From Desulfurobacterium atlanticum (GTDB lineage: Bacteria > Aquificota > Aquificia > Desulfurobacteriales > Desulfurobacteriaceae), in contig NZ_FZOB01000005.1 of assembly GCF_900188395.1 (NCBI RefSeq), positions 72,121 through 136,120 of the forward strand: 64,000 bases of DNA, given 5' to 3'. The notes under the pieces are model-generated. The model did no database searches. It saw nothing but the letters and a program-made list of their open reading frames with translations, and was not told where the DNA came from. The position numbers and the translations under genes were made by a program. Every line of letters starts with the position of its first letter. Position 1 is the first letter of the stretch. Below are positions 1 to 64,000 of the stretch, one piece after another.

Positions 1-1008
1 AACTGTTCCTGTATTTCCTTCTACAGCTTTATGAGGACATTTTAAGAGGCATCTTCCACAGAACATGCAATGAGAGAGAAAACCCTCTTCTTTTCTGAAT
101 GCGTCTGCCGGGCAGAACTCTTCCACAAAACACGGGCTGCAGTTTTTACATTTTTCTTTACTGAAAGAAAAACTTTCGTCAAATTTCCATACATCCTGGT
201 ACGATTTTTTACAGATAACATCTCTTCCAACTACATTTGCTACAGGGAGTGTGATTTTATCAGGCGTTTTCTTTACTATTTTTTTGTATTCCTCTTTCGT
301 TATTTTTCTTTTTATCCCAAGGCCAAGATAGTACTCTACACCTCCGCCTGTTTTAAATATTCCAAAATATTCCTTTTTAACCTCTCTTAAATCACATAAA
401 ACAGCTATGTTCGGCTTTTCAGGTTTACTTCTCGTTCCTTCTCCTGTTACTACTCCTGTTGTTCCGGCTATGAATATTTTTTCTCCCGGTTTTATGGTGA
501 AGTGTTCATGAGGATTTAGTGCTCCGCACCCTGAAAATGTAAACTCCCCGGGATTTAATGTATCTGCTGCAAATATTGTTTTTACAGGCTCATAACTTAT
601 GAATCCCATGTAGTTTTTTACACATACCCTTGTAAAGAAAAGTTTAGCGTAGTCAAAATCTTTTAAAGATAGATTAATTTCTAAAACATCTTTTTTTCCG
701 TTTAACTTTTCAGCTGTTACAATTGCTTTTACCTTTCTGCCTTCAATCAACTTCTGTATAAAAGCAGGTCTGCTAACTATACCATCAACAAGTCCAAGTG
801 TTTCGTTGGGTGCAGGACCAACAGAAGTATCTTCACCATCTATTGAAACTTTTACTGCTTTACGGTATTTTCCACTTTCTGCAAACCGAAATTCGTAGAT
901 GAGAGCCGGTGTTGAAATTACAGCAAAAGTTGCACAGGTAACACCATCTATCTGATTAAAAGGTATGGCTCTGGTTTGAATCTCTTCAACGGTATATATT
1001 CCTTCCAT
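1..1008 (-). CDS. DUF39 (HcyBio) protein with C-terminal ferredoxin domain, partial
   Basis: The gene runs off the left edge, leaving 336 residues. The start is ATG at 1008, with GGAG about 4 nt upstream (RC of 1012-1017). A GCGALNP motif lies near residue 160 and a GEGTRSKPEKPN motif near 190, as in the COG1900/DUF39 family. Two 4Fe-4S motifs follow: C287-x2-C290-x2-C293-x5-C299 and C314-x2-C317-x2-C320-x3-C324. DUF39 proteins with an associated ferredoxin convert L-aspartate semialdehyde and sulfide to homocysteine in methanogens and some anaerobes. I infer the same role here. The family call is from recalled motifs; the methanogenesis marker 16 subgroup is the main alternative. Confidence 0.6.
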   Translation of the reverse strand, partial: MEGIYTVEEIQTRAIPFNQIDGVTCATFAVISTPALIYEFRFAESGKYRKAVKVSIDGEDTSVGPAPNETLGLVDGIVSRPAFIQKLIEGRKVKAIVTAEKLNGKKDVLEINLSLKDFDYAKLFFTRVCVKNYMGFISYEPVKTIFAADTLNPGEFTFSGCGALNPHEHFTIKPGEKIFIAGTTGVVTGEGTRSKPEKPNIAVLCDLREVKKEYFGIFKTGGGVEYYLGLGIKRKITKEEYKKIVKKTPDKITLPVANVVGRDVICKKSYQDVWKFDESFSFSKEKCKNCSPCFVEEFCPADAFRKEEGFLSHCMFCGRCLLKCPHKAVEGNTGTV

Positions 1009-1091
1009 ACGTTCTCCTCAATAGGAATAGGTTTAATCTTCTCCCTGAAATACTTATAATTTATGTTGATTTCTTTCTTGTGGAGAGTGTT

Positions 1092-2042
1092 ATGGTAAGT
1101 TACGAGAAAATAAAAGCTTTTATAAGGCTTTCAAAGCCGTTTAAGTTTCTTACTATGATTTATCCGTTTCTCCTTGGAACGGTGATTGCCATATGGGATA
1201 CAGGAAAGGTGGATGTTGGACTTTTTCTTATCAGTCTTGGAATACTGATTTTAGCTGTTGAATGTGTTTATGTTCAGAATGATGTTGCCGATTTAAAAAC
1301 TGACAGTGAAAATCCTTCTGCTTTCACTGGTGGGTCAAAAGTTCTTGTGGAAGGGCTTATGAAGCCTAAAGAAGCCCTTTTTATTGCCTATCTTTCTGGT
1401 ATTCTTGCTGTTTTGCTCGGACTTATTTTTGTTTTTAAATACCGTTTTTCATGGAATTTTTACCTTTTATGTTTTGTTCTTTTTATTCTGGCTTACGGTT
1501 ATACCGGCTGGCCGTTTAAATTTGCTTATAGGGGACTTGGAGAAATTGTTCTTGCATTTACAAATGCCGTTGCTCCTACTCTTATAGCGTATATGTTTCA
1601 GGCAAGACATTTTTCATGGTTGCCTGTAGTTTTATCTGTTCCTTACATGGTTTCAGTGTTTGCTCAAAAAGTTTTGAGAGAATTTCCAGATTATGGACCG
1701 GATAGGAAAGCCGGGAAAAGGAATCTGGTTGTTAGATTTGGAAAAGAAAGAATGGCTCCTGTTTATTTTTTCTCCCTTTATGTTTATATTTTCTCTCTGA
1801 TTTTTGCTGTTTTCTTTCTGATTCATAAGAGATTATATCTTATATCGGTTTTACCCGTAGCTTATCTGTTTGTTCTCTGTTATAAAATTATATCTATCGT
1901 GAAGTGGCGTCCTGATTTTTATAACGATTACGAAGTGTTAAAAGTTTTAAATGGTAAAGGTTTTAAGTTGATGTTTGACACAAATATTGTGTTTATCTTT
2001 ATTCTTTTTCTGGATTTGTTTATAAAGAAGGTGAGAGGATAA
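1092..2042 (+). CDS. UbiA-family prenyltransferase (MenA-like)
   Basis: This is an integral membrane aromatic prenyltransferase of 316 aa. It carries the two Mg-diphosphate motifs of the family: N63-D64-x2-D67 (NDVAD) and D200-x3-D204 (DYGPD followed by RKAGKRNL). Several hydrophobic segments fill the rest. It probably attaches the polyprenyl chain of menaquinone, which suits an anaerobe with a Nuo complex, but family members with other substrates cannot be excluded. ATG at 1092 is preferred over GTG at 1080 because GGAGAG at 1082-1087 sits 4 nt before it. It is divergent from the DUF39 gene and convergent with the radical SAM gene. Confidence 0.8.
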   Translation: MVSYEKIKAFIRLSKPFKFLTMIYPFLLGTVIAIWDTGKVDVGLFLISLGILILAVECVYVQNDVADLKTDSENPSAFTGGSKVLVEGLMKPKEALFIAYLSGILAVLLGLIFVFKYRFSWNFYLLCFVLFILAYGYTGWPFKFAYRGLGEIVLAFTNAVAPTLIAYMFQARHFSWLPVVLSVPYMVSVFAQKVLREFPDYGPDRKAGKRNLVVRFGKERMAPVYFFSLYVYIFSLIFAVFFLIHKRLYLISVLPVAYLFVLCYKIISIVKWRPDFYNDYEVLKVLNGKGFKLMFDTNIVFIFILFLDLFIKKVRG

Positions 2043-2053
2043 TTTCCTCTCAC
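2031..2053. terminator. Bidirectional terminator-like hairpin
   Basis: A perfect 9-bp stem (2031-2039 with 2045-2053, gtgagagga/tcctctcac) has a 5-nt loop between the convergent UbiA and HemN-like genes and overlaps both 3' ends. The T tracts on either side are only moderate, so termination strength is uncertain. Confidence 0.5.
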
Positions 2054-3387
2054 TCATTTACAGCAAACGCTCTATCGGAATCATTAATAAGTTTTTTAAG
2101 TTCACTTTCAACTTCAACAGAACCCTTCTTTCCTATATACCTTAATCTGTTGGCATAAACGAAGAACTGTCTGAGCATTATCAGGAAGGCATACATCCCT
2201 TTTTTTGTTGTATAAACATTGCCCCTTTCTTCAGTTGCCATTCCCATGAGCTTAACAAACCGTGATTCCCACCACAGCCCCCTTTCATAAGGCACACCGA
2301 ATCTTTCTTCAAATTTCTCTTTGTTTAATCTTCTTCCAAAAAGACTCATCATCATGTAGTATCTCATGTGATCTTTCTTCGCAAGTTTATATGAACGCAT
2401 AATGGTTGGAAACTTACCTTCCTTTATAAGTGTTATGTAGAGAGGAATTGTGTAGGCGTTCATATTCACATACCCGTTGGAAAAAGAGAAAGAACCACAT
2501 CCAACTCCGATATAGTCCTGATAATCTACGATGTATTCATCTATCATATCTATCTTTTTATCTTCCCTTTTTCTTGAGAAGCACCAGGAAGAAGCTGGAA
2601 TATACTTTTCTCTCATTGTAGGAAGTATTGTATTGAAATACATGTTTTTTTCTTTATCATAATCAACTTTTCCCATCTGTTTGATGTTGTGAACATTTTG
2701 CTCTGCAACCATAAGAGGATAGCAGGTTATCTGGTCAGCTCCAAGCTCTATTGCCGTTTCAAGGTCTGATTTAAGAATCTCTTTTGTTTGCGTCGGCAGA
2801 TTAAATATGAAATCAAGATTTACTATTCTAAATTTTCCAATTAACTCTTTAACCCTTTCTTTTATCTCTTCTCCACTTCCATACTTTTCATATCTTCCTA
2901 TCTCTTTTAAAAGGGTATCATTAAAGCTCTGTATTCCCACAGAAAGCCTGTCAAGCCCTGCTTCCTGAAATATTTTCACCGTTTCATCGGAAATTCTTGG
3001 ATTTGCTTCTATGGAGATTTCTGTGATGTTAAACTCTTTTCTTATAAGTTGAAGAATTTCGGCTAGTTCATCTGGAACTGTTGTTGGAGTACCTCCGCCA
3101 ACGTATGCAGAGTTAAAGTCATAACCTAAATCTTTATACATCTCTATCTCTTTCTTTACCGCCTGGAAGTACTCTTTTATAGTATTTTTATACTTGTAAA
3201 GGTCGTAGCTGTTAAAGCAACAGAATGGACATACTTCTTCACAGTAAGGCACATGGATATAGAGAAGCTTCTTTCCTTTACTGTTCATATCATCAGCCGG
3301 TGCTTCTCCTACGGCTTTCCTGAAAACAAGTGTTTTAGAAAGTTTATATCTCATTGCTGGAACAAGGGCTGAATTGATTAAGTTCAT
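2050..3387 (-). CDS. HemN/HemW-like radical SAM protein
   Basis: The protein is 445 aa. The radical SAM cysteines are C49-x3-C53-x2-C56, followed by GGGTPT at 97-102, and the central region resembles coproporphyrinogen III oxidase-like proteins (SVGIQSFND). It lacks the N-terminal signature of true HemN, so it could be a HemN, a HemW-type heme chaperone, or a ChuW/HutW-like enzyme. The start ATG at 3387 has GGAGG a few bases upstream. It is a single gene with its own putative promoter and no heme gene beside it. The substrate is not decided by sequence. Confidence 0.75.
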   Translation of the reverse strand: MNLINSALVPAMRYKLSKTLVFRKAVGEAPADDMNSKGKKLLYIHVPYCEEVCPFCCFNSYDLYKYKNTIKEYFQAVKKEIEMYKDLGYDFNSAYVGGGTPTTVPDELAEILQLIRKEFNITEISIEANPRISDETVKIFQEAGLDRLSVGIQSFNDTLLKEIGRYEKYGSGEEIKERVKELIGKFRIVNLDFIFNLPTQTKEILKSDLETAIELGADQITCYPLMVAEQNVHNIKQMGKVDYDKEKNMYFNTILPTMREKYIPASSWCFSRKREDKKIDMIDEYIVDYQDYIGVGCGSFSFSNGYVNMNAYTIPLYITLIKEGKFPTIMRSYKLAKKDHMRYYMMMSLFGRRLNKEKFEERFGVPYERGLWWESRFVKLMGMATEERGNVYTTKKGMYAFLIMLRQFFVYANRLRYIGKKGSVEVESELKKLINDSDRAFAVNE

Positions 3388-3421
3388 TTAAATCCTCCGT
3401 ATAAGCTTCCTCCAATTAACA

Positions 3422-3451
3422 ATTATAGTTTATAAACTTCTGAATAAACAA
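3422..3451 (-). promoter_or_regulatory. Putative promoter of the HemN-like gene
   Basis: On the minus strand a -10 TATAAT (RC of 3422-3427) lies 18 nt from a weak -35 TTGTTT (RC of 3446-3451), about 35 nt upstream of the start codon. Confidence 0.4.
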
Positions 3452-3471
3452 ATCTTTCTGTTTTAAAATTT

Positions 3472-4071
3472 TTATTTAAGAATATTGAGCAATTCAATAA
3501 AGTTGATTGAAAATTTTTCTTGAGGTTTCTCTTTTAACGGTTGCAGTTCTGTTGATTTTATCTGCTCCCTGTTTTCTACCAATCTTTCAAAAGCTTCTTT
3601 TCCTGTTAGAGTTTTCTTTGATATTTTGTCAACAAAGTATGCATCAACATATTTCCTGTTATAAAGATACAGTTTCCCTTTAAATGTCGTTCCGTGAAGG
3701 TTAACTATCCAGTTGGTATCAAGTGATAGAAGGTTTAAAAGGAATTCCTCTATCCAGCTTTTCTCTTTTGGTTTGCTTATTTCAGCTTCTTCAAGGATTT
3801 TCATTACACAGTGAACATCACAAGACATTCTGTTTTCCACAGATTTACTTAAAGGGATTATGTCAAGTTTCTCAATCTCCATTCTTTTCTCTACTATTTT
3901 TTTAAATGCTTCAAAATCTTTTAGGCTGGTTTCATTTTCTTTATATTCTGCAGCGATAACCATTTTGTTTTCTATGTAAAGAGTGGCTTCCGCATCGGAA
4001 AATTTGATAATAATTTCCCACGGATGGAAAGCTTTTAATGCTAAAAAAAGCACTTTTTCAAGTATAAGCAT
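3472..4071 (-). CDS. Unknown protein encoded with a response regulator
   Basis: This 199-aa soluble protein has no motif I can name firmly. It has two segments of similar flavour, residues about 15-60 and 120-175. The second (GKLYLYNRKYVDAYFVD, then GKEAFERLVENRE) recalls DUF4388-type domains that accompany two-component genes. It starts 9 nt after the stop of the receiver-domain gene, so the two are probably co-transcribed and may be functional partners. GAGG precedes the ATG. The domain suggestion is tentative. Confidence 0.55.
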   Translation of the reverse strand: MLILEKVLFLALKAFHPWEIIIKFSDAEATLYIENKMVIAAEYKENETSLKDFEAFKKIVEKRMEIEKLDIIPLSKSVENRMSCDVHCVMKILEEAEISKPKEKSWIEEFLLNLLSLDTNWIVNLHGTTFKGKLYLYNRKYVDAYFVDKISKKTLTGKEAFERLVENREQIKSTELQPLKEKPQEKFSINFIELLNILK

Positions 4072-4080
4072 CTTATTTCC

Positions 4081-4446
4081 TCATTTAATTATTTTTTCTA
4101 TTTTTTCTTCAAGTTCTTCTGATGATATAGGTTTTTTTATAAATTCATCAAAAACATCTTTGTACTTCTCAAACTCTTCGGGATACATTGTAAGAGCTAT
4201 AACTTTACTTTCAGGGTATTTTCTTTTAACAAATTTCGCCAGTTCTGTTCCTAAACCGTCTTTTAAGTTTATATCAGTAATTACCAGGTTAAACTGTTCT
4301 TTTTGCAGTTTCTTTACAGCTTCTTTATAACTTTCAGCCTGCTCTATATGGGAAAGGTTTAGTTTTCCCTTGCTTTGAGCAATTTTTAGAGCTTCTTCCA
4401 TTATAAGTCTTGTGAATAGAACATCATCAACGATTAAAGCTTTCAA
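4081..4446 (-). CDS. Stand-alone response regulator receiver protein (CheY-like)
   Basis: This is a single receiver domain of 121 aa with no output domain. The acidic pair is D7-D8 (LIVDD), the phospho-acceptor D58 (VITDIN), the switch T86 (ALTM) and the lysine K105 (KKP). I chose TTG at 4446 rather than an ATG 30 nt upstream, because GGAGG (RC of 4453-4457) lies 6 nt from it and the protein then begins directly at the first beta strand. It forms an operon with the unknown 199-aa protein. No kinase or chemotaxis gene is visible in the window. Confidence 0.85.
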   Translation of the reverse strand: MKALIVDDVLFTRLIMEEALKIAQSKGKLNLSHIEQAESYKEAVKKLQKEQFNLVITDINLKDGLGTELAKFVKRKYPESKVIALTMYPEEFEKYKDVFDEFIKKPISSEELEEKIEKIIK

Positions 4447-4554
4447 AATGTGCCTCCTTTTCCCATTAGCAATCAATATTATCTCAAAAATAATTTTCTT
4501 GTAAAATAACGCATATATTACTGTTTGTGCAGTTGAGCAAAAAGGAGAAAATTT

Positions 4555-5301
4555 ATGAACATTTTACTTTCAAACGATGATGGTATAAGGTCTGAAGGTT
4601 TAAAAGCTCTTTACGATGTTCTATGTGAGTTTGGCAATGTTGTTGTAGTAGCCCCTGATAGGGAAAGAAGTGCAGTTGGCAGGGCTTTAACATTACATAG
4701 ACCTATAAGATGTGAAAAAGTGGCTGAAAACTGGTATGCTGTTGATGGAACACCTACAAGCTGTGTTTATATAGGTGTTCATGCTGTTATGAACGGTAAA
4801 AGACCGGACATGATAATCGGAGGGATAAATAGAGGACCAAATCTTGGTGAAGATATTACATACTCCGGGACTGTTTCCATAGCGATGGAAGGTGCTCTAT
4901 TAGGAATTCCGTCTATAGCTTTTTCCCTTGCTGCTTTTAAAGACTTTCATTGGGAATCAGCTGCGAAATGGGCAAAAAAAGTTGTAAAAACAGTAATAGA
5001 AGAAGGGTTACCGGACGGTTGCTGTTTGAATGTTAATATTCCAAATCTGCCTTTTGAGAGTATAAAAGGTATAAAAATTACAAGACAGGGAAAAAAAGCT
5101 TACAGTGAAAAAGTGGAGGAACGTAAAGATCCCTGGGGTAGAAGCTATTTCTGGATAGGTGGTGAGGAGCCGAACTGGAAAGCAGAACCTGGTACAGATT
5201 ACTGGGCTATAAAAAAAGATTTTGTTTCAATAACACCTATTCAGCTTGACCTTACAGATTATAAAGCTCTTGCAGTACTTGAAAACTACAATTGGAAGTA
5301 A
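4555..5301 (+). CDS. surE: 5'/3'-nucleotidase SurE
   Basis: The protein is 248 aa, the usual SurE length. The N-terminal NDDG (residues 7-10) supplies the metal-binding aspartates. GGINRGPNLGEDITYSGTV near residues 91-109 and GTPTSCV near 66-72 are also typical. SurE is a cytoplasmic metal-dependent phosphatase acting on nucleoside monophosphates. A GGAG site precedes the ATG. The gene is divergent from the response regulator and ends in a hairpin shared with nuoN. Confidence 0.93.
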   Translation: MNILLSNDDGIRSEGLKALYDVLCEFGNVVVVAPDRERSAVGRALTLHRPIRCEKVAENWYAVDGTPTSCVYIGVHAVMNGKRPDMIIGGINRGPNLGEDITYSGTVSIAMEGALLGIPSIAFSLAAFKDFHWESAAKWAKKVVKTVIEEGLPDGCCLNVNIPNLPFESIKGIKITRQGKKAYSEKVEERKDPWGRSYFWIGGEEPNWKAEPGTDYWAIKKDFVSITPIQLDLTDYKALAVLENYNWK

Positions 5302-5330
5302 GGGGAAATTTGTTCTCCCCTTACTTTATC
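5296..5330. terminator. Bidirectional rho-independent terminator (surE/nuoN)
   Basis: A perfect 11-bp stem, 5296-5306 (aagtaagggga) with 5316-5326 (tccccttactt), has a 9-nt loop. It overlaps the stop codons of the convergent surE and nuoN, and T-rich sequence follows on both sides. Confidence 0.75.
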
Positions 5331-6727
5331 ATATTTGTTGCTTTTATTGCTAACTGATAAATTGGGCTTGGTATGATACCTATTAAGAATACTATCGCTG
5401 ATAGTATAAGTGCAACAGAAGAATCAAACAGCGAGATGGAAATATCTTTTTCTTCATTTCCTTCTTCAGCATAGGAGAATCTTACAAGTTTTAGATAGTA
5501 ATAAGCTGAAATGGCGGTATTAAGCGCTGCCACCACAATTAACCAATCAAATCCTTTCCCCCAGGCACCTGTTAAAAGGAAAAATTTGCCTATAAATCCA
5601 CATGTTGGCGGTAAGCCTGTAAGTGCCATAGCTGCTACTGTGATTGCAAATGCCAGTACAGGAGCTTTTCTATACAGTCCTTTAAGGTTTTCAAAAGTAA
5701 TGTTTTCTCCACTTTTTGAAATCTTACAGATAACCCAGAATGCTAAAAAGTTCATAAAAATGTATCCTACTGCGTAAAATACCACATTTGCAAGGGAATC
5801 TTTTGATTGAACAAGAAGTGCTACTGTCATATAACCTGCATGGGCTACACTTGAGTATCCAAGAACTCTTTTGATGTCGTTTTGAACAAGGGCTGTAATA
5901 TTTCCGACCGTCATTGCAATGGCTGCAAATACAGCAAGGGTTGAAGCAACAGCAGCTGAAGGATATACAGCTTCAAGTATTCTTATTAAAACGATTATTG
6001 AGCCAAGTTTTGGAATTGTAGCTGAATATGCGGCTGTTTCATTTGACATTCCCTGATACGCATCAGGAGCCCAGAAATGGAAGGGGAACAGGGCAATTTT
6101 AAAGAGAAATCCAACTATAAATAGTGTAAGTCCGACAGTAGCCATAGGATGGGTATTTAAGTTCCATGCTATACTTTTAAATTGTGAAAGAAATGTTGTG
6201 TGAGCATCAGCGTATATAAAGGATAATCCGTAAAGAGATATTGCCGTCATAACAGCACTGAACATTATGTATTTAATACCTGCTTCAGCAGCCTCTTTAC
6301 TCTTTGCTCTTAAAGGAACAACAGCATAAAACGCGTAGGATGCTATCTCAAGAGCTATGTATATCGTTATAAGTTCTACAGCAGAAGAGATTAGCATTAA
6401 TCCAAGAGCACTAAGTGACAAAAGTAAAAGATAGTCAGGTTTTTTTTCATCTTCAACAGTTTTGTTCTTTACCGCAAGAAGTGAAAAAAGGAAGAACCCG
6501 ATAGATATTGTTGCTTTAAAAATTTGAGAGAGAAGGTCAATTTTATACGTCCCGTAAAATAAAGTGCCTGAATTAAATAAAGAAAGAACAGAAACAACCA
6601 CTCCTATTGCTGTAAGATAAGGAAACCAGGAAACATTTTTTTCCCATCTACTTACTGCAAGTATGAAAAGCACCACTACTATAAAAAGTTGAAACAGTTC
6701 CGGAATTACAAGGGCAAATCCGTTCAT
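5321..6727 (-). CDS. nuoN: Quinone oxidoreductase subunit N (antiporter-like)
   Basis: The 468-aa protein has about 14 hydrophobic segments and the antiporter signature LFKIALFPFHFWAPDAYQG with the TM7-type lysine. TM5-type YIALEIASYAFYAV supplies the glutamate. It belongs to the proton-translocating membrane arm of complex I and is the last gene of the operon. Its start overlaps the nuoM stop by 4 nt (ATGA), implying translational coupling. Confidence 0.92.
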   Translation of the reverse strand: MNGFALVIPELFQLFIVVVLFILAVSRWEKNVSWFPYLTAIGVVVSVLSLFNSGTLFYGTYKIDLLSQIFKATISIGFFLFSLLAVKNKTVEDEKKPDYLLLLSLSALGLMLISSAVELITIYIALEIASYAFYAVVPLRAKSKEAAEAGIKYIMFSAVMTAISLYGLSFIYADAHTTFLSQFKSIAWNLNTHPMATVGLTLFIVGFLFKIALFPFHFWAPDAYQGMSNETAAYSATIPKLGSIIVLIRILEAVYPSAAVASTLAVFAAIAMTVGNITALVQNDIKRVLGYSSVAHAGYMTVALLVQSKDSLANVVFYAVGYIFMNFLAFWVICKISKSGENITFENLKGLYRKAPVLAFAITVAAMALTGLPPTCGFIGKFFLLTGAWGKGFDWLIVVAALNTAISAYYYLKLVRFSYAEEGNEEKDISISLFDSSVALILSAIVFLIGIIPSPIYQLAIKATNMIK

Positions 6728-8217
6728 CTTCTCTCTCCATGCCAGATATTAGGTGATTTTTTAAGTTTTCCAGACGAGTTTTTCTCCACATGGATTATTA
6801 AATCTTTGACAGATGGTTCTATGGTTTTTATAAACAGTTTTGGAGCAACTCCTATATAAACTACAAGTAGAGCAAGTGGAATCAACATCGCCATTTCTCT
6901 GATATTAAGGTCCTTCCAGTTTTTAGCTTTTGACGGTTCTCCCCATGCAAGCTTTATGGTTAACCTTAGCATATATGCAGCTGCAAGCATTGCTCCAGGA
7001 ATCACTGCAAGCCCTGTCGGTACGTCTTTAGCAAAAGTTCCTATAAGAACCATAGCTTCACCCACAAAACTGTTTGTTCCAGGAAATCCAAAAGATGCAA
7101 GAGAAAAGAGAAGAAAAAAACCTGTAAATATGGGCAGATATTTTGAAAGACCTAAATTGTCAACTATCTCTCTGCTGTGGCTTCTTTCATATAAAGCACC
7201 AACCATTATAAAAAGGGCACCTGTAACAATTCCGTGGTTTAACATCTGCATTATGGCGCCTTCTATACCAAACAGATTAAACATAAAGATACCCAGAGTT
7301 ACAAACCCCATATGAGCTACAGATGAATAAGCTATAAGCTTTTTAATATCTGTCTGTCCAAGGGCAACAAATCCACCATAAATGATTGAAATTACAGAAA
7401 GGACAATCATTAAAGGGGCAAGCGTTAGACTTCCTTCAGGAGTAAGGGGAAGACATAACCTTAAAAATCCGTAAGTTCCCATTTTAAGGAGTATTGAAGC
7501 AAGAATTACACTACCGGCTGTTGGAGCTTCAACGTGAGCTGCAGGTAGCCATGTGTGAAGCGGAAACGTTGGAACTTTAATAGCAAAGGCGATTGCCATA
7601 GCGATAAACGTAAGAATCTGGAATGTGAGAGAAAATTTACGATTCATAAGCTCAGGAATTGAGAAAGTGCCTCCTGCTTTGTAAAAGGCGATAATGGAAA
7701 CAAGCAACAGCACGCTTCCTGCAAGTGTGTAAAGGAAAAATTTAATAGAAGCGTATTTTTTTCGTGGTCCTCCCCAGATGGCTATGATCAGATACATCGG
7801 TATAAGTATCGCTTCCCAGAAAATGTAAAACAGGACGAGGTTTAAAGAAGAAAATAGTCCTACACATGCTGCAGTTGTAAGAAGTATTGCTATGTGAAAC
7901 TCTTTTACTCTTTTCTTTATGTAAGTCCAGGAACATAGGACGGTAATTGGAAGAAGAAAAGTTGTCAAAAGCACCATCAAAATACTTATTCCATCAACAC
8001 CAAGATAATAGTTAAGTCCCAGGGAAGGTATCCATGGTATCTTTTCTACAAACTGAAAACCACCATCCGGCTTAAAGCCGGTAATTAAAGGTATAGAAAG
8101 TAAAATCTCTCCAAATCCAACGATGAGGGAATAAATCCTCACAGCCTTCTCATCCTTTATAAAAGGAACCACCAAAGCCGCCACTATCGGAAGAAGTATC
8201 AATCCGGTTAAAACCAT
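6724..8217 (-). CDS. nuoM: Quinone oxidoreductase subunit M (antiporter-like)
   Basis: The 497-aa polytopic protein contains FAIKVPTFPLHTWLPAAHVE, with the conserved TM7 lysine and HTWLP, and YIFWEAILIPMYLII, with the TM5 glutamate. GVDGISILMVLLTTF near the N-terminus is typical of NuoM. It is a proton-channel subunit of the membrane arm. It lies 14 nt after the NuoL-like gene and overlaps nuoN by 4 nt. The C-terminus carries a short hydrophilic tail that is lysine/serine rich. Confidence 0.92.
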   Translation of the reverse strand: MVLTGLILLPIVAALVVPFIKDEKAVRIYSLIVGFGEILLSIPLITGFKPDGGFQFVEKIPWIPSLGLNYYLGVDGISILMVLLTTFLLPITVLCSWTYIKKRVKEFHIAILLTTAACVGLFSSLNLVLFYIFWEAILIPMYLIIAIWGGPRKKYASIKFFLYTLAGSVLLLVSIIAFYKAGGTFSIPELMNRKFSLTFQILTFIAMAIAFAIKVPTFPLHTWLPAAHVEAPTAGSVILASILLKMGTYGFLRLCLPLTPEGSLTLAPLMIVLSVISIIYGGFVALGQTDIKKLIAYSSVAHMGFVTLGIFMFNLFGIEGAIMQMLNHGIVTGALFIMVGALYERSHSREIVDNLGLSKYLPIFTGFFLLFSLASFGFPGTNSFVGEAMVLIGTFAKDVPTGLAVIPGAMLAAAYMLRLTIKLAWGEPSKAKNWKDLNIREMAMLIPLALLVVYIGVAPKLFIKTIEPSVKDLIIHVEKNSSGKLKKSPNIWHGERR

Positions 8218-8231
8218 GGAACCACTCCGTT

Positions 8232-10016
8232 TTAATGTAGTATAAAGTAAAGAATAAGGATAATTGCAAACCCAAAAGCAAGGGCGTATTCTATGTAATC
8301 GTTAAGCTTTCCTGTCTGTAATCTGCTTAAAATAGTGCCTCCATTTTCAATAGATCTGGCACTTCCATCAACAATACCATCTATAATTCCTCTATCAAAT
8401 ATGGATGTAAAGTTTGCTGCCCAGACAAGAAATGCAACTCCAACCTTTTTGTAAACTGTTGACCAGAAGCTATCTACAGCTGCCACAATATTGGCAAACA
8501 CCATCACAAGCCATTTTGTAAAATCGTAGTAAAGATATTGCAGGTCAAGGATAATTTTGTCGTGAGGCTTAACAATTTTTCTTAGAAGGTAAAATCCAAG
8601 CCCCGTAAATCCAAGAAGCTGTAGGGTTGAAAGTATATGAGATGCGGTATAAGGATGATATTCTACAGGCTGAATCGGTAGCATTTTATACAGGAAATGT
8701 GGATATGAACCAACAAGAACACACATAAAAGCAGCCATCGCCATTCCGACATACATATTTTTTGGAATAGGCTTTTTCACTTCTCCATCAAATTCCTTCT
8801 TGTGGAAAAAGGCAAAATAGGGAAGTTTTAATCCAACAGAAAGGAAAGTTCCAACAGCCGCAACTTCAAGTCCAAGAGCAAGAAGTTTCATGTGCTCTTC
8901 AGCTGCTCCTGCTATAACCATGGTTTTAGTTACATAAGCAGCAAAAAGAGGTGCTCCAGAGATTGAAAGTGCTCCCACCATATAGAAAATCATAACCCAC
9001 GGAAGTTTGTATGCAAGTCCTCCCATTTCTGTGAGTTTTCTTCTTCCGGTTGAGTAGATAATCACACCTACGGCCATAAAAAGAAGTCCTTTAAACAGGA
9101 TATCAGCATAGGCGTGAGCTATACCGCCGTTTAGCCCTAAAGCTCCACCAATACCGATACCTGCAACCATGTAACCTACCTGAGAGATGATATGGTATGT
9201 AAGTATTTTCCTTGCATTGTTTTCAATAAGTGCCATTGCAGCACCAAATATTGTCATTATTGTTCCTGCTACAGCTAAAAGGTGCATTCCAGTAAACACT
9301 GTAGCAAGGGCAAAAACGGCTGTTTTTGTTGTATAAGCGTTCATAAACACTATACCCGGCACTGTGGAGCGAGGATAAGCATCATGAATCCACGCATGAA
9401 ATGGAACAACTGCAGCGTTAATGGCAAAACTTATGAGTATAAGCCAGTCGTAAAAGTTTAAATGATGAACATCTGCTGATATAAAAGCAAAGGTTCCTTC
9501 ATATTTATATCTTAAAAAGATACCTGCAAGGAGAAAAAGTCCACTGACTATGTGGAATAGCAAATATCTGAATGCTACAACAGGGGCACAGTCAAGGTCT
9601 TCATTGAGCCAGATTAAAAACGCTGAAGCTACCGCTATAAGCTCCCAGAATATATAAAGAGTAAGGTAATCTCCAGAAAGTACACATGCAATAGCACCGC
9701 CAACATAAGTTGCAGCAGCAACGTGGTGCCACGGGTTTTTAACATGCATGGAAAAAATCATTGCAATTATTGCTTCTATGGCGAATATATTCAAGAAGAT
9801 TAATGATAAACTTGATACATGGGCGGTTAAAGTGTATCCAAGATAATGTCCAAGGGTGTATGTCCCAGGCTTTACTGTAAGTGCTACAAGCAACGCAAGT
9901 ATCCCAGGGACAGGCAACAGCCACTTCCAGAAATCATACCTTTTCCTGCCAAGAACAGGAACAACTATAGCCAGTATAAAGAAAAACAGTGATGGATGGA
10001 TAAAATTAACACTCAT
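8232..10016 (-). CDS. Atypical NuoL / antiporter subunit D-like protein
   Basis: The polytopic protein is 594 aa. Its C-terminus (FDRGIIDGIVDGSARSIE, then LSRLQTGKLNDYIEYAL) is NuoL-like, including a probable distal extension. The core is of the 'Na+/H+ antiporter subunit D' type. The TM5 region keeps the glutamate (YIFWELIAV). In the TM7 region the usual lysine before PxHxW is replaced by asparagine (INAAVVPFHAW), while a lysine remains in the TM8 region (NAYTTKTAVF). It overlaps the 83-aa gene by 11 nt. It probably fills the distal NuoL position of the complex. nuoL is a reasonable symbol, but the core is unusual, so I leave it blank. Confidence 0.8.
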   Translation of the reverse strand: MSVNFIHPSLFFFILAIVVPVLGRKRYDFWKWLLPVPGILALLVALTVKPGTYTLGHYLGYTLTAHVSSLSLIFLNIFAIEAIIAMIFSMHVKNPWHHVAAATYVGGAIACVLSGDYLTLYIFWELIAVASAFLIWLNEDLDCAPVVAFRYLLFHIVSGLFLLAGIFLRYKYEGTFAFISADVHHLNFYDWLILISFAINAAVVPFHAWIHDAYPRSTVPGIVFMNAYTTKTAVFALATVFTGMHLLAVAGTIMTIFGAAMALIENNARKILTYHIISQVGYMVAGIGIGGALGLNGGIAHAYADILFKGLLFMAVGVIIYSTGRRKLTEMGGLAYKLPWVMIFYMVGALSISGAPLFAAYVTKTMVIAGAAEEHMKLLALGLEVAAVGTFLSVGLKLPYFAFFHKKEFDGEVKKPIPKNMYVGMAMAAFMCVLVGSYPHFLYKMLPIQPVEYHPYTASHILSTLQLLGFTGLGFYLLRKIVKPHDKIILDLQYLYYDFTKWLVMVFANIVAAVDSFWSTVYKKVGVAFLVWAANFTSIFDRGIIDGIVDGSARSIENGGTILSRLQTGKLNDYIEYALAFGFAIILILYFILH

Positions 10017-10257
10017 AGTACCCCTCTGGACGGCTTATTAAAGGATATACAACTTTCTTCATAAACAGTATAAGAACTACAGAGCAAACAAGGCCAAATA
10101 TTCCCCAGGCTCCGGGTATCTTTTCCCACTCAAAGTGTGGATGATGTGGGTGGATAAAAAAGTTAAGCACAACAGTTAGAGCCAGAAAACCCCACCATAA
10201 AAGTTTCAGTTTATCGCTATTATCTCTTAATGTTTCAAGCAGTTTAACAATATCCAT
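10006..10257 (-). CDS. Small two-helix membrane protein in the nuo operon
   Basis: The 83-aa protein has two predicted transmembrane helices (about residues 20-35 and 50-70) joined by a His/Pro-rich loop (HPHHPHFEW). It sits between two antiporter-like genes, 2 nt before the first and overlapping the second by 11 nt, so it is almost surely translated and part of the complex. It does not match any of the 14 canonical Nuo subunits that I recognise. It may link or cap the extra antiporter module. Confidence 0.75.
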   Translation of the reverse strand: MDIVKLLETLRDNSDKLKLLWWGFLALTVVLNFFIHPHHPHFEWEKIPGAWGIFGLVCSVVLILFMKKVVYPLISRPEGYYEC

Positions 10258-10259
10258 TT

Positions 10260-11741
10260 TTACCTCCAGAGTGTCTGGATAAGATGGAAGAAAAAGTAAG
10301 GGTATATTCCAAGCAACAACGAAAATATGGCAGTTACAGATAAAGGAATCACCATTGTTAAAGGAGCTTCTTTTATATGGTCTATGTCTATATCAGGTTT
10401 TGGCTTTTCAAAGAAACCCTTATAGACAATAGGCACAAAATAAGCAGCGTTGAACAGTGCACTTATGAGAAGAACCACCATGAAAATAGTTTGATGAACG
10501 TTTAATGCACCTTCAATCAGATACCATTTACTTACAAATCCAACAGCAGGCGGAAGCCCTATCATACTCAGTGTTGCAAGGCCAAACATTCCAAATGTTA
10601 TTGGCATCTTCCTGCCGACACCGGATATCTGGCTTACCTTTTTAAGGTGAGCTGCTACATAAATTGCTCCTGCTGCAAAAAACAGTGTTATTTTTGAAAA
10701 AGCGTGGGCAGCAATGTGGAAAAGTCCTCCCTGAATGGCTGCAGGTGCAAGCAATACAACTCCGAGAATAATATAGGAAAGCTGACTTATTGTGGAATAA
10801 GCAATTCTTGCTTTCAAGTCATCTTTCGTAAGGGCAATTATGGAAGCAAAAATTATTGTAAAAGATGCAAGATAAGCGGTTGGTATATCAAGGTGAAGCC
10901 TTCTCATTAAATCTACACCCATTACACAAAGAACAATTCTTGCTATTGAAAACACACCCGCTTTAACAACTGCAACAGCGTGAAGGAGAGCTGATACAGG
11001 TGTTGGTGCAACCATGGCTGATGGAAGCCAGTTGTGAAGAGGCATAATGGCTGCTTTTGCTATACCGGCTATGTAAAGTGCATATGTAAGAATAACAACC
11101 CAGTGGGGAGTGGTTGTCGGGAATATTCCTTTTGTAATGTCCATCAAATTAAAGTCAAGCGTTCCGGCATACACATAGGTGAGAATCATCGCAGGTAAAA
11201 GGAACAGTTTTGATGTTCCCATAAGGTAAATAAGATATTTTTTTGCACCTTCAAGTGCTGTTTCAGTCTGTTCATGTCCAACAAGGGGGAATGTAGCTAT
11301 TGTGATAATTTCGTAGAAAAAGTACATTGTGAAAATATTACCGCTGAAAGCAAGACCTAAAGCACCAAATATTGCAAATGCAAAACATGCAAAAAACCTT
11401 GTCTGAGCATGCTCCTTTAAAGAGCGCATATATCCTATATTGTAGCTTGTTGCAAATATCCATAAGAACGAAGATACTATCGCAAACAGCAGACTCATTC
11501 CGTCAACTGCAAACTTAAAGGAAATTCCCGGTAAAAGTTCTGAAAGCTTATAAATGAGAACTTTATTTTTTAACACTGGAGGGACAAGAGATATAACCGA
11601 TATAAACGTTAAAATGGCAACTGCAAACGATACAGCTTCCTTTTTATTAGGCTCTTTTCTCAGTAAAACTATAAGTATAGGAGCTATACCTGTAAGTATT
11701 AATGGTATTATCATTTGTGAGCTTAAAATAAACTCCTTCAT
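10260..11741 (-). CDS. Additional MrpD/NuoL-like antiporter subunit
   Basis: The polytopic protein is 493 aa. It retains both key charges: the TM5 glutamate (MYFFYEIITIATFPLVGH) and the TM7 lysine (GIAKAAIMPLHNWLPSAMVA), plus the TM8 lysine in HAVAVVKAG. The resemblance is to the MrpD/MbhH/HyfB branch rather than to NuoM or NuoN. With the NuoL-like, NuoM and NuoN proteins it brings the antiporter-like subunits to four instead of three. It follows nuoK closely (4 nt), so it is part of the same transcript and presumably the same complex. Confidence 0.82.
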   Translation of the reverse strand: MKEFILSSQMIIPLILTGIAPILIVLLRKEPNKKEAVSFAVAILTFISVISLVPPVLKNKVLIYKLSELLPGISFKFAVDGMSLLFAIVSSFLWIFATSYNIGYMRSLKEHAQTRFFACFAFAIFGALGLAFSGNIFTMYFFYEIITIATFPLVGHEQTETALEGAKKYLIYLMGTSKLFLLPAMILTYVYAGTLDFNLMDITKGIFPTTTPHWVVILTYALYIAGIAKAAIMPLHNWLPSAMVAPTPVSALLHAVAVVKAGVFSIARIVLCVMGVDLMRRLHLDIPTAYLASFTIIFASIIALTKDDLKARIAYSTISQLSYIILGVVLLAPAAIQGGLFHIAAHAFSKITLFFAAGAIYVAAHLKKVSQISGVGRKMPITFGMFGLATLSMIGLPPAVGFVSKWYLIEGALNVHQTIFMVVLLISALFNAAYFVPIVYKGFFEKPKPDIDIDHIKEAPLTMVIPLSVTAIFSLLLGIYPYFFFHLIQTLWR

Positions 11742-11745
11742 TCTT

Positions 11746-12060
11746 TTAACCTCTCAGTGTGGCAACTTTTTCAGATTCTATTGTCTTGAATCTCCTATAT
11801 ACAACAAGAACTATTGCCAGTATCAGTGTAGCTTCTGCTGCTGCAAGTCCCATTATCAAAAGTGCTCCTATCTGTCCTGTAGCACTATCTGCCGTTGTTA
11901 ATTGAGACGCTGCCACAAGATTCATTCCAGCACCGTTAAGCATTATCTCAACACCGATGAGCATTCCTATAAAAGTTCTTTTATAAATCATGCAGGTAAC
12001 ACCCATAAAAAAGAGAACAACACCAACTATTTGGAAAAGTGTAAGGGGTGAAAGTATCAT
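11746..12060 (-). CDS. nuoK: Quinone oxidoreductase subunit K
   Basis: This 104-aa protein has three transmembrane helices and the NuoK signature: MLIGVEIMLNGAGMNL with a membrane glutamate, then GLAAAEATLILAIVLVVYR with the second conserved glutamate. It couples the Q-module to the antiporter subunits. It overlaps nuoJ by 4 nt. Confidence 0.94.
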   Translation of the reverse strand: MILSPLTLFQIVGVVLFFMGVTCMIYKRTFIGMLIGVEIMLNGAGMNLVAASQLTTADSATGQIGALLIMGLAAAEATLILAIVLVVYRRFKTIESEKVATLRG

Positions 12061-12557
12061 TCCTTCTCCCTCCTTCTTTCAAAACCTAAAACAACAGCTC
12101 CTGCCATCGCTACAAAAAGAACTATTGAGATAAGTTCAAAGGGAAGCATATAGGTAGAAAGTAAAATCTTTCCTATCTCTTTAAGAGTTAGTTCTTCAGG
12201 AACTGTAAAGTTTATACGGCTCTGTGTTATTGTTAAAATCATTACACAGGATGCAATACCAGCAGGAATTAAACTTTTTATAAGTCTCTTACAGTCTATT
12301 CCGGTTTCCGCATCACTTTTAGTAAGCATTATCGCAAAAAATATAAGTACACTGACCGCCCCAACATATATCATAATCTGCATAAGCGCCATAAATGGTG
12401 CTGCCATGAGGAAGTACATACCTGCCACACCAAAAAGAACAACTATAAGTCCTACTAAAGAACGAATTATGTTTTTACTTACAATTGCCAGAACACCTCC
12501 AGCAATTATTATCAATGTGTATATAGCAAAAGCTATATATCCAGCGTTAAGTTCCAT
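12057..12557 (-). CDS. nuoJ: Quinone oxidoreductase subunit J
   Basis: The protein is 166 aa with five hydrophobic segments and the NuoJ signature FLMAAPFMALMQIMIYVGAV. I start it at ATG 12557, because GGAG (RC of 12565-12568) is 7 nt upstream and the protein then begins with a membrane helix. An upstream ATG at 12632 would add a 25-residue hydrophilic tail inside nuoI and has little support. It overlaps nuoI by 11 nt and nuoK by 4 nt. Confidence 0.92.
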   Translation of the reverse strand: MELNAGYIAFAIYTLIIIAGGVLAIVSKNIIRSLVGLIVVLFGVAGMYFLMAAPFMALMQIMIYVGAVSVLIFFAIMLTKSDAETGIDCKRLIKSLIPAGIASCVMILTITQSRINFTVPEELTLKEIGKILLSTYMLPFELISIVLFVAMAGAVVLGFERRREKE

Positions 12558-13059
12558 TTTTTTGCTCCTTACCGTATCTCTGGTTAAATTCTTTAAGGAT
12601 ATCGTAAACAAATTCGTTCCTTTCAGTTCCAACTATGTAAGGATAATTTGAGAAAGTCAGTGTCTTTGTAGGACAAACCTCTACACAGAGACCACATACA
12701 CTACACAGAGAAAAGTCCACATAAAATCCCTGTAGTTCTCTATTAACTTTCTTTTTTTTCTTTCCATCTGGAAGTTCTATCTCTTCAACAGTTTGCTTAA
12801 CATCAAGCTTTATACAGTTTGAAGGGCAGCTTCTTGCACACATCCCACATCCCACACACTTGTGGGAAGTCCCGTTTGCAGGCACAGGAACAAGCTGTAT
12901 AACCATCCTGAAGCCTTCAAGAGCATCCTTCCCTACCGTTTCCCACGGATAGTTAACTGTTAACTTTGGAGCTACCATATATTTTCCCGTAATCTTCATA
13001 CCTACAAACAGACTTTTAATGCCTTTTAAAATCTCTTTAGCCTCCTTTATAAAAGCCAC
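12547..13059 (-). CDS. nuoI: Quinone oxidoreductase subunit I (2x[4Fe-4S] ferredoxin-like)
   Basis: The protein is 170 aa. It has two 4Fe-4S motifs, C68-x2-C71-x2-C74-x3-C78 and C119-x2-C122-x2-C125-x3-C129, each followed by proline. The motifs are separated by a longer lysine-rich linker than in E. coli. NuoI passes electrons to the NuoB cluster in the peripheral arm. With NuoE/F/G absent from the operon, it is a likely entry point for a ferredoxin-type donor. Confidence 0.95.
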   Translation of the reverse strand: MAFIKEAKEILKGIKSLFVGMKITGKYMVAPKLTVNYPWETVGKDALEGFRMVIQLVPVPANGTSHKCVGCGMCARSCPSNCIKLDVKQTVEEIELPDGKKKKKVNRELQGFYVDFSLCSVCGLCVEVCPTKTLTFSNYPYIVGTERNEFVYDILKEFNQRYGKEQKNGT

Positions 13060-13073
13060 TTTTCGCTCCCTGA

Positions 13074-14045
13074 TTAGAATAGTTTTACAAACAATGCAGT
13101 AATCAGAAGGTTAACTATTCCTGCCGGTATGAGATATTTCCAGCTCAAGTTTAAAAGCTGATCAAATCTTACCCTTGGAAAAGCCCATCTTATCCACAGA
13201 ATAATAAAGCAGAGAAGATACATCTTTAATAAAAACCACCAAACACCTGAGAAAACAGGTCCTTTCCACCCGCCGAGAAACAGGGCAGTCATTACAGATG
13301 AAGCAACAACTATGTGGGTATATTCAGCAAGGACAAAAAGACCAAATCCCATTCCGCCATACTCTGTGTTGTATCCGGCTGTCAGTTCACTTTCACCTTC
13401 TGGAAGGTCAAAAGGTACACGGTTCATCTCTGCAAGGGATGCTACAAATAGAATTACAAACGCTAAAGGTTGCAAAACTATATTCCACTGCCAGGGGAAA
13501 CCTCCCTGCTGATTTACTATTTCTGAAAGATTTAGCGTTCCTGTCATAAGGGCAATTGATAGAACTACAAGAAGTATCGGAACTTCAAACGCAATAAACT
13601 GAGAAACTGCCCTTGCAGCTCCAAGCAATGACCATTTGTTGTTGGAACCCCAGCCGCCTATACATAAGGCAAGGACGTTTAATCCTGAAAATGCGAGGAT
13701 AAGTACAATGCCAAGGTTTGAATTGATAACGGTAAAAGTAGGGCTGAAAGGTATAACCATAAAAAGCACAGGAACAGACATAAAAGCAATAAGTGGCGCG
13801 GCCCAGAAAAGGTATTTGTCAGCTTTTTTAGGAGTTATTAACTGCTTTGTCATAAGTTTTACCATATCAACCATCATCTGAAGCGAGCCGTGAGGACCGA
13901 CAGCATAAGGCCCAAGTCTTCTTTGAATAAATCCGGAAATCTTTCTTTCTCCGTATCCAAGTAAAATAGCGTTAAATCCTATAAAACCGAGAATCAGAAG
14001 CAAACCAACGACTATTTTTATAAGTGTTCCTTCTGTTCCACTCAT
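13074..14045 (-). CDS. nuoH: Quinone oxidoreductase subunit H
   Basis: The 323-aa membrane protein has typical NuoH motifs: GYGERKISGFIQRRLGP near residue 30, and MNRVPFDLPEGESELTAGYNTEYGG, which lines the quinone cavity. It docks the peripheral arm on the membrane. Its start overlaps the nuoD stop by 4 nt. Confidence 0.95.
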   Translation of the reverse strand: MSGTEGTLIKIVVGLLLILGFIGFNAILLGYGERKISGFIQRRLGPYAVGPHGSLQMMVDMVKLMTKQLITPKKADKYLFWAAPLIAFMSVPVLFMVIPFSPTFTVINSNLGIVLILAFSGLNVLALCIGGWGSNNKWSLLGAARAVSQFIAFEVPILLVVLSIALMTGTLNLSEIVNQQGGFPWQWNIVLQPLAFVILFVASLAEMNRVPFDLPEGESELTAGYNTEYGGMGFGLFVLAEYTHIVVASSVMTALFLGGWKGPVFSGVWWFLLKMYLLCFIILWIRWAFPRVRFDQLLNLSWKYLIPAGIVNLLITALFVKLF

Positions 14046-15187
14046 TTGTCTATCTCCGGAATAACGAGGTCTAAACTTCCAAGGGTTGCAACGTAATCTG
14101 CAAGCATCATTCCTTCAGATGCTTCATCAAGTAAGCTTAAATTTGAGTAGGTTGGCGACCTAAGTTTAACTCTATATGGATTCATTCCTCCGTCACTTGC
14201 TACGTATATTCCAACCTTTCCCCTTGCACTTTCAACAGAAAAGTAAACTTCACCTGCTGGGGGTTTTATCACTTTTGGGGCTTTTTTATTTTTAAAATCA
14301 CCTTCAGGCAGTCCTTCTATCGCCTGTTCTATTATGTTTAAACTCTGTTCAATCTCTCTCATTCTTACCATGTACCTTGCAAGACAGTCGCATCCATTCT
14401 CAACAGGTATTTCAAAGTCAAAGTGGTTGTAGACACCATAAGGTTCGGCTTTCCTTACATCGTAATTGATTCCTGAACCTCTTGCTACAGGACCTGTTGC
14501 TCCGTACCTTGTTATAAGGTCTTTTGTGAATATTCCAACACCTTCAACCCTTTTCCTGAATATCATGTTTTCTGTAACAAATTCATGATAAAGGTTTAAT
14601 CTGGAACGCATTCTTTTACAGAAGTTCTTTGTCTGCTCGATGAATTTAGAGTCTATATCCTGGAATACGCCGCCGAATCTGAAGTATGTATAGGTTAATC
14701 TTGAGCCTGTTATTCTCTGCAGTATATCAAGAATTATTTCTCTGTCTTCAAATGCATACATAACAGGGGTAAATGCTCCAAGGTCAAGGATATAAACACC
14801 CCACCAGAGAAGATGAGAAGCTATCCTGTTAAGTTCTGTTGTTATAACCCTTATGTACTCCGCCCTTTCTGGAACCTCTATCCCAACGAGTTTTTCTATC
14901 GCACCAACATAAGCCCAGTTCCAGGCAAGGGCATGGCCGTAATCAAGTCTTCCAGTATTTGGATAAAATTGGGGATAAGTTTTAACTTCCCCCATCTTCT
15001 CCTGCATTCTGTGGAGATACCCTAAAACACATTCGCTTCTTACGATATATTCACCGTAGAGTTCAGCGATTACTCTTAATACACCGTGAGTTGCGGGGTG
15101 TTGAGGACCTATGTTAACAATTATTGTATCGTCCCTCTTTTTCTCTGCAAATCTTTTTGAGTAAAAATCCTCTTTCCAGAATTCCAT
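14042..15187 (-). CDS. nuoD: Quinone oxidoreductase subunit D (49-kDa subunit)
   Basis: The protein is 381 aa and resembles the large subunit of NiFe hydrogenases. GPQHPATHGVLRVIAELYGE near residues 27-46 forms the quinone site with the conserved histidine, and GARGEVGIYVASDG-type sequence (ARGKVGIYVASDG) lies near the C-terminus. The nickel-binding cysteines of hydrogenases are not present at the ends, so this is a quinone reductase subunit. It is separate from nuoC, not fused, and overlaps it by 1 nt. Confidence 0.95.
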   Translation of the reverse strand: MEFWKEDFYSKRFAEKKRDDTIIVNIGPQHPATHGVLRVIAELYGEYIVRSECVLGYLHRMQEKMGEVKTYPQFYPNTGRLDYGHALAWNWAYVGAIEKLVGIEVPERAEYIRVITTELNRIASHLLWWGVYILDLGAFTPVMYAFEDREIILDILQRITGSRLTYTYFRFGGVFQDIDSKFIEQTKNFCKRMRSRLNLYHEFVTENMIFRKRVEGVGIFTKDLITRYGATGPVARGSGINYDVRKAEPYGVYNHFDFEIPVENGCDCLARYMVRMREIEQSLNIIEQAIEGLPEGDFKNKKAPKVIKPPAGEVYFSVESARGKVGIYVASDGGMNPYRVKLRSPTYSNLSLLDEASEGMMLADYVATLGSLDLVIPEIDK

Positions 15188-15666
15188 CAGGATTGCTCCT
15201 CTTCTTGGTCGGTTTCGTCAAACAGCATTGGAAACACATCTTTTATAGATTTGACGGTTTTTTCGCTCTTTCTTAACGGATATCCTTCAAAATCTTCAGC
15301 GGGAAGTAATAAAGGTTTTAAATCAGGATGGTTTTTAAAAGTAATCCCGAAAAACTCAAAAACTTCTCTTTCGTGCCACAGAGCACCCTGGTAGATGTCA
15401 GAAATTGTTTCAATTTCTGCTGGATCCTTTTCAATTGACACTCTTACAGTTATTGTTCCTGGAGTTTTAAAATGGTTGAATCTATAAAGAAGATGAAAAC
15501 ATTCTTTAAATTCCATTGCCATTATATCTTCAAGGAAATAATCGTTTTCCTTAAATCTTACTGCAATTTCCCTTATGATTTCAGGTGACGCTACTATTTG
15601 GTGCTTACTGCCCTTCAATTTTTCATCTTCTATAACTTTTATATCAAGACCTTTGAAAAGTTCCAT
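15187..15666 (-). CDS. nuoC: Quinone oxidoreductase subunit C (30-kDa subunit)
   Basis: The protein is 159 aa. It ends with the family signature WHEREVFEFFGITFKNHPDLKPLLLP, then FEGYPLRKS. It pairs with NuoD in the peripheral arm. The C-terminal tail is short and acidic. The gene begins one base after the nuoB stop. Confidence 0.94.
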   Translation of the reverse strand: MELFKGLDIKVIEDEKLKGSKHQIVASPEIIREIAVRFKENDYFLEDIMAMEFKECFHLLYRFNHFKTPGTITVRVSIEKDPAEIETISDIYQGALWHEREVFEFFGITFKNHPDLKPLLLPAEDFEGYPLRKSEKTVKSIKDVFPMLFDETDQEEEQS

Positions 15667-15667
15667 A

Positions 15668-16204
15668 CTATTTTGCCTCCTTGGGAGGATGAGGCCACCA
15701 ACGTTTCCCGCCTATCAGCTCTTGAAGCTTAAATATAGCTTCAAACAGTGCTTCCGGCCTTGGAGGACAACCTGGAACATAAACATCTACAGGAATAAGC
15801 TTATCTATTCCTTCTATTATTCCGTACTGTTCTTTAAATACGAACGGTCCACCTGATATTGCACAGCTTCCGAAGGCTATAACCCATTTCGGATGAGGCA
15901 TCTGCTCATACAACCTTACAATTGCAGGTGCCATCTTTTTTGAAATTGCTCCAGGAACTATCATTAAATCTGCCTGTCTTGGTGACGGCCTGAAAACTTC
16001 TGAGCCAAACCGTGCAAGGTCAAAGCGGCTCATTCCAGCTGCCATCATTTCAAGAGAACAGCAGGCAAGACCAAAAGCCATGGGCCAGATAGATAGAGAG
16101 CGGCACATCTCTATAAATTTTTCGGCTACTGCAAATCTTACAACCGGAGGAACAACTTCCGGTTTAATAAGCGGCTCTACTGTATGTGAATTTTCCTTGG
16201 CCAT
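15668..16204 (-). CDS. nuoB: Quinone oxidoreductase subunit B (carries cluster N2)
   Basis: The protein is 178 aa. The N2 cluster ligands are the tandem C48-C49 (LACCSLEMM), C114 (GSCAISGG) and C146 (PGCPPRPEA). It passes electrons to quinone at the interface with NuoD and NuoH. It overlaps nuoA by 28 nt. Confidence 0.95.
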
Positions 16205-16560
16205 GTGAATACCCCTTTTCTAAGGAAGTAGATAACAGCTGCTCCGAGAATTCCTACAAAAATTAAAACGTCTATGAACGGCACTATTCCTGGAGCTTGC
16301 GGGTAAAAAACTGCTACCGGAAAAAGGTATAAAACATCAACATCAAAAGCGAGAAATATAAGGGCATAGAAGTAATAGTTTATTCCAAACTTGCCCCACG
16401 CATCGCCGTGAGGCACCATCCCACACTCATAAGAAGTGTATAAAAGTTCATCTTTGATTTTATGTGAAAGCATCTTTGAAGCCATTAAAGGACCGACAGC
16501 AAAACCGAGCCCACCAAGTAGAAATAGTATAATAGCCAAATGCAACCATGAAAATACCAT
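16177..16560 (-). CDS. nuoA: Quinone oxidoreductase subunit A
   Basis: The 127-aa protein has three transmembrane helices. The conserved [38 protein letters not shown] gives the loop cysteine and the membrane acidic residues of NuoA. It is the first gene of the operon, preceded by a GGGAG site and a putative promoter. Confidence 0.94.
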
Positions 16561-16597
16561 ACCTATCTCCCTTAAAAATTAGCATGTCTGAACATAA

Positions 16598-16625
16598 TTT
16601 TTACAAAAATTTTACACCAAGTCAA
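16598..16625 (-). promoter_or_regulatory. Putative promoter of the nuo operon
   Basis: On the minus strand a -35 TTGACT (RC of 16620-16625) is followed after 16 nt by TAAAAA (RC of 16598-16603). It lies in the only sizeable gap upstream of nuoA. Confidence 0.45.
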
Positions 16626-16662
16626 TAGTTGTAATTAATATTATTTTTTCTGCATATGGAAT

Positions 16663-17700
16663 TTATTTAACGTGTATTTTTCCTTTTCCCTCTTTTACTA
16701 CACCAACTTCTGAAAATTCTATTTGGTTATTTTTAAGTTCTCTTTCAAATTTTTCTGCGTGTTCTGGAGGAACAGAAATTAAAAGTCCCCCTGACGTTTG
16801 CGGGTCAAACAGAAGAAGTTTTAGCTCTTCTGAAATATGAGATGCGAAAGATACGTTGTCCCCCACATACTCAATATTTTCATACGTTGCTGCCGGCAGA
16901 AGCCCCATTTGAGCAAACTCAAAAGATTGAGGGAGAAAAGAGAAATTTTCACTAAAAATCTCCATATCAACATGGGAAAATTTTGCCATTTCAAAAGTGT
17001 GCCCTAAAAAGCCAAAACCTGTTATATCGGTGCAGGCGTTTGCACCGATTTTAGTCATAATTTCTGAAGCTTTTTTGTTTAGTGTTGACATTACTTTTGT
17101 CGCTTTTTCAACGGTTGTATCTTTAGCCATGTCAGCTTTTATTGCTGTTGTTATTACTCCTATACCAAGGGGTTTTGTGTAGTAAAGAATATCTCCCGGT
17201 CTGGCAGTTGAGTTTCTGATTATTTTTTCCGGGTGTGCTATTCCCGTTACAGATAGTCCATATTTTGTTTCAAGATCGTCAACGGTGTGTCCACCAATAA
17301 GGGATACTTCAGCTTCTTTTAGTTTATCAGCTCCACCCTGTAATATTTTGGGAAGAAGATTTTCTGGCACTTTACAGGAGGCAAACATTAGAAGGTTTAT
17401 TGCGGTAATCGGCGTTCCTCCCATTGCGTATATATCTGATAGGGCGTTGGCAACGGCAATCTGCCCAAACATATAAGGGTCATCAACAACCGGAGTGATA
17501 AAATCGGCCGTTTGAATAAGAGCAATTCTGTCTGTCAATTTATAAACTCCGGCGTCTTCTGCCGTTTCAATACCTACAATAACGTCTTTATCCCTATAAA
17601 TGCTCAGGTTGCTGAGCAGTTTCTCAAGCCCGACCGGGCTAAGCTTTGCTCCTCAGCCTGAAGCTCTTACAGTAGTTGTGAGCTTAAATTTTTCTTTCAT
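16663..17700 (-). CDS. selD: Selenophosphate synthetase, selenocysteine-containing
   Basis: The protein is 345 aa only if the in-frame TGA at 17653-17655 (codon 16) is read as selenocysteine. The reading frame from ATG 17700 is otherwise open. The N-terminus reads ASG-Sec-GAKLSP and aligns with the E. coli SelD active site GAGCGCKISP: Sec16 takes the place of Cys17, and K19 matches the essential Lys20. A SECIS-like hairpin follows the TGA. Downstream motifs include TADFITPVVDDPYMFGQIAVANALSDIYAMGG (ATP and metal binding) and DITGFGFLGH. SelD makes selenophosphate from selenide and ATP. The start overlaps the NERD gene by 4 nt. An automated call would begin at TTG 17538 and lose the active site. 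Confidence 0.93.
17627..17655 (-). promoter_or_regulatory. SECIS-like element with selenocysteine UGA codon of selD
   Basis: The UGA is at 17653-17655. Twelve nt downstream is a perfect 5-bp hairpin, 17627-17640: minus strand AGCCC-GGTC-GGGCT. The apical loop GGUC holds the GU expected of bacterial SECIS elements at the expected distance. A second perfect hairpin (6-bp stem GCTCAG/CTGAGC, loop CAAC) follows at 17602-17617. Confidence 0.85.
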
Positions 17701-18590
17701 ACCTGACTTTTTCCTTTTCTTATGATTTGTTGGCATTTATAACAATAAGCTTTTCCACCAAAAATTTTCTTCCTATCCCAGCAGTAGAGAGCTTCCTTTT
17801 CAGAAATAGTTGCTTTACATTTTGCACAAAAATATTGACGTGGGGGTTTATAATCTGTGATTTTTTCTTTTATATTAAAATATTTATACCAGTTTACCTC
17901 GCTTTTCCTATGAAAACGAAGAAGTTTTCTTGCGAAGGTTTTTACAGTTTCTTCTGAGGAAAGTTTTACAATGTCCAGAATGATTCCTAAGTTTTCAGCA
18001 TTTTTCTGTGTAATATTGTATATCTGATCTGCTTTAATTATAGAACTTGTATCAAATTTATCTTTTTGAGGTCTTTTAATGATTGTATTTGGATGAACAA
18101 GCACGTAAGAGAAATATCTTGGTTTGATTCTTATTCCGAAACTTACAGGAAGCAACTTTTCATTTTCTATTATCTCTTTTAAGAGAGCCTGATGGCGTAA
18201 ATTCTGTTCTATAGGAGAAGGTATTCCAAATCTGCTTTTTTTATAGTGAATGATAAATTCACCTGTTTCTGTAATTTCTATTTTTTGTCCCATATTTTTT
18301 GTTTCAAGGATGTAAATGTGGAAAAGTCGGTTTATTAACAGATGGTCTATTTGAGCCACTCGCCCCTTGTATTCAAGTCTAAGGTCATGTAGGACAAACC
18401 AGTTTTTGGAATCTTTGAAGTAGAAGTTTATGAAGTAAGCAGCGTCTTTTTCTCCTTTTATTCCTTTTCTTATTCTGTAAAGCTCTCTTTCTATGAGAAA
18501 AATCTGTCGTTTTGTTAGGTCTTCCCTTTTCAAGAGTTTTTCCAGTTCTTCTATTTCTTTTTTTCTATAAGTGGCTTCTTTTATAATCAT
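17697..18590 (-). CDS. NERD-domain protein with C-terminal zinc finger
   Basis: The protein is 297 aa. Residues about 45-170 form a nuclease-related (NERD) domain: GEKDAAYFIN, then QIDHLLIN with the catalytic-type aspartate and ILETKN with the glutamate and lysine. The C-terminus has a four-cysteine cluster (CAKCKA, then CYKCQQ) that probably binds zinc. NERD proteins are thought to act on DNA or RNA, but the role of this one is unknown. It lies 6 nt after rlmH and overlaps selD by 4 nt. Confidence 0.75.
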   Translation of the reverse strand: MIIKEATYRKKEIEELEKLLKREDLTKRQIFLIERELYRIRKGIKGEKDAAYFINFYFKDSKNWFVLHDLRLEYKGRVAQIDHLLINRLFHIYILETKNMGQKIEITETGEFIIHYKKSRFGIPSPIEQNLRHQALLKEIIENEKLLPVSFGIRIKPRYFSYVLVHPNTIIKRPQKDKFDTSSIIKADQIYNITQKNAENLGIILDIVKLSSEETVKTFARKLLRFHRKSEVNWYKYFNIKEKITDYKPPRQYFCAKCKATISEKEALYCWDRKKIFGGKAYCYKCQQIIRKGKSQV

Positions 18591-18596
18591 TCTTAT

Positions 18597-19016
18597 CTAC
18601 TCCCTGTGGTATGGAGTGTTTCTGATTATCTGAAATCCCCTATATATCTGTTCAAGTAGCACAATCCTTGCAATGTCGTGCTGCATTGTGAGTTTTGAAA
18701 GGGATAAAATCATATCGGAATTCTGCTTTACGGTTTCTGATAAACCATCAGCTCCACCTATTATAAAAGAAATATTAGGGTGCTTCTCTATAAGCTTTGA
18801 AAACTGTACAGAGTCCAACTCTTTTCCCCGTTCATCAAGTGCTATAGTAAATCCTTTTCGTTTTTTCAGTAAGAGATTTCCTTCTTCATCTTTTGTTCTC
18901 TGCTTTTTAATTTCAACAATTTCAAAATTGGTTAGTTTTTCTATCTTTGAACGGTAAAATTCCTGAACCTCTTTTAAGTGGTGCGGGATCTTCCCCACAG
19001 CTATCACTTTTAGCAT
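18597..19016 (-). CDS. rlmH: 23S rRNA (pseudouridine1915-N3)-methyltransferase RlmH
   Basis: The 139-aa SPOUT methyltransferase has the SAM-binding knot segment FIIGGADGLSETV and the diagnostic C-terminal RIVLLEQIYRGFQIIRNTPYHRE. The usual length is about 155. It acts on helix 69 of the large ribosomal subunit. It overlaps rsfS by 7 nt, and the rsfS-rlmH pairing is common in bacteria. Confidence 0.93.
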   Translation of the reverse strand: MLKVIAVGKIPHHLKEVQEFYRSKIEKLTNFEIVEIKKQRTKDEEGNLLLKKRKGFTIALDERGKELDSVQFSKLIEKHPNISFIIGGADGLSETVKQNSDMILSLSKLTMQHDIARIVLLEQIYRGFQIIRNTPYHRE

Positions 19017-19366
19017 GTTATAAGTTCTTCAACAGATATTTGAGGTGCATCTATCCATAGGTTTTCAAGACTGTAAAGTTCTCTTATTTCCGGTTTAAAG
19101 ATATGAATTATTACATCTCCGTAATCTATAAGTATCCAGTTTGCAAGGTCATATCCTTCAATACTAACGGGAGTTATTCCTTCTTCTTTTAGCTTTTTTG
19201 TTATTTCGTCTGCAAGTGTTTTGCCGTGGGTATCTGATAAAGCGGAAACTATCAAAAAATAATCGGCAAGCGCCCCAAGCCCTGTAAGGTCAAGAATAAC
19301 AGGCTCTTCAGCTTTTTTGTCAAGTGCCGTTTGAAGTGCAACTTTAAGTTTTTCAAAGGTATCCAA
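19010..19366 (-). CDS. rsfS: Ribosomal silencing factor RsfS
   Basis: The protein is 118 aa. Family motifs are KKAEEPVILDLTGLGALADYFLI, then EGYDLANWILIDYGDVIIHIF. RsfS binds uL14 and blocks subunit joining under nutrient limitation. It is the first gene of a four-gene operon with rlmH, the NERD gene and selD. Confidence 0.93.
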   Translation of the reverse strand: MDTFEKLKVALQTALDKKAEEPVILDLTGLGALADYFLIVSALSDTHGKTLADEITKKLKEEGITPVSIEGYDLANWILIDYGDVIIHIFKPEIRELYSLENLWIDAPQISVEELITC

Positions 19367-19440
19367 ACTTTCTCCTCCAAAAAGATTTTCTCTTTTAATA
19401 TATTACCAAATTCGGAGATTTATGAAATCAGCGGTGAAAT

Positions 19441-19470
19441 GGCAGAGAAGAAAAGGGGGGAACTCCCCCT
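19441..19470 (-). terminator. Rho-independent terminator of the thi4-thiC operon
   Basis: A 5-bp G/C stem with a 4-nt loop (19456-19460 with 19465-19469) lies just past the thiC stop. On the minus strand it is followed by TTTTCTTCT. Confidence 0.6.
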
Positions 19471-19472
19471 GT

Positions 19473-20777
19473 TTATTTTGACTTTTTAACTCTTTCGTTG
19501 AATGTTTTTACCGCACATAGGTTTCCACACATACTACAGGTTTCCTCATCTTTTTTAGGTGCTCTTTTTTCCCTGTATTCTCTTGCTTTATCAGGGTCTA
19601 TGGCAAGTTCAAACTGTTTTTCCCAGTCAAGTTCATCCCTTGCTTTTGCCATCGCTACGTCCCAATCAATTGCCCCGGGAACACCTTTTACTATATCTGC
19701 TGCATGCCCTGCGATTTTTGAAGCTATGAGCCCTTCTCTAACGTCGTTTACATCAGGGAGAGCAAGATGTTCAGCTGGAGTAACATAGCAGAGGAAATCA
19801 GCACCGGCTTTTGCAGCTATTGCTCCACCTATTGCTGCAGTTATATGGTCGTATCCGGGAGCTATATCTGTAACAATTGGACCTAAAACATAAAACGGTG
19901 CTTCGTGACAGAGTCTTTTCTGAAGGATGATATTTGCCTCTACCTGATTTAAAGGAACATGGCCAGGACCCTCCACCATCACTTGAACATCGGCTTTCCT
20001 TGCTCTATCAACCAGTTCTCCGAGAGTTATAAGCTCCTCTATCTGGCACCTGTCTGTCGCATCAGCAAGACAACCAGGTCTCATTCCATCACCTAAAGAA
20101 AGGGTTACATCATATTTTTTTGCTATCTCAAGAAGTCTGTCATACTGCTCATATAGCGGATTTTCTTTCTCGTTGTAAACCATCCATTCTGCGATTAAAG
20201 AACCTCCCCTTGAAACGATGTTCATGATTCTTCCTTCTTTCTGAAGCCTTTCAAGGGAGGAAAGGGTCACACCACAGTGAACGGTTATAAAATCAACACC
20301 GTCCTTACAGTGCCTTTCTATTACATCAAACAGTTCGTCAGGTGTCATTTTCCCGATAAATTCATGTTTCTCTACAGCTTCAACAACAGCTTCATATATC
20401 GGAACAGTTCCCACCATTACCGGTGAATTTGCCACTATAACTTTTCTTGTTGTTTCAATATCTTTCCCTGTTGAAAGGTCCATAACAGCGTCTGTTCCAT
20501 ACTTAAGTGCAACTTTCAACTTTTCAAGTTCAAGTTGAAGATCCTCAATATCAGCAGAGGTTCCAAGATTAACATTAACCTTCGTTTTAAGCCCTTTTCC
20601 TATACCTTTAGGAATGAAATTTTTATCTTCTCTGTGGTAAATATTTGCAGGAATTACTATAGTTCCATCAATCAACCCCTGCACTATATAATCAACATCC
20701 CTTTTTTCATCTTCTGCTACTTTTTTAACTTCTATAGGAATATCACCCTTTTTAACAAGTTCAACGATAGTAGCCAT
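19473..20777 (-). CDS. thiC: Phosphomethylpyrimidine synthase ThiC
   Basis: The 434-aa radical SAM enzyme converts aminoimidazole ribotide to the thiamine pyrimidine HMP-P. Family motifs include VMVEGPGHVPLNQVEANI and GADFLCYVTPAEHLALP. The iron-sulfur motif is at the C-terminus, C414-x2-C417-x3-C421. This is the short form common in archaea and anaerobes, without the long N-terminal domain of the E. coli enzyme. The start shares one base with the thi4 stop (TAATG). Confidence 0.95.
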   Translation of the reverse strand: MATIVELVKKGDIPIEVKKVAEDEKRDVDYIVQGLIDGTIVIPANIYHREDKNFIPKGIGKGLKTKVNVNLGTSADIEDLQLELEKLKVALKYGTDAVMDLSTGKDIETTRKVIVANSPVMVGTVPIYEAVVEAVEKHEFIGKMTPDELFDVIERHCKDGVDFITVHCGVTLSSLERLQKEGRIMNIVSRGGSLIAEWMVYNEKENPLYEQYDRLLEIAKKYDVTLSLGDGMRPGCLADATDRCQIEELITLGELVDRARKADVQVMVEGPGHVPLNQVEANIILQKRLCHEAPFYVLGPIVTDIAPGYDHITAAIGGAIAAKAGADFLCYVTPAEHLALPDVNDVREGLIASKIAGHAADIVKGVPGAIDWDVAMAKARDELDWEKQFELAIDPDKAREYREKRAPKKDEETCSMCGNLCAVKTFNERVKKSK

Positions 20778-21580
20778 TATTCCTCCACATTATGCTTTAA
20801 CCTTTCAGCTATCTCTTTGGCTATTTTCTTACCTGACATAAGCATTCCACCAAACACCGGTCCCATTCTGTGAGAACCGCAAACGGCATTTGCCGCCATC
20901 CCGCTTACATAGATTCCAGGATACACTTCCCGACTGTTTTTGACGGTATCTTCTTCACCAACACTTGCCCAGAGCGGCTTTTCTCCAACCACGCATCCTG
21001 TTTTTGTGTCAAGTCTTATGCCAGCCTTTTTCTGAAGTGTGGAAACCACATACGCATCATGCCCTGTAGCATCTATCACAAATTTTGATTCTATTGTTAG
21101 AGGATCAACATGCATACCTGTTATCTCTACAGGAGTCCAGTTGATAACAAGACCGCAAACTCTGTAATCTCCATTCTCTTTTTTAAGAACAACATCTTCT
21201 ACGGTTACTCCATTAAATACTTTCGCTCCTGCCTTTACAGCTTTTGAAGCTATTGTTGTTACAGCTTCTACTGAATCTGTCGTATAGTATCCTTCCTGAA
21301 ATTTCTCATATCCAACATCAAACTCATCAAGGATTTCTCTTCCCATCTCCTGAACAACGATTTCGTTAAAGAGCATTGCACCGCCCCACATTCCGCCGCC
21401 GATAGAGAGCTTTCTTTCAAAAAGGGAAACTTTAAAGCCTTCTTTGGCAAGATAATATGCTGCTACAAGTCCAGATGGTCCACCACCAACAATTGCAACA
21501 TCCACTTTTAGGTTTGAGAGGAGTTTGTTCATGAACCTTTCTACGATTGCCCTTGAAATTACTACTTCACTTAGTTCCAT
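20777..21580 (-). CDS. thi4: Thiamine thiazole synthase Thi4, sulfide-dependent type
   Basis: The 267-aa flavo-fold protein has the dinucleotide motif GGGPSG at 32-37 followed by E55, and GGGMWGGAM at 61-69. At the place of the sulfur-donor cysteine of yeast Thi4 (Cys205, in CMDP) this protein has His157 (HVDP). That is the signature of the catalytic Thi4 that uses free sulfide with iron, as in Methanocaldococcus and Thermovibrio. It makes the thiazole carboxylate from NAD and glycine. It is the first gene after a TPP riboswitch, with AAGGAGG upstream. Confidence 0.92.
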
Positions 21581-21603
21581 GCTTTTTTCCTCCTTTTTGT
21601 TTT

Positions 21604-21641
21604 AAAATAAAAAAGCCGCTAACAGTTAACTGTTAGCGGCT
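21604..21641 (-). terminator. Riboswitch-controlled terminator
   Basis: A perfect 12-bp stem with a TTAA loop (agccgctaacag / ctgttagcggct, 21614-21641) is followed on the minus strand by TTTTTATTTT. It is the OFF-state terminator of the TPP riboswitch. Confidence 0.92.
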
Positions 21642-21676
21642 AAAATCTTTGCTTAAACCTCAAGATTTTAGCCGCT
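21635..21676 (-). promoter_or_regulatory. Antiterminator hairpin of the TPP riboswitch
   Basis: A perfect 15-bp stem, 21635-21649 (agcggctaaaatctt) with 21662-21676, has a 12-nt loop. Its 3' arm on the minus strand takes up the 5' arm of the terminator. Its 5' arm shares GCGGCTA with the aptamer P1 stem, so ligand-bound P1 excludes it. Confidence 0.85.
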
Positions 21677-21763
21677 CCCTACGCCGGTATTACCCGGATC
21701 AGGTTCCAAGGGTTGCCTGCACTATGCAGGCTCTCAGGGACTCTTGTCCCACCCCTGCGGCTA
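21669..21763 (-). ncRNA. TPP riboswitch aptamer (THI element)
   Basis: The minus strand carries the conserved cores CTGAGAG, ACCCTTGGAACCTGATC, GGGTAATACCGGCGTAGGGA in order. P1 pairs TAGCCGC (RC of 21757-21763) with GCGGCTA (RC of 21669-21675). Bound TPP should stabilise P1, block the antiterminator and stop transcription of thi4-thiC. Confidence 0.96.
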
Positions 21764-21770
21764 CAATTTT

Positions 21771-21798
21771 AATTTATCGGTAATTTAAAAATTTGCAA
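21771..21798 (-). promoter_or_regulatory. Putative promoter of the thi operon
   Basis: The minus-strand -35 TTGCAA (RC of 21793-21798) and -10 TAAATT (RC of 21771-21776) are 16 nt apart. The start of transcription would fall just before the aptamer. Confidence 0.4.
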
Positions 21799-21801
21799 CT
21801 T

Positions 21802-22356
21802 TTATACACACGGAGGAATTTCTATAAGTCCCAAGTTGCCGTCTTTACGTTTATAAAGCACTGCTGCTTTTTTTGTTTTTGCGTTACAGAAAACAACAAA
21901 TTCTCTATTTGAACTTAAAAGCTTAACGGCAGCATCTTCAACGGTAATAGGTTTATAGAGCTCGGGCTCTACTTCTACAATTCTAATAGGTTTTTCAGTT
22001 GTTTCCTCTTCTATGAGAGAAAACTCTTTTATACCTTCTCTGTTGTGTCTTTTATTTTGAACTTTATCTTTCAATCTTCTTAACTGTTTTTCTGCTGCGT
22101 CAACTACTTCGTCTATGGATGTGTAAAGGTCATCTGTTTCTTTCTTTATCCTGATTGTATGGTCAAAAATGTTATAGATTACTATTTCTACAGAAGCTCT
22201 GTATTTTTCTTTAGATACGATTACATCTGCAAAAACTTCTTCTTTTGCACTTCCAAGATACTTTTCAAGTTTCCCGAATTTCTCGTTGATTATGGATTTT
22301 AGAGCATCTGTCAGGTCAAGGTCTTTTCCGATAATATTAAGCTTTAAGGTAGCCAT
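21802..22356 (-). CDS. hpf: Ribosome hibernation promoting factor, long form
   Basis: The 184-aa protein has an N-terminal ribosome-binding domain (about residues 1-100, with FADVIVSKEKYRASVEIVIY) and a C-terminal dimerisation domain (about 125-180, KPITVEDAAVKLLSSNREFVVFCN). The long form forms 100S ribosome dimers in most bacteria. It reads toward the thi riboswitch on the same strand, so any read-through would also be controlled there. GGAGG precedes the start. Confidence 0.92.
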   Translation of the reverse strand: MATLKLNIIGKDLDLTDALKSIINEKFGKLEKYLGSAKEEVFADVIVSKEKYRASVEIVIYNIFDHTIRIKKETDDLYTSIDEVVDAAEKQLRRLKDKVQNKRHNREGIKEFSLIEEETTEKPIRIVEVEPELYKPITVEDAAVKLLSSNREFVVFCNAKTKKAAVLYKRKDGNLGLIEIPPCV

Positions 22357-22426
22357 ACCCCATCCTCCTTTTTCTGGTCTTATATTTAAAGTATTACTAA
22401 ATAAATGGTTTGGGAAGAGAGGATTT

Positions 22427-23395
22427 ATGAAAAAAGCTTATTTGCTGTTTTCTGGAGGTCTCGATAGCATTATTGCAGCTAAACTTTTAAGGAATGCTGG
22501 ATTTTCTGTCATAGGAGTTCATTTTAAAACACCGTTTTTTGGTAAAAGCGAAAAGGAGTTGAAAAAAGTTGCTGAAACTCTTAATATAGACCTTGAAATT
22601 ATTGATATTACCGAAGAATTTTTCCCTGTTCTAAAGAACCCTCCTCACGGATACGGTAAGAATGTAAATCCTTGTATTGATTGTAAAGTACTTATGCTGA
22701 GAAAACTTAAAGAGATTGCTGGTGATGGGATTATCGCTACAGGAGAGGTTTTAGGCCAGAGACCTATGTCTCAAAGAGGCGATTCCTTAAAAAGAATAGA
22801 ACGGATTGCAGGTCTTAAAGGAAGAGTTTTCAGACCCCTTTCAGCCAGGTTGCTTCCAGAGACAGTTTATGAAAAGGAAGGAATTATTAAAAGAGAGTAT
22901 TTTCTTGATATTAAAGGTCGTTCAAGAAAACGTTATCCTGAGATAATAGAAAAGATAGGACTTAATATGGAGAATCTTCCAACGCCTGCAGGGGGGTGCC
23001 TTTTAACTGAACCTTCATTTGCTGGAAAGGTAAAAGATTTGATTACACATGACCAGCTAACTGTAAAAGATGCAGAGCTTTTAAAGATAGGAAGACATTT
23101 TCGTATAGGTAAAGGAAAGCTTGTTGTTGGAAGAAATAGGGAAGAGAACCCTAGATTAAAAGAGATATTTGAGGATGGAGAGATTTTATTATATACTGAA
23201 AGTGTACCAGGACCTACAGGTTTACTCAGGTGGGATAGTTCCGATTCAACTGTTGAGCAAGCTGCGATGATTGTTGCAAGATATTCTGACGGAAAGGACA
23301 GTGATAAAGTTTCTGTAATTGTTAAACAGAATGGGAAAGAGAAAAAGATGGAGGTTTCTCCAGGAATAGATGTTGCACCTTTCAGGGTAAATTGA
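22427..23395 (+). CDS. PP-loop ATPase (ThiI/MnmA-like tRNA sulfurtransferase family)
   Basis: The protein is 322 aa, starting at ATG 22427 with AGAGAGGA 4 nt upstream. The PP-loop is SGGLDS (residues about 9-14), and NPCIDCK carries a paired cysteine motif. The C-terminal third (ending VSPGIDVAPFRVN) resembles the small RNA-binding domain found with NFACT-type proteins. It probably adenylates a nucleobase in tRNA for thiolation, but the exact tRNA position is not known. It is divergent from hpf. Confidence 0.7.
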   Translation: MKKAYLLFSGGLDSIIAAKLLRNAGFSVIGVHFKTPFFGKSEKELKKVAETLNIDLEIIDITEEFFPVLKNPPHGYGKNVNPCIDCKVLMLRKLKEIAGDGIIATGEVLGQRPMSQRGDSLKRIERIAGLKGRVFRPLSARLLPETVYEKEGIIKREYFLDIKGRSRKRYPEIIEKIGLNMENLPTPAGGCLLTEPSFAGKVKDLITHDQLTVKDAELLKIGRHFRIGKGKLVVGRNREENPRLKEIFEDGEILLYTESVPGPTGLLRWDSSDSTVEQAAMIVARYSDGKDSDKVSVIVKQNGKEKKMEVSPGIDVAPFRVN

Positions 23396-23410
23396 ATGTA
23401 GGGGGAAAAG

Positions 23411-23881
23411 ATGCCGTTTTTTAAAAAAGTTCTTTATTCTACCGATTTTTCGCCGCTTGCCGGGTATGCTTTTGATTATGTTAAAAAGTTAAAAAGTGCG
23501 GGAATGGAAGAAGTTGTAGTTGTTCATGTGGTCAATGAACTTACCGTTGCACTTCCTGAAGGTGCTGACCTTTTAAAAGAAAAGGAGATAGTTGAAGTTC
23601 TTGATAAGGCAGACCGGGAATACCTGTTGAATGTTATTGAAAGAGCGAGTGTTATTAAAAATGAGCTTGAAAAAGCAGGTATTTCTGTGATTCTTAAAAT
23701 AGTTGCTGGCTCAAATGCTGCTGAAATGATAGTCAGGATTGCTGAAGAGGAAAATGTTAATATGATTGTTATAGGGGCTCACGGAAAAGGATTTCTGAAG
23801 GAGCTTATACTCGGAAGTGTTTCTCTTGATGTTGTAAGGAAATCTAAATGTCCTGTTTTGCTTATTAAAAAGGGAGACTGA
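23411..23881 (+). CDS. Universal stress protein (UspA family), copy 1
   Basis: The 156-aa protein has the fold signatures KKVLYSTDFSP at the N-terminus and MIVIGAHGKGFLKELILGSVSLDVVRKSKCPVLLIK at the C-terminus. The latter matches the ATP-binding G-x2-G-x9-G-S/T pattern. It is a paralog of the next gene. GGGG precedes the ATG. Confidence 0.9.
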   Translation: MPFFKKVLYSTDFSPLAGYAFDYVKKLKSAGMEEVVVVHVVNELTVALPEGADLLKEKEIVEVLDKADREYLLNVIERASVIKNELEKAGISVILKIVAGSNAAEMIVRIAEEENVNMIVIGAHGKGFLKELILGSVSLDVVRKSKCPVLLIKKGD

Positions 23882-23907
23882 TTAAAAACAGTTTGGTGGA
23901 GTGGGCT

Positions 23908-24381
23908 ATGCCGATGTTTAAAAAGATTTTATACGCCACAGATTTTTCACCACTTGCAAGAGCGGCTATTGAGTATGTGAAAGGGCTTAAAGATGCCGGG
24001 GCGGAAGAGGTGGTGGTTGTTCATGTTATTGATGCAAAAACAACAGGTTTCCCTCAAGGTGTAAACTTGATGGAGAAAAAAACAGAGTTGATGTTTGAAC
24101 TTCCTGAAAATGAAGCAAGACAGTTTCGTGAACTTATAGAGATGGCTTATAAGGTAAAAGAAGAAATTGAGGAGGAAGGATTGAAAGTAAAGATTTACTT
24201 AACAGCTGCTGCTGATTTTTCAGATAGAATTGTTGAAGTAGCACAGGATGAAGAGGCTAAAGTTATAGTTTTAGGTGCACATGGAAAAAGTTTTATTGAG
24301 GAGCTTGTTGTTGGAAGTGTTTCTCACGGTGTTATTGAAAAGTCAAAAGTGCCTGTGCTTGTTGTTAAAAAGGGAGAGTGA
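23908..24381 (+). CDS. Universal stress protein (UspA family), copy 2
   Basis: This 157-aa tandem paralog of the preceding gene begins MPMFKKILYATDFSPL and ends with VIVLGAHGKSFIEELVVGSVSHGVIEKSKVPVLVVK. I start it at ATG 23908, with GGAG at 23898-23901, not at the upstream GTG. Its stop overlaps the start of the epimerase gene by one base. Confidence 0.9.
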   Translation: MPMFKKILYATDFSPLARAAIEYVKGLKDAGAEEVVVVHVIDAKTTGFPQGVNLMEKKTELMFELPENEARQFRELIEMAYKVKEEIEEEGLKVKIYLTAAADFSDRIVEVAQDEEAKVIVLGAHGKSFIEELVVGSVSHGVIEKSKVPVLVVKKGE

Positions 24382-25328
24382 TGGGGAAGGTTCTTGTTAC
24401 AGGCGGAGCCGGATTTATAGGTTCTCATCTTGTAGAATCGCTTCTTGAAGAAGGAAGGGAAGTTGTTGTTTTTGATGATTTTTCCACCGGTAAAATGGAA
24501 AATCTTCCTGAAAATAGCAGATTAACAGTTTTAAAAGGGAATGTCGGGGAAAAAGAAAGGGTTGTTAATCTGTTTGATTCCTTCAAGTTTGACACGGTTT
24601 TTCATCTTGCCGCTGTCGCTTCTGTTGCAAAAAGTGTTGAAAATCCTGAAGAAACTCACAGAACAAACTTTGATGGAACGATGTATCTTCTTGACTGTTG
24701 TTTAAAGTTTTTCGTTTCCCGCTTTATATTTGCTTCCTCTGCAGCTGTTTACGGAGATTTACCCGGGCTTCCTAAAAAGGAAGATGACCCTGTTAAGCCT
24801 CAAACTCCTTATGCTGTTGATAAATATGCTTCTGAAAGGTATGTCCTAAATGCTTTTAACCTTTACGGATTAAAGACAAGTGCTCTCAGATTTTTCAATG
24901 TTTTTGGGCCGAGACAGGATCCTTTTTCTCCCTATTCGGGAGTGGTTTCAATTTTTGTGGATAGGGTTTTACGGTTTTTAAATGGAGAAAACGTTGAGAT
25001 AACAATCTTTGGAGACGGAAAGCAGACAAGAGATTTTATATACGTGAAAGATGTTGTAAAGGCACTTTTACTTGTTGAGAAAAGTGAAGCTGCCTACGGA
25101 AAAGTTTTTAACACAGGGACAGGGAAAGAAACATCCCTCCTTGACCTTTTAAAATATATTGAAAATATAGCGGGGAAAATTCCACCTGTTAAATTTGCAC
25201 CTGCGAGGAAAGGGGATATAAAACATTCCTGTGCAGATATATCCAATCTGAAAAAAATCGGTTTTTCACCTTCTTTTACTGTTCAGGAGGGGTTGAAACT
25301 GCTTTTTGAGTGTGAGATGGAAAAGTAA
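24381..25328 (+). CDS. NAD-dependent sugar epimerase/dehydratase (UDP-glucose 4-epimerase-like)
   Basis: This is an extended short-chain dehydrogenase of 315 aa. The NAD motif is GGAGFIG (8-14), and DDFSTGK follows. The active-site serine is in ASSAAVYGD and the Y-x3-K motif is YAVDK. RFFNVFGPRQDP is typical of GalE and related surface-sugar enzymes. It probably supplies a sugar nucleotide for lipopolysaccharide or capsule. Substrate specificity is undecided. Confidence 0.82.
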   Translation: MGKVLVTGGAGFIGSHLVESLLEEGREVVVFDDFSTGKMENLPENSRLTVLKGNVGEKERVVNLFDSFKFDTVFHLAAVASVAKSVENPEETHRTNFDGTMYLLDCCLKFFVSRFIFASSAAVYGDLPGLPKKEDDPVKPQTPYAVDKYASERYVLNAFNLYGLKTSALRFFNVFGPRQDPFSPYSGVVSIFVDRVLRFLNGENVEITIFGDGKQTRDFIYVKDVVKALLLVEKSEAAYGKVFNTGTGKETSLLDLLKYIENIAGKIPPVKFAPARKGDIKHSCADISNLKKIGFSPSFTVQEGLKLLFECEMEK

Positions 25329-25354
25329 TTTTTACCCACTTCAAAAATTACTTT
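25322..25354. terminator. Bidirectional terminator-like hairpin
   Basis: A perfect 12-bp AT-rich stem (aaagtaattttt at 25322-25333 with 25343-25354) has a 9-nt loop and lies between the convergent epimerase and mnmE genes. It overlaps both stops. Confidence 0.55.
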
Positions 25355-26736
25355 CCGATGCAAAATGTTGAAAATATAATATCCAGCATATCTTCAACGG
25401 TTCTTTTCCCTGTTATTTCACCTATTACGTCTATTGCGTCGTCAAGGTCTATTGAGAGGAATTCTGGAGATTGAAAGCCCTTTTCAAGACTTTCAAGAAC
25501 CTTTTTTAAGCTTTTAAGAGCTTTTTCTAAAAGTTTTTTGTGCCGTTCGCTTGTTATCATCGTTTCACTTTCTTTGAAAAGTGTTTCAGGTTCAAGAAGG
25601 AGTTTGTTCATTATTTTTTCTGTAAGTTTGTCTATGCCTTCTCCGGTCTTGGCGCTTATGGTGATACATTCTTTCTTAAACTCTTTACAGGAGACTTTCA
25701 AAGGCATGTCTGCTTTGTTGATTACAACGATTGTGTTGGGATTATCTTTTACAAGACTGTAAATTTTCCGGTCTTCTTCTGTAAATCCTTGAGCTCCGTC
25801 AATTAAAAACAGAACAATATCTGCCTCTTTAAGTTTTTCAATGGAGCGGGCGATTCCTATCTGTTCAACTTTATCTTTTGCATCTCTTATACCTGCTGTG
25901 TCTATGAGCCTTACAGGAATGCCTTTAAGTGTTATGGATTCTTCTATAATATCCCTTGTTGTTCCTGGAATGTCGGTTACTATTGCTCTTTCATCTCTTA
26001 AAAGAGCATTTAAAAGGGAAGATTTCCCAACGTTTGGTTTTCCGACGATGGCTATTTTTATCCCTTCTCTTACAATTTTTCCCTCATCATAAGTTTTAAG
26101 GAGATTTTCAATCTCTTTTATAGATTTTTCTATCTCTTCTTTTACTTTTGCCGATTCTATTATTTCAATGTCTTCTTCTGGGAAATCAACGGCTGCTTCT
26201 ATCAGGGCTTTTAAGTTGAAGAGATTGTCCATTATCTCTTTAATTTTTTTGCTAAGCGTTCCTTTGAGATGATTTACCGCTACTTTAAGCGAGAGTTCAC
26301 TGTTTGCATTTATTATTTCGTTTATCGCTTCAGCCTGAACAAGGTCTATCCTTCCGTGGATAAATGCTCGTTTTGTAAACTCTCCCGGTTCTGCAAGGCG
26401 GGCACCGAGAGAAAGGACGGTCCTTAAAATTTTTCTGACAACATATATCCCGCCGTGGGAGTGGATTTCAACAACATCTTCTCCGGTGAAAGTTTTAGGA
26501 GCTTTCATATAAACTGCTAATATTTCGTCTATTGTTTCCCCTTTAGTGTCAACTGCGATTCCGTAGTGCATTTTTCTATCTTCAAATGTTTCTTTCTTTT
26601 TTCCGCTTTTCATTCTGAATATTTTTTTAAGTATCGGTAAGGCTTCTTTTCCCGAAATTCTAACGATTCCTATGGCTCCTTTTCCTATCGGGGTGCTTAT
26701 TGCTGCTATTGTGTCTTCACAGAGATAATCTTTCAT
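25348..26736 (-). CDS. mnmE: tRNA uridine-5-carboxymethylaminomethyl modification GTPase MnmE
   Basis: The protein is 462 aa. The N-terminal formyl-THF-binding domain has DTIAAISTPIGKGAIGIVRISG. The GTPase domain has GKPNVGKSSL, DIPGTTRD and NKAD. The C-terminus ends FCIGK, the catalytic C-x-G-K tail. With MnmG it modifies U34 of tRNAs. It overlaps ligA by 4 nt. Confidence 0.95.
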   Translation of the reverse strand: MKDYLCEDTIAAISTPIGKGAIGIVRISGKEALPILKKIFRMKSGKKKETFEDRKMHYGIAVDTKGETIDEILAVYMKAPKTFTGEDVVEIHSHGGIYVVRKILRTVLSLGARLAEPGEFTKRAFIHGRIDLVQAEAINEIINANSELSLKVAVNHLKGTLSKKIKEIMDNLFNLKALIEAAVDFPEEDIEIIESAKVKEEIEKSIKEIENLLKTYDEGKIVREGIKIAIVGKPNVGKSSLLNALLRDERAIVTDIPGTTRDIIEESITLKGIPVRLIDTAGIRDAKDKVEQIGIARSIEKLKEADIVLFLIDGAQGFTEEDRKIYSLVKDNPNTIVVINKADMPLKVSCKEFKKECITISAKTGEGIDKLTEKIMNKLLLEPETLFKESETMITSERHKKLLEKALKSLKKVLESLEKGFQSPEFLSIDLDDAIDVIGEITGKRTVEDMLDIIFSTFCIGK

Positions 26737-28904
26737 GCTTTTATCCCTTTTTCTTCAAGTATTTTCTTTACTTCAGGATTTTGCTCTGCAAACTGTTTTA
26801 TGAAGTCTATAAACTCCTGTTCATTCATCCGCTTTATTCCAAGCTTTTCTGCTCTGGCAAGTTTTGAACCGGGATTTTCTCCTACAACGACAAAAGATGT
26901 TCTTTTTGTGACAGAATTTGTAGGGTTTCCTCCTAAAAGTTCAATAATCTTCTGGGCTTCTTTTCTTGTAAAGTGTTCAAGTTCTCCTGTAAATACAACA
27001 TTCTGGCCTTCAAGTGGTTTTGGTAGTTCCTCTTCTTTCTCTTCCTCTTCTGTTCTTTCAAATTTAAATCCGACCTCTTTTAGTTTATTTATCATTTCCA
27101 CATTTTTTTCAGCTTTGAAAAAGTTTTTTATACTTGTTGCTGTGATTGGTCCTATGCCGGGAATGTTTGCAAGTTCTTCAAACGGTGCGTTCATCAGTTC
27201 GTCAAGGTTTTTAAATTTCTTTGCAAGTAGCATTGCTGTTTTTTCCCCAACGTGTCTTATTCCAAGGGCTGTTAGCTTTTTGTAAAATTCAGCATTTTTT
27301 GATTTTTCTATCTGGGATAGGAGATTTTCCACTTTTTTAGTTCCCCATCCCGGGAGCTTTAGCAGTTCATTTTTATCAATTGTGTAAAGGTCGGCAATGT
27401 TTTTTACAAATCCTTTTTTTGTAAGTAGATTTGCCGTTGACTCACCAAGTCCTTTTATATCAAGCACCTTTCCCCAGTAGATAAGGTGTTCTTTTAGTTG
27501 TGCCGGGCAGTTTATGTTGGGACATCTCGGGACGGCTTCGTCAAGCTCGTGAACAACAGGAGAGCCGCATTCAGGGCATGTTTTTGGTAATTCTACAGGC
27601 TTTTCATTGCCAGTTCTTCTCTCTTTTACCGGTGCCACTATGTAGGGAATAGTTTCTCCTGCTCTTTCAACAAGAACGTAATCACCTATTCTTATATCTT
27701 TTCTTTTTATCTCATCTGGATTAAAAAGGGAAGCTCTTGATACAACTACTCCACCCACTTCAACAGGTTCAAGTACGGCAACAGGTGTAAGGGCTCCCGT
27801 TCTTCCTACCTGCCATATCACATCTAAAAGTTTTGTTACAGCCTGCTTTGCCGGAAATTTATATGCAACTGCCCATCTTGGATGGTGAAGGGTTTCGCCA
27901 AGCTTTTCCCATGCACAGGTGTCGTTAACCTTCACCACCATTCCATCAGCTTCAAAATCCCAGGATTCCCTTTCCTCCTGACACTTCATTATGTAGTCAA
28001 TTACCTCTTCTATTCCGTTGCAAAGCTTACTTAATGGAGATACTTTAAAGCCACAATCTCTTAAAATGTTCAAAGCATCCCAGTGGGTTTTTATGTCTTT
28101 GCATAGTTTCTTCGGTTCACTGTAAAGAATAAAATAGGTGTAGCAGTCAAGGTTCCTTTTTGCAACTTCCTGGGGGTCTTTTAGTCTCATCGTGCCGGCT
28201 GCTGCGTTTCTTGGGTTTGCAAAGAGCGGAAGTCCCGCTTTTTCTCGCTCCTTATTAAGCTTTTCAAAAACACTTCTTGGCATGATTATTTCACCGCGGA
28301 TGGAGATAAGTTTGATGCCGTATTTTGAAAAAGGTGCTTTCAATGGGATTGATTTTATGGTTTTTACATTTAAAGTAACATCTTCACCGACAATTCCGTC
28401 TCCCCTTGTTACACCTCTTACGAAGGTGTCATTTTCATACACAAGTTCAATACTTGCTCCGTCAAATTTTGGTTCTACTACATATTCAACCTTATCAACC
28501 CCAAGGGTGGTTCTTACTTTTCTGTCCCACTCTTTCAGATCTTCTGGAGAGTAGGTGTTTTCAAGAGATGTCATTTCGGCAAGATGTTTAACTTTTTGAA
28601 ACTCTCCGGTAAATGCCGGTGCTATTCTCTGAGTTGGAGAGTCGGGTGTTATAAGTTCGGGAAATTTCCTCTCTATGGATTCAAGAGCGTGGAACAGCTT
28701 ATCATACTGGTAGTCTGATATTACAGGATTTGCTTCCACATAGTATTTATAATCGTGGTAACGTATAACTTTTCTTAAATCTTCCGCAAATTTTTCGGCT
28801 TCCTCTCTGGTGATTTTATCTATGAAATTTTTTCTGTCTATTTTCTTTAGAAGCTGGTCTGTAAGTTTTTGCATCTCCAGCTCTTCTGATACTGTGTATC
28901 TCAT
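26733..28904 (-). CDS. ligA: NAD-dependent DNA ligase
   Basis: The protein is 723 aa. The adenylation lysine is K146 in EPKFDG. The zinc finger is CPECGSPVV...CPNINCP, then come helix-hairpin-helix repeats (GIRHVGEKTA, IPGIGPITA) and a C-terminal BRCT domain (about 640-715). It is slightly longer than E. coli LigA (671 aa). It joins nicks in replication and repair, and forms an operon with mnmE. Confidence 0.95.
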   Translation of the reverse strand: MRYTVSEELEMQKLTDQLLKKIDRKNFIDKITREEAEKFAEDLRKVIRYHDYKYYVEANPVISDYQYDKLFHALESIERKFPELITPDSPTQRIAPAFTGEFQKVKHLAEMTSLENTYSPEDLKEWDRKVRTTLGVDKVEYVVEPKFDGASIELVYENDTFVRGVTRGDGIVGEDVTLNVKTIKSIPLKAPFSKYGIKLISIRGEIIMPRSVFEKLNKEREKAGLPLFANPRNAAAGTMRLKDPQEVAKRNLDCYTYFILYSEPKKLCKDIKTHWDALNILRDCGFKVSPLSKLCNGIEEVIDYIMKCQEERESWDFEADGMVVKVNDTCAWEKLGETLHHPRWAVAYKFPAKQAVTKLLDVIWQVGRTGALTPVAVLEPVEVGGVVVSRASLFNPDEIKRKDIRIGDYVLVERAGETIPYIVAPVKERRTGNEKPVELPKTCPECGSPVVHELDEAVPRCPNINCPAQLKEHLIYWGKVLDIKGLGESTANLLTKKGFVKNIADLYTIDKNELLKLPGWGTKKVENLLSQIEKSKNAEFYKKLTALGIRHVGEKTAMLLAKKFKNLDELMNAPFEELANIPGIGPITATSIKNFFKAEKNVEMINKLKEVGFKFERTEEEEKEEELPKPLEGQNVVFTGELEHFTRKEAQKIIELLGGNPTNSVTKRTSFVVVGENPGSKLARAEKLGIKRMNEQEFIDFIKQFAEQNPEVKKILEEKGIKA

Positions 28905-29000
28905 GGCTATCTCTCCTTCCTGATGACTTAAAACCTATAAAAATAATAGCCTCTTTTGGTAAGATTTGAAAGTGTAAATCGGGAAGTAGGAGAGTTTATT

Positions 29001-29927
29001 ATGAGATACGGTGTAGTTGGAGTTGGTGGTGTAGGCGGTTTTTATGGTGGAATGCTGGCAAAGGGAGGATTTGAAACGGTTTTTGTTACAAAACAAAGAT
29101 ATCTATCGGTTTTTAAAGATAAAGGACTTACTGTGGAAAGTTATAAACACGGGAAATTTACTGTAAAGGAATCTGGAAAAGTTGTTTTTACAGATTCTTA
29201 TGATGTGCTTAAAGATTGTGATGTGGTGCTTTTGTGTGTAAAGTCTTATGATACTGAAAGTGTTGTGCAAGAACTTTCAAAGGTTAACGGTGATTTTGCA
29301 GTTGTTTCTGTTCAAAACGGAATAGAGAATGAGGAGATAATAGGCAGGTATCTTGGTGATGATAGAGTTATAGGTGCAACGGCTTTTATCGGTTCTTATC
29401 TTAAAGAGCCTGGTGTTATAGTTCATGAGGCGGCGGGGCTTCTTGAGATAGGTGAGATTGATGGGAAAATTTCTGACAGGATAAAGCATATTGCAGCGGA
29501 CATGGAAAAGGCCGGGATAGATGTAAGGATATCAAAAGATATTAATTACACTCTGTGGAAAAAGTTGTTGTGGAACGTTGCATTTAATCCATATTCTGTT
29601 GTTACCGGAGTGACGGTTGGTCAGATGCTTGAGTTTGAATATACCCGTTCTATTTTAAAGAACCTGATGCTTGAGTGTAAAAAGGTAGCTGCTGCTTATG
29701 GAATATCGCTTAAGGATTCCACCATTGAAGGGTATCTTAAATCTTCTTCTGACCTTAGAGAATATAAAACTTCAATGCTTCTTGATTTTGAAAGAGGGAA
29801 ACCTATAGAGATAGAAGGGATAACAGGAGCATTGATAAGGAAGGCAAAGAGAAAAGGAATGAAAATTCCTTATAATGAATGTGTTTATGGGACTGTGAAG
29901 TTTTTTGATTTACAGAGAAAAATCTAA
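29001..29927 (+). CDS. 2-dehydropantoate 2-reductase (PanE-type)
   Basis: The protein is 308 aa with an N-terminal NADP motif GVGGVGG and a C-terminal helical domain with KLLWNVAFNPYSVVTG, which holds the catalytic lysine of ketopantoate reductases. It would make pantoate for coenzyme A. ATG 29001 is chosen, with TAGGAGAG upstream. The upstream start at 28956 adds a tail before the Rossmann strand. Related ketopantoate reductase-like enzymes of other function exist. Confidence 0.82.
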   Translation: MRYGVVGVGGVGGFYGGMLAKGGFETVFVTKQRYLSVFKDKGLTVESYKHGKFTVKESGKVVFTDSYDVLKDCDVVLLCVKSYDTESVVQELSKVNGDFAVVSVQNGIENEEIIGRYLGDDRVIGATAFIGSYLKEPGVIVHEAAGLLEIGEIDGKISDRIKHIAADMEKAGIDVRISKDINYTLWKKLLWNVAFNPYSVVTGVTVGQMLEFEYTRSILKNLMLECKKVAAAYGISLKDSTIEGYLKSSSDLREYKTSMLLDFERGKPIEIEGITGALIRKAKRKGMKIPYNECVYGTVKFFDLQRKI

Positions 29928-29972
29928 ATACTGTTATGATAGAATTTCTGAAATTTTAAAGAGGGTATAGGT

Positions 29973-30842
29973 TTGGCAAAGGATAGAGTGCAGATAATAG
30001 TTATAGAGGATGAGTTAGGGGAGTATAAAACTTATACCATTTCTCCGAAAAAAATTAAAAGAGTCATTTTTCTGTTTTTCTGCTTTTTCCTTTTTGTAGG
30101 TTATGTTGCAATTACTTCAACTTTAAAGCTTAAAAATGTTGCCAGAGAGAATATGAAACTTAAAGAGCATCTTGCCGCTGTTTCTTCTCAAAATGAGAAG
30201 TTAGAAGAAGAGGTGGTGAAGTTAACAGAGGAAAGAGATAAAGTTGTTAAGGCACTTTCACAGCGGGTTAAGATGATAGATACGATTATGAAAACTGCCG
30301 GAATTAAGAAAAGTTTAAAATCCGGTAACGGTGGAGAAGGGGGAGTTTATATTCCGATTGAAAAGATGGATGTGGAGCAGTTTTATCAGTCCCTTGATAC
30401 TGTTGATGAGATGATAGATACTTTGAGAATATATCCCTTTGGAGTCCCAGCTTACGGAAAAATATCGTCAAAATTTGGTATGCGAGTTGATCCTTTTACT
30501 CATCTTCTTGCGTTTCATCCTGGAGTTGATATTTCCAATAAACCTGGAACTCCTGTTCGTGTAACTGCGGATGGAAAAGTGGTTCAGGTCGGCAGATGGG
30601 CAGGTTGGGGTAAAATAGTGGTTGTCAGACACCCTTCAGGTTATAAAACTGTTTATGCTCATTTAAGGAAGATTTATGTTAAAAAAGGTCAGAAAGTGAA
30701 GCTTGGACAGGTTATAGGAGAGATGGGTAATACTGGAAGAAGTACAGGTCCGCATCTACATTATGGAGTAATGAAAGATAATAGATGGATTAATCCGATG
30801 AAATTTCTGGAGGTTGCAGGGAATGTTTGGAAAAGGAGATAA
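29973..30842 (+). CDS. M23-family peptidoglycan endopeptidase, membrane-anchored
   Basis: The protein is 289 aa, with a TTG start preceded by GAGGG 7 nt away. It has one transmembrane helix (about 30-50), a coiled coil (about 55-105) and a C-terminal LytM domain with the zinc motifs HPGVD (H-x3-D) and HLHYG (H-x-H). This places the domain in the periplasm. Its 3' end overlaps the bactofilin gene by 20 nt, so the two are co-expressed. Confidence 0.88.
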   Translation: MAKDRVQIIVIEDELGEYKTYTISPKKIKRVIFLFFCFFLFVGYVAITSTLKLKNVARENMKLKEHLAAVSSQNEKLEEEVVKLTEERDKVVKALSQRVKMIDTIMKTAGIKKSLKSGNGGEGGVYIPIEKMDVEQFYQSLDTVDEMIDTLRIYPFGVPAYGKISSKFGMRVDPFTHLLAFHPGVDISNKPGTPVRVTADGKVVQVGRWAGWGKIVVVRHPSGYKTVYAHLRKIYVKKGQKVKLGQVIGEMGNTGRSTGPHLHYGVMKDNRWINPMKFLEVAGNVWKRR

Positions 30843-31242
30843 GAAAGAGATTAAACCAAAAAAAGACTACAGCTCTTCGGAGATAAAAAGTATTCTTTCA
30901 AAAGAACTGAAAGTGTCAGGAAATATAAAGGCTGAAGGCAAGGTAAGAATTGACGGTCAGATAGAAGGGGATATTGAAGGTGATTTTGTGATACTTGGTG
31001 CTTCTGCTGTTGTAAACGGAAATGTTAATGCTGATGTTCTTATTCTTCAGGGGACGGTAAAAGGTAATATTTACGCTCAAACACTTGAGCTTAAATCAAC
31101 TGCTGTTGTTGAGGGGGAGATTTTTGCTAAAGATTTTGTTGTAGAGAAAGGGGCAAGTGTTTCTGGAAAGGTTTCTTCAGGTAAATTTGCAGAAAAGTCG
31201 TTTAATCAGGCTTCCAGTATTTCAGAGAGCGGTAAACAGTAA
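30823..31242 (+). CDS. Bactofilin
   Basis: The 139-aa cytoskeletal protein has a beta-helix core (about 28-115) with repeating hydrophobic/glycine rungs such as GQIEGDIEGDFVILGASAVVNGNV. Flexible polar tails sit at both ends. ATG 30823 has GGAGG 9 nt upstream. An in-frame TTG at 30814 abuts the Shine-Dalgarno and is rejected. Bactofilins often position M23 peptidases for cell shape, and one is encoded just upstream here. Confidence 0.9.
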   Translation: MFGKGDKKEIKPKKDYSSSEIKSILSKELKVSGNIKAEGKVRIDGQIEGDIEGDFVILGASAVVNGNVNADVLILQGTVKGNIYAQTLELKSTAVVEGEIFAKDFVVEKGASVSGKVSSGKFAEKSFNQASSISESGKQ

Positions 31243-32006
31243 TATTTATCGGTATCAACCATAAGCACCGGAGTTGACTCCATATATTCTATAAACTCTT
31301 TTAATTTAACAGTTCCTTTTACAAAAAAAGCCCTTCCGCCTTTTGGAAGTCCGTAAGGTTTAATGTCCTTTATTCTTATGTATCCTACTCCTTTTATTGA
31401 AAAGTATCCGGTTGTGTAATCCGGGTCGTCGGATATGCACAGTTCTGCTATTACGTTTTTGTGGTGGAGAACCTTTGTTGAAAGAATCACCGCATCTTTC
31501 ATGTTCGGTGTGAATCTGTCTCCCGTTATTTTTTTAAGTTTTTCAAAAGCTTCTTGAGTTATGTCCATGTAGGAAGCCCTTATCCCTCTGAACTTATCAG
31601 GTTCAAGTCTCACTCCTGTTAGTATATCTACTACCATAGCTCCTCTCATCACTCTGCCAGATGGAGAAGCACCACTTATTAGTGCTTTATAGACAGAAAA
31701 TCCTACACTTTCGTCAATATTTGCTTTCTGGAAAAGTTTTGACAGAATCTCTTTTAAAGTATAATTCCTTTGGTCTTCTATTTCATAAATGGAAAGAAGT
31801 TTAAGAGGGATGGGTTCCTTTTCAAGCAGCTCTATTTTGATGTTTATCAGGTCAGGTTTACCTTTTGAATGATTTAACGCTCTCTGGGACAGCTGCTTTG
31901 TAATTTCTGGAATCTGTTGCTCCTGTGCTATTCTTTCAGCTCCTGAGATGTGCTCTCCGCTTCTACATGCCCGCATTTTTATACTGAAAAGCTTTTTACC
32001 TTTCAA
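31206..32006 (-). CDS. bioW: 6-carboxyhexanoate-CoA ligase (pimeloyl-CoA synthetase)
   Basis: The protein is 266 aa. The N-terminus IKMRACRSGEHISGAERI and the central SGASPSGRVMRGAMVVD, then RGIRASYMD, are BioW signatures. It activates pimelate for biotin synthesis. It starts with TTG inside the mscS 3' end, with GGGTG upstream. The 3' end overlaps that of the convergent bactofilin by 37 nt. No other bio gene is in the window. Confidence 0.9.
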   Translation of the reverse strand: MKGKKLFSIKMRACRSGEHISGAERIAQEQQIPEITKQLSQRALNHSKGKPDLINIKIELLEKEPIPLKLLSIYEIEDQRNYTLKEILSKLFQKANIDESVGFSVYKALISGASPSGRVMRGAMVVDILTGVRLEPDKFRGIRASYMDITQEAFEKLKKITGDRFTPNMKDAVILSTKVLHHKNVIAELCISDDPDYTTGYFSIKGVGYIRIKDIKPYGLPKGGRAFFVKGTVKLKEFIEYMESTPVLMVDTDKYYCLPLSEILEA

Positions 32007-33078
32007 TTTTCACCCTTACTCCTTCAGGGAAGTAGTTTGTTCTGCATGGGAATGGAATTTCTATATTGTGTTCTTTAAACAGTTTATCAATCTTTTCATT
32101 TATCTGCGATTTTACTCTGTAGGCTATGTCTTTCTTTTTAACATAGTAAAATGCCTGAAATATTAGTGCAGAATCACCAAAATCTATGAAAAACACTGAA
32201 GGAGGAGGATTTTGAAGAACATCCGGGGTGGATGTTATAGCTTCTATAATGAGTTTTTTAACAAGTTCAACATCACTGCCGTAAGCTACTCCGATTTTTA
32301 TAGAATCTTTAAATTTTGCATCGGGATAAAGGGCGTTTTCTATAACACCTTCTGTAAGTTTTGAGTTTGGAACTATTATGAGATTGTTCCCTGCAATTGT
32401 GATGATTCTTGTTGTTCTAAGTCCTATGTCGTAAACGTAGCCGTCAACGTCAATGTCTTTTATGTAAACTCTATCCCCTATTCTGAATTGTCTGTCTGTA
32501 ACAAGAAGAATACCTGATATAAAGTTTTTTATTGTGTCTTGAGCAGCAAGACCAACAGCAAGAGAACCAACACCAAGGGATGTTATTAAAGAGGTAACAT
32601 TAAATCCGAGTTTATCAAGAAGTATTATGAAAGCTACAAAAACTATAAATATTTTGGTTACTTTTGAAATCATTGAAAAATATGTTTCTACAAGCGGTTC
32701 TTCTGAAATGGGAACGGTTTTTTTTGTTTTTTCACTCATGTAGTTGATAACCATGTCAACCAGCTTTAAAATTCCAAAAGTTGCAAGACCTATGTAAAGG
32801 CAGTAAGCTGTTATGTCTATAGCCTTTCTCCAGAAAGGTGGCAGATTAAACTGAAGCACCCCCATATGAAACAGAAAGGTTGCCAGTATGTAGGTAATAA
32901 TTGTTGAAAACTCAAGGGTTAATTTTTCTCCCTTCGTTATCTTTTTATCTTTTGCAAACTGTTTTAAAAGGATTTTATTTATTGTCGGACGAAGTTTTAT
33001 GATAATAACAGAAGAGATTATGAAAATCAGTGGAGGAAGATATTTTAAAACTTTTTCTGCTTCAAAATAAAAGTTCAT
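31996..33078 (-). CDS. MscS-family mechanosensitive channel
   Basis: The protein is 360 aa. Several N-terminal helices lead to the pore helix TSLGVGSLAVGLAAQDTIKNFISGILL, with the Gly/Ala packing of MscS. Then come the beta domain (FRIGDRVYIKDIDGYV-like) and the C-terminal cytoplasmic domain. It releases osmolytes on hypo-osmotic shock. It is larger than E. coli MscS because of extra N-terminal helices, and overlaps bioW by 11 nt. Confidence 0.9.
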   Translation of the reverse strand: MNFYFEAEKVLKYLPPLIFIISSVIIIKLRPTINKILLKQFAKDKKITKGEKLTLEFSTIITYILATFLFHMGVLQFNLPPFWRKAIDITAYCLYIGLATFGILKLVDMVINYMSEKTKKTVPISEEPLVETYFSMISKVTKIFIVFVAFIILLDKLGFNVTSLITSLGVGSLAVGLAAQDTIKNFISGILLVTDRQFRIGDRVYIKDIDVDGYVYDIGLRTTRIITIAGNNLIIVPNSKLTEGVIENALYPDAKFKDSIKIGVAYGSDVELVKKLIIEAITSTPDVLQNPPPSVFFIDFGDSALIFQAFYYVKKKDIAYRVKSQINEKIDKLFKEHNIEIPFPCRTNYFPEGVRVKIER

Positions 33079-33088
33079 TCTTCCTCCT

Positions 33089-33535
33089 TTAGAAAATTTC
33101 TTTTGAGTTTAAAATCAAAGTTACAGGGCCGTCATTTAAAATATAAACTTTCATATCAGCACCGAACACTCCTGTTTTAACAGGAACCTCTTTTTCACAG
33201 ACTTTGACAAATGTTTCAAACATCTCTTTTGCCTTTTCAGGTAATTCTGATGATTGGAAACTCGGTCTTCTGCCTTTTTTACAGTCTGCAGCAAGGGTGA
33301 AGTTTGGGACAAGGAGAAGTTCTCCTTTTATATCTTTTAACGAAAGATTCATTTTTCCGTTTTCATCTTCAAAGATTCTAAGGTTTACTATTTTATCCGC
33401 CATCTTTTCCAGAAATGAAGGTAAATCTCCCTTTTCAAATCCTACAAGAGCTACGATTCCCCTCTTTATTGCACCTGTAACTTCTCCATTTACACTTACC
33501 TTTCCTTCACTTACTCTCTGTATAACAACTTTCAT
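33089..33535 (-). CDS. dtd: D-aminoacyl-tRNA deacylase
   Basis: The 148-aa protein begins MKVVIQRVSEGKVSVNGEV and contains LLVPNFTLAADCKKGRRPSF. It ends with TGVFGADMKVYILNDGPVTLIL, where the GP-cis-Pro motif is recognisable. It clears D-amino acids from tRNA. It lies 10 nt from both neighbours. Confidence 0.95.
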   Translation of the reverse strand: MKVVIQRVSEGKVSVNGEVTGAIKRGIVALVGFEKGDLPSFLEKMADKIVNLRIFEDENGKMNLSLKDIKGELLLVPNFTLAADCKKGRRPSFQSSELPEKAKEMFETFVKVCEKEVPVKTGVFGADMKVYILNDGPVTLILNSKEIF

Positions 33536-33545
33536 GCTTTCTCCA

Positions 33546-34139
33546 CTAAAGCCTTACAACGCTTTTTGCGTTTGATAAAAACTGAACCACATCGTAAGCG
33601 TTTGATGCCTCTCCAACTTCAAGAGAGTCAAGGAGGTTAAAGTAGTTAAGACATGTTCCGCAACAGATAATTTTTGCACCTTTCCCTTCAAGTTCTTTCA
33701 GTGCTTCTACGATTTCCTTATCTGCGCCTTTACACGCAAGCTTAACGGCGGTATTTATAAGGACGATACCTTTCGGCAGAGGTTCTGCATTTATAAAGGT
33801 TTTAATAAATCCTTTTATAAGGATTTCTCCCAACTCTTTATCTTCACCGACGTAAGTGGAGGCTATTAAAACGGCATAATCTCCTGTTTTCTTTTCCGAA
33901 TTTTCTTCAGGAAGAGTGCATGTAAATCCTTTTGCTATGGTGATGTAGAACAATCCCTCTTTTTCCTTAACATCAATAGTGCAGCCTTTATTTTTGGCAA
34001 ACCGACTTACGTTCTCTTTTGCCGCTTTATTATCAACTATTACCGTTATAATACCTTCTTCAATCTCTTCAAGAGCCTGTTTGGTTTTTAATACAGGTTC
34101 TGGGCAGGGTAGCCCTTTGCAATCAATTACTTTTTCCAC
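33546..34139 (-). CDS. yedF: YedF-type sulfurtransferase-like selenium metabolism protein
   Basis: The 197-aa protein has an N-terminal TusA-like domain (CKGLPCPEPVLKTKQAL, with the C-P-x-P motif) and a C-terminal DsrE-like domain with ICCGTCLNYF. This fusion is the YedF family, which tracks with selenium use in bacteria, though its reaction is unknown. The start is GTG at 34139, with GGAGG (RC of 34146-34150) 6 nt upstream. It overlaps the LptE-like gene by 17 nt. A selenoprotein SelD in the same window supports the selenium link. Confidence 0.85.
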   Translation of the reverse strand: MEKVIDCKGLPCPEPVLKTKQALEEIEEGIITVIVDNKAAKENVSRFAKNKGCTIDVKEKEGLFYITIAKGFTCTLPEENSEKKTGDYAVLIASTYVGEDKELGEILIKGFIKTFINAEPLPKGIVLINTAVKLACKGADKEIVEALKELEGKGAKIICCGTCLNYFNLLDSLEVGEASNAYDVVQFLSNAKSVVRL

Positions 34140-34656
34140 TTTCTTCCTCCAGTAGTTTTTCTCCCAATTCCCTGAAGATTTTTTTAGCTGCTGCTTCTAT
34201 TGCTTCCTTTTTTCGCTGTTCCACCTCAGATGGAGAACCAACTGCACTGTAAAATTCATAAGCACTTATTGTAAATGTTTTAAATGGATGTTTGTAACCG
34301 TATTTTATAAGTTTTATTGTTGCAGTTACGTTAATCTTATACTCTATTGCCTGGTCGTAAATATTATATCCTACGGAATAGCTGGAAATGTTTTTAACAG
34401 TTGGTTTTATGATAATAGTTTCGTCAGGAATAGGTTGCATGTCAACCATAAATCTTGAATCTGTGTAAAACGCTTCATCTGCCGCTTTTGAGAAAAATAT
34501 ATCCGCTCCCTCTTCTGGTGTTCTGTTTGTAACGGGGGCTATGTAAACGTGTTTTATCGCTTCTTTTTTTGTTGCATATTTTAAGGTGCTGCAGCCTGAA
34601 GATACTGCAACACCTGTTAAGAGAGCAATTACCAATATTCTATTTAACAACCACAT
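34123..34656 (-). CDS. LptE-like LPS-assembly lipoprotein
   Basis: The protein is 177 aa. It has an N-terminal signal helix with a lipobox-like SSGC at about residues 19-22, and then a beta-rich region beginning [15 protein letters not shown], as in LptE/DUF4136-like lipoproteins. The gene follows leuS with a 17-nt overlap, the same neighbourhood as E. coli leuS-lptE. LptE plugs the LptD outer membrane translocon. The sequence itself is weakly conserved, so the name rests on synteny and layout. Confidence 0.7.
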
Positions 34657-37387
34657 TTACAAGCCTTCCCTTTACATAAATAAACTTTTTAATCTCCTTA
34701 CCTTCTGTGTACTTTTTAATTTTTTCAAGGCTCAGGACAACTTCCTTAAGTTTCTCCTCATCAATATCTGCCGGGACAGTTACTTTTTCTCTTACCTTTC
34801 CGTTTATCTGGACAGGAAGTTCTATTTCTTCTTTTATAAGGGCTTCTTCGTCAACTTTCGGCCATCTGTGTGTTGAAACCAGAGTTTTATGTCCGGTTAT
34901 TTTCCACATCTCTTCTGCGATGTGCGGAGTAACAGGAGAAAGCATAATTATCATCAACTCAATGGCTTCTTTTAGAGCGGCTTTATCTCCGCCCGTTTCA
35001 GGTTTAAACCTTGAAATCAGATTGAAAAGCTCCATGATTGCTGCTATGGCTGTGTTGAATTTGAATCTTTCATTAAATTCCTCTGTTACCTTTTTAAGGG
35101 TTTCGTGAGTTTTTCTTCTGAGTTCTTTTCCCGCTTTTGATAGAGTTGAAGGTGGTGTATCTTCTCTGAAGATTGAAGCGTTTTCCTCAACAAAGTTGAA
35201 AACCCGTTTTAAAAATCTGAAAGCACCTTCAATATCTTCCATTTTCCATTCAAATTCTGTTTCTGGTGGAGCGGCAAATAGAATGTAAAGTCTTGTTGCA
35301 TCGGCGCCATAGCGGTTTATCATATCTTCAGGACTTACGGTGTTTAGTTTAGATTTGCTCATCTTTGATAATTCACCGTGAGTTTTTACAAGTTCTTCAA
35401 GTTTCTCCTTCCAGTTTTCTATCTGCTTTGCTATCTCTTCATTTGAGATTACAAGCAGGAAGTTATCACCGTTTCCTATTCTGTTTTCAGAGAGAAACTC
35501 TTTTACCGTTTTACCTTTGTTTTCGCTTTTGCCACCAAGGGCGTTTATGAGTTTTGAAATATCATCTTCCTCTTTTATGCCTAAAACGGAAAGTGCTGTT
35601 TTAACTTTTATCCACCTTTTACAAACCATTCCCTGAGTTAGAAGGTTTTCAAAAGGTTCTCCTGCCTTGAAGAATTTATACTGTTTATGGGTTTCATCAG
35701 CTTTAAAAAGCCCAAGGTCTCTTAAAACCTTTGTAAAGAATCTTGAGTATAGAAGATGTAGAACGGCGTGTTCTATTCCGCCTATATACTGGTCAACAAC
35801 CATCCAATAGGAAGCTTCTTCAGGTTTAAACGGAAGAGTTTCACATTCAGGTGAGCAGTATCTTAAGAAATACCATGATGAATCAAAAAATGTATCCATT
35901 GTATCAGTTTCTCTTCTGGCAGAGTTTCCGCACTTTGGACATGTTGTGTTAACAAATTCTTCAACCTTTTCAAGAGGATTTCCCTCTCCTGTAAATTGAA
36001 CGTTTTCAGGAAGTTTTACAGGAAGCTCGGTTTCAGGTACAGGAACTATTCCGCACTTTTCACAGTAGATTACGGGAATGGGTGTCCCCCAGTATCTCTG
36101 TCTTGAGATGTTCCAGTCTCTTAATCTATACTGGATAGCTTTCTCACCTAACCCTTTCTTTTCAAGCTCTTCTGTGATTGCAATTTTTGCATCGGTGCTT
36201 TTCATTCCTGTGAACTTTTCAGAATTAACAACTACTCCGGGTTTTTCATAGGCTTCTTCAAGTTTTTCTGCATCTATGTTTTCGTTTTCAGGAGTAATAA
36301 CGATTTTTATCGGAAGGTTGTATTTTTTTGCAAACTCAAAATCTCTCTGGTCATGGGCAGGGACAGACATTACAGCTCCTGTTCCGTAATCCATAAGAAC
36401 AAAGTTTGCGATATAAACAGGTATCTTTTCATTTGTTAATGGATGGATAACGTAAGAGCCTGTGAAAACTCCTTCTTTCTCAAGCTCTCCCGTTGTTCTT
36501 TTTCTTTTTTCGGTTTTTCTCATTTTTTCAACAAATACTTTTACTTTTCCTCTCTGTTCCTCTTTCGTAAGCTTTTCTACAAGCGGGTGTTCTGGGGCAA
36601 GGACAAGATAGGTTACACCAAAAAGGGTATCCGGTCTTGTGGTAAAAACCTCAATATGTTCTACATCTTCTATCTTTTCCTCAAGGGGAAATTTTACTTT
36701 TGCTCCAATACTTTTACCTATCCAGTTTTTCTGCATCTCTATAACAGGGTCTGGCCAGTGTCCTTTAAGAAGTTCAAGATCCTGTAGCAGTTCTTCTGCA
36801 TAGTCGGTAATTTTGAGATACCAGCTGTCTATCTCTTTCTGTTCAACTGTTGTTCCGCATCTCCAGCATCCACCGTCGTCTTCAACCTGCTCATTTGCTA
36901 AAACAGTTTGGCATGTGGGACACCAGTTTACGGTGGTTTTTGCCCTGTATGCAATGCCTTTTTCAAGCATTTTTGTAAATATCCATTGGTTCCACCTGTA
37001 ATATTCTGGAAGGCAGGTTGCCACTTCCCTGTCCCAATCGTAAGAGAATCCAAGTCTTTTTAGCTGGTTTTTCATGTATTTTATGTTGCTTAAAGTCCAT
37101 TTTTTCGGGTGGATTCCCCGGTTTATTGCTGCATTTTCGGCGGGAAGGCCAAAAGCGTCCCATCCCATCGGATGGATTACGTTGTAACCAAACATCCTTT
37201 TAAAACGTGCCACTACATCACCGATGGAGTAGTTCCTCACATGGCCCATGTGAATCTTTCCAGAAGGGTAGGGAAACATTTCAAGAACGTAATATTTCTC
37301 TTTGTTTTCATCTATATCAGCTTTAAAGAGTTTCTCTTTTTCCCAGATTTCTTGCCATCTATTTTCTATTTCTTTGAACTTATACAT
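34640..37387 (-). CDS. leuS: Leucyl-tRNA synthetase
   Basis: The 915-aa class I synthetase has HMGH (in [19 protein letters not shown]), a CP1 editing domain (about 220-420), zinc-type cysteine pairs (CPTC, CWRC, then CEKC and CPKC), [10 protein letters not shown], and a C-terminal anticodon domain. It is a single uninterrupted chain, unlike the split LeuRS of Aquifex aeolicus. It is the first gene of a six-gene minus-strand operon, with GGAG upstream. Confidence 0.97.
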
Positions 37388-37467
37388 TTGGGTCCTCCGT
37401 GTAACTGAAAGTATTTATGCAGAAAAAATAATAGCACACAGGAGAAAACTTATAATTTAAAATCGGT

Positions 37468-37473
37468 TATAAT
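37468..37473 (+). promoter_or_regulatory. Possible -10 element upstream of flhF
   Basis: A perfect TATAAT lies about 44 nt before the flhF start. A second TATAAT is at 37451-37456. No good -35 is visible at 16-18 nt, and there is no sigma-54 or sigma-28 consensus. Confidence 0.3.
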
Positions 37474-37516
37474 ACAACTTGTATCTGAAATCGTTTTTCA
37501 AGGAGATAAGGGAGGA

Positions 37517-38689
37517 ATGTCTGTTAAAATTCTTGAAGGAGATAATCTTGAAGCACTTATAGAGAGAGCCAAAGCCATATACGGTGGCGATATAGAGATT
37601 CTTTACTATCAGGTTGAGACAAAATCGGGTTTGTTGCCTTTTACAAAAAAGAAGTTTTACAGGTTGTTTTTTAAAGAGAAGGATAAAAATAGTGGAGAAA
37701 CAGAAGCTCTTAAAGAGGAGCTTGACAGTTTAAAAAGCTTGATTAATGAGCTTAAGAAGGAGATAAAAACAGCTCCTGTAAATCACCAACCAGAAGAAGT
37801 ATATGTGCCTCCTCTACCGGAAGCCCCGTCCCATATATCTCAATCACTTTCCTCTTCTTTATCTCCCGCAAGTGGTGCTGTTTATCAGGATTTTACAGGG
37901 GATGCTATTGAGTTGTTAAAACTTCTTGAGTCAAAAGGGGTTTTCCCCGAAGTTGCCAGAGAGATTGTGGAGCCTGCATGCGGCCTTGACCTTGAAACCA
38001 ATAAACTTGATTTGAGTACGCCTACTTTTAGAGAGGCCCTGGAGAAAGGGATTTCTGTAAAGGTAAGATTTACAGGTAGGATTAAGGTTGATAATCCTCC
38101 AAAAATAATAGCGTTTGTCGGCCCCACAGGTGTTGGAAAAACGACAAATCTTTTTAAAATAGCATCTGACCTTGTTATAAACCAGCAGCTTAAGGTTGGG
38201 GTTATAAGTATTGATACTTTTAAGGTTGGTGCTATTCAGCAGGCAAGAATGTATGCAAATATTTTGAACATTCCATTTTTTACTGTGTCTGAAGGGAAAA
38301 GGCTGAGAGAGACCATCAGTAATCTTTCTGAAATGGATGTTATTTTGATAGATACAGTTGGAAGAAGTCATTATGATTACTGGCGTTTAGGAGAGATAAA
38401 GGCGATACTTTATAGCTCTGACAGGGGAATGGATGTGCATCTTGTTATCAGTTGTAATTATAGCAATGATGAAGCGATAGAAGTTGTTAACAGGTATAGA
38501 GCTATTTTTCCTGTAACCTCTTTGCTTTTAACAAAAGTAGATGAAACGAGGAAACCTGGGATTTTACTTAATCTGCCTGTTAAAACAGAGCTTTCGCTAT
38601 CCTATTTAAGTGTAGGACAGAGAGTTCCTGAAGATATAAAACTTTTAACACCTAAGAAAGTGGCAGATTATATTCTGGGAGATCTATGA
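37517..38689 (+). CDS. flhF: Flagellar biosynthesis GTPase FlhF
   Basis: The 390-aa SRP-type GTPase has an N-terminal variable domain, a linker, and a C-terminal NG domain with FVGPTGVGKTTNLFK (P-loop), DTFKVGAIQQARMYA and DTVGRS. It marks the site of polar flagellum assembly. It opens the flagellar operon, divergent from leuS, with AGGGAGGA upstream. flhA, its usual upstream neighbour, is not here. Confidence 0.93.
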   Translation: MSVKILEGDNLEALIERAKAIYGGDIEILYYQVETKSGLLPFTKKKFYRLFFKEKDKNSGETEALKEELDSLKSLINELKKEIKTAPVNHQPEEVYVPPLPEAPSHISQSLSSSLSPASGAVYQDFTGDAIELLKLLESKGVFPEVAREIVEPACGLDLETNKLDLSTPTFREALEKGISVKVRFTGRIKVDNPPKIIAFVGPTGVGKTTNLFKIASDLVINQQLKVGVISIDTFKVGAIQQARMYANILNIPFFTVSEGKRLRETISNLSEMDVILIDTVGRSHYDYWRLGEIKAILYSSDRGMDVHLVISCNYSNDEAIEVVNRYRAIFPVTSLLLTKVDETRKPGILLNLPVKTELSLSYLSVGQRVPEDIKLLTPKKVADYILGDL

Positions 38690-39549
38690 ACATACAGGCA
38701 GAAAAGCTTATAGAGCTTGTTAAGGAAAGGCATCATCAGAGTAAAAGCAGAAAGGCCAAATTTATCTGCGTTTCCAGCGGTAAAGGTGGAGTTGGAAAAA
38801 CAAATTTCTCCGTTAATTTTTCATGGCTTCTGGCTAACAGATTTGATAAGAAAGTTTTGCTTATTGATGCAGATATAGGGCTTGGTAATGTGCATGTAAT
38901 TCTTGGGGTTTCTCCTGAGAAAAATTTAAAGCTTCTTATGAAAGGAGCAGATATAAGAGATTTGATTCAAACTTACGAAAATATTGATATACTTCTTGGA
39001 TTTTCAGGTATTGATTCTTTTCAGGAACTTGAAAGTATAGATACCATTACAGTGATAAATAAACTTGAAAAGATAGCAGATATCTATGACTATGTTATTC
39101 TTGATGCTCCTGCCGGGATAAATGAGAATGTTTTGAAATTTGCCGTTTCTTCAGATGTTACCTATGTAATTACTACACCTGAACCTACAGCGATAACCGA
39201 TGCTTATGCTTTGATAAAAACTTTATATAAGCTTTATAACTATGATTGTATAAAAATTGTTGCAAATATGTGTAGAAATAAAAATGAAGGATTTTCAATT
39301 CTTGAAAGAATGAGAGCATCGTGTGAGAATTTTTTGTCTTTTAGACCAAAAGTGGCTGGAGTTTTGCCAGAATCCTTTAATTTAAAGGTTGCTGTTAGGA
39401 AAAGAGAGCCTGTTGCCATTTCAAATCCGCAGGATCAGTATGTTTTGGCTCTTATGGAAATTGCAGCAAGAGAAACAGGAGAAATTCTGAAAGAGGAAAA
39501 TAGCGGTTTTTTTGAAAAGTTGAAGAAATTTTTGGGCATTAAGAGTTAA
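38686..39549 (+). CDS. flhG: Flagellum number regulator FlhG (MinD-like ATPase)
   Basis: The 287-aa protein has the deviant Walker A SSGKGGVGKTNFSVN near residue 30 and LLIDADIGLGNVHVILG. The C-terminus ends in a short amphipathic helix (FFEKLKKFLGI) suited to membrane binding. FlhG limits flagellar number with FlhF. It overlaps flhF by 4 nt. Confidence 0.92.
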   Translation: MNIQAEKLIELVKERHHQSKSRKAKFICVSSGKGGVGKTNFSVNFSWLLANRFDKKVLLIDADIGLGNVHVILGVSPEKNLKLLMKGADIRDLIQTYENIDILLGFSGIDSFQELESIDTITVINKLEKIADIYDYVILDAPAGINENVLKFAVSSDVTYVITTPEPTAITDAYALIKTLYKLYNYDCIKIVANMCRNKNEGFSILERMRASCENFLSFRPKVAGVLPESFNLKVAVRKREPVAISNPQDQYVLALMEIAARETGEILKEENSGFFEKLKKFLGIKS

Positions 39550-39552
39550 TTT

Positions 39553-40164
39553 ATGTATGGAAAAAGCAGGAAAGAGCTTGTAGTAGAACATTTACCCCTT
39601 GTGAAAAAGGTTGCTAATAAGATTTATAGAAGAATTCCTGAAGGTATTATTGATTTTGATGATCTTGTTAATACAGGTGTTATAGGATTAATGAAGGCAA
39701 TTGATAACTTTGACAATTCAAAGGCAAATTTTTCTACGTATGCCTATATAAGAATTAGGGGAGAGATTCTTGATTATTTAAGAACTCTTGATTTTATGTC
39801 AAGGGGAGCAAGAGAAAAAGTAAAAAATGGAGAAGTGGAAAATTTAAAGGCTGAAATAATGTATATGGTTAGTATTGAAGAGCTTCTTTTTCAGGGAGCT
39901 GATAAATTGACAATTGCTGATACTTTGAAGTCTGAAGAGGTTTCCCCTGAGGAGAATGTTATTCTAAAAGAGATGAAGTTTCGTCTCGCAAGGGCTCTTG
40001 ATAATCTTTCTGAAAGAGAGAAGCTGATTTTACAGCTTCTTTTTGTTGAGGAGCTTGATTTAAAGTCTATTTCAAAGATTCTTAATATTTCTGTTTCAAG
40101 GATTTCTCAGATAAAAAAGCGTGCCATGGAGAAGCTATATAAGATTCTGGAAAAAGATGTATAA
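39553..40164 (+). CDS. fliA: Flagellar sigma factor FliA (sigma-28)
   Basis: This 203-aa sigma factor has region 2 (HLPLVKKVANKIYRRIPEGIIDFDDLVNTGVIGLMKAIDNFD, then FSTYAYIRIRGEILDYLR) and region 4 (LSEREKLILQLLFVEELDLKSISKILNISVSRISQIKKRA). It is shorter than the usual 240 aa, mainly in region 3. It follows flhG by 3 nt. It should drive late flagellar genes, which are not in this window. Confidence 0.9.
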   Translation: MYGKSRKELVVEHLPLVKKVANKIYRRIPEGIIDFDDLVNTGVIGLMKAIDNFDNSKANFSTYAYIRIRGEILDYLRTLDFMSRGAREKVKNGEVENLKAEIMYMVSIEELLFQGADKLTIADTLKSEEVSPEENVILKEMKFRLARALDNLSEREKLILQLLFVEELDLKSISKILNISVSRISQIKKRAMEKLYKILEKDV

Positions 40165-40197
40165 TAGAAAATACCTGGAATACTTACAGGGGTTATG

Positions 40198-42336
40198 ATG
40201 TTAAAGACAGTTTTGGATATAGCCGGCAGTAATATTTCTGTGGGAAGAGGGAAAGAGAAGGCTAATAAGAGAGGGGTGTTTGATTCTCTGTTTGCCAGTA
40301 TTTTAGATGGCAACTTAGATATAACCAACAGCAATGTATTTGTAGGAAAGGGAAGAGAGAAATTTAATAAGAAAGGGGTTTTTGATTTCCTGTTTGTAAA
40401 CATTTTAAATGATAAATTTGAGACTAAAAAGCAACTTTTTTCTGGGAAAACAGCTGTTAGTTCTGGTATAAATTTTGATAAAAAAATAAAGGAAGGAACT
40501 GGTAATAGTATTGGAATCAAAAATAATGTTAGATTTATTGATGAAAGTAAATCTAAAAAAGCAAAACTTAGAAAAGCAAAGATTTCTTATAAAGAGTTGA
40601 TCGGTCCTGCTGGAAGAAGTCCTTTCTTTAAATTTAATACTCCTGTTAATCCTAAGCTTAAAATAGACGATATTCCTGAAAAGATTTCAAGAAAAAAACA
40701 ACAAGACAGTGCTTCTCTAGAGAATAAGAGTTTGAATAAGGAATTTTATCTCTCAGAAGTCAATAGTGATTTAAAAGAGGATGAAGTTTTAGCAGAAAAC
40801 AGTAAAATTTTTTCCTTTGTCTTATCTAAGGCTGCAAAGAGAAAAGATGGAAATTTTGTAAATTTTGAACAGAGTAAAACAGAAGATTCTTTTTTTAAGA
40901 TTGAAAGAAAAGCTTTTTCTGTTTCTGGCGGAGATAAAAGTGAAATTAAATATCCTGATAACAGAGGGAAAAAGATTATAGAAGATGAAAAAAGAAATTT
41001 TAAGGGTATGAAATCAGAAATAAGAAAAAAGAAAATGGATAGCAGTTTTTTGGGAATAGCTGAAAGAAATGAGCAGGTTTCCGTTGGTGCTAAGTTTATG
41101 CCTGTGGATAAAGGTTTTTATAGTGGTAACGATACCCGTAAAAATAAACTTACTATTAATGTTTCTGCTGAAACACGAGCAAAGAAGTTAGAGGAAAATG
41201 ATTATAGAAAAATTGTTCATTCCAAGAGATACGGCAATGTGGATTTTGTAGAAACATTTGGTAAAAATACCGTAAGTAATACAAAAACAAAAGTTAAAGA
41301 TAGCCAGATTGTAATTTCAGGAAAAGAGGGAAGTGAACGTGAAGTTTTTGCTGAAGATAAAAATTTGATGGAGAATTTAGTCGATAAACGGGTGGTTAGT
41401 GATAAATTTGCAAGTTTTGATGATTCTAAGAAAACTTCGAAAAAAAATTTAATTGAGAAAGCTATTGATAAATTAGAGCTTGAAGGAAAAAAGAAAGATA
41501 TAAAAGTTGTGGAATTGAAAACTAAAAGTTTGCAGATTGAGAGTGGTCTTGAAAAGATTTCTTCAAGAAGACCTGAAATTAGAGCTTTGCAAAACACAGG
41601 GATTGACATTCAATCTCAAGAGTTGCAGGTGTATTCTAATATGAAAAACAACTTAAATGAAAAGTTTAAAAGAGTACAGATTGTAGGGAGTGAAAAAAGC
41701 ATAGAATCTAAAGAAAAAAATACAGAAAAAGGTATTTTTAGTGCAGATAGAAAAGGAAAGATTAAGAATTTTTCAGAAGAAAACTATAGAAGAAAAGTTA
41801 TGAAGTTTGGTGCAGATGTGGAAAATAGGAGTTTTAGACCGGTAGAGCATAAGTTTGAATCGTTTATAACAAATAGGTTAACCGATAGACACTTTGACAT
41901 AGATAGGCGTAGTTTAAGCCATGAAACACATTTTACAGATGTTTCCTTTCAAAGGCAAAATTTTCATAGTGTAGCTACTGCCGGCTCTTCAAGTAGTTAC
42001 TCTGATAATGGTGGAGCAAACTACAATAACCATGGTGGTAGTTTTCAAGGTAACAGTTCAAGTAATCCTGTTTCAGAAAGGTTTGTTCTTTCAGCCCAGT
42101 TTGAAGATTTAAGAGTTAAAGCGAAGATGATAAAAAGATTTATAAATGTTACGATAGAGATACCCCATGTTACCTTTAGTTTTGCTGATTTGAAAGATGA
42201 GATAAGAGAGATACTGAGAAATTCAAATCTTTCCGGTCTTAAAGTTAAAATAAAGAATAAAGGTAAAGAGATTTATTCAGAAACTGTGTTTTCCGATGAA
42301 GTTAGAGAGTCATCTTCTTTAGAATTAAGGGTTTGA
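40198..42336 (+). CDS. FliK-position protein, Lys/Ser-rich, probable hook-length control protein
   Basis: The protein is 712 aa from ATG 40198 (AGGGG 5 nt upstream; ATG 40195 is the alternative). The long central part is hydrophilic and low complexity, with no recognisable domain. The last 80 residues (QFEDLRVKAKMIKRFINVTIEIPHVTFSFADLKDEIREIL) have the shape of the FliK C-terminal domain. Residues about 6-73 are a tandem duplication of a 34-aa unit. Position between fliA and the rod genes, size and layout suggest FliK, the secreted ruler that switches export from hook to filament. Sequence support is weak. Confidence 0.6.
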   Translation: MLKTVLDIAGSNISVGRGKEKANKRGVFDSLFASILDGNLDITNSNVFVGKGREKFNKKGVFDFLFVNILNDKFETKKQLFSGKTAVSSGINFDKKIKEGTGNSIGIKNNVRFIDESKSKKAKLRKAKISYKELIGPAGRSPFFKFNTPVNPKLKIDDIPEKISRKKQQDSASLENKSLNKEFYLSEVNSDLKEDEVLAENSKIFSFVLSKAAKRKDGNFVNFEQSKTEDSFFKIERKAFSVSGGDKSEIKYPDNRGKKIIEDEKRNFKGMKSEIRKKKMDSSFLGIAERNEQVSVGAKFMPVDKGFYSGNDTRKNKLTINVSAETRAKKLEENDYRKIVHSKRYGNVDFVETFGKNTVSNTKTKVKDSQIVISGKEGSEREVFAEDKNLMENLVDKRVVSDKFASFDDSKKTSKKNLIEKAIDKLELEGKKKDIKVVELKTKSLQIESGLEKISSRRPEIRALQNTGIDIQSQELQVYSNMKNNLNEKFKRVQIVGSEKSIESKEKNTEKGIFSADRKGKIKNFSEENYRRKVMKFGADVENRSFRPVEHKFESFITNRLTDRHFDIDRRSLSHETHFTDVSFQRQNFHSVATAGSSSSYSDNGGANYNNHGGSFQGNSSSNPVSERFVLSAQFEDLRVKAKMIKRFINVTIEIPHVTFSFADLKDEIREILRNSNLSGLKVKIKNKGKEIYSETVFSDEVRESSSLELRV
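40213..40416 (+). repeat. Tandem 102-nt (34-aa) duplication inside the FliK-position gene
   Basis: Units at 40213-40314 and 40315-40416 encode LDIAGSNISVGRGKEKANKRGVFDSLFASILDGN-like and LDITNSNVFVGKGREKFNKKGVFD-like segments. They share GK/R-EK-N-K-GVFD at the same spacing. Confidence 0.85.
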
Positions 42337-42338
42337 AG

Positions 42339-44291
42339 GTGAGGTTTTTTATATCGCTGTTGCTGTTTTTAGGTTTTCTTCTTCCTTCTTATGGGAAAAC
42401 AGTAGATAATAACACTCAAATCTTAATTAATAAACCTAAAATACTCCTTGAAAGAGGAATTAAGCAATACAAAATAGGTTCTTATAACACTGCTCTTGAA
42501 TATTTTTTAAAACTTCTGGCCAGGGATAAAAAGAGAGGGGAATACTATAGAAAAGCTCTCTTCATGCTTGCGAAGACTTATATGAAAATAGGAATCAAAA
42601 CCGGGAATAAACAGTATTTATGGCAAGCACTTGATTTTCTACAGCTTTATTTTAACTCTGTAAAGCAGCCATCGTGGGATTACTACTACACAAAAGCTCA
42701 TATATATGAAAATTTAGGATTTTACGATAAAGGGCTTGATATTTATAGGGTTGCTTTTCTTAAAGCGAAAAACGATAGGCAGCAGGTTAGAACTGTAATG
42801 GGAATTTTAAGGTGTGCCGTTTTTCTGAAAAGACCGGATATTATTGATGAGTACTATATTCTCCTTTCAACATCACCTTTAACAGAAAAGGATAAAGATG
42901 AGTTACGATTTTTAAGAGGATTGATACTTTTTAGCAAAGGTAAGTATGATGAAGCTTTTAAGTACTTTTTTGAGACATACAGAAGAAATGAAGCTTACTT
43001 AATAGAAAATCCTGAATACTATTACATTGTTGCAGAAAATATTTATAGGCAGGGAAACTATAAGCTTGCTGAACAGCTTTTTAAAAGAATAATAAGTTTT
43101 ACCAGAGATAAAGCAGTTATAAGAAAAGCTATTTTAAGATTAGGGGATGCAGAATTAAGAAAAGGTGAAAGGAAACTTGCAAGTGCCACCTATTACGACC
43201 TGGTGACTTCTTATCCAGATTCTAAAGAGGCTGTGATTGCAAAATTAAAATTGATAGCGATGATGGATAAAGATAAAGTTTTAAAGTATCATCTTCAAAG
43301 CACTCAAGTAGAAGATTTTAAAAATCCGCTGAAATTTGTGATAAAAACTCTTATTCATTCAAGAGATACCTATCTTGGTGCCTTTGCTCTTGCTGATTTT
43401 GGGAGTTTTGTTTTAAAGAGTAAGAGTAGAAAGTTGTTTAAACAGCTTAAATGGGAGCTTTCTTTAATTTTTCCTGGTCAGCTTAAATATGAGCAGAAGG
43501 AGTTTATCTTTTCTCAATGGAAACCGTTAATTTTAAGATTGGATGATGAAAAAATGTGTTCTTTATACAAGGCGAACCCAGAATTTTTTAAGGAAGTTTT
43601 TGATAAGGAAACACTTATTCATATAGCATATGCTCTTGGCAGATGTAATGAAAGAGATTTGAAGCTTTCCCTTATCAGGTATATTGCGAAAAAATGGCAG
43701 AATGATAAAGACCTTCTTCTCCTTGCAGAAGCACTTATGGAAAGTAAAGATTTTGAAGAATCTATCGAAATACTTCAAAAAGTGAGAGAAAAGAATTGTA
43801 TGTACTATAAGCTTTTGATAAAAAACAAACTCTTCTTGAAAGAACCTATTAAGCAGGTAAAGCCTCTTCTTTTAAAATTATCAAAAAAATGTCCATCTAA
43901 CGATGTGGATGTTGTTGCCTTTAAGATTATTGTAAATCTTGAAGATGGGAAACTTAACAGAGCGGTTTCTTTGTTTGAAAGTAATAGCGCTCTTGTTAAA
44001 GCCTACTATAAAAAAGATCCGATATTAAAATTGGCGGTATATAAGCTTATTTCTCAATTGCTAATGCATAATAGATATAACACTTGTTTAAGTGTAATTG
44101 ATATGATAAAAGAAACAGGGAACAACTGTTTTTTAAGTGCTGCTCAGCTTATATCTTTTTCAAGACTTGATAAAATAGAGCCTGCAAAGGCTATTTTACC
44201 GAAGGTGAAAATGTGCAAGGATACTTTAAGTGAGATTGCCCGAGTGATTTATGGGGATCAGATTCTTATGAAGAATCTGGGGAGAGAGTGA
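42339..44291 (+). CDS. Secreted TPR-repeat protein in the flagellar operon
   Basis: The protein is about 650 aa. The N-terminal signal peptide is VRFFISLLLFLGFLLPSYG, then follow many helical repeats with TPR character (YNTALEYFLKLLARD, GKYDEAFKYFFETYRR, GNYKLAEQLFKRI and others) along the whole chain. I favour GTG 42339, with AAGGG 7 nt upstream. TTG 42333 is the other choice and overlaps the previous stop. It probably acts in the periplasm as a scaffold. The operon context suggests a flagellar motor role similar in idea to the epsilonproteobacterial PflA/PflB proteins, but no homology is shown. Confidence 0.75.
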   Translation: MRFFISLLLFLGFLLPSYGKTVDNNTQILINKPKILLERGIKQYKIGSYNTALEYFLKLLARDKKRGEYYRKALFMLAKTYMKIGIKTGNKQYLWQALDFLQLYFNSVKQPSWDYYYTKAHIYENLGFYDKGLDIYRVAFLKAKNDRQQVRTVMGILRCAVFLKRPDIIDEYYILLSTSPLTEKDKDELRFLRGLILFSKGKYDEAFKYFFETYRRNEAYLIENPEYYYIVAENIYRQGNYKLAEQLFKRIISFTRDKAVIRKAILRLGDAELRKGERKLASATYYDLVTSYPDSKEAVIAKLKLIAMMDKDKVLKYHLQSTQVEDFKNPLKFVIKTLIHSRDTYLGAFALADFGSFVLKSKSRKLFKQLKWELSLIFPGQLKYEQKEFIFSQWKPLILRLDDEKMCSLYKANPEFFKEVFDKETLIHIAYALGRCNERDLKLSLIRYIAKKWQNDKDLLLLAEALMESKDFEESIEILQKVREKNCMYYKLLIKNKLFLKEPIKQVKPLLLKLSKKCPSNDVDVVAFKIIVNLEDGKLNRAVSLFESNSALVKAYYKKDPILKLAVYKLISQLLMHNRYNTCLSVIDMIKETGNNCFLSAAQLISFSRLDKIEPAKAILPKVKMCKDTLSEIARVIYGDQILMKNLGRE

Positions 44292-44292
44292 T

Positions 44293-44664
44293 ATGTGGAA
44301 AAAGCTTGACAGTATTTCAGAAATGGCTTCCTTTTACCTTGAACGCTCGAAAGTGATACAGGGTAATATAGCTAATGCTGATACACCAAACTATGTTCCA
44401 AAAGATCTTGTATTTGAAAAGCATTTAACGGAGCAAACGTTAAAACTTAAAAAGACAGATCAAAAACATATAGATCCTTTTCCTGAAGAGGAAAAGAAAT
44501 TTAAAATTGAGGAGTTAAATAAATATTCAGGTTATGATAAGAATAAGGTTAATGTTGATGAAGAACTTGGGAAGCTGGCTGAATCTGCTATCATGTATAG
44601 AACGCTTGTTCAGGCACTTAAGAAAGAGCTTACCAAAATGAAAGTTAGTATTACAGGGAGGTAG
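44293..44664 (+). CDS. flgB: Flagellar basal-body rod protein FlgB
   Basis: This 123-aa rod protein has the N-terminal helix with VIQGNIANADTPNYVPKDLVFE and the C-terminal helix with LAESAIMYRTLVQALKKELTKM, the usual pair of rod-type coiled helices. It lies 1 nt after the TPR gene. Confidence 0.93.
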   Translation: MWKKLDSISEMASFYLERSKVIQGNIANADTPNYVPKDLVFEKHLTEQTLKLKKTDQKHIDPFPEEEKKFKIEELNKYSGYDKNKVNVDEELGKLAESAIMYRTLVQALKKELTKMKVSITGR

Positions 44665-44669
44665 CGGGG

Positions 44670-45080
44670 ATGCTTTTTAAGGGACTTGAAATCTCTTTGA
44701 CAGGGATGAGTGCTCAAAGAATCAGGATAGATGTGGCTTCAAGTAATCTTGCCAATGCAAATGCTATCAATCCTGTAACAGGAGAGCCTTATAGGAGGAA
44801 AGTACCTGTTTTTGAATCAGTGCTTGTTAAAGAAGGAAATATCCCTTTAAATGAGGTAAGGGTCAAAGAGATTGCCTATGATGAATCTCCTTTTAAGATG
44901 AAATATGATCCTAATAATCCTCTTGCTGATAAAGATGGTTATGTTACACTTCCAAATGTTGATCCTTTAAAAGAGATGGTGGATATGGTTTCTGCTATGA
45001 GAAGTTATGAGGCAAATCTTACTGCATTTAATACTCATAAAAATATGTTAACTTCAAGCCTTGAGATTTTAAGAGCGTAA
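44670..45080 (+). CDS. flgC: Flagellar basal-body rod protein FlgC
   Basis: The 136-aa protein carries IDVASSNLANANAINPVTGEPYRRKVPVFE near the N-terminus and VDPLKEMVDMVSAMRSYEANLTAFN near the C-terminus. It forms the proximal rod with FlgB. The usual order flgB-flgC-fliE is kept. Confidence 0.95.
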   Translation: MLFKGLEISLTGMSAQRIRIDVASSNLANANAINPVTGEPYRRKVPVFESVLVKEGNIPLNEVRVKEIAYDESPFKMKYDPNNPLADKDGYVTLPNVDPLKEMVDMVSAMRSYEANLTAFNTHKNMLTSSLEILRA

Positions 45081-45095
45081 TTTAAGGGGAAAGAG

Positions 45096-45392
45096 ATGAA
45101 AATTAACGGTTTAGGTTCTATAAAGGGAAGTCTTTTATCAGGCGTTTCAGAAACTTCTTCCAATAGAAGTAAAACATCTTTTACGGAGTTACTTGAGGAT
45201 TTTATAAAAGATGTGAATAACGATTTGAATGCCGCTTCACAGGCGGAAGAGAAGATTATGAACGGTAATGTTGAGAATTTTGAAGAGTTGCTCTATACAA
45301 TTTCAAAGTCAGAAATTTCTTTAAGGCTTCTTGTTGAAATAAGAAACAAAGCTCTTGAAAGCTATCAGGAAATAATGAGAATGCAGGTTTAA
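45096..45392 (+). CDS. fliE: Flagellar hook-basal body protein FliE
   Basis: The 98-aa protein has SFTELLEDFIKDVNNDLNAASQAEEKIMNGNVENFEELL and ends with LLVEIRNKALESYQEIMRMQV, the FliE C-terminal signature. It joins the MS ring to the rod. Confidence 0.92.
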   Translation: MKINGLGSIKGSLLSGVSETSSNRSKTSFTELLEDFIKDVNNDLNAASQAEEKIMNGNVENFEELLYTISKSEISLRLLVEIRNKALESYQEIMRMQV

Positions 45393-45419
45393 TTTAGCTA
45401 AAGGATAGGGGTTATTTTA

Positions 45420-47033
45420 GTGGAATCAAAAAATTTAGTAGATAGATTTCAGGAGATTTTCAATAAGTATTTTTCCATTAGGAATGTTGCTATTTTGATT
45501 GGTATTCTTGCTGTTTTATCCTTTTTAACAGTTTCTCTGGTTAAAATGACATCCACTACTGACTATGCTGTTCTGTATTCCCATTTAAGTCCGGATGATG
45601 CTGGAAGTATTCTTACTGTTCTTCAGGAAGAGAAGGTGCCGTATAAAGTGGAGGGGAACGGAAGTATAATTATGGTTCCGAAAGACAAGGTTTATGATAT
45701 CAGGTTAAAACTTGCTGCTAAAGGACTTCCTTCTGGAAAGATTGTAGGATTTGAGATATTTGATGAACCAAAGCTTGGAATTACCCAGTTTCAAGAGCAC
45801 ATAGAATATATAAGGGCTCTTGAAGGAGAGCTTCAAAGAACTATCAATAGAATTGACGCTGTCTGGAGTAGTAAGGTTAATATAGCTTTACCGAAAGATT
45901 CTGTTTTTGTCAGAGATACTGATGAGCCGAAAGCTTCTGTTATTCTAAAGCTGTGGCCTGGTAAAGATTTAACAAAAGAGCAGGTAAAAGCTATAGTTTT
46001 CCTTGTTTCTCATGCTGTTCCCGGGCTGAAGCCTGAAAATGTTACGGTTGCAGATAATAGGGGACGTGTTCTTTCAGACCTTATTCAGGAAGACGATGTT
46101 GTAGGAGATACAAATAAAGAGATACAGATAAAAAGGCAACTTGAGAGAGAGATTGAAAGGAAAGTAGAAAGTATGCTTTCAAAGGCTCTTGGCTCAAACA
46201 AAGTTATTGCCAGAGCTACCGTTGAGATAGAGACAGGTAAGCTTGAAAAGCAGTCGGAAATCTACGATCCTGATATGACTGCGGTGGTAAGTGAAAGAAA
46301 AATTCAGGAAAAAGAGCTTGGTGTTGAAAACAAAACAGCTGGAGTTCCTGGAACAGGGACAAATGTTCCTCCTGTAATTTCCAATCAGGGAAATGGTCAG
46401 ATAAGAAATAGCAGAGAGAAAAAAGATGTAACTACAAATTATGATGTGTCAAAGACGGTTGAGAAAAAAGTAGCACCGATTTTTATCATAAAAAAGATAA
46501 GTGTTGGTGTTTTAATAGATGGAAGGTATAAAAAGGGAGCTAATGGGACTGAAGAGTTTATTCCCCGCTCTCCGGAAGAGCTTAAAACTTATGAAAATCT
46601 GATAAAGAGTGTTGTCGGTTTTGACCAGAAGAGAGGGGATAAGGTTACAGTTGTAAGTGTTCCTTTTGAAGCTCCTAAATCTCAGATTCAGGTTGTGAAA
46701 GCGGAAACTTTTCCAATAATTTATCTTGTTATTGGGGGAGTTGTTTTTATAATTTTCGCAGGTATTGTGATTTTCTTGATTTTAAGAAAAAGAAAAAAGC
46801 AGGCTGAGATTCAACCTTTAGGAATCTCTACTGCTGAAGCTGTGAAAGCTTATGGAGTTGCATCTGAAACAGCTGAAGAAAAAATGGAAAAAGAGCGAAA
46901 AGAGATAGAAAGTCTTGATATAAAATCTGACCCATCGTATATTAAAATTCTTGATATAGCTAAAGATCATCCAGAGCTTATTGTTCAACTTGTTAAAGAA
47001 TGGTTAGGGGAAAAGGTAGATGTTAAATCTTGA
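45420..47033 (+). CDS. fliF: Flagellar MS-ring protein FliF
   Basis: The 537-aa protein has a GTG start. There are two membrane helices (about 20-40 and 435-455) and the YscJ/FliF domain between them (YAVLYSHLSPDDAGSIL, GITQFQEHIEYIRALEGELQRTI). The cytoplasmic tail ends IAKDHPELIVQLVKEWLGE, the type that binds FliG. fliG, normally the next gene, is missing here. Confidence 0.95.
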   Translation: MESKNLVDRFQEIFNKYFSIRNVAILIGILAVLSFLTVSLVKMTSTTDYAVLYSHLSPDDAGSILTVLQEEKVPYKVEGNGSIIMVPKDKVYDIRLKLAAKGLPSGKIVGFEIFDEPKLGITQFQEHIEYIRALEGELQRTINRIDAVWSSKVNIALPKDSVFVRDTDEPKASVILKLWPGKDLTKEQVKAIVFLVSHAVPGLKPENVTVADNRGRVLSDLIQEDDVVGDTNKEIQIKRQLEREIERKVESMLSKALGSNKVIARATVEIETGKLEKQSEIYDPDMTAVVSERKIQEKELGVENKTAGVPGTGTNVPPVISNQGNGQIRNSREKKDVTTNYDVSKTVEKKVAPIFIIKKISVGVLIDGRYKKGANGTEEFIPRSPEELKTYENLIKSVVGFDQKRGDKVTVVSVPFEAPKSQIQVVKAETFPIIYLVIGGVVFIIFAGIVIFLILRKRKKQAEIQPLGISTAEAVKAYGVASETAEEKMEKERKEIESLDIKSDPSYIKILDIAKDHPELIVQLVKEWLGEKVDVKS

Positions 47034-47679
47034 TGATTTTTCCACGTTGTTTATTTCAAATTTTGATGATAAAACGAGACAGAGTGAGGATGTAGAAAAG
47101 CTTTACGAGAAGAAGCTTGAGGAGTTGAAAAAATATTATGAGAGCCGTTTGAAGGAGGAAAGGGAAAAAGCGTTTAAGCATGGGTATGAGTCTGGCAGAA
47201 GGGAAGCAGAAGAGTTTTATAAAAAGGTTTTGCAAAGTGAGAAAAGAAATTATGAAGATAACTTAAAAAAAGAGATAGATCTTCTAAAAAGAGAGTTTAA
47301 GCAATTGGCTTTTTCTCTTAAGGAAGAAAATATAAAACTTGGAAGAAGGATACTTGAGGCGGTTTCAGAGTCACTTGAAGAGATATTTGAATTTTTATTT
47401 ATTCAGGATTCAAATCTTTCTTATTTAAAGGAAAAATTGCAGGAAGTTATAGATGATTTTAAAATGGAATCAGAGCCTGTATCAATAGAGGTTTCAGAGA
47501 AGTTTGCAGAGATTTTAAAGGATGTAGAAGGCTTAACAGTTAAAGTTAATGAAAATATCAAAGATGGTGATTTTGTTGTAAGGTTTAAAGATTTTTCGGT
47601 TGTTCATGATTTGAGAGAAAAACTTGCTCTTTTGAGAGAAGAAATTGAAAGAGAGATTAAAAAATCTTCCCAGGTATAA
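47020..47679 (+). CDS. fliH: Flagellar export stator protein FliH-like
   Basis: The protein is 219 aa. It has a long charged coiled coil (about 20-125) including KAFKHGYESGRREAEEFYKK, and a compact C-terminal domain with VKVNENIKDGDFVVRFKD, as in FliH/YscL. It regulates the FliI ATPase. It overlaps fliF by 14 nt and fliI by 35 nt. Confidence 0.82.
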   Translation: MLNLDDFSTLFISNFDDKTRQSEDVEKLYEKKLEELKKYYESRLKEEREKAFKHGYESGRREAEEFYKKVLQSEKRNYEDNLKKEIDLLKREFKQLAFSLKEENIKLGRRILEAVSESLEEIFEFLFIQDSNLSYLKEKLQEVIDDFKMESEPVSIEVSEKFAEILKDVEGLTVKVNENIKDGDFVVRFKDFSVVHDLREKLALLREEIEREIKKSSQV

Positions 47680-48970
47680 GATAAAAGGAAAAGTTGTAGG
47701 GGTTAAAGGGCCTCTTATAGAAAGTGTTTTGCCTAAGGTTTGTCTTGGAGATTTTTGTAAGATAGATGGTAGAGTTGAGACGGAAGTTGTTGGTTTCAAA
47801 AATGGAAAAACTCTTCTTATGGCTTATTCTGATACTACCGGTATAAGTGTTGGAAGTGAGATAGAACCAAAACCTGGTTCTGTAAGAATAGGAGTTTCTC
47901 GGGAACTTCTTGGTACAGTTATAGATCCTTTTGGTAATCCTCTGAACAAAGAAAAGATCACCTATACCGACTTTACCTATCTTCAGGGGGAGACCGTTAA
48001 TCCTCTTAGAAGAGATAGGATAAGAGAGCCTCTTGACCTTGGAATAAGAAGTATAAATGGACTTTTAACGGTAGGCAAGGGACAGCGTATCGGTATTTTT
48101 TCTGGTGCTGGGGTTGGGAAAAGTACACTTCTTGGAATGATAGCAAGATATACCGAAGCTGATGTGAATGTTATTGTGCTTGTTGGTGAAAGGGGCAGGG
48201 AAGTAAGAGAGTTTATAGAGGATAATCTTGGTGAAGATGGCCTTAGAAAATCTGTTGTAGTGGTTGCAACTTCAGATCAGCCACCTCTTGCAAAGATTCG
48301 TGCTGTTCTTGCAGGGTGTGCGATTGCTGAATATTTCTGTTCGCAGGGAAGTAATGTTTTGCTGCTTGTAGATTCTCTTACAAGGCTTGCTATGGCTCAA
48401 AGGGAGATAGGGCTTACCGTTGGAGAACCGCCTACAACGAAAGGTTATGTTCCATCTGTTTTCTCTCTTCTTGCAAAGGTGATAGAGAGAGCCGGAAACT
48501 TTGCAGGTCAGGGCAGTATAACAGGAATTTATACTGTTCTTGTGGAAGGGGATGAAATAGCCCTTGACCCTGTTGCAGATGCAGCTGTTGGTTATCTTGA
48601 TGGCCATATAGTCCTTTCAAGAGCTTTTGCAAATAGAAGAATATTCCCTGCTATAGATGTTTTAAAAAGTATAAGCAGATTAACACCTCAACTTGTTGAT
48701 GAACAGGTTTTAAGGTGGCAATCTCTTTTTATAGATCTTGAATCAACGTACAGAGAAAGTCTTGATATGGTAAATCTTGGTCTTTACAAGAAAGGAACAA
48801 ATCCAAAAATTGACCTTGCTATAGCTGTTCATGATAAAATGGAAGAGTTTTTAAAACAGGGGGTGAACTGTAAGGTTTCTCTTGATGAAAGTTTTTCCTC
48901 TTTGAAAAGTTTGATAGAATATATAGCAAGTGAGGGAGGAAAGTATGGATATACCTGGAGTAACCTATAA
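47645..48970 (+). CDS. fliI: Flagellum-specific export ATPase FliI
   Basis: The protein is 441 aa with P-loop SGAGVGKST, GERGREVREFIEDNLGEDGL, and the FliI-typical VVVATSDQPPLAKIRA. The start is TTG 47645 with weak upstream AGAGAAG. It energises export of rod and hook subunits. It overlaps flgD by 26 nt, leaving no room for fliJ. Confidence 0.94.
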   Translation: MKERLKNLPRYKIKGKVVGVKGPLIESVLPKVCLGDFCKIDGRVETEVVGFKNGKTLLMAYSDTTGISVGSEIEPKPGSVRIGVSRELLGTVIDPFGNPLNKEKITYTDFTYLQGETVNPLRRDRIREPLDLGIRSINGLLTVGKGQRIGIFSGAGVGKSTLLGMIARYTEADVNVIVLVGERGREVREFIEDNLGEDGLRKSVVVVATSDQPPLAKIRAVLAGCAIAEYFCSQGSNVLLLVDSLTRLAMAQREIGLTVGEPPTTKGYVPSVFSLLAKVIERAGNFAGQGSITGIYTVLVEGDEIALDPVADAAVGYLDGHIVLSRAFANRRIFPAIDVLKSISRLTPQLVDEQVLRWQSLFIDLESTYRESLDMVNLGLYKKGTNPKIDLAIAVHDKMEEFLKQGVNCKVSLDESFSSLKSLIEYIASEGGKYGYTWSNL

Positions 48971-49595
48971 TCCTGATAGTCAGGTTAAAGTTGTAGATGC
49001 AAATTATGACAATGCAAAAATGTCTCAGGAAGATTTTTTGAAGGTTCTTCTTGCAGATCTCCAGTGGCAGGATCCCCTTGAGGCAAAGGATATCTCTGAG
49101 TTTATTGATAATACGGTAAAACTTAAGGAGCTTGAATCTTATAATACTTTTCAGCAGAGTGTTGAACAACTTCTTGCTGCAAATCAGGCGAACGCTCTTT
49201 TAACAGCTTCTTCTTTGATAGGTAAGCTGGTTAAATATGAGGGAAATCAGACATACGTTCAAAACGGCGTTGGATATGCTGATATAAAACTTGCTTCATC
49301 TGCTGATACTGTTAAGATAACTATTCTTGACAGTACAGGCAGTGTGGTTGAAACAAAGACCCTCTACAATCTTCAGGGAGGGGTTGATTATCCTATCTCT
49401 ATTGAAAATCCTGACCTTCCTGATGGTTATTACACTGTTAGTATTGAAGCAACTTTAAATGGAAATCCTGTTGATGCTACTGTTATAAGTCAGGCACTTA
49501 TAATAGGTGTAGAGAAGGATACACAAGGGAATATTGTTCTTAACACTTCAAGCTTTACAATAGAAAACTCTAACCTTATTGGTATAGGAGGATAA
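48945..49595 (+). CDS. flgD: Hook capping protein FlgD
   Basis: The protein is 216 aa. MSQEDFLKVLLADLQWQDPLEAKDISEFIDNTVKLKELE is the family N-terminal signature. It is followed by a beta domain with ILDSTGSVVETKTLYNLQGG. ATG 48945 is chosen, with GAGGGAGG upstream. It caps the growing hook. Confidence 0.94.
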   Translation: MDIPGVTYNPDSQVKVVDANYDNAKMSQEDFLKVLLADLQWQDPLEAKDISEFIDNTVKLKELESYNTFQQSVEQLLAANQANALLTASSLIGKLVKYEGNQTYVQNGVGYADIKLASSADTVKITILDSTGSVVETKTLYNLQGGVDYPISIENPDLPDGYYTVSIEATLNGNPVDATVISQALIIGVEKDTQGNIVLNTSSFTIENSNLIGIGG

Positions 49596-49596
49596 G

Positions 49597-51171
49597 ATGC
49601 TACAGTCATTTTATACGGCATTTACAGGGCTTAATGCAGAAAAGAACTGGTTGTCTGTGATTTCAGATAATATTGCCAATGTTAATACTATCGGTTTTAA
49701 AGCTGAAAGAGCAGTTTTTGAAGACCTTCTTGCAAGCAGTGTTACAACTTATAATAACAATTCGCCTAAAAATAAAGAGATTGGTGGTGGTGTTTTTGTA
49801 AGTTCTACTGTGAAAGACTTTTCTCAAGGTACATTTATGAACACAAATAATCCCCTTGATATGGCTCTTGATGGAGAAGGGTTCTTTATGGTTAAAAGTA
49901 ATGATGGGCTAACTTACTATACAAGAAATGGTCAATTTAGACTTGATGCCAATGGTGATATTATCAATATGCTTGGTATGAAAATCCAAGGATGGATGCT
50001 TGATGATAAGGGGAATATGGCAGGTGCTATAAGCAATATTAATGTTGCAATGAGTATGGATCCAAAGATTACCAAAGAGGTAGCTTTTAAAGAACCTTCA
50101 AACCTTGATTCGCGTGTTGATGTTATTACTTCCGCTTTTGATCCAGCTGATTCAACAACCTTTAACTATGTTAATTCTCAAACTGTTTATGATTCTTTAG
50201 GTAATCCGCATACTCTTTCCTACTTTTTCCAGAAGATAGATACAGGTACGTGGAAAGTTTATACGATGATGGATGGTTCCTTAATTCCCGTTATGGATGG
50301 TGCTACCGGTCAGTATTACAAAGACATAATTTTGAAATTTGATGATACTGGTATGCCAACTTCAGCAACTCTTGATACTCAAGTAACATTAACGCAGAAT
50401 GAGTCTCTTACAGCGGCTACACCCGGGATATTTACTCTTACAAATTTACCTGTAATAGGAAGTATTCACATAAAATCTGTAGATGGTGTAACTATGAATA
50501 TTCATGATTTAGGTGATGGTGATGGTGATGGCAAAGGGGATCTTGTTGATGATAATGGTAATGTAGTTGGAACTGTGGATTATACTACCGGAACTATTAC
50601 GTTGACAGGAGATTTGTCTAACTCTACCAATTTAACTGTAGATTACCTGAATTCTGAAGTTGCAGGAACGGTAGCTGGTGATTTTAAAGATATTTTGGTG
50701 TCAGGATATGACCCAAATACAGGTGCAACTTCTCCATTTCAGTTTACTGTTAACTATAACGGTATGAGACAGCTTGCGTCCGATTTTATATTCTATGCTG
50801 AGCAGGATGGTAACAGTAAGGGTGACTTAATGTCGGTATCTGTCAGTGAAGATGGTGTTGTTAAAGCTTCCTATTCTAACGGAAAGGTTAGAGATGTTGC
50901 TCGCCTTGCAATTGCCACTTTCAAAGATAAAGAGATACTTGTAAGGAAAGGAAGCTGGCTTTACCTTCCAAATCAACAGACATTTACACCTGTAATAATG
51001 CCAGGTGGTGTTATTTCAAAAGTTAGAAGCGGTATGCTTGAGATGTCAAATGTTGATATAGCTTCTGAGTTTATAAATCTTATTACTGCTCAAAGAGCCT
51101 ATCAGGCTAATGCAAGGGTTATTACAACTGACGACCAGATACTTCAGGAAACAATGAACATTAAGAGATAA
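49597..51171 (+). CDS. flgE: Flagellar hook protein FlgE
   Basis: The protein is 524 aa. The N-terminus has LQSFYTAFTGLNAEKNWLSVISDNIANVNTIGFK, and the C-terminus has ASEFINLITAQRAYQANARVITTDDQILQETMNIKR. The variable part has an Asp/Gly-rich segment (DGDGDGKGDLVDDNGN, about residues 307-322) that resembles calcium-binding loops, followed by a beta-rich DYTTGTITLTG stretch. It is longer than E. coli FlgE (402 aa). Confidence 0.94.
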   Translation: MLQSFYTAFTGLNAEKNWLSVISDNIANVNTIGFKAERAVFEDLLASSVTTYNNNSPKNKEIGGGVFVSSTVKDFSQGTFMNTNNPLDMALDGEGFFMVKSNDGLTYYTRNGQFRLDANGDIINMLGMKIQGWMLDDKGNMAGAISNINVAMSMDPKITKEVAFKEPSNLDSRVDVITSAFDPADSTTFNYVNSQTVYDSLGNPHTLSYFFQKIDTGTWKVYTMMDGSLIPVMDGATGQYYKDIILKFDDTGMPTSATLDTQVTLTQNESLTAATPGIFTLTNLPVIGSIHIKSVDGVTMNIHDLGDGDGDGKGDLVDDNGNVVGTVDYTTGTITLTGDLSNSTNLTVDYLNSEVAGTVAGDFKDILVSGYDPNTGATSPFQFTVNYNGMRQLASDFIFYAEQDGNSKGDLMSVSVSEDGVVKASYSNGKVRDVARLAIATFKDKEILVRKGSWLYLPNQQTFTPVIMPGGVISKVRSGMLEMSNVDIASEFINLITAQRAYQANARVITTDDQILQETMNIKR

Positions 51172-51211
51172 TTGACTTTTAGAATTTCACTTCATAAGTA
51201 ACGAGGTTTAT

Positions 51212-51730
51212 ATGGCTGAAGAGGAAAAGCAGGAGCAGGTTGCAGAAGGGGAAGAGCAGAAAGGTGGCGGAAAAAAGAAGTTAATTTTACTGGTTGTTTT
51301 GCTTCTTGTTTTAGGTGGTGGCGGTTTTGCTGCCTATAAATTTATGTTTGCCAAAAAGGAAAAGGTTACAGAGGAGCAAAAGGCTCAGAAGATTATTGAA
51401 GAGATAAAGGCAACTGAAAATGTAGGTATAATGTATGATCTTGGCACTTTTACTGTTAACCTTGCTGATAAAGATATAGAGAGATATTTAAGGATTTCAA
51501 TAATCCTTGAACTTAAAGATCAGAAAGTTCAGCAGGAAGTTGAAAAAAGGCTTCCTGAAATAAAAGATGCAATTATAAGCCTTCTTTTAACGAAGCGTTC
51601 TACGGATCTTAGGACTCCAGAGGGAATAGAGTTTTTAAAGGAAGAGATCGCTAAGCGGGTAAATGCTATTTTGCCTCTTGGCGGTGTTAAAAACGTTTAC
51701 TTTACTGACTTTATAATTCAGACAGGATAG
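51212..51730 (+). CDS. fliL: Flagellar basal body-associated protein FliL
   Basis: The 172-aa protein has a short charged N-terminus, one transmembrane helix (about 24-45) and a periplasmic domain with DLGTFTVNLADKDIERYLRISIILEL. It ends in GGVKNVYFTDFIIQTG, which is diagnostic. FliL supports the stator. Confidence 0.92.
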   Translation: MAEEEKQEQVAEGEEQKGGGKKKLILLVVLLLVLGGGGFAAYKFMFAKKEKVTEEQKAQKIIEEIKATENVGIMYDLGTFTVNLADKDIERYLRISIILELKDQKVQQEVEKRLPEIKDAIISLLLTKRSTDLRTPEGIEFLKEEIAKRVNAILPLGGVKNVYFTDFIIQTG

Positions 51731-51737
51731 ATTTAGT

Positions 51738-51968
51738 ATGCTGAAGTTGGATGATTTAAAAGATATTACACTTACTTTAAGCCTTGAGGTTGGAAAGACA
51801 GTTAAACCTTTCGGTTATCTTTTAAAGCTTAAAGAGGGAGATGTTCTCCCTCTTGATAAAAATCTTGAGGAGTTTTTGTCAATAAAGATAAATGGGCAAC
51901 AGTTTGCAGTTGGAGAGCTTATTGTGGTTAATGATAAGTTCGGTGTAAAGGTTATAGACCTTGAGTGA
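51738..51968 (+). CDS. fliN: Flagellar motor switch protein FliN
   Basis: This 76-aa protein is a single SpoA domain: LTLSLEVGKTVKPFGYLLKLKEGDVLPLDK, then INGQQFAVGELIVVNDKFGVKV. It is the short FliN without a CheC-like part. fliM, which usually precedes it after fliL, is absent here. Confidence 0.9.
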   Translation: MLKLDDLKDITLTLSLEVGKTVKPFGYLLKLKEGDVLPLDKNLEEFLSIKINGQQFAVGELIVVNDKFGVKVIDLE

Positions 51969-52239
51969 GGTTTACTATATTAAAACTGCTTTTGTTTTTT
52001 TTCTAATAGTTGCTTTTCTGCTTGTCATCTATTTTCTTCTTTCAAAGTTTTCTTTTCCGATTAAAATGAATGGGAAGGGGGAAATTGTTATAAAAGAGGT
52101 AAAATATCTGGGGAAAAATAGGCTGTTGGTTCTTTTGAATGTGAAAGACACTGAGTTTTTGTTGTCTTTTGATGAAAAGGGAGTAACAAAGATTAAAGAG
52201 TGGAAAGATGAAAAAAATATTGGTTCCGATAGCTTTTAG
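51961..52239 (+). CDS. FliO-like flagellar export membrane protein
   Basis: The 92-aa protein has one transmembrane helix (about 8-30) and a small beta-rich cytoplasmic part ending LLSFDEKGVTKIKEW. TTG start 51961 overlaps fliN by 8 nt, and the 3' end overlaps fliP by 32 nt. The position between fliN and fliP and the layout identify it as FliO, a fast-evolving assembly factor for FliP. Confidence 0.7.
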   Translation: MSEVYYIKTAFVFFLIVAFLLVIYFLLSKFSFPIKMNGKGEIVIKEVKYLGKNRLLVLLNVKDTEFLLSFDEKGVTKIKEWKDEKNIGSDSF

Positions 52240-52924
52240 TTTTCTACTTCCTGTTGCTGCTCATGGTGAAACTCTGCAGAATTTTGTTTCAGGAATAGGG
52301 AACCTTGATGTAAATTTAAAAATTGTTTTACTAATTACTATAATTTCTCTTGCTCCAGCTATTTTAATCACGTTAACAGCTTTTACCCGGATAGTTATCA
52401 TTCTTTCCCTTTTAAGGAATGCTCTTGGAACCCCTCAAACGCCTCCAAACCAGGTAATAATAGCTCTTTCTTTGTTTTTAACAGTTTTTGTTATGAGACC
52501 TGTTTTTACGAAGATAGATCAGGTTGCGATAAAACCCTATATGGAGAAAGAGATAACAGATGTTGAAGCTATAAATAGGGCTATTGTTCCGATAAAAGAG
52601 TTTCTCATAAAAAATACGCGGAAAGAGGATATGAAGCTTTTTATGGATCTTTCTGGTGAAAAAGTGAAATCCCCGCAGGAACTTTCAATGGTTACATTGA
52701 TTCCAGCTTTTATAATAAGTGAGATAAAGACCGCTTTTATTGTGGTGTTTGTTATCTATTTACCGTTTATTGTGATAGATATGCTTGTAGCAAGTATTCT
52801 GATGTCTATGGGGATGATGATGATTCCGCCTATGATGCTTTCTCTGCCCTTTAAGCTTATTCTGTTCGTTCTTTCCGATGGCTGGGAGCTGCTTATAAAA
52901 GCGATTGTTGGGAGCTATAGATGA
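52208..52924 (+). CDS. fliP: Flagellar export protein FliP
   Basis: The protein is 238 aa with a cleavable-type signal (MKKILVPIAFSFLLPVAAHGE). LTAFTRIVIILSLLRNALGTPQTPPNQVIIALSLFLT is the family signature. It forms the core of the export gate. Confidence 0.96.
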   Translation: MKKILVPIAFSFLLPVAAHGETLQNFVSGIGNLDVNLKIVLLITIISLAPAILITLTAFTRIVIILSLLRNALGTPQTPPNQVIIALSLFLTVFVMRPVFTKIDQVAIKPYMEKEITDVEAINRAIVPIKEFLIKNTRKEDMKLFMDLSGEKVKSPQELSMVTLIPAFIISEIKTAFIVVFVIYLPFIVIDMLVASILMSMGMMMIPPMMLSLPFKLILFVLSDGWELLIKAIVGSYR

Positions 52925-53190
52925 CTATAGATCAGGTTATCACTATAGGTCAACAGATGTTTAAAGTGACTTTGCTTGTCGGTGCTCCTGTGCTTCTTAT
53001 AACGTTTCTTGTAGGGCTTATAATAAGTGTTTTTCAGGCTGCAACTCAGATTCATGAGATGACTTTAACTTTTATTCCTAAAATACTGGCAGCACTTGTT
53101 GCTCTTTTTATTTTTGGAAGCTGGATGTTGGTTAAGCTTGTTGATTACACTAAAGAAAACTTTAACATGATTGTTACACTGCTAAAATGA
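52921..53190 (+). CDS. fliQ: Flagellar export protein FliQ
   Basis: The 89-aa protein has two transmembrane helices with LITFLVGLIISVFQAATQIHEMTLTFIPKILA, the FliQ signature. Four-nt overlaps join it to fliP and fliR. Confidence 0.96.
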   Translation: MTIDQVITIGQQMFKVTLLVGAPVLLITFLVGLIISVFQAATQIHEMTLTFIPKILAALVALFIFGSWMLVKLVDYTKENFNMIVTLLK

Positions 53191-53972
53191 ATGTACCTGT
53201 TATAACACCTTCAGATATCGGTGGATTTTTTGCAGTCCTTTCCCGATTGGGGGCTTTTCTCATGGCTTTTCCTTTTATAAACTCCGGGATGATTCCGCTT
53301 AATGTGAGAGTTTTTCTACTTATTTCTCTCTCTTTTTTTGTTTCTTCAATTCTTCATATAAAAATTCCTATTGATACTTATTCTCTTTTTGATATTTCTC
53401 TTATGGTTGGTAAAGAAATTTTCATAGGTTTATCCATGGCGCTTTTAACTGCCATCTTTTTAGGTATAGTTTCTTATGCGGCTGAGCTTATAAGCTATTC
53501 AATGGGTTTAACTGTTGCCAATATGTTTGACCCGACATTTGGTGTTATTTCTGTCCTTGATAGATTTTACATTTTGCTTTTCTATCTTGTTTTCTTTTTA
53601 TCTGGGGCGTATCAGCTTCTGATAGGTTCTGCTATTTTGAGTTTTAAGGTTATCCCTGTTGGAAAAGTTTTATCTTTCAATTTCTTATCGCTATTTAATT
53701 TTATGATAGATAATGCAAATCTGCTGTTTTTCCTTGCTTTTAAATTGGCTTTTCCGATAATGCTTACTCTATTTGTGGTTAATCTTGCCCTTGCTCTTAT
53801 AAACAGGCTTATTCCACAGATAAATGTTTTTATAGTGGGCCTTCCTCTTCAGATAACTGTTGGATTTATCTCTCTTATTATAGGTCTTTCTGCCATTGTT
53901 TACGCTATGAATTCTCTTGCTCAAATGTTAACATCAAAAATAATGTTGCTTATTAAAATTCTTGGTGGATAG
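53187..53972 (+). CDS. fliR: Flagellar export protein FliR
   Basis: The protein is 261 aa with six to seven hydrophobic segments. VLSRLGAFLMAFPFINSGMIPLNVR and LINRLIPQINVFIVGLPLQITVGF are characteristic. It completes the FliPQR gate and lies 2 nt before flhB. Confidence 0.95.
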   Translation: MNVPVITPSDIGGFFAVLSRLGAFLMAFPFINSGMIPLNVRVFLLISLSFFVSSILHIKIPIDTYSLFDISLMVGKEIFIGLSMALLTAIFLGIVSYAAELISYSMGLTVANMFDPTFGVISVLDRFYILLFYLVFFLSGAYQLLIGSAILSFKVIPVGKVLSFNFLSLFNFMIDNANLLFFLAFKLAFPIMLTLFVVNLALALINRLIPQINVFIVGLPLQITVGFISLIIGLSAIVYAMNSLAQMLTSKIMLLIKILGG

Positions 53973-53974
53973 AG

Positions 53975-55018
53975 ATGGCTAAGGATCCGAGTAAAACCGA
54001 GAAGGCAACCCCACGGCGGCGACAGAAAGCAAGAGAGGAAGGTCAGGTTCTTAAAAGTCAGGATGTTCCTATCGCGGCAACTTTGATTGCGATGTTCGGG
54101 ATTTTGGTTTTTTATATTCCTTTTGCTTCAAATAAACTTATAGGTTATTTTTACTACACTTTTTCTCAGGCGGATAACCTTTTATATCCAAATTTTCTAT
54201 TTTTTACAGGTAAAATTTTTCTTCTGCTTTCCCTATCTGTTATGTTGCCACTTCTTGTTGTTGGAATTGCATCAAATGTAGCTCAGTTTGGCTTTCTGTT
54301 CTCCACAAAAGCTCTTCAGCCAAAGCTTGATATGATAAATCCTGTTAAAGGTCTTGGAAGGCTGTTTTCTCTTAAAACGTTGTTTGAAACGTTTAAGAAT
54401 GTTCTAAAACTGACTGTGGCGATAATAGTTGCCTATTATACGGTAAAGCCGATTTTTCCCTCTATTTTCAGTATGTTTACATTTTCCATAAACCAGCAGA
54501 TTTACTTCATGATGAAGTATATGTTGATACTTATTCTTGCTTTCGGGATCTTTTCCATTCCTATAGCTGGGATAGATTTTTTCTATCGCCGTTATGAGTA
54601 TGAGGAAAATTTAAAAATGAGTAAGGAGGAAGTTAAAGAGGAACATAAGCAGCAGGAAGGTCATCCAGTTATAAAATCGGAAATAAGGAAGAGGCAACGG
54701 GAAGTTGCTATGCGCCGTATGATGGCAGAGGTGCCTAAAGCAGATGTGGTTATAACAAACCCGGAGCACTATGCGGTTGCTCTCAAGTATGAACGGGGAA
54801 AGATGGAAGCGCCAAAAGTTGTTGCTAAAGGAGTGGATGATATAGCCCTTAAGATAAAGGAGATAGCCAGAGAGCATGATGTTCCGATTGTTGAAGACCC
54901 TCCTCTCGCAAGGACTCTTTATGAAAGTTGTGATATTGGAGATTTTATTCCTGAAGAGCTTTATGTAGCAGTTGCGCGGATTCTTGCAAAAATATATAGG
55001 AAGAAAGGGAAGCTATAA
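53975..55018 (+). CDS. flhB: Flagellar export switch protein FlhB
   Basis: The protein is 347 aa. The N-terminal KTEKATPRRRQKAREEGQVLKSQD is diagnostic, four membrane helices follow, and a cytoplasmic domain has the autocleavage site. Here that site reads NPEH (54758-54769) instead of the usual NPTH. The switch domain continues YAVALKYERGKMEAPKVVAKG. It is the last gene of the operon and its stop overlaps the convergent DUF72 gene by 6 nt. Confidence 0.95.
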   Translation: MAKDPSKTEKATPRRRQKAREEGQVLKSQDVPIAATLIAMFGILVFYIPFASNKLIGYFYYTFSQADNLLYPNFLFFTGKIFLLLSLSVMLPLLVVGIASNVAQFGFLFSTKALQPKLDMINPVKGLGRLFSLKTLFETFKNVLKLTVAIIVAYYTVKPIFPSIFSMFTFSINQQIYFMMKYMLILILAFGIFSIPIAGIDFFYRRYEYEENLKMSKEEVKEEHKQQEGHPVIKSEIRKRQREVAMRRMMAEVPKADVVITNPEHYAVALKYERGKMEAPKVVAKGVDDIALKIKEIAREHDVPIVEDPPLARTLYESCDIGDFIPEELYVAVARILAKIYRKKGKL

Positions 55019-55726
55019 TCTGAAAAATTTTTTAAACTCAAGAGCGTTTAAGGCTGCTTTTCCTTTTGTTGTGTTGTTAAAGAAGCAGTATTTGTTAAGA
55101 GAATCTATTTTTTTCACTTTTTCGGCAAAGTTTTTAAGTTCCTCTTCAGTGTAAAGATAGTTGTAAAGTTTTTCTTTTCCATGGAAGCGGAAATAAGCGA
55201 TATTTTTAGTGGCAAAACCGCCTTTAAACCACTGCAGGTTTTCAGGGAAATCTGCAAATACAACGCAGATGGAATTTTCCGTAAAAAACTCTTTCTCCTT
55301 TTCCCATTCTCTGTTTCTAAACTCAAATGCTACTTCTGTATCTTTAAAGGTGTGTTTTATTTTTAAGATAAGCTCTTTGTTCTTTTCATTTGGTGCAAAG
55401 GTTTTTGGAAATTGGGCAAGAAAACAGTTTAGCTTTTCTTGAAGAATCTCTTTTGCTGTAAGGAAAGGAGAGATCGTTTCCTCTGTTAGTTTGAAAGAAT
55501 GAGTGATGCTTTTGTGGAGCTTAAGGACAAACTGCAGATTGTATTTTGTGTAAACTTTTATTGAGCTTTTGGTGGGAAGTCTGTAAAAGGATGCATTTAT
55601 TTCCAAACCGTTAAAGTGCTTTGAATAAAAGTCAAGAAAAGATGATAACGGAAGTCCTTCAGGGTAAAAAATTCCTTTCCAGTCTTTATAAAAGAATCCG
55701 CTTGTACCGATGATGATGTTTTTCAT
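55013..55726 (-). CDS. DUF72 (YecE-like) TIM-barrel protein
   Basis: The 237-aa protein begins IIIGTSGFFYKDWKGIFYPEGL and has LEINASFYRLPT and AYFRFHGKE, all typical of DUF72. The function of the family is unknown. Members often accompany repair genes, but here the neighbours are flhB and serA. Confidence 0.87.
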   Translation of the reverse strand: MKNIIIGTSGFFYKDWKGIFYPEGLPLSSFLDFYSKHFNGLEINASFYRLPTKSSIKVYTKYNLQFVLKLHKSITHSFKLTEETISPFLTAKEILQEKLNCFLAQFPKTFAPNEKNKELILKIKHTFKDTEVAFEFRNREWEKEKEFFTENSICVVFADFPENLQWFKGGFATKNIAYFRFHGKEKLYNYLYTEEELKNFAEKVKKIDSLNKYCFFNNTTKGKAALNALEFKKFFRL

Positions 55727-55729
55727 TTC

Positions 55730-55758
55730 TTGACGTTTGCCCTCTTAAGAAATAAAAA
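55730..55758 (+). promoter_or_regulatory. Putative promoter of serA
   Basis: A -35 TTGACG (55730-55735) and -10 TAAAAA (55753-55758) are 17 nt apart. An alternative extended -10, TGTTATCAT, lies at 55763-55771. Confidence 0.4.
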
Positions 55759-55814
55759 TAAGTGTTATCATATCTGTTATTAAATATTGTAATAAAATTT
55801 GGAGGTTTGTATAG

Positions 55815-57407
55815 ATGTTTAAAGTGCTTGTTACAGAACACATAGCAGAGCCGGGTATAGAGATTTTAAGGAATCAGCCTGATGTTGAGTTAACTTATGA
55901 CCCGGAACTTTTCAGGGATTTTGAGAAGATTCTTCAGATTATTCCAGAGTATGATGCGATTATTACAAGGAGCGGGACGCCGGTTAATAAAGAGCTATTA
56001 TCAAAAGCTGAAAAATTAAAAGTTATTGGAAGAGCCGGGGTTGGTGTTGATAACATTGACCTTGATGAAGCTTCAAGAAGAGGAATACTTGTTGTTAATG
56101 CACCTACGGGAAACACTCTTGCTGCAACAGAACACACGATGGGTATGATGATAGCTGCTGCTCGCCAAATTCCGCAAGCGCATAATTCGTTGAAAATTGA
56201 AAGAAGGTGGGATAGAAAGAAATTTATGGGCGTTGAGCTTGCAGGAAAGACACTTGGTATTATCGGTTTCGGACGTATAGGATCAAGGGTTGGTATAAGA
56301 GCAAAAGCCTTTGATATGAAAGTTATCGCTTATGACCCGTATATAAAGAAAGAGAAAGCTGAAAAACTTGGTGTGGAGCTTCTTGATTCTCTTGATGAGC
56401 TTCTTGAAAGGGCTGATGTTATAACGGTTCATACTCCTTTGACAGATGAAACAAGGAATATGATTACCAGAAAAGAGATAGAAAAGATGAAGGATGGTGT
56501 TATCCTTCTTAACATAGCAAGAGGTGGGATTATAAATGAGCAGGATCTTTATGAAGCTCTTAAAAGCGGAAAAGTGAGAGCGGCGGCAGTTGATGTGTTT
56601 GTAAAAGAGCCGGCCAATGATAATATTCTTCTTGATGCTCCAAATATTATTGTTACTCCCCACATAGGTGCTAACACATTTGAATCTCAAACGAACGTTG
56701 CTGTTATTATTGCCAATCAGGTGCTTGCTGCTTTAAGAGGAGAAGAGGTTGAATTTGCAGTTAATGCACCGTTTGAGGAAACAACGGCTAAAGTGATGAA
56801 GCCGTGGATGGAGCTTGCTGAAAAGTTAGGGCTTTTTGCCGTTCAGGTTGCCTGTGCCCGTTCAAAAGAGATAGTAATTGAGTATATAGGTGATCTTGGA
56901 GAGGATGTTAAAGCATTTACAGCTGCGTTTTTAAAAGGGTTTTTAAGTAAGATTGTTGATATTCCTGTTAACTATATCAATGCCCCTTTTCTTGCAAAAG
57001 AGAGAGGTCTTCGTATAGTTGAAGTGAGAAAAGAGGAAGGGACAAACTTTAAAAGACTTATGAGAGTTGCCTGTGAAATAGATGGTAAAAGGTTTTCTGT
57101 AGCTGGAACGGTTATGGAAGGTAAGTTTCCGAAAATCGTTGAAATCAATAACTTCCTTTTTGACCTTGTCCCTTCCGGAAGGCTTTTAATAATTAAAAAT
57201 ATTGATGTTCCTGGTGTTATAGGAAAAATGGGTTCAATTCTCGGAAAGCATAATGTTAATATTGCTGGATTTCAGCTTGGAAGAGTTGGAAGAGGTAAGG
57301 AAGCCAAAGCTATAATTCTTGTTGATGATGAAGTTCCAGCAGCTGCTATGGAGGAGATTTCAAAGCTTCCTGAAATTATGGAAGTGCAGAAAGTTGATTT
57401 AGGTTAA
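55815..57407 (+). CDS. serA: D-3-phosphoglycerate dehydrogenase
   Basis: The 530-aa long-form enzyme has a substrate domain (VLVTEHIAEPGIEIL), a NAD domain (GKTLGIIGFGRIGSRVG), the active-site histidine in TPHIGANTFESQ, an intervening domain (about 320-450), and a C-terminal ACT domain (IIKNIDVPGVIGKMGSIL) that normally senses serine. It is the first step of serine synthesis. GGAGG precedes the ATG. Confidence 0.96.
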   Translation: MFKVLVTEHIAEPGIEILRNQPDVELTYDPELFRDFEKILQIIPEYDAIITRSGTPVNKELLSKAEKLKVIGRAGVGVDNIDLDEASRRGILVVNAPTGNTLAATEHTMGMMIAAARQIPQAHNSLKIERRWDRKKFMGVELAGKTLGIIGFGRIGSRVGIRAKAFDMKVIAYDPYIKKEKAEKLGVELLDSLDELLERADVITVHTPLTDETRNMITRKEIEKMKDGVILLNIARGGIINEQDLYEALKSGKVRAAAVDVFVKEPANDNILLDAPNIIVTPHIGANTFESQTNVAVIIANQVLAALRGEEVEFAVNAPFEETTAKVMKPWMELAEKLGLFAVQVACARSKEIVIEYIGDLGEDVKAFTAAFLKGFLSKIVDIPVNYINAPFLAKERGLRIVEVRKEEGTNFKRLMRVACEIDGKRFSVAGTVMEGKFPKIVEINNFLFDLVPSGRLLIIKNIDVPGVIGKMGSILGKHNVNIAGFQLGRVGRGKEAKAIILVDDEVPAAAMEEISKLPEIMEVQKVDLG

Positions 57408-57419
57408 ACAGTTTCTTTT

Positions 57420-57445
57420 ACGGGCACACAGGTGCCCGTAATTTT
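57420..57445 (+). terminator. Rho-independent terminator after serA
   Basis: A perfect 8-bp stem (57420-57427 with 57432-57439, acgggcac/gtgcccgt) has the loop ACAG and is followed by AATTTT, 12 nt past the serA stop. Confidence 0.75.
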
Positions 57446-57497
57446 CTATGAAATTCTGCTCCTTTCTTTTTATTAATAAAATTTTTGGGAAGTTTAG

Positions 57498-59912
57498 ATG
57501 AAAAATTTTGTTAGCGACCTTATAAAAGTTTCAAAACCTGCATCCTATCTCCCACTTGAGGTTAATCTTCCTAAAATTTCCTTTAAAGAAAGGGATATCA
57601 GGTTTGTTCTATCTTATCCAGACTTTTATGAGATAGGTATGTCTCATTTTGGGGGAAAAATAATTTATCACGTCTTAAATAACCTTACCGATTTTGCCCT
57701 GTGCCACAGGGTATATCTCCCAAAACCTGATATGCAGAAATTTTTAAAAGAAAAAGATATACCTCTTTATGCAATTGAATCTTTAAGGTCTGTTAAAGAT
57801 TATGATGTTCTCGCTTTTTCTCTTTTAACAGAGCTTGTTTATACCAACGTCTTAAAGATTCTTGAACTTTCAAAAGTTCCTTTGAAAAGAGAAGAGAGAA
57901 AAGAGAATGATCCGGTTGTTCTTGCTGGAGGAACATGTACATTTAATCCTGTTCCCCTATCTCCATTTATAGATATCTTTGTTATTGGTGACGGTGAAGA
58001 GGTTTTGATAGAAATAGCTTCTCTTTTAAAGGAGAAGAAAGATAAAGGGTGGAGCAGGCAGGATTTCCTTGAAAAAGCAAGGCATATAGAGGGAGTGTAT
58101 ATTCCTGCTTTTGGAAAATACAGGGTAAAAAGGCGAGTGTTCCATTCTTTTGATGTCAAATATTTTCCTGTTAAACCTGTTGTTCCTTCTGTTGAAACTG
58201 TTCACGACAGAATTGTGGTTGAAGCGGTAAGAGGTTGTTTAAGAGGATGTAGATACTGTCAGGCAGGCTTTACTTACAGACCTTACAGGGAGAGAAGTGT
58301 TAAAGAAGTAGTTTTTTTAATTGATAAAGTGTTTGAAAGTACAGGTTATGAGGAAGCTTCCCTTCTTGCTTTAAGTATTTCGGACCATTCAAAATTTAAC
58401 GATTTGATTCCAGAAGTTATCAGTTTTTGCTATCAGAAAATGATCGGTCTTTCCCTTCCATCAATGAGAGTTAAAGGGTTTAATCCAGACCTTGCAACTC
58501 AGCTTTTACAGTTAAAAAAGACAGGTTTTACGATAGCTCCAGAAGCCGCCACAGAAAGGCTCAGAAAGGTTATAAACAAAGACCTTACAAATGATGATAT
58601 TTTTTCTCTTGTTGAAGGACTTTTTGAAAGAGGCTGGAGTAAGTTAAAGTTTTACTTTATGATAGGTCTTCCAACAGAGAGGGATGAAGATATTGAGGCT
58701 ATTACAGAGCTTCTTTATCAGGTGCATAAGATATCCCGAAAGTATAAGGGGAGGAAACATCTTGCTGCTGGTTTTTCAATATTTGTTCCGAAGCCTTTTA
58801 CTCCTTTCCAGTGGGAAAGGTTTATTTCTATAGATGAGGCAAAAAGAAAAATAGATTTCATAAAGAAAAATGCTCCCCGTTCTTTTAAACTGCGGTTTCA
58901 CACACCTGAAATTTCCTTCCTTGAAGCTGTCCTTACTAGGGGGGACGAAAAGGTAGCGGATGCAGTTTATGAGGCTTACAAACTTGGTGCAATGCTTGAT
59001 GGGTGGGATGAGTATTTTGAATTTTCTATATGGGAAAAAGCTTTTGAAAAGGCTGGTGTTAATCTTGATAAAGTGTTTCAAGGTTTTGATATTGGTGAAG
59101 AGCTACCCTGGGATTTTGTTGATGGTGGTGTTAGTAAGAAGTTTCTTTTAAGAGAGCTTGAGAAGGCTTATAGAGAAGAAAAAACGCCGGACTGCAGAAT
59201 AGTTGGCTGTCATGGTTGCGGTTCGTGTACCTCTTATGAGATAAAGAAGATTAAAGAGCTTCCTATTCCTGAAAGAATAGAGTTTAATGTTCCTCCAAAA
59301 CCAAAAAGGGATTTTCCTTTAAAAAGCAAGATAGCTCTTTTCTTTGAAAAGCGTGGTTACAGCAGGTATCTTTCCCTTCTTGATTTAACACGAGTTTTTA
59401 CCCGGGCATTCAGGAGAGCAGGAATTCCCTTAAGATATCAGGGTAAGTTTAATCCACATCCCCGCTTTACGATTTTGCTTGGAATACCGACAGGGGTTGA
59501 AAGTTTGCAGGAGATTGTAGAAATTGAGCTTTCTGAAGAGTTTAAAATGGATGAATCCACAATTGAGCTTTTAAATCAATTTTTACCTGCAGGATTAAGA
59601 TTTTTAAGCTGGAAAGAAATTGAAAGGAAAGAATCTCTTTTAAGAAAGGTAAAGGTTGAATACAAAATATCGGGAGAAATTTATAAGGAAAAAGCAGAAG
59701 ATATCCTGAAAGCTGATAGGCTTGTTGGCAGGAAAGGTAAAGAGGTTTCTGTTAAGGAGTTTGTTGAGAATTTTATGATTGAAGATGGTGTGATAACATT
59801 AACATTAAAAGTTTTAGCTGGCAGAACTTTGAATGTTCAGGACTTTCTTTTCTGGCTTGGAAAAGATTTTTCGTCTGTTTCTGTAGAAAGAAAAGTGATG
59901 GTGGTTGAATGA
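57498..59912 (+). CDS. Radical SAM protein fused to DUF2344 domain (TIGR03960/TIGR03936 type)
   Basis: The protein is 804 aa. An N-terminal B12-binding-like region (about 1-200) is followed by a radical SAM core with C247-x3-C251-x2-C254 (RGCLRGCRYCQAG). A cysteine cluster near 570 (CRIVGCHGCGSC) follows, and a C-terminal DUF2344 domain (about 610-800, with FEKRGYSRYLSLLDLTRVFTRAFRRAGIPL). The fusion, and its place directly before an RNase G gene, recur in many bacteria. The reaction is unknown to me; the association suggests RNA modification. It overlaps rng by 4 nt. Confidence 0.82.
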   Translation: MKNFVSDLIKVSKPASYLPLEVNLPKISFKERDIRFVLSYPDFYEIGMSHFGGKIIYHVLNNLTDFALCHRVYLPKPDMQKFLKEKDIPLYAIESLRSVKDYDVLAFSLLTELVYTNVLKILELSKVPLKREERKENDPVVLAGGTCTFNPVPLSPFIDIFVIGDGEEVLIEIASLLKEKKDKGWSRQDFLEKARHIEGVYIPAFGKYRVKRRVFHSFDVKYFPVKPVVPSVETVHDRIVVEAVRGCLRGCRYCQAGFTYRPYRERSVKEVVFLIDKVFESTGYEEASLLALSISDHSKFNDLIPEVISFCYQKMIGLSLPSMRVKGFNPDLATQLLQLKKTGFTIAPEAATERLRKVINKDLTNDDIFSLVEGLFERGWSKLKFYFMIGLPTERDEDIEAITELLYQVHKISRKYKGRKHLAAGFSIFVPKPFTPFQWERFISIDEAKRKIDFIKKNAPRSFKLRFHTPEISFLEAVLTRGDEKVADAVYEAYKLGAMLDGWDEYFEFSIWEKAFEKAGVNLDKVFQGFDIGEELPWDFVDGGVSKKFLLRELEKAYREEKTPDCRIVGCHGCGSCTSYEIKKIKELPIPERIEFNVPPKPKRDFPLKSKIALFFEKRGYSRYLSLLDLTRVFTRAFRRAGIPLRYQGKFNPHPRFTILLGIPTGVESLQEIVEIELSEEFKMDESTIELLNQFLPAGLRFLSWKEIERKESLLRKVKVEYKISGEIYKEKAEDILKADRLVGRKGKEVSVKEFVENFMIEDGVITLTLKVLAGRTLNVQDFLFWLGKDFSSVSVERKVMVVE

Positions 59913-61387
59913 AAAGGATCCTTATAAATGCTCTTCCTAAAGAGGTAAGAATAGCGATTTTAGAAGATGACCAGCTGGTTGAATTTTATGTTGAAAGGAA
60001 AGGTAGCAGAGGTATAGTTGGAAATATATATAAGGGTAAAGTTTTGAAGATTTTACCTGCTATTCAGGCTGCATTTGTTGATATAGGAAATTTTAAAAAC
60101 GCTTTTTTATACGTTAAGGATGCTGTTAGCTGGGAGTTTGAAGATGACCTTTTTGAAGAGGAGAATCATCAGGAGATAGAGCTGCCACCTATAGAAGAGG
60201 TTCTTACACAGGGACAGGAGGTTATAGTTCAGGTTACGAAAGAACCTTTGGGGACGAAAGGACCTCGGATTACAACAAACCTTACAATTCCTGGACATTA
60301 TCTTATTTTGCTTCCGACCATTAAGAAGGTTGGCATTTCAAGAAGAATAACTGATGAAACTGAAAGGGAAAGATTAAGAGTTATTGGTGAAGAGATCTGT
60401 CCAGAGAATTACGGCATTATAATAAGGACAGCTGCTGAGGGAGCTACGAAAGAAGATTTAGAAAAAGATTTACAGTATCTTCTTAAAATGTGGAATAGTC
60501 TTGAAAAGAAAATGGAAAAAAGACCGCCGCCGGCTTTGATATATCAGGATCTTGAGATAGTTCCGAAAATTTTAAGGGATGTGCTTTCAGAAGATGTAGA
60601 TGAGGTTTTGATAGATTCTATACCTGAATACAGAAGGGCTTTAAACTTTGCAAAAGCGTTTATCCCTAAACTTGTTGATAGGATAAAACTTTATGATAGG
60701 GATGATCCGATATTTGAGGTTTTTAAAGTAGAAGAGGCGATAGAGAAAGCTCTTTCACGGAAAGTTTATCTTCCAGGCGGTGGGTATATTGTGATAGATG
60801 AGACAGAAGCCCTTATCTCTATAGATGTAAACAGCGGGAAGTTTAAGAAATCTCCAAATCTTGAAGAAACGGCATTTAATGTTAACTGTAAAGCTGCAAA
60901 GGAGATAGCGAGGCAGTTAAGACTCAGGGATGTGGGTGGAATAATAGTTATAGATTTTATAGATATGAATTCGGAGGATAATAAAAGGAAGCTTTTAGAA
61001 ATACTTGAGCAGGAGCTTTCAAAGGACAGGGCAAAGACAAAAATAGTCAGTATGTCAGACCTTGGACTTGTGGAGATGACGAGAAAGCGGGTAAAAAAGA
61101 GTCTGGGAAGAAGTTTAACTATGACCTGTCCATACTGTGAAGGGAAGGGCAGGGTTAAATCTGCCGATACTGTGGCTTTTGAGGTTGAAAGGGAACTTTT
61201 ACTTGTGGCAAGGGAAAATGGAAAGAGAAAGATAAAGGTTTATGTGCATCCTCTTGTTGCTGAAAAGTTGAGTGTGGATGAAAAAGATATAATTGACAGA
61301 ATAGAAGTTCTATTCGGGAAAGAGATAAAGATTATTCCTGTAAACGATTATCATGTGGAGCGGTTTACAATTTCAAAGAGTGATTGA
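59909..61387 (+). CDS. rng: Ribonuclease G (Rne/Rng family)
   Basis: The protein is 492 aa. The S1-like domain has GNIYKGKVLKILPAIQAAFVDIGNFKNAFLY. The DNase I-like catalytic part has GGYIVIDETEALISIDVNSG and VIDFIDM with the metal aspartates. The zinc link is CPYCEGKGRV. It cuts single-stranded RNA in rRNA maturation and mRNA turnover. Coupled to the radical SAM gene by a 4-nt overlap. Confidence 0.94.
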   Translation: MKRILINALPKEVRIAILEDDQLVEFYVERKGSRGIVGNIYKGKVLKILPAIQAAFVDIGNFKNAFLYVKDAVSWEFEDDLFEEENHQEIELPPIEEVLTQGQEVIVQVTKEPLGTKGPRITTNLTIPGHYLILLPTIKKVGISRRITDETERERLRVIGEEICPENYGIIIRTAAEGATKEDLEKDLQYLLKMWNSLEKKMEKRPPPALIYQDLEIVPKILRDVLSEDVDEVLIDSIPEYRRALNFAKAFIPKLVDRIKLYDRDDPIFEVFKVEEAIEKALSRKVYLPGGGYIVIDETEALISIDVNSGKFKKSPNLEETAFNVNCKAAKEIARQLRLRDVGGIIVIDFIDMNSEDNKRKLLEILEQELSKDRAKTKIVSMSDLGLVEMTRKRVKKSLGRSLTMTCPYCEGKGRVKSADTVAFEVERELLLVARENGKRKIKVYVHPLVAEKLSVDEKDIIDRIEVLFGKEIKIIPVNDYHVERFTISKSD

Positions 61388-61397
61388 TGGAGGAACT

Positions 61398-62351
61398 GTG
61401 AGAAAAATTGCTGTTTTCGTTTTTTCTTTGATTTTTTTAACAGGTTGTGCCAAACAGGTTAAAACGGCTGAACAGCTTTTAGATGAAGGGATGATGGCCG
61501 TTAAGGAGAAGGATTACGGTGATGCTGTTATTAAGCTGAAAGAGGCTCTTTCTAAAGATTTACCGCCATCTAAAAAGGAGATTGCTTCATTTGCCCTTGC
61601 AGAAAGCTGCTTTAATAAAGGTGACTATGTGGAAGCTGCGGTTCAGTACAGGGAGTTTTTAACCCTTTACCCGGCGTCAAAATATGCAAAAGAAGCTCTT
61701 TATAAACTTGGAATCTGTTACATGAAGATGATAAAAGGTCCTCAGTGGGACCAGCAGTTTACTTATAAGGCGATAGATGTTTTTACTCAGTTTCTTGCAA
61801 AATATCCAGATGATAAGCTTTCAAGTAAGATTTCTGAACTTTTAAAAACTTGCAGAAAAGTGCTTGCCGAACATGAAATCTATATAGGGCAGACTTACGA
61901 TGTTTTAAAAAAATTTACAGCATCTGCTAATAGATACAGGAATGTTATAAATGTTTATAATGATGTTGAGCCTGAGGATAAGCTCCTTTATCTTTTAGGA
62001 AGGGCAAGATTCTATACCTATATTCAGGCTAATGAAGAGATTGAAAACCTTCAGGAGCAGCTTGAAATTGAAAAGGAAAGATTTGCAGAGGCTAAAACCG
62101 ATGATGAGAAGAGGGTTTTTAAAAATCGTATCTCTTTGATTTTAAGCGATATAGAAAAATGGAGAAAGGAAGAAGAGTCTGGAAGGGAAGAGGGAAAAAA
62201 GCTATTGAAAGAGCTTATTGATAAATATCCCGATTCTCCTTATGCAAAAAAGGCGAAAGAGATACTTCAGGGTAAAGTAATCCTTGATAAAGTAGAGATA
62301 GAGAATCCGATTAAAAAATCTTTCTGGAAAAGGTTTTTTGAAACAATCTAA
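61398..62351 (+). CDS. BamD-like outer-membrane TPR lipoprotein
   Basis: The protein is 317 aa. The signal ends at the lipobox LTGC (about residues 14-17), after which TPR-type repeats fill the N-terminal half ([28 protein letters not shown], then [27 protein letters not shown]). A charged coiled coil lies at about 210-265. The pattern is that of BamD, the essential lipoprotein of the beta-barrel assembly machine, though other TPR lipoproteins look alike. GTG 61398 has GGAGG 4 nt upstream. Confidence 0.72.
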
Positions 62352-62362
62352 GAGAGGTGGTG

Positions 62363-63118
62363 ATGCTTGCTAAAAGGATAATTCCCTGTCTGGATGTTAA
62401 AGAGGGCAGGGTTGTTAAAGGAGTGAATTTTGTAAATTTGATAGATGCTGGAGATCCTGTTGAGAATGCCAAAGTGTATGATGAACAGGGAGCTGATGAG
62501 CTTGTTTTTCTTGATATTACAGCAAGCTATGAAAAAAGAGGAATAATGATAGATGTTGTAAGAAGGACGGCAGAGACGGTTTTTATGCCCCTTACCGTTG
62601 GTGGGGGTATAAGGACTGTTGAGGATATAAGAAATCTACTAAACGCTGGAGCAGATAAAGTTTCCATTAATACAGCTGCGGTTAAAAATCCTGAACTTGT
62701 AAAGGAAGGAGCAAGAATTTTTGGCTCTCAGTGTATAGTTGTTGCTATAGATGCAAAGAGAAAAGGAAACTCCTGGGAGATTTATATTCACGGCGGGAGA
62801 ACTCCAACTGGCATAGATGCTGTTGAATGGGCTAAAAAGGTTGTTGACCTTGGTGCCGGAGAGATTCTTCTTACATCTATGGATAGGGACGGGACAAAAC
62901 AGGGCTATGATGTGGAGCTTACAAGGGCAATATCTGAAGCTGTTTCCGTTCCTGTTATAGCATCTGGTGGAGCGGGGACAAAAGAACACTTTTACGAAGG
63001 TCTTGTTTACGGGAAGGCTGATGCTGTTCTTGCTGCTTCAGTTTTCCACTTTAAAGAGATTACGATAGGTGAACTTAAAGAATTTCTTAAAGTTAAAGGA
63101 GTTAATGTGCGGCTTTAG
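62363..63118 (+). CDS. hisF: Imidazole glycerol phosphate synthase cyclase subunit
   Basis: This TIM barrel is 251 aa: [21 protein letters not shown] with catalytic Asp11, [27 protein letters not shown], and [13 protein letters not shown] with the second catalytic aspartate. It works with HisH in histidine synthesis, and no other his gene is here. ATG 62363 is chosen over GTG 62357, which falls in the ribosome-binding site. Confidence 0.96.
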
Positions 63119-63133
63119 TTTTAAGGAGGGAGG

Positions 63134-63424
63134 ATGGATAGATTGTATGAGGATATTTGTGAAGTTTTTGGTAATGTTTGTAAGGGGTGGATTAAGGCGT
63201 TTCCTAAAAATGTGGCGGAAAAGTTTGGGATAGATGATCCTGAAAGGTTTTGCGATTTTATTAATAAGAAATTTAAGGAGTTGCTTGAGCTTTACAGAGA
63301 AGATGAACAGCGCTTTACTGAAGAGATTTTTAAAATAGGAGATTTTCTTTATGATAAGGGTATTTCTATAGCTTTTATTGTGGATATTACAATGAAATTC
63401 TTCTTAATTTCTCAACCTATGTGA
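63134..63424 (+). CDS. Small unknown protein A
   Basis: This 96-aa mostly helical acidic/aromatic protein has no motif I recognise. GGAGGGAGG precedes the ATG, so it is probably translated. It ends in ATGTGA, which overlaps the GTG start of the next gene by 4 nt. The pair is probably co-translated, perhaps as two halves of a sensory helical bundle. Confidence 0.6.
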   Translation: MDRLYEDICEVFGNVCKGWIKAFPKNVAEKFGIDDPERFCDFINKKFKELLELYREDEQRFTEEIFKIGDFLYDKGISIAFIVDITMKFFLISQPM

Positions 63425-63696
63425 ATCTTGAAAAGCTGGCACTTGATTTAAATACAGTTTTTACAGGCTTTGTAAGAAGCTTTCAAAACGTTATTTCTTT
63501 ATCTTATATTAGAAAATCATTTAAAATGAAGAGAGATCTTTTAAATAGACAGTGCCAATATCAAGACATTAGAGATGTTCTGGCTAAACATTTTGACGAA
63601 ATATCACGGATAGTTGAAAGAGATTTTATAGATTCTTTCTTATGTGAGGAAAAATGTCCTGTTAAAAAGTATGGTTGTGTCAATAATTTTGTGTAA
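63421..63696 (+). CDS. Small unknown protein B, probably truncated by an insertion sequence
   Basis: The 91-aa helical protein begins at GTG 63421 and has a cysteine cluster C-x3-C-x6-C near its end (FLCEEKCPVKKYGC). The last residues come from bases that look like an insertion-sequence terminus (about 63676-63698), so the natural C-terminus is probably lost. Confidence 0.5.
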   Translation: MNLEKLALDLNTVFTGFVRSFQNVISLSYIRKSFKMKRDLLNRQCQYQDIRDVLAKHFDEISRIVERDFIDSFLCEEKCPVKKYGCVNNFV

Positions 63697-64000
63697 ACCA
63701 TTAGGAATACCTCCTGGAGAACATATCTTGAATCTCCTCCTTAGCCTCAAGGAAACCATTAACCACCCTGTTAGACCATCTATCGTTAAGCATTCCTACC
63801 CTAAGATAAACGAATTTTTCAACAGCACTTTTTTGGTAGGGGGTGAGCACATTCTCCCCACCCTTTTCCAATACCCCCAGCCTATTAGCCACCACAAAAA
63901 CATCCTCAAGCAGCACAACAGGGAAACAAGCAACATTAAGATTAAACAAACAATCCAACTTACTCTTTAAAACCTCAAAAGGCGTTCTCCCATTCATACC
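63676..64000 (-). mobile_element. Insertion sequence, one end visible
   Basis: A transposase reading frame enters from the right edge and ends at 63701. Beyond it, TGTGTCAATAATTTTGTGT followed by AAAC (63677-63699) resembles IS256/Mutator-type terminal repeats, with the TTGTGTAAA core. The other end, the target duplication and the full length lie outside the window. Confidence 0.5.
63701..64000 (-). CDS. Transposase, C-terminal part
   Basis: About 100 residues are visible, open to the right edge. The segment NGRTPFEVL near the visible start recalls integrase-core transposases, while the C-terminus DRWSNRVVNGFLEAKEEIQDMF with a final RRYS, and the terminal repeat, recall the Mutator/IS256 family. 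The family is therefore not settled. It is transcribed toward, and convergent with, the small protein B gene. Confidence 0.55.
   Translation of the reverse strand, partial: GMNGRTPFEVLKSKLDCLFNLNVACFPVVLLEDVFVVANRLGVLEKGGENVLTPYQKSAVEKFVYLRVGMLNDRWSNRVVNGFLEAKEEIQDMFSRRYS

Follow-up and report, generated by a model that had tools for sequence, protein, structure and literature searches.

The stretch of Desulfurobacterium atlanticum DNA that we analysed (hereafter the window, 64 kb) carries on its minus strand a selD gene interrupted by an in-frame UGA codon, preceded by a co-directional gene with a nuclease-related domain. The features of the locus are as follows.

16663..17700, minus strand: selD (selenide water dikinase / selenophosphate synthetase), 345 aa, Sec predicted at residue 16 (TIGR00476)
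17653..17655, minus strand: in-frame UGA (predicted Sec) at codon 16, at the position of Cys17 in E. coli SelD (alignment and family TGA column)
17627..17640, minus strand: bSECIS core upper hairpin, A-GCCC-GGUC-GGGC-U, 5 bp stem with GGUC tetraloop (bSECIS constraints)
17698..17700, minus strand: selD start codon ATG, which forms ATGA with the TGA stop of the preceding NERD gene (reading of the sequence)
17697..18590, minus strand: NERD (nuclease-related) domain gene with a 4-nt overlap with selD (PF08378, E 2.7e-19)

Translated with TGA as U, the frame 17700-16663 yields 345 residues with a single TGA, at codon 16, and a TAA stop, as the first-pass annotation had described it. In the table 11 list the longest open reading frame is 17538-16663 (TTG start, 291 aa). 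The same annotation had held that gene callers would start at TTG 17538; this is indeed where the longest listed frame begins, while the behaviour of real callers is something that we infer from a mechanical list. Callers without UGA recoding can be expected to shorten or mis-start both selD and a peroxiredoxin (see below) in the genus Desulfurobacterium.

The read-through protein matches TIGR00476 (selD) with 371.5 bits (cut-off 125), residues 6-314 covering profile positions 1-310 of 311, and NF002098 with 328.7 bits (cut-off 299). Its best match in PDB is the Aquifex SelD (2yye, E 2.8e-75), and E. coli SelD is also among the closest solved structures. In the alignment with the E. coli protein (3u0o), query residue 4 corresponds to chain residue 5 and there is no gap up to the site, which places residue 16 exactly on Cys17, as had been proposed. 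Within the motif ASG-U16-GAK19, Lys19 falls on Lys20 of E. coli SelD, giving a glycine-rich N-terminal loop with a lysine three residues past the Sec position. By these matches SelD is a full-length member of the selenophosphate synthetase family, with its predicted catalytic Sec/Lys pair in place. Members of the family share the N-terminus (KFKLT.TVRASG), which agrees with a start at ATG 17700. The ATGA overlap suggests translational coupling of selD to the NERD-domain gene, for which we know of no role in selenium metabolism. Elsewhere in the window, a protein that joins an MnmA/ThiI-like HUP domain to an NFACT-R_2 RNA-binding domain (22286-23395, plus strand) is a probable tRNA-modifying enzyme.

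The hairpin downstream of the UGA codon

The 14 bases of the selD hairpin start 12 nt past the UGA, and its loop lies 17 nt past it. The published bSECIS model (PMC13188914) specifies a loop of 3-9 nt with a G within the first two positions, an upper stem of 4-16 bp, a distance of 16-37 nt from the UGA and a minimum free energy of at most -7.5 kcal/mol. The hairpin satisfies all of these constraints (4-nt loop GGUC, 5 bp, 17 nt, -17.4 kcal/mol), which answers the check for a SECIS element suggested in the first-pass annotation. An Rfam search with the hairpin gave no match, as expected for so loose an element. The pattern of UGA, 17 nt and GGTC with a stem of at least 5 bp occurs once in the window, in selD, and in none of 20 shuffled versions.

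Codon usage also points to constraint on the hairpin. In the codon alignment of 21 selD genes from the family, AGC, CCG, GTC and GGG are each identical in 20/21. Together with the glycine codon preceding the UGA, they tie for the lowest codon entropy (0.28 bits, against a mean of 1.47) among the 91 columns whose amino acid is invariant and has four or more synonymous codons. The selD fold is stronger than that of synonymous-codon shuffles (z -3.5; relatives vary from -0.55 to -3.5), and across 107 TGA-SelD genes the mean z is -1.7, with 95% below zero. A dinucleotide-shuffle test on a wider stretch was unremarkable (z -1.04). Within SelD, compensatory change is seen in one stem pair only (18-27, CG to UA, in a sister Desulfurobacterium); the remaining double changes in the covariation test come from an unrelated peroxiredoxin hairpin, and the test was run without the rows of the sister family, whose loop is one base shorter.

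Of the remaining frames in the window that a UGA interrupts, two were read and rejected, neither having the hairpin. The first (4476-3472) resolves into a response regulator and, after it, another gene that begins at a methionine of its own. The second (37109-38713) is an FlhF-like gene that happens to be open further upstream. Both were named from reading the sequence.

Selenocysteine machinery and a second UGA-containing gene

The first-pass annotation had made its reading depend on the presence of selA, selB and selC, and all three were found in the genome: selA (620.8 bits), selB (392.3 bits; a GTPase with beta-barrel and SECIS-binding winged-helix domains) and a tRNA-Sec (anticodon UCA, 81.8 bits). 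The tRNA-Sec genes of T. ammonificans and D. thermolithotrophum were reported in 2014 (PMC4227106). We also detected selU/ybbB (tRNA selenouridine synthase); this trait was reported to be missing in those Aquificae whose genomes were available in 2006 (PMC1794560).

Across the phylum, by our own count, selA is present in 54/56 genomes with TGA-SelD and in 0/3 with Cys-SelD, and selB was not found above the cut-off in the two Cys-SelD genomes tested. The two TGA-SelD genomes without a selA match are a draft with a partial selB (G042, E 5e-105) and a complete Aquificota genome (G058) with a decayed one. Closer inspection of the latter (G058:C1, L145 6722-7305, L122) showed that selA is undetected and the UGA of selD retained, and that selB consists of two ends only, the middle (about residues 156-540 of the G051 homologue) being gone. 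This looks like a recent loss of Sec decoding that left selD stranded.

That genome, of the same class as D. atlanticum, illustrates that a TGA-SelD can persist past the loss of selA and selB, and the D. atlanticum gene could likewise be a decayed pseudogene, or be translated only from TTG 17538, giving a product that lacks the N-terminus. We consider this very improbable, given the intact selA, selB and selC of the genome and the protein-level conservation of the region between the ATG and the TTG, active-site residues included.

A search of the genome for the AhpC/TSA family (PF00578) returned five genes, one of which has an in-frame TGA:

L133 1282-1914 (G000:C9:32708-33112), minus strand: PrxU-like peroxiredoxin, UGA at the peroxidatic cysteine (NF040737 PrxU)

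The read-through product is of 2-Cys type, with Sec predicted at the peroxidatic cysteine (FYPADFTFV-U-PTE), and its best profile is NF040737 PrxU (226.3 bits, below the cut-off of 270). A further UGA, at codon 206 of this reading, is probably an ordinary stop. The hairpin after the first UGA (GCUGC-GGUC-GCAGC) shares with that of selD an identical CGGUCG tip and 17-nt spacing, although the two genes are unrelated, and so supports the reading of selD independently from within the genome. This common apical motif offers a simple handle for finding more selenoproteins in these thermophiles.

The UGA could in principle be decoded as another amino acid, for example as Trp, or as Cys by near-cognate read-through. 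We found no point in favour of such decoding, and hold it to be highly unlikely in view of the cognate tRNA-Sec (UCA) with a full Sec machinery, the ordinary genes of the window that terminate with TGA, and the location of both internal UGAs at redox-active Cys sites followed by the same hairpin.

TGA conservation and the decoding of codon 16

We searched 136 Aquificota genomes for SelD. Counting SelD genes that reach the codon-16 site, TGA is found at the same column in 21/21 Desulfurobacteriaceae genomes, within the invariant motif VRASG-U-GAKLSPVGL, and another 35 genomes, which belong to a sister family (Aquificaceae-like), also carry TGA-SelD. The nearest named relative's SelD, from a Desulfurobacterium sp. 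MAG, is 78% identical. SelD without a stop occurs in three Aquificota genomes (G059, G061 and G062); the two that we read have TGT (cysteine) at the site, and neither has the hairpin after it. Cys forms outnumber Sec forms among bacterial SelD proteins (about 81% in one reference set, PMC4561486), yet the reading of the TGA as a sequencing or assembly error for TGC or TGT, which the first-pass annotation had itself raised, is refuted by these independent genomes and has the conservation of the SECIS codons against it as well; because the same column is TGA in all of the family's genes, error or chance is excluded, with a residual probability that we regard as negligible.

The gene at 17700-16663 (minus strand) is thus almost certainly a standard Sec-containing selenophosphate synthetase whose UGA codon 16 is decoded as Sec through SelB and the 3' hairpin. 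By what is established for the pathway, SelB with GTP and Sec-tRNA-Sec would bind the hairpin that directly follows the UGA, and the ribosome would insert Sec at codon 16. Sec16 and the nearby Lys19 would belong to the flexible N-terminal loop of the active site, where selenide is handled during ATP-dependent selenophosphate synthesis. The selenophosphate would supply SelA, for the synthesis of Sec-tRNA-Sec used by SelD itself and by the Sec-peroxiredoxin, and SelU/YbbB, for tRNA selenouridine. We infer in this way the actual insertion of Sec, catalysis by SelD and its dependence on its own product (positive feedback). A need for its own product in its synthesis is a known feature of Sec-SelD.

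Selenium use and known Sec-SelD systems

The selenoproteome was surveyed by family searches only (TIGR01591, PF00384, PF02662, PF00374 and PF00578), and the list is not complete. In this genome, which is 99.7% complete, profile searches gave no match to the formate dehydrogenase alpha subunit (TIGR01591), to molybdopterin oxidoreductases (PF00384) or to FlpD (PF02662), and its NiFe hydrogenase genes (PF00374) have no in-frame stops. Without PF00384 and Fdh-alpha matches, the usual client of Sec decoding is missing here. In a 2006 survey (PMC1794560), organisms that decode Sec but lack FdhA had Sec-SelD in every case and the selenouridine trait in most, and the present genome, with Sec-SelD and selU, fits this pattern. 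We tentatively propose, as a possible rather than a probable history, that Sec decoding in this lineage outlived the complete loss of formate dehydrogenase and molybdopterin oxidoreductases, being kept by SelD, the Sec-peroxiredoxin and tRNA selenouridine synthesis. If true, the selenoproteome would be small and nearly self-serving.

Among the selenoproteins of bacteria, Sec-SelD ranks second in frequency. A motif scan of the 80 closest loci among the genome contigs found TGA at the same column in 79/80 (one, L035, gave no motif), and a read-through UGA was predicted in the selenide water dikinase of A. aeolicus in 2005 (PMC1242214, Table 1). Both bear out the earlier statement that Sec-SelD is known in some bacteria. 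The first-pass annotation had also presented the gene as adding a deep-branching thermophile; the placement in Desulfurobacteriaceae, Aquificota, fits, but the novelty was overstated in view of that listing of A. aeolicus. Our partial literature search found no paper naming the SelD of Desulfurobacteriaceae as a selenoprotein. As a kind, Sec-SelD is already known in many bacteria, and Desulfurobacteriaceae, which join the lineages that have it, are a new family-level instance, otherwise ordinary.

The closest solved system is the SelD of Aquifex aeolicus (PDB 2yye, 2zod and 2zau), which comes from the same phylum and is the same enzyme with the same TGA/Sec site. SelD genes from the sister family that includes Aquifex aeolicus share about 37-45% identity with the D. 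atlanticum gene, and the loop of their hairpin is 3 nt long (GGTCC-GGC or GGG-GGACC), in contrast to the GGUC tetraloop of D. atlanticum. Sec-SelD proteins of Clostridia, Deltaproteobacteria, Bacillales and Dehalococcoidia have TGA at the same column, at the 45-54% identity found for SelD outside Desulfurobacteriaceae. E. coli SelD (3u0o) is the same enzyme with the same active-site position, where Cys17 takes the place of Sec and no SECIS is needed.
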